From NCBI GenBank assembly GCA_016839955.1, contig JAEOTI010000307.1, forward strand, positions 1 through 12,448: a stretch of DNA of 12,448 bases, read 5' to 3'. Positions 1-12,448 of the stretch are shown piece by piece. Source of the stretch: Candidatus Hodarchaeota archaeon. GTDB lineage: Archaea; Asgardarchaeota; Heimdallarchaeia; Hodarchaeales; YT1-057. How positions within the stretch are numbered: the stretch's first letter is position 1; each line of letters opens with the position of its first letter. The notes below the pieces were generated by a model that saw only the letters and a program-made list of their open reading frames with translations, was not told where the DNA came from and ran no database searches. The position numbers were made by a program, and so were the translations under genes.

Positions 1-389
1 CAACTTTTTATCGTTGGCACAAGCGGGTGCGAGTAGAAGATTCAATATCCCTCCAACTCTTTCGTACAATGCCTCGTGCACTCATTTCCCACGGGGATGG
101 TCTCGGGCTAGAACGACTTATGAAATCTGGCTCCCTGACTAGTAAACGAATACTTCAATGGAAGGGAAATTTGAAGGATAAAATTGCCGATTGTTATGCT
201 AAAGTCGAGGATCTGGTAATTGTAGGACATACGCATCTAGGACGTCTTTTCCAAAAAGAAGGCTTTCTGATGGTGCCATCCATGAGAAATTACTGGCGTA
301 ATCCTCCAAAAGACCTTGGATGGCTTGGTATCCTGGGGTATGTTAACCCTTATTACTCTAACGCCTGTGAACTCGCAATTGATGCTTAG
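1..389 (+). CDS. Calcineurin-like metallophosphoesterase, C-terminal part (5' end off the window)
   Basis: The frame is open from base 3 to a TAG at 387-389. A GTG at 27 could be read as a start, but the frame continues upstream without a stop, so the gene very probably begins outside the window. Two metal-site motifs are visible: HGD (bases 90-98), followed by GLG, and GHTH (225-236). Their order and spacing fit the C-terminal half of calcineurin-like phosphoesterases, and HGDGLG most resembles the UDP-2,3-diacylglucosamine diphosphatase (LpxH-like) branch. The substrate cannot be inferred, because archaea carry such proteins without making lipid A. The protein is probably cytosolic, since no membrane segment is seen in this part. 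Its base composition (38-53% G+C on single lines) is clearly higher than in the genes that follow, so I treat it as resident host sequence at the left edge of an island. Confidence 0.8.
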   Translation, partial: TFYRWHKRVRVEDSISLQLFRTMPRALISHGDGLGLERLMKSGSLTSKRILQWKGNLKDKIADCYAKVEDLVIVGHTHLGRLFQKEGFLMVPSMRNYWRNPPKDLGWLGILGYVNPYYSNACELAIDA

Positions 390-446
390 AGAAAGATTGA
401 TAGTTCGGGAGAATTCATAAAATTCACGTTGGGACGCAGTCGCATC

Positions 447-469
447 CTGATGTTATCACTATTCATCAG
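447..469. repeat. CTGATG/CATCAG hairpin left of the TCM module
   Basis: A 6-base stem (447-452 with 464-469) has an 11-base loop, and its right side reads ATTCATCAG (461-469), the 9-mer also found at 4316 and 4355. It lies inside a larger 7-base inverted repeat, AGTCGCA (438-444) with TGCGACT (510-516), next to a third small stem, AGAACC (480-485) with GGTTCT (504-509). Individual repeats of this length are expected by chance in 200 bases. The nesting and the shared 9-mer are what make it notable. Confidence 0.3.
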
Positions 470-598
470 AAAGAATCTTAGAACCTTATCTCTATCTTGA
501 AATGGTTCTTGCGACTCAGGTCAATTCAGTATTAAAAATCAGCAATAATATCTATAGTTTTACAAAGAGAATATGACATCAATGAGCCTCTGATCACA

Positions 599-605
599 TT
601 TTTTT
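599..605 (+). terminator. Poly-T run between converging genes
   Basis: Seven consecutive T lie in the plus direction, 210 bases after the phosphoesterase stop and just before the minus-strand gene ending at 612. A TGATCA palindrome precedes the run. It could act as an archaeal-type poly-T terminator for the left gene. The distance is long and there is no strong hairpin, so this is a weak call. Confidence 0.25.
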
Positions 606-611
606 AGATAA

Positions 612-1535
612 TTATCTCGAGAAAAAAGAATCCAATTGTAATTGTCCAACGGAAAGAGCTTTCAGTTCTAGAAATTCTATCTCAAGATCTTTTGCTTGAT
701 ATTTCCGTATTCGCTTGAAAAAATCTCTTTCAAAGATCTTTATCGCGAGAGGGTGAGTTAATGCATAGATTAAGAAGTAGCTCATTCCACGGTTTTCCAA
801 ATTATGTACATGGATAGGAAAAATTCCCTCTTCGGGATAATATCTTAATAATTGTTCAATGAATATTTCATAAAAGGCCCAATATGATGGAATCTTTCTA
901 GTTTTCATTTGTTTTAATTTCTTTTTCCAGCGATTTGTCCCCAATGAATTGGTTATTGCCTCTGGCTTCTGTTGATAAGTACGATACATTGTATATGTCA
1001 TTAGATTAATTATCAGTTCAGGTTTTCTATTAAATTCAATTCCACGATAGCGATCTTCGATCGAGAAAGTGGCAAATTTTTCAATAGTCTTCCAAGAAAG
1101 ATGACGATGATTACCAGGATCGAGATAGATCAATGATCCGATTCTAGGATTCTTTAAATGCTTGCTAATAACTCTATCAACTATTAAATCTGCTTCTGCA
1201 GAGTAAAAAGCTTCAACTAGATAATTTAAACCTCTTGTTTCAATAGTCTTCTTGAGATTATTGATTTTTCTTTCATCCAAATCGTTAAAAATGCAGGAAA
1301 GATTTGAATCATGGGACTTAGCCCAGGATTTTACTGTATAAATAGGAGGTCCATCCCAGCATAATTGTTGGGGATTCGGTTTATCCTTTCCTACTATTGC
1401 TTTGCATTTTCCATCTCCACAGAATAAATCGATGTACTTGAAAATTCGACTCTTTCCTTTCAGTACATTTGCTAAGATATCTATATAGGCCATTAATCCC
1501 CAGTGTTTAGCTTTGGAATGGAGTTCCACTTCCAT
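612..1535 (-). CDS. tcmP: Three-Cys-motif partner protein TcmP (methyltransferase fold), copy 1
   Basis: This 307-residue protein looks complete. Near the N-terminus it has H6..K10 followed by IDLFCGDG (residues 35-42), a class I methyltransferase-like motif I. FND-D (83-87) sits where the acidic loop after strand 2 would be, and LDPG (138-141) corresponds to the LDPFG-type motif IV of TcmP. MSYFLIYALTHP near the C-terminus matches the YYL-fa-TnH block of the family. There is no winged-helix tail, unlike copy 2. Members are named for co-occurrence with the three-Cys-motif Gp37/Gp68 protein, encoded here at 3431-4234. The methyl acceptor, if any, is unknown. It is the last gene of a minus-strand run, 36 bases after the nucleotidyltransferase stop. 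ATG at 1535 is chosen; only a weak GTGAG lies upstream. It appears to be the only undamaged TcmP here. Confidence 0.75.
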   Translation of the reverse strand: MEVELHSKAKHWGLMAYIDILANVLKGKSRIFKYIDLFCGDGKCKAIVGKDKPNPQQLCWDGPPIYTVKSWAKSHDSNLSCIFNDLDERKINNLKKTIETRGLNYLVEAFYSAEADLIVDRVISKHLKNPRIGSLIYLDPGNHRHLSWKTIEKFATFSIEDRYRGIEFNRKPELIINLMTYTMYRTYQQKPEAITNSLGTNRWKKKLKQMKTRKIPSYWAFYEIFIEQLLRYYPEEGIFPIHVHNLENRGMSYFLIYALTHPLAIKIFERDFFKRIRKYQAKDLEIEFLELKALSVGQLQLDSFFSR

Positions 1536-1571
1536 ATTCTCACACTCTTTACATTTTCCGATCTTTTGTTA

Positions 1572-2576
1572 TTATATTCTTTCTTCTGGTTGTATATAAT
1601 TCCAACCAACAGTCTCGAAAACCAAATGCTCCGTTGGCGTTTTTTTTGGTATATATACATCACGTTCCCCCATTACATCTTTAATTTGCCTTAATTCTTC
1701 CAATTGTCCGTTTTTAACTTTGAATTTTGGTTTGATCTCTGTTACAAACCGCTTTGAGAACTCAGCACTTCCAGTTCTAAGAAGAAAAATCACTCCCCAT
1801 TGTGCTGGAGGCAAGACAATAAATAAGTCAGCTTTGATTAAATTGTTCTGATATTTATCTAATATCTCAAATTGTTTATATCTCTTGCCATTTTTAAGGA
1901 TTCTAATTATATTCTTCTGATTCAGGTCGTTTATAATTCTGTTTAACGCACCCTCTGATAAGGGGTCTATTTTACATACAATTTCAATATCTTTGACTCT
2001 TGGGTTTTTTCTCCTAATAGATCCCGCAAATTGGATTTGTTCACACACAGGAGAAATAAATGCCTTTATTTTTTGCCCGATTCTCCTTGCTCTATCAAGT
2101 TCCATGCCCTTTTTATTTTTAGACCCATGTTGATGAAAAAAATGGAATAAATCTTTTTTGGGTAAGGATTTCTTTAATTTAAATGTTACCAGATATTTAT
2201 CCTTAAATCCACCACGATGAGACTTCACTTCTCTTCGCTTTACAGTTATTCTCTCTTCCTTTTCTAACTCTCTAAGGGCTGATCGACATTGTTTTTCAAT
2301 GTAATTTGTATTGATATAGATATATTCTAGTATTTCTTGGTAAGTTACTGTTTTTTCATTGTATCCACGAAGGAGAAATTCTTTCATGTATTTTACTTCT
2401 CTATTAGGATCAACAAATTCCAATAAGGAATTTGTTTTAAGATCTTTAATCCCCTTATAGGCGAACTGGCCTTCCTTTCCCTGTTTAAACATTATATTCT
2501 TCATGATGCTGAATCCTTTGAAATGATTGCTAGCATGGATTAAATAATATATGTTTTCATCTTTGTGATCAAGCAC
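1572..2576 (-). CDS. TcmP C-terminal segment fused in frame to a PolX-like nucleotidyltransferase
   Basis: The 334-residue frame has two parts. Residues 1-157 are not a nucleotidyltransferase. IYYLIHASNH (9-18), G21, MKNIMF (25-30), then a predicted winged helix (about 70-130) match the C-terminal third of TcmP proteins. Residues 158-334 are a DNA polymerase X-type nucleotidyltransferase: GSIRR (185-189), catalytic D196-x-E198, third carboxylate D250, RTGSAEF (267-273), and a C-terminal GWxYIxPxxR block. Such domains transfer nucleotides to DNA or RNA ends or other acceptors; the substrate here is unknown. GTG 2576 directly follows an in-frame TAG and has no Shine-Dalgarno, so it is a poor start. 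An internal ATG at 2105 (M158) would give a 177-residue free nucleotidyltransferase, as often seen in phage and island genes, but its ribosome site is also poor. The frame is best read as the 3' part of the broken gene at 1572-3258. The nucleotidyltransferase identification is firm; the unit of expression is not. Confidence 0.7.
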   Translation of the reverse strand: MLDHKDENIYYLIHASNHFKGFSIMKNIMFKQGKEGQFAYKGIKDLKTNSLLEFVDPNREVKYMKEFLLRGYNEKTVTYQEILEYIYINTNYIEKQCRSALRELEKEERITVKRREVKSHRGGFKDKYLVTFKLKKSLPKKDLFHFFHQHGSKNKKGMELDRARRIGQKIKAFISPVCEQIQFAGSIRRKNPRVKDIEIVCKIDPLSEGALNRIINDLNQKNIIRILKNGKRYKQFEILDKYQNNLIKADLFIVLPPAQWGVIFLLRTGSAEFSKRFVTEIKPKFKVKNGQLEELRQIKDVMGERDVYIPKKTPTEHLVFETVGWNYIQPEERI

Positions 2577-2646
2577 CTATCTGATAATGAACCACATATT
2601 TCGCATATTCAGATAATCTAGTTACATAACGATTGGTAACATCTTC

Positions 2647-3255
2647 TTAGCCATTTAAATTCATTAAATGTTCATCCCCTCCCATTAGGTCACGTAAAGC
2701 ATTCCTATGAGTATCACTGTTTAGAAATCGATTAATGTTCTTTGTCATCAAAGTAATAAAGACTTCATTCTCCCCACGTGTCAAAATCTCTTTAATATCA
2801 TTGAGGGGAAGTCCTTTAAATCCGAAAGGATCCAAGAAAACAAAGAATGGTTTTTCTGATAAAGATTTCAAATAATATGGAAGGATTTTCGAAAATTCCT
2901 TGTTACGGCATTCTATTGATATTTTATGTGAAATCTCATTTTCTTTTTTCTTAAGTATTTTTCTTAGTGTTTCAAAATTATCAGTATCCTTTTCAACAAA
3001 TATGCATTGGCATGATCCAAAGTAATGTTCATTTTCAGTCAATGTTCTTAATGCTAATATGGGAGATCCATGCCTTCTTGTATTGATATATTTTCCTCGT
3101 CCAGCGAAGCCATCTAAATATCCAATGTCCTTAAAAACCATCCCTAGTATCTTAGACCATGCCTCAAAGTACTTCTTAAACAGAGTATGTTTTACAAAAA
3201 TATGAAAAGCATACTCCCACTTTTTTGGGTCACTATCTTTCAAAGGCCGTGTCAT
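2647..3255 (-). CDS. tcmP: Three-Cys-motif partner TcmP, copy 2, N-terminal piece
   Basis: About 202 residues hold the methyltransferase-like part of a TcmP protein: YLDGFAGRGKY (residues 47-57, counted from GTG 3258) for the SAM-loop motif, VEKD (88-91), and FLDPFGFKG (141-149) for motif IV. The LMGGDEH block then runs into a TAA at 2647-2649. Family members normally run 300-400 residues, and the missing C-terminal third is found in the next frame downstream (1572-2576). I prefer ATG 3255 to GTG 3258, because GGGG lies five bases upstream of the ATG and only two upstream of the GTG. The gene is divergent from the three-Cys-motif gene across a 172-175 base AT-rich gap. As it stands the product would lack the YYL-TnH and winged-helix parts and may be inactive. 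Confidence 0.7.
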   Translation of the reverse strand: MTRPLKDSDPKKWEYAFHIFVKHTLFKKYFEAWSKILGMVFKDIGYLDGFAGRGKYINTRRHGSPILALRTLTENEHYFGSCQCIFVEKDTDNFETLRKILKKKENEISHKISIECRNKEFSKILPYYLKSLSEKPFFVFLDPFGFKGLPLNDIKEILTRGENEVFITLMTKNINRFLNSDTHRNALRDLMGGDEHLMNLNG

Positions 3256-3258
3256 CAC

Positions 3259-3430
3259 TACCCCATCAACATGTTAGTGCATTTTTATCATTATACCTGT
3301 TACAATTTTGCAAACCAAAACATTAATGTATTATATTATTTTGGATATAAAATATATTTTCTGAATATATATTGGAGATAATTTAATCTGAATTATTTTT
3401 AACAGTGTTTTTGTAGGATTGTCACACTAT
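3259..3430. promoter_or_regulatory. Divergent AT-rich promoter region with two AT palindromes
   Basis: This gap separates the divergent TcmP2 and three-Cys-motif genes and should hold both promoters. It contains a TATA-like stretch, GATATAAAATATAT (3344-3357), a perfect 12-base palindrome AAAATATATTTT (3349-3360) and a 10-base palindrome AATATATATT (3364-3373). In AT-rich DNA such palindromes can arise by chance, so an operator or TATA-box role is only suggested. Confidence 0.3.
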
Positions 3431-4234
3431 ATGGCTAAAACAAAGGGTACAAAAGAATGGGCTTGTTCTAATGTTAATTTCAGTAAAGGATGCTCACACG
3501 GATGTCGTTATTGTTACGCCCGCAGAATGGCAAATAGATTTGGATGGAAAAAAGATGCTGATTGGCCAAATATGGAAAACAAACCTGAATTTGCCAAAAA
3601 GAGCTTTAGGAAACGACAAGGGTGGATTATGAGTCCTTCCAGCCATGATATAACTCAATCCAACAAAAATCTGGCGTTGAAAGTATTTAAAAATATCCTA
3701 CAACCTGGGAACAACTTACTCATAGTTTCCAAACCAAGTTTCCGTATTGTACAATTTTTATGTAAAGAATTACTTCCTTGGAAAAATCAAATACTTTTTC
3801 GCTTTACTATTGGTACATTAAGTGATCAAAAAAGGCGATATTGGGAACCCTTTGCTCCATCGATAAATCAACGTATAAAAGCCTTAGAATATACTAACGA
3901 CTATGAGTGGAATAATAGTATTTCGATTGAACCCTTTTTAGATGATGGAGTTGTTAATTTGATTAACGCTGTTGATTCTTGTGTTAGCCACACAATTTGG
4001 ATTGGTCCGATGAACAAAATCCATGTACCTAAGAATCTTTGGACGAAAGAATTAACGAATTTATACTCAGGTGAATCTTTATCACAGCTTAAAAGCGAAA
4101 TAGATTCTCTTAATAATCCTAAAATTCGTTATAAGGATCACTTCCTCAACATTTTAGCTAGATCGAGAAAAAAAGAGAAGGGAGTTCTACATCAACACCA
4201 AAAGGCCCCGATTATTGCTCCTCTTTGCCAATGA
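3431..4234 (+). CDS. Three-Cys-motif (TCM) radical-SAM-like protein, phage Gp37/Gp68 (DUF5131) family
   Basis: The 267-residue product carries C21-SHG-C25-RY-C28-YA-RRMA near its N-terminus. This CxxxCxxC motif is the one that binds a 4Fe-4S cluster in radical SAM enzymes and gives three-Cys-motif proteins their name. Further family marks are a serine- and proline-rich region around MSPSSHD, LLIVSKP, RFTIGTL, SIEPFLDDG and KIRYKDHFLNIL near the end. The family occurs in phages and islands next to TcmP proteins, as here. The reaction is unknown, and radical SAM chemistry is inferred from the motif. ATG 3431 is chosen. A TTG at 3419 would add four residues but is directly abutted by AGGA at 3415-3418, too close for a ribosome site; AGGA to ATG is 12 bases, somewhat long. 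The stop (4232-4234) is followed within two bases by T8. Confidence 0.85.
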   Translation: MAKTKGTKEWACSNVNFSKGCSHGCRYCYARRMANRFGWKKDADWPNMENKPEFAKKSFRKRQGWIMSPSSHDITQSNKNLALKVFKNILQPGNNLLIVSKPSFRIVQFLCKELLPWKNQILFRFTIGTLSDQKRRYWEPFAPSINQRIKALEYTNDYEWNNSISIEPFLDDGVVNLINAVDSCVSHTIWIGPMNKIHVPKNLWTKELTNLYSGESLSQLKSEIDSLNNPKIRYKDHFLNILARSRKKEKGVLHQHQKAPIIAPLCQ

Positions 4235-4236
4235 TA

Positions 4237-4244
4237 TTTTTTTT
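4237..4244 (+). terminator. Poly-T terminator after the TCM gene
   Basis: Eight T begin two bases after the TGA stop. There is no strong hairpin directly upstream. A GCCCC (4205-4209) / GGGGC (4245-4249) inverted repeat brackets the run but would not place the T tract after a stem. This arrangement fits archaeal poly-T termination better than a bacterial intrinsic terminator. Confidence 0.45.
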
Positions 4245-4290
4245 GGGGCTTGCATCTGCTGTTTAAATTTAGATTTCTAATTCTCCGTTT

Positions 4291-4337
4291 GTGGTCAACT
4301 GATGTAGACAAATAAATTCATCAGGATAATAGACCAC
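4291..4337. repeat. Nested inverted repeat (two-part stem)
   Basis: The outer arms GTGGTC (4291-4296) and GACCAC (4332-4337) enclose the inner arms CTGATG (4299-4304) and CATCAG (4319-4324), with a 14-base loop. The left side has a 2-base and the right side a 7-base bulge between the two stems, giving 12 pairs in all. A CTGATG/CATCAG hairpin also occurs at 447-469. It could be a structured RNA, a recombination site or chance. Confidence 0.4.
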
Positions 4338-4633
4338 ACAAATTTTGAGCAGATATTCATCAGGCCTTTTTAGGTGACAACCTCGAAGAATTACACTTCT
4401 ATTACTTTTGAAGCCAAATCGCTATGTTCAAACCAAGTAGTGAATTTATCTATGCTGAAAAACTGAAAATCTTTGTTTTTGAGAAAACATATCGATTAGA
4501 AATTATCTTAGTAAAACCAAATTAATAATTTAATCAGAAACTATTTTAAAAGAAAAAATCAATTTACTAATACAAATTTCTAGATTCACATGATTATATT
4601 GGAAGAAAAAGTTTCAACCTGTTGATTTTTATT

Positions 4634-4639
4634 GGAGGA
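4634..4639 (+). promoter_or_regulatory. Shine-Dalgarno that fixes the TTG start of hamA
   Basis: GGAGGA lies ten bases upstream of TTG 4650. No in-frame ATG follows near the N-terminus (the ATG at 4666 is out of frame), so TTG is the most reasonable start. Confidence 0.6.
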
Positions 4640-4649
4640 AGCTCAGTAA

Positions 4650-5441
4650 TTGAGGGCCAATTATAATGTAGAATACTCTTGTTCTGATTTAGATAATTGT
4701 TTTTATTCTGGAATAAAGTTTCAAGACTTTTTTATTCAAGAATATCTTAGTGAACGAATTCATCAAAGGTATTTCGATACTGAGGGATCAGAAGAATTAA
4801 CGAATGAATTTTCTGATATAGAAACAACTGATTTTGAAATTGAGGAATTAAGAAAAATATTTGAAATTGACATTCCTATTGATGATTGGAGAATAGGGGA
4901 AGTATTAGCAGAATGTTTCTTGGAAGATTATAAAGAAGCTAAGTTCTATTATAACCATATTAGAGATGCGAAAAATCCCCGTTCAAGTTTAACTGGCACA
5001 GATTTAGTGGGTTTTGTAAATACAAATAATCAAACTATTTTCCTGTTTGGAGAAGTTAAGAGCTCTCATCAACAAGTTTCACCCCCATCTGTAATTTATG
5101 GAGATACTGGGCTTATAAGTCAATTAAATGATCTAAAGGGAAATTCTAAAGTTCGTGGTGAATTAATTAGATGGCTTGGATTAAAAGTATTTCAGTTGCC
5201 TGATAGCCATCCATTTAAGATTGATTTTAAAAAAGCCCTTTACATATATTACAACTCAGAAAATAAAAGGATAAAGATTGTTGGAGTATTGATAAGAGAT
5301 ACTGAGCCAAATGAAGATGATTTAAAACGCGTTTTTGATGATCTAAAATATGACTTAGATAGTGATACTTTAATCGAATTACTGGCTCTTTATTTACCAA
5401 TGACTTTCATTGATGCTGAGATCCATTTTAGATCTGCTTAG
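4650..5441 (+). CDS. hamA: HamA-like PD-(D/E)XK nuclease of a Hachiman-type defence pair (DUF1837-like)
   Basis: The 263-residue protein has an acidic, variable N-terminus and then a nuclease core in the expected order: GE-LAE (E84, E88), GTD with D118, and GEVK with E135 and K137, the D-ExK signature of restriction-endonuclease-fold nucleases. Next comes VxGxLI-type strand sequence near 214-220. HamA (also called AbpA in Escherichia coli) is a small DUF1837 nuclease that works with the helicase HamB. In characterised Hachiman systems the complex senses DNA damage or unusual ends, and HamA then degrades DNA and stops the infected cell. The identification rests on the nuclease motif plus a long Ski2-type helicase 11 bases downstream; I could not run a profile search. 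Its stop overlaps the Shine-Dalgarno of the helicase, implying coupled translation. All expected catalytic residues are present. Confidence 0.7.
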   Translation: MRANYNVEYSCSDLDNCFYSGIKFQDFFIQEYLSERIHQRYFDTEGSEELTNEFSDIETTDFEIEELRKIFEIDIPIDDWRIGEVLAECFLEDYKEAKFYYNHIRDAKNPRSSLTGTDLVGFVNTNNQTIFLFGEVKSSHQQVSPPSVIYGDTGLISQLNDLKGNSKVRGELIRWLGLKVFQLPDSHPFKIDFKKALYIYYNSENKRIKIVGVLIRDTEPNEDDLKRVFDDLKYDLDSDTLIELLALYLPMTFIDAEIHFRSA

Positions 5442-5452
5442 GAGTAAAAAAA

Positions 5453-8400
5453 ATGGAAACGAACCATTGGATTTTGAAGACTTTGGAAATAGCAGATTTT
5501 AAAAATCTTGACAGTGTGATCAATGAAAAAAGACTTTCTGACAAATTTTATCAAAAAATAGAATTAAACGAAGAAGAAAAAAAACTACTCGAAAATAGAT
5601 TAGAAGTGTTTGAACTAGCCATAATTGACATATTGAATATTATTGCTGCAAATGAGAATGTAGAAGAAAAGAAAAATGAATTGATTAAGATTTGCTATTA
5701 TTGTTTCAGAATATATAGAATTCTTCCTATCCCATCAGATGATCTCGAAAAAATAAAACACATATTGAAACTTGTTTCTTATGCATACCTTGGTGAAAAA
5801 TGGGAGGATGGCAGACGGTATTTAACAGAACATGAAGATGTTGTGTGGAAAATCAACAAAAGAAAAGAGGATGAATGGGATTATTATCTATTAGTTAATT
5901 CATATTTAGCGATATTGTATTTGATTAGAAAAACATCATGGGAAGACTTGGATAGTGCCATTAAATGCATTAATTCTATGAGAACAGCACAGCTTGAATA
6001 TGAAAAGCACTATTTGGATAACATTGAGTCTATAAATAAGAAGGGAGCAGCTTATGAGCTTGCAGCTTTCTATCATTTAGCTAAAAGCATTGAGCTTTTA
6101 TCCGAATTTATGATTGATGCTAGGATATCTAGTGACAACCTTTTAAACCGGTTAGATTTCCATTTCGATAAAGCTATTCACTACTGTGAAATCTCTAACA
6201 TTATAGAATTCGACTTGTTATTACATCAATTGAGAGCGTTGTTTAAAAAGATAGTTTTTAATTCAATTTGGCGTATTGCAGAGCGAGTCAATTCCAAGGT
6301 AAGTTCTTTTGTAAAAACAATAACAAAATCGAGTAAACCGATATTTGAACTCTTATACCCTCAAAAAGTATCAATAATGGAAAAGGGTTTACTTGATGTC
6401 GCTAAAAGGGCGATTGTAGTAAATCTACCCACCTCCAGTGGGAAAACATTTCTTGCAGAATTTAAAATATTGCAAGCTTTAAACCAATTTTCAGAAATAG
6501 GGGGGTGGATTGCTTATGTAGCACCAACTAGAGCTCTTGTAAATCAAATAACATCCAATTTACGTAGAGATCTTTCAAAGCCACCACTAGATATAAAAGT
6601 TGAAAAAATGAGTGGTGCTTTGGAAATTGATACCTTTGAGGACAATCTTCTAAAAATAGAAAAAGGTTTTGATGTTCTAGTTACCACTCCTGAGAAGTTA
6701 AATCTTTTAATAAGGCAAGATATCAATAAACAGCTGATTCAGAATTTAATTCTTGTAATCGTTGATGAAGCTCATAATTTAGAAGATAAGACTAGAGGAA
6801 TTAATCTTGAAATGCTCTTATCAATAATCAAAAATGATTGTAAAAAAGCGAATTTTCTATTATTGACACCACTTGTACCTAACAGCTTAGAAATAGCAAA
6901 ATGGTTGGATCCCCAAAATCCCACAAGTATCAGTTTAAAATTTCAATGGGAAGCTAGCGACCGTGTTATTGGAATTTATTTTCCAAAAGGCTCAGGAACT
7001 AATTGGAAAACAGTATTTAAACCCCTAATAACAAGTCAAGAGACTATTACTTTGGATGATGAGTTTTTATTAGGAGAAAATCCAAATTTGGATTTAACTC
7101 TATCTTCGCTTAAAACAAAATATCTCTTAACTTCTATAGTAGCAATGCAAATCCAAAATTTAGGAAATACTCTATTATTGGCAAGAACTATAAAGAGCTG
7201 CTGGAAAATTGGATCTAAACTGTATGAAATTATGCCTAATCTTTCTTCAGTTGGTGATGAAGTTAGATTAGTGATGAAATTTGTCGCGGCCGAATTAGGG
7301 GGAAAATTTCCCCTTGTTTCCTATTTAGAAAAAGGTATAGGAGTTCATAATGCTGGACTCCCTGATGAAATCAGGAACCTAATGGAGTGGTTAATGGAAG
7401 AAGGAAAACTGAAAGTGTTAGTAGCTACAAGTACAATAGCTCAAGGAATCAACTTTCCAGTTTCTAATATTTTAATATCTTCGTATAGTTATCCATTTAC
7501 ATCAACAATGCCAACAAGAGATTTTTGGAATCTTGTTGGACGTGCTGGACGTATTAATCAAAGCTCTTTAGGAGTTGTTGGAATTGCTTCTCCTGGATTA
7601 GAGACGGAAGATGCGTTAAAAACCATTAATTACGTTAAATTGAACACCAAGAATTTGGTTTCTGCTCTAGTCACAATGCTTGATACAACCCTTAATCTAG
7701 TTGAAGAACATAATTTTGAGGCATTATCGTATAAGACTGAGTGGTCAGCATTTCTTCAATACATCTCACATATCTATAGACAATATCAGAATCTTGAAAG
7801 TTTTACTGCAGAACTCGAATTAACATTGAGAAATACATATGGATATTCTCTACTAGAAAAAGATAAACAAACATTATTAGTCAATAGTATGCGTGAATAC
7901 TCAAAAAAACTTGATGAAAATAAACACCTTTGTACTTTGTCAGATCAAACTGGTTTTTCACCTGAATCAATCGAAAAGACTATTAGAATTATGAATAAAA
8001 TCGGAATTTCTCAATCTGATTGGAATACTAGTAGATTATTTTCTTCTGATTCTAAAGCTCTTAGAAAATTGATCCAAGTTATGTTTATGATCCCAGAAAT
8101 TCGATCTAACCTAAAAGAAGTAAAAATTCCTGGAACTACAAGAACTTATACATCGGTTTCAAGATTGATAGAAAAATGGGTATCTGGCACGGAGATTCCT
8201 CAAATAGCTATAGAATTTTGGAAAAATAATGATCCAGAATCCTTATCTGAATGTGTGAAAAGTATTTATCGTCTTGTTTCCAATTCTGCCGCGTGGGGCT
8301 TATCTTCAATCCAAAAAATACCAGGATCAGGCTTAGATTTCGAACAATTATCTGAAGATGAGATTAAAAAGATTAATAATTTGCCTTCAATGGTCTATTA

Positions 8401-8644
8401 TGGTGTGAAAACTGACCATGCCATTATGATGAGAATGAATAATGTTCCAAGAAGTATAGCAGAATCTTTAGGAAAAGTCTTTAAAGAAGATAACAAGGAT
8501 TTATATTCTACTAATCCAAAATTTGTTACTGATTGGCTTTATAATCTTGATGATGAGATTTGGCAGAAAACTATTCCACCTAATAAAGATATTTCTGGCA
8601 AAGAATATAAAGAAGTTTGGAAGAAAATTTCTGGATTTAGTTAA
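5453..8644 (+). CDS. hamB: HamB-like superfamily 2 (Ski2-type) helicase
   Basis: The 1063-residue protein has about 320 helical residues before the helicase core. The core motifs are PTSSGKT (Walker A, 326-332), APTRAL (Ia, 357-362), DEAH (II, 438-441), TPLVPN in the motif III position (472-477), HNAGLP (632-637), ATSTIAQGINFP (V, 658-669) and GRAGR (VI, 696-700). HNAGLP and the IAQGIN-FP motif V point to the Ski2-like branch. The C-terminal 360 residues include YYGV (982-985) and VPR (998-1000), which resemble the end of HamB-type helicases. In Hachiman, HamB is the ATP-driven DNA sensor that restrains HamA until it meets suitable DNA. ATG 5453 follows AGGAG (5440-5444), which overlaps the hamA stop. 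All ATPase residues are present, so it should be active. A stand-alone repair helicase is the alternative, but the adjacent nuclease argues against it. Confidence 0.75.
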   Translation: METNHWILKTLEIADFKNLDSVINEKRLSDKFYQKIELNEEEKKLLENRLEVFELAIIDILNIIAANENVEEKKNELIKICYYCFRIYRILPIPSDDLEKIKHILKLVSYAYLGEKWEDGRRYLTEHEDVVWKINKRKEDEWDYYLLVNSYLAILYLIRKTSWEDLDSAIKCINSMRTAQLEYEKHYLDNIESINKKGAAYELAAFYHLAKSIELLSEFMIDARISSDNLLNRLDFHFDKAIHYCEISNIIEFDLLLHQLRALFKKIVFNSIWRIAERVNSKVSSFVKTITKSSKPIFELLYPQKVSIMEKGLLDVAKRAIVVNLPTSSGKTFLAEFKILQALNQFSEIGGWIAYVAPTRALVNQITSNLRRDLSKPPLDIKVEKMSGALEIDTFEDNLLKIEKGFDVLVTTPEKLNLLIRQDINKQLIQNLILVIVDEAHNLEDKTRGINLEMLLSIIKNDCKKANFLLLTPLVPNSLEIAKWLDPQNPTSISLKFQWEASDRVIGIYFPKGSGTNWKTVFKPLITSQETITLDDEFLLGENPNLDLTLSSLKTKYLLTSIVAMQIQNLGNTLLLARTIKSCWKIGSKLYEIMPNLSSVGDEVRLVMKFVAAELGGKFPLVSYLEKGIGVHNAGLPDEIRNLMEWLMEEGKLKVLVATSTIAQGINFPVSNILISSYSYPFTSTMPTRDFWNLVGRAGRINQSSLGVVGIASPGLETEDALKTINYVKLNTKNLVSALVTMLDTTLNLVEEHNFEALSYKTEWSAFLQYISHIYRQYQNLESFTAELELTLRNTYGYSLLEKDKQTLLVNSMREYSKKLDENKHLCTLSDQTGFSPESIEKTIRIMNKIGISQSDWNTSRLFSSDSKALRKLIQVMFMIPEIRSNLKEVKIPGTTRTYTSVSRLIEKWVSGTEIPQIAIEFWKNNDPESLSECVKSIYRLVSNSAAWGLSSIQKIPGSGLDFEQLSEDEIKKINNLPSMVYYGVKTDHAIMMRMNNVPRSIAESLGKVFKEDNKDLYSTNPKFVTDWLYNLDDEIWQKTIPPNKDISGKEYKEVWKKISGFS

Positions 8645-8765
8645 ATTTACAAATAAACAAATGAGTGCAGAAAATATTCGCAATGTTAATTTGAAATTTA
8701 ATTTACTTGATAAATAATCATTTCAGAGTATTTATCATCAATTTGAACTGATAATTAAATAAATG

Positions 8766-8771
8766 AAGGGG
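8766..8771 (+). promoter_or_regulatory. Shine-Dalgarno supporting start 8778 over 8763
   Basis: AAGGGG lies six bases before ATG 8778. It falls inside the first codons of a reading from ATG 8763, which itself has no ribosome site upstream. The later ATG is therefore preferred. Confidence 0.5.
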
Positions 8772-8777
8772 TCAAGA

Positions 8778-9851
8778 ATGATAGAAAGCAATGACATAAT
8801 TCATGTCAAAAACGAAAATAGTTGGGTAAATAATGGTATTAAGTATGCAGAAAAATCTTTAAACTCCACCTTTAACAGAATGGCCAGTCCTAATCCGTAT
8901 AAAAGAATGAGGAGGATAATAAAGGGTATACTATCTGAATTAGCGTTTGAAAATATATTGTCAAGCAAAAAAATTGCTTTCGACACAAAAGGACGAACGA
9001 GATGGTATGAAATTGATAGATATGATATTGCATTGAAATCAAGAAAATGCGATCTTAAATCCTTTTTTCTTGATTTAGATTTGGATTATTTAAAAAATAA
9101 AAAAATTTTAGATCTCAAGCCTTCTTCTTCTGAATGGTTGCTTGATTGCTCCGCACTCGTTCCCTCTGATCAATTATATCAAAGAAAGTTTCAAGAAAAA
9201 GATCTCTACCTTTTTGCATTCATTAGTGGAAGAATAAGACCTTCATTGACAGATAGAATGATGAGAGATAACCTAGATAAGTACATAATTCACTCTTTCT
9301 GGGATTATTCATGGATCAAACCACAAAAATGGATTAAGAAACATGGAAAATCGAAATTGGGAATAATAAAAATTTCATCAAATAATTCTCAAGACCAAGG
9401 TAAGAAAATCACCATCGGAGGGACAATTGATCATCGCAAGTTTATGTTTGAAGAGGTTGAACTTGTTAACAATCCTCCAAGAGCAATAACAAAAAACAAT
9501 TTCTTCCAACTTTATTATCTTCAGTTGCCTGATGGGATTATTCCAAAAGGGACTTTAACGATAACAGCTTCAAGTAATAATACGAAGGAGATTGTGTATC
9601 CTGACTTTGGTTTCAGAGCTATAAAATTAGCTACTCGAGAATATGTAATTGATTTCAATAATTGGAACAATATTTGGATATACGATTCTGAATCATATTT
9701 TGTGGGTTATATGGAGAAAGGTGAATTTAAGAAGAAATCTACTGAAATTAAACGATTTTATAAAGATTGTAAACAATATCGCGATACATTAACTGATAAT
9801 AACATGATCATTGTGCAAGATTTGCATCCCTTAAGCAATATAATTGTTTAA
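8778..9851 (+). CDS. Candidate restriction endonuclease with PD-(D/E)XK-like core
   Basis: I do not recognise a named family for this 357-residue protein. Residues about 45-100 look like a nuclease core: an E-rich helix GILSELAFE (E54, E58), then DRYDIA (D80, D83), then CDLKS with D92 and K94, a D-(8)-D-x-K arrangement similar to the D-(E/D)xK active site of many type II endonucleases. The middle is basic and tryptophan-rich (around FWDYSWIKPQKWIKKHG), as in DNA-binding proteins. The C-terminal W-IYDS-YFVGYM-K-EFKKKS block resembles tails seen in some endonuclease-like island proteins. The neighbours decide the reading: a DEDDh exonuclease and a DNA methyltransferase follow after 14 and 12 bases, so a restriction role is likely. 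A gap of 133 bases separates it from hamB, so it may start a second transcript. Cut site and cofactor are unknown. Confidence 0.55.
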   Translation: MIESNDIIHVKNENSWVNNGIKYAEKSLNSTFNRMASPNPYKRMRRIIKGILSELAFENILSSKKIAFDTKGRTRWYEIDRYDIALKSRKCDLKSFFLDLDLDYLKNKKILDLKPSSSEWLLDCSALVPSDQLYQRKFQEKDLYLFAFISGRIRPSLTDRMMRDNLDKYIIHSFWDYSWIKPQKWIKKHGKSKLGIIKISSNNSQDQGKKITIGGTIDHRKFMFEEVELVNNPPRAITKNNFFQLYYLQLPDGIIPKGTLTITASSNNTKEIVYPDFGFRAIKLATREYVIDFNNWNNIWIYDSESYFVGYMEKGEFKKKSTEIKRFYKDCKQYRDTLTDNNMIIVQDLHPLSNIIV

Positions 9852-9865
9852 GGAGACTTATAAAA

Positions 9866-10447
9866 ATGATTGAATTACCTTTCAATGAAGCTCTTTTTTC
9901 TGTAATTGATTTGGAAACATCTGGCTTTTCCCCAGAGAATAATTCTATAATTGAAATCGGGATACAGCAAATTGAGCATTTAAAACTGACAAAGACTTAT
10001 AATAGCTTTGTATATACTGATGATCCTATAGAGTTGAATATTACTAAAAAAACAGGCATAACAAATGAAATGCTAATGAGTGAACCACTTATAGAAGAAT
10101 TAGAACCAAACATATGCAAATTTATACAGGAATCAATAATAGTTGAACATAGTAGAAATGATTTTGATTTGAATTTTCTAAAAAATAGTATTAATTGCCT
10201 TAACAAAGTCTACCATGTGAACACCTGCTTTCTTTCAAGAGAATTGTATCCAAATTCTGAAGAAAACTATGATTTAGCTACAATAGCTTCAAATTTAAAT
10301 ATTAAAAATAGATTTCCTCATCATGCGCTTGATGATGCAAAAACATGTGCATTAATATTACTGGAAATCATTGAAGATTTGTCTAACCTATCCCTGAAAT
10401 GTTTGAAGGATTTAAATGAAGCATTCAAAATCCCCATTTTAAAGTAA
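9866..10447 (+). CDS. DEDDh 3'-5' exonuclease (DnaQ/epsilon-like)
   Basis: The 193-residue protein is essentially one exonuclease domain. Exo I is VIDLETSGF with D15 and E17. TGITNEML (63-70) is the usual linker motif. Exo II is DFDLNFL with D101, where the classic form is HN-FD-FL. Exo III is HHALDDA with H152 and D157. The family removes nucleotides from 3' ends of DNA or RNA using two metal ions. There are no polymerase, helicase or UvrC parts, so it is not a fused repair enzyme. It begins 14 bases after the endonuclease stop, with AGGAG (9851-9855) overlapping that stop, and the methyltransferase follows after 12 bases. A trimming role on ends made by the neighbouring nuclease is inferred from this position only. 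A ribonuclease role (RNase T-like) is the main alternative. Confidence 0.85.
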   Translation: MIELPFNEALFSVIDLETSGFSPENNSIIEIGIQQIEHLKLTKTYNSFVYTDDPIELNITKKTGITNEMLMSEPLIEELEPNICKFIQESIIVEHSRNDFDLNFLKNSINCLNKVYHVNTCFLSRELYPNSEENYDLATIASNLNIKNRFPHHALDDAKTCALILLEIIEDLSNLSLKCLKDLNEAFKIPILK

Positions 10448-10459
10448 TTTCGGAGTTTA

Positions 10460-11542
10460 TTGGTTTTGGATCCAAATCTTTTCGAGCTAGAAAATCAAAA
10501 AATCTATTTCAAATCCTCAGAAAATATGTCTGAATTGCCGAATGAATCTGTGCAATTGGTCTTGACTTCACCTCCTTATTGGAATGTTAGAGATTATGGA
10601 GGAGAACAAATTGGATTTGGACAAAGCTACAAAGAATATATTTCCTCTCTTAACAGAGTTTGGTCTGAATGTATTCGAGTATTACGACCTAATGGAAAAA
10701 TTGCTATTAACGTCCAGCCTTTACCAATTCGAAGCGAATTATCAGGTTTTGGGAGAAGAATTATCCAGAATATCATGCACGATATTGAGGTTTTCATGAG
10801 AAAAACAGATTTATATCTCTCTTGTATGTTCTATTGGGACAAAGCAGCATATATTAGTAATGTAAGCTGGGGATCTTATCCCTACCCGACAAACATTGCT
10901 TCAAACACATCTTTTGAACAAATTTTTGTTTGGGTTAAAAGAGGGAAAACTCGGTCAATTTCTAGGGAAATTTTGGATGATAATAGCTTAACAAAGAATG
11001 AATGGAGACATTGGGCTGTACGTTGTTTATGGGATGACATTTCCCCTGTTATAAAAATTGACTCTAAGGGGAATAATCGTTTTGGTCATTCTGCGCCTTT
11101 TCCAGAAGAAATTCCATACCGATTAATCCGCATGCATACAGTTGAAGGAGAAAGGGTTCTTGATCCTTTTTTAGGTTCAGGAACAACCTTGAAGGTATGT
11201 AGGCTTACTGGTCGAAAAGGTGTAGGTTACGAGATTAATAAAAGATATAAATCACTCATTAGAAATAGAATTCTTGAAAATTGGAGCATTCCAGAGATTG
11301 AAGACCAATACAAGACCGTAGGTTCAAGGACTCTAGCAGAAATTCTAAATATTGCTTATTCTACAAGCAATGATTATCCTCTAGTATCTTATGATGAATT
11401 TCTGGTATTACTCAAAAATGCCATACAAAAAGAACAATCGAATTTTTTTTCGAAGAGCTTCCTGAATCACGTTTTCAAGACTTTTAAAAAAGAAAAAAGA
11501 AAAAATATGCAGAAAAAATTAAGTGATTTTCTTGAAATTTAA
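10460..11542 (+). CDS. Beta-class DNA methyltransferase (N4-cytosine type motif TSPPYW)
   Basis: The 360-residue protein has the catalytic motif TSPPYW (36-41) near the N-terminus and the SAM-binding motif DPFLGSGTT (235-243) late, the motif IV before motif I order of the beta class. TSPPYW is most often seen in N4-cytosine enzymes, while adenine enzymes more often have DPPY; adenine methylation is not excluded. The target recognition part lies between the two motifs (about 90-220). A basic tail of about 90 residues ends in a lysine-rich helix. The role is to protect host DNA from the candidate endonuclease at 8778-9851. TTG 10460 has CGGAG only four bases upstream; TTG 10466 would have ten bases. 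Either start leaves the domain intact. No specificity subunit or motor protein is next to it, so a type II-like system is inferred. Confidence 0.85.
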   Translation: MVLDPNLFELENQKIYFKSSENMSELPNESVQLVLTSPPYWNVRDYGGEQIGFGQSYKEYISSLNRVWSECIRVLRPNGKIAINVQPLPIRSELSGFGRRIIQNIMHDIEVFMRKTDLYLSCMFYWDKAAYISNVSWGSYPYPTNIASNTSFEQIFVWVKRGKTRSISREILDDNSLTKNEWRHWAVRCLWDDISPVIKIDSKGNNRFGHSAPFPEEIPYRLIRMHTVEGERVLDPFLGSGTTLKVCRLTGRKGVGYEINKRYKSLIRNRILENWSIPEIEDQYKTVGSRTLAEILNIAYSTSNDYPLVSYDEFLVLLKNAIQKEQSNFFSKSFLNHVFKTFKKEKRKNMQKKLSDFLEI

Positions 11543-11580
11543 TTTTATTATAAGAAAAGATGAGACTCATGTGCTTCTTT

Positions 11581-11782
11581 TTAATGGCCTTCATAATATT
11601 TTTCTGCAATGGGAAGTCTGTCAAGAAGTCTCATAAGTCTTACCATCCCTATTATCTTAACACTTTCGTTCGGTGCATTATAATAATCATTCAGATTATG
11701 ACTATTAATATTCCACCATAAAAGACTAAATACAACGCAATTGGTATCACATGACTTGAGTTGGTTTAACCATCAAGTACAT
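11581..11782 (-). pseudogene. Possible small or decayed minus-strand coding remnant
   Basis: On the minus strand, 11772 to 11581 is open for 63 codons and ends in TAA. The translation is protein-like, with VKIIGMVRLMRLLDRLPIAE near the end, followed by KYYEGH. It has no ATG, GTG or TTG start at its beginning. An ATG at 11782 in another frame reads MYLMVKPTQVM and then stops, so one frameshift around 11755-11765 would give a protein of about 70 residues. I do not recognise the family. It lies just after the end of the right-edge minus-strand gene, and could be a decayed gene or the broken 3' end of a host gene at the island border. Confidence 0.3.
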
Positions 11783-11834
11783 TTTGCCTATCCACTTAAA
11801 GGAGGAGAGAATAAAATTTAGACTTGAATGAATC

Positions 11835-12448
11835 TCATGTTTGTGGTAATAGTCGGTTGACTAATTGGGAATCTATTAAAGGAAGATTTTTTCTATTTAT
11901 CCTAAGGTTCAGTCTCTGGAACAGTTTCTGGGAGCGATCAACCCAACAATATTCAAACAAAGTGCGAACTTCGTTCCAGACATTCACAGAATCAGGAGTG
12001 AGTGGGATGGGTGAATAGATCAATGGAGTATAGGTACGAAGAAGATATTTATGACGCTCTAGCTCATTTGAGTAACTGTTACAGGTTCGAAATACCTCAC
12101 ATAGATGATTAACATGAGTTTTGTGAGCCTCGATATATGGGAGCCACTGTTGGTCATACCAAAGGGGCTGTTGAAGAATATTCTGGTGAACTAGATCTCC
12201 TCTAAGAATTCGTTGAGTCCAATCCCAAGGGAAATAATAGTGGAATTCGGCCTCGTCTTGTCTGACCCCAAATTGACCTCCATGGACTGTTCGTGTAGCT
12301 ATCGCCTGAGTTAAGATTAATCGCGATATTACCCGTCCTACCTCCTCTAGGTCAAGATGACCTGCCCGTCCTGGTTTATCTGCACTTCGATGACTAAAAA
12401 GAGGATCAGTATAAAAGCCTAGGCCCGCTTTGGCGTTAGAAATGCGAA
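11835..12448 (-). CDS. Unrecognised protein, C-terminal part (5' end off the window)
   Basis: The minus strand is open for 203 codons from the right window edge to the TGA at 11835-11837, with no internal stop. The 62-codon stretch from TTG 12023 is only its tail. I do not recognise the family. Visible features are an early segment LFSHRSADKPGRAG, then a helix-like LEEVGRVISRLILTQAIATR, an aromatic segment FHYYFPWDWTQRIL, further tryptophans at LWYDQQWLPYI, and a basic C-terminus rich in R, L and N. No signal peptide or membrane span is evident in this part. G+C is about 40-45% on the lines counted, closer to the left-edge gene than to the island genes, so it is probably host sequence. The long open frame in a relatively stop-poor but unbiased region supports real coding. 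Confidence 0.6.
   Translation of the reverse strand, partial: RISNAKAGLGFYTDPLFSHRSADKPGRAGHLDLEEVGRVISRLILTQAIATRTVHGGQFGVRQDEAEFHYYFPWDWTQRILRGDLVHQNILQQPLWYDQQWLPYIEAHKTHVNHLCEVFRTCNSYSNELERHKYLLRTYTPLIYSPIPLTPDSVNVWNEVRTLFEYCWVDRSQKLFQRLNLRINRKNLPLIDSQLVNRLLPQT

Follow-up and report, generated by a model that had tools for sequence, protein, structure and literature searches.

A Hachiman-type nuclease-helicase pair joined to a probable restriction-modification operon in a Hodarchaeota archaeon

Introduction

Do five co-directional genes in a 12,448-nucleotide stretch of Candidatus Hodarchaeota DNA (the window, which is the whole stretch analysed) constitute one compound defence system, as the original prediction had proposed, or two systems that came to lie side by side? 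Our data suggest that the locus quite probably combines a Hachiman-type pair (PDC-M23, 4650-8644) with a restriction-modification operon (8778-11542), both being self-sufficient modules whose joining is recurrent. We favour this reading because of the end-to-end matches to PDC-M23A and PDC-M23B, the linkage of hamA and hamB, the recurrent contiguity of hamAB with restriction-modification genes and the adjacency of gene 3 relatives to methyltransferase genes.

Results

Organization of the locus

An open reading frame check of the window confirmed the predicted coordinates, strand and motifs of all five genes (Table 1). The intergenic gaps are 11, 133, 14 and 12 bases long in this order, exactly the pattern of three short gaps (11-14 bases) and one long gap that had been described, and a purine-rich tract is located just 5' of each start. 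Judged from their sequences, the five reading frames are real genes, because the products of genes 2, 4 and 5 score above Pfam cut-offs, gene 1 belongs to PDC-M23A and gene 3 has 27 relatives. The five predicted protein identities were upheld, in gene 1 with a Pfam HamA match below the cut-off and in gene 3 with a PD-(D/E)XK assignment lacking a family or fold match.

Table 1. Features of the five-gene locus
Feature	Position	Strand	Properties and evidence
Gene 1: HamA-type nuclease (PDC-M23A)	4650..5441	+	263 aa, TTG start; D118 and G134-E135-V136-K137 motif
Gene 2: HamB-type Ski2-like SF2 helicase (PDC-M23B)	5453..8644	+	1063 aa; PADLOC, match to solved HamB, motifs
Gap between the two modules	8645..8777	+	133 bases; RNA fold, inverted repeats and sigma-70-like matches examined
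Gene 3: candidate restriction endonuclease, unnamed family	8778..9851	+	357 aa; conserved residues, AlphaFold, methyltransferase linkage
Gene 4: DEDDh (DnaQ-like) 3'-5' exonuclease	9866..10447	+	193 aa; PF00929, 2p1j, catalytic motifs
Gene 5: DNA methyltransferase	10460..11542	+	360 aa, TTG start; PF01555, MTase_II, 2zie

A strong terminator and promoter between 8644 and 8778 would have spoken against a joint system. RNA folding of this gap gave a z value of -0.78, i.e., no strong structure. Three inverted-repeat pairs are present, the best of which (8708-8737) belongs to a class with one member in the window, while 20 shuffled sequences contained 0.45 on average; it was rejected as an operator because it does not exceed chance. 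Two sigma-70-like matches in the gap (8646-8675 and 8691-8718) were likewise rejected, as such matches number 59 in the window, near the expected 54.9. Thus, with neither a strong structure nor an inverted repeat beyond chance, a single transcript across the gap is possible.

The HamA- and HamB-type proteins

The product of gene 1 contains the motifs GTD (aa 116-118) and GEVK (aa 134-137) and matched the PADLOC model PDC-M23A with 4e-76 over residues 5-256 of 263. Its score against the Pfam family HamA (PF08878) was 16.7 bits, below the curated cut-off of 25 bits, and it was therefore filed under PDC-M23 and not under Hachiman proper. The PADLOC HamA model gave E=0.022. The protein nevertheless has the HamA fold, with 15% identity to HamA in the structural alignment. 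D-GEXK is named as the HamA catalytic motif in PMC12799240; in the gene 1 family D118, E135 and K137 are invariant (54/54 sequences) and G134 is conserved in at least 90%. Fold and motif agree with the HamA-like nature predicted for this protein.

Gene 2 encodes a helicase with the motifs TSSGKT, DEAH and GRAGR, which matched PDC-M23B with 1260.7 bits over residues 3-1061 of 1063. The assignment to HamB was corroborated by the PADLOC HamB models (best 210.9 bits) and by a profile match to the solved HamB structure 8vx9_B (7.3e-39), with Slh1, Brr2 and an archaeal Ski2-type helicase ranking higher. Among 83 hamAB loci, a HamA-type gene lies directly upstream of hamB in 82, the remaining locus being interrupted by a contig end; the pair of the window has the same order.

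Structure and motifs support the view that the uncharacterised candidate PDC-M23 is a nuclease-helicase pair of the Hachiman type, one that extends beyond the reach of current HamA profiles. Its name was absent from the open-licence literature searched. The window agrees with PDC-M23 in the full-length matches of both proteins and in gene order but differs in its three further genes, which are no part of PDC-M23. With Hachiman (HamAB) the pair shares the D-GEXK motif, the HamA fold and a Ski2-like HamB helicase, whereas the low HamA scores and the low structural-alignment identity of gene 1 set it apart. AbpAB and HamMAB are Hachiman variants with an added nuclease. According to PMC12278908 and PMC12799240, these additions are domains fused to HamA, and HamMAB has also a separate nuclease gene activated by them; the HamA site of these variants lacks the catalytic residues, whereas gene 1 of the window retains them and carries no fusion.

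Gene 3 and its relatives

The protein encoded by gene 3 comprises an N-terminal part with E54, D83 and D92-x-K94 (motifs RYDI, aa 81-84, and CDLK, aa 91-94) and a beta-rich domain from approximately residue 165. A sequence search yielded a family of 28 proteins including itself; archaeal relatives are known from Promethearchaeota (locus tag ACFFB5_13790, on a 205-kb contig) and from Micrarchaeia (QXI58_06785). In 27 aligned members D92 and K94 are invariant; E/Q54 and D83 are also conserved. No match above cut-off was obtained in Pfam or NCBIfam, and none in PADLOC. The AlphaFold model has a pLDDT of 89.2; a fold search with it gave no convincing PD-(D/E)XK match, the matched rows being located on the C-terminal beta domain. 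On the basis of conserved residues and gene linkage, the protein is a candidate PD-(D/E)XK enzyme.

In 15 of the 23 loci with a gene 3 relative, a methyltransferase gene lies directly upstream of it. In one more locus such a gene is 1.2 kb away, and none was detected in the other seven. D83, D92 and K94 are all retained in 15/16 methyltransferase-linked copies and in 4/7 solo copies, a difference that is suggestive only (Fisher P 0.067). In three scanned partner methyltransferases from Chloroflexota, the best PF01555 match covers the C-terminal half of that model and lies near the N-terminus of the protein. These partners are therefore built differently from the gene 5 product; the accompanying gene 3 relatives are 25-33% identical to the protein of the window.

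Relatives of gene 3 were found neither in IMG/VR, plasmids or phages nor by a pattern search of genome contigs. Sampled genomes of eight further phyla, each assigned from the title of its central locus, were searched as well. There was no match in 300 Thermoproteota and 96 Aenigmatarchaeota, one weak match in 246 Halobacteriota and two weak matches in 194 Nanoarchaeota. Sampled genomes of Desulfobacterota (148), Omnitrophota (145), Latescibacterota (64) and Bacteroidota (198) gave none, nor did genomes carrying hamAB loci (0/12 and 0/11).

Genes 4 and 5

Gene 4 encodes a protein with the motifs DLET, EHSRNDFD and HHALDDA, which matched PF00929 (1.7e-20) and the PolC exonuclease 2p1j (7.6e-20). 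A word-based search, insensitive for so divergent a superfamily, revealed three proteins including itself, and none of the matches was a neighbour of the Promethearchaeota gene 3 relative. In the 23 genomes with gene 3 loci no linkage of exonuclease and gene 3 was seen, as the nearest of 42 PF00929 matches was 3.7 kb off, in one genome. The exonuclease is apparently a local addition to the restriction operon, and nothing relevant on restriction-modification paired with a DEDDh exonuclease was found in the open-licence literature searched. The gene 5 product contains TSPPYW (aa 36-41) followed by DPFLGSGTT (aa 235-243) and matched PF01555 (9.2e-37, 127.6 bits), the PADLOC model MTase_II (4.1e-59, 198.2 bits) and 2zie (5e-33).

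Genes 3 to 5 resemble type II restriction-modification in that a methyltransferase and a candidate nuclease, whose family is methyltransferase-linked elsewhere, are encoded on one strand. They differ from it in the nuclease, whose family has no name, and in the exonuclease gene, which lies between those of the nuclease and the methyltransferase.

Recurrence of hamAB beside restriction-modification genes

In 17/83 loci, restriction-modification genes encoded on the strand of hamAB are contiguous with it, compared to 16/409 control genes (odds ratio 6.3, P 2e-6); the controls were drawn from the same loci, two of which (L041 and L042) are near-duplicates, the in-house profiles were seeded from hamAB neighbours, which favours detection there, and flanks of at least 600 bases on both sides were present in only 66/83 loci. 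Pfam, which is independent of these profiles, identified HsdS (7), N6_Mtase (6) and PF01555 (3) on 67 frames upstream of hamAB. Several layouts were observed. Type I genes occur as HsdR-HsdM-HsdS-hamAB, in part with fused M and S (L021, L028, L032, L033, L052), or as HsdM-HsdS-HsdR-hamAB (L022). A modification-hamAB-restriction order exists directly (L031, L046, L081, L082) or with an intervening gene (L041, L051), and a type IIG-like methyltransferase is situated upstream of hamAB in L035 and L036. In the four direct cases the restriction subunit directly follows hamB, like gene 3 in the window. The joining of the pair to varied restriction operons is thus recurrent. In other loci, reading frames that follow hamB show matches to further defence components as well, e.g., PtuA and JetB.

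A comparable arrangement is that of DarTG2, which lies between hsdS and hsdR of a type I operon, a site called a potential hotspot in PMC12255303. There, as in the 17 hamAB loci, a self-contained pair is joined to restriction-modification genes; in contrast, the pair of the window stands outside its type II-like nuclease-exonuclease-methyltransferase set, upstream of it.

By contrast, conservation of the five-gene order, a corollary of the compound system, was not observed. Relatives of genes 3 or 4 occurred in 0/83 hamAB loci and hamAB in 0/23 gene 3 loci (within the stretch examined per locus), and no other locus among these showed the gene order of the window or its nuclease beside hamAB. 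As far as sampled, this is the separate occurrence that, by the original prediction, would refute the compound system. What stands of the joint-system idea is that hamAB adjoins restriction-modification genes of other types; a conserved five-gene unit does not.

Discussion

From these data and from Hachiman, we infer the activities of the proteins and any coupling of the modules as follows. The Ski2-like helicase would scan DNA, hydrolyse ATP at a free end or at damage and then release the D-GEXK nuclease, so that DNA is destroyed and the infection aborted. In the operon, the methyltransferase would shield host sites and the candidate nuclease would cleave unmodified DNA, while the exonuclease probably trims 3' ends so that the cuts cannot be rejoined. 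Restriction may thus be the first line of a layered defence and suicide the second.

An obligate system of five genes, no part of which functions alone, would agree with the co-directional layout, the short gaps and a long gap without a strong terminator. It is highly improbable, as all 83 hamAB loci lack genes 3 and 4 and all 23 gene 3 loci lack hamAB. The self-sufficiency of the modules is compatible with restriction operons being hotspots that gather unrelated defence genes without functional coupling. We consider this rather unlikely, and it overlaps with the reading of recurrently joined modules. It gains from the other pairs embedded in type I operons, such as DarTG2, from the PtuA, JetB and other defence matches after hamB, and from the discovery of PADLOC PDCs by 'guilt-by-embedding' (PMC12988326). 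However, the join involves at least three restriction types in several orders, a variety not expected from a single insertion site.

Alternatively, restriction cuts widened by the exonuclease might provide ends that trigger HamAB and so keep the modules together. This possibility, which also overlaps with the preferred reading, carries about the same modest weight as the hotspot. The recurrence of the joining speaks for it, and so do the response of HamAB to DNA ends and damage reported in PMC12278908 and the synergy of Hachiman with CRISPR-Cas, also a DNA cutter, in Streptococcus thermophilus (PMC12322248). Against it, the in-house profiles detected no contiguous restriction-modification gene in 66/83 hamAB loci, and the published synergy concerns CRISPR-Cas and not restriction. 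Somewhat more doubtful still is the extended view that evolution has repeatedly wired PDC-M23 to DNA cutters, that restriction ends arm HamAB, and that the window represents the most elaborate of the cases observed, with an endonuclease family not named before and an exonuclease resecting ends into the form sensed by HamB. If such wiring existed, first-line restriction would feed last-line suicide; the recurrent joining of PDC-M23 and restriction-modification genes makes the arming of a suicide nuclease by restriction products directly testable. Finally, gene 3 might encode no restriction enzyme, in which case the methyltransferase would be an orphan and the exonuclease would serve in repair. 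The missing family, PADLOC and fold matches and the seven solo loci are in line with this, but the methyltransferase adjacency in most gene 3 loci and, suggestively only, the retention of D83, D92 and K94 in linked copies make it improbable. This small, unnamed, methyltransferase-linked family may represent a new type of restriction endonuclease.

Arrangement of the five genes

The original prediction described five co-directional genes separated by short gaps of 11-14 bases and one longer gap. This layout was borne out at the predicted positions, the gaps measuring 11, 133, 14 and 12 bases in gene order. The G+C content of the window is 29-38% (1-kb steps). Gene 4 encodes a DEDDh exonuclease, its motifs being present, and gene 5 a PF01555 methyltransferase (Pfam), whose S/T-P-P-Y motif presumably favours N4-cytosine methylation. 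By sequence, the nearest named relatives of genes 2 and 3 are archaeal: a Methanofastidiosia protein (56%) is among the closest to gene 2, and a Promethearchaeota protein (53%) is nearest to gene 3 among the proteins listed. The DNA probably comes from an archaeal host. A passage of PMC11291487 lists Hachiman among the systems for which Asgard archaea show a higher frequency than other prokaryotes do. The 133-base gap disclosed no strong RNA structure and no inverted repeats beyond chance; sigma-70-like matches across the window did not rise above the shuffled background.

The left flank likewise has a defence-like character, since genes within 612-4234 resemble the PADLOC candidates PDC-M30 and PDC-M41. 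On its minus strand a gene for a three-Cys-motif partner (TcmP) is apparently split (1572-3258).

Features of the window
Feature	Position	Strand	Remark
Second TcmP	612-1535		resembles PDC-M30
TcmP, C-terminal match at start of next frame	1572-2576	-	rest of frame weakly PolX-type-like
TcmP, N-terminal part	2647-3258	-	
Divergent radical-SAM/DUF5131-like gene	3419-4234		weakly resembles PDC-M41
Gene 1, HamA-type	4650-5441	+	
Gene 2, HamB-type helicase	5453-8644	+	
Gene 3, candidate endonuclease	8778-9851	+	
Gene 4, DEDDh exonuclease	9866-10447	+	
Gene 5, methyltransferase	10460-11542	+	
203-codon open frame	11838-12446	-	runs off right end; no Pfam/PHROG match

Restriction-modification genes beside hamAB

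The 83 hamAB loci comprise three viral contigs and the best 80 of 112 genome_contigs stretches in which a gene 2 relative is encoded. In 82 of them the frame immediately upstream, in the same orientation, is HamA-type, with weaker, partial matches in L010, L027 and L058 (best E 2.5e-22, 2e-19 and 3.3e-19); the sole locus without it, L003, begins at a contig end. The five-gene order was not recovered there, relatives of genes 3 and 4 occurring at none of the 83 loci (1.32 Mb searched, E up to 0.01).

At 17 of the 83 loci a restriction-modification gene is contiguous with hamAB, sharing its strand and lying at most 600 bases away (L021, L022, L028, L031, L032, L033, L035, L036, L041, L042, L046, L049, L051, L052, L066, L081 and L082, of which L041 and L042 are near-duplicates). 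The profiles were built from flanking examples, namely an HsdS (identified via solved S subunits), an HsdR (via 3h1t), a fused M-S protein (via 3ufb and S subunits), a large adenine methyltransferase, a type III-like Mod (via PF01555) and R subunits (via annotated plasmid relatives). Among the remaining genes at these loci that encode 250 aa or more, 16 of 409 were contiguous with such a gene (odds ratio 6.3, P 2e-6), a comparison in which the profiles are biased by seeding from genes beside hamAB and the control genes are not independent. L009, with a PF01555 fragment 485 bases upstream, was left out of the 17. Free of this seeding bias are the Pfam and PADLOC counts for 67 frames upstream of hamA, taken from the 77 loci that have 400 bases or more there: the type I specificity domain was matched in seven frames, N6_Mtase in six and PF01555 in three, and PADLOC specificity models matched up to eight. 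Downstream, the longest frame starting at most 700 bases from hamB was obtained at 63 loci; no Pfam family occurred in more than three of the 62 scanned, and the PADLOC matches shown were assorted defence parts.

The pair stands directly between modification and restriction genes in L031, L046, L081 and L082, is followed by one intervening gene before the restriction gene in L041 and L051, and comes after HsdR-HsdM-HsdS or HsdR with fused M-S in L021, L028, L032, L033 and L052. In L046 and L051 the surrounding operons are type III-like, with Mod upstream and, downstream of hamB, the restriction subunit, which follows immediately in L046 and beyond a 349-codon frame in L051. A 206-codon relative of this frame overlaps the hamA start in L049.

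Relatives of gene 3

Gene 3 gave no Pfam or NCBIfam match over cut-off and no PADLOC match. A word-based search listed 28 proteins including gene 3 itself. In an alignment of 27 sequences D92 and K94 are invariant, D83 is nearly so, and residue 54 is E or Q throughout; these residues would suit the candidate PD-(D/E)XK site. The fold search showed no nuclease among its matches, which fall on the C-terminal beta domain.

Of 400 genomes from Chloroflexota, the phylum that a Caldilineaceae locus belongs to, 23 carry a relative; the searched phyla are named here after the record titles of their centre loci. Within the up to 20 kb fetched around each, a methyltransferase lies directly upstream in 15 and 1.2 kb off in one more, and was undetected in seven, one of them (L126) cut by a contig end; hamAB was found near none of the 23. 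When these genomes were searched with PF00929, 42 matches came up; the closest to gene 3 lies 3.7 kb away and occurs in a single genome. The linkage of exonuclease and gene 3 is seen at one locus, that of the window. All three of D83, D92 and K94 persist in 15 of 16 copies linked to a methyltransferase, versus four of seven solo copies (P 0.067, non-significant), the direction expected if an active gene-3 enzyme needs the methyltransferase. Near five solo copies (L115, L117, L124, L125 and L126) frames look by eye like an NAD-epimerase and a lipoprotein; catalytic residues are altered in two of the five.

The phylum of a Woesearchaeota locus yielded two proteins weakly related to the N-terminal part. 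One adjoins a methyltransferase of family PF01555 that is accompanied by a ResIII helicase, the other an Eco57I/TaqI-type methyltransferase. For a third weak relative, L127, no methyltransferase was recognised by eye within its 3.4 kb.

Relation of the pair to the operon

An obligate five-gene machine is unlikely because hamAB occurs elsewhere without the operon's nuclease, and that nuclease without hamAB. Several types of restriction-modification gene lie beside hamAB frequently enough for us to read the window as a further instance of a recurrent pairing, the partner in this case being type II-like. The main rival is that defence genes accumulated passively at a hotspot, since defence systems are already known to sit embedded within others, which is how the PADLOC PDCs were found (passages of PMC12988326 and PMC12255303). 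Pairing might instead reflect functional wiring of hamAB with restriction. In favour of wiring, parts of PMC12278908 report that Hachiman senses DNA ends, shown for Hachiman rather than for PDC-M23 or restriction, and parts of PMC12322248 describe synergy of Hachiman, again not PDC-M23, with CRISPR-Cas as the partner rather than restriction.

Further helicase loci

On an Ensifer plasmid (L131, 1698-6457) a PDC-M23B helicase (595 bits) is preceded by a 286-aa partner matching no PADLOC model and directly followed by a DCL-family gene; this is possibly an effector-swapped variant. In Cenarchaeum (L019, 727-13114) two frames of 1329 and 1085 codons upstream of the hamB-type gene resemble it and each other (2.4e-244 and 1.7e-226 with the 1085-codon frame as query), and thus three helicases of this kind stand in a row.
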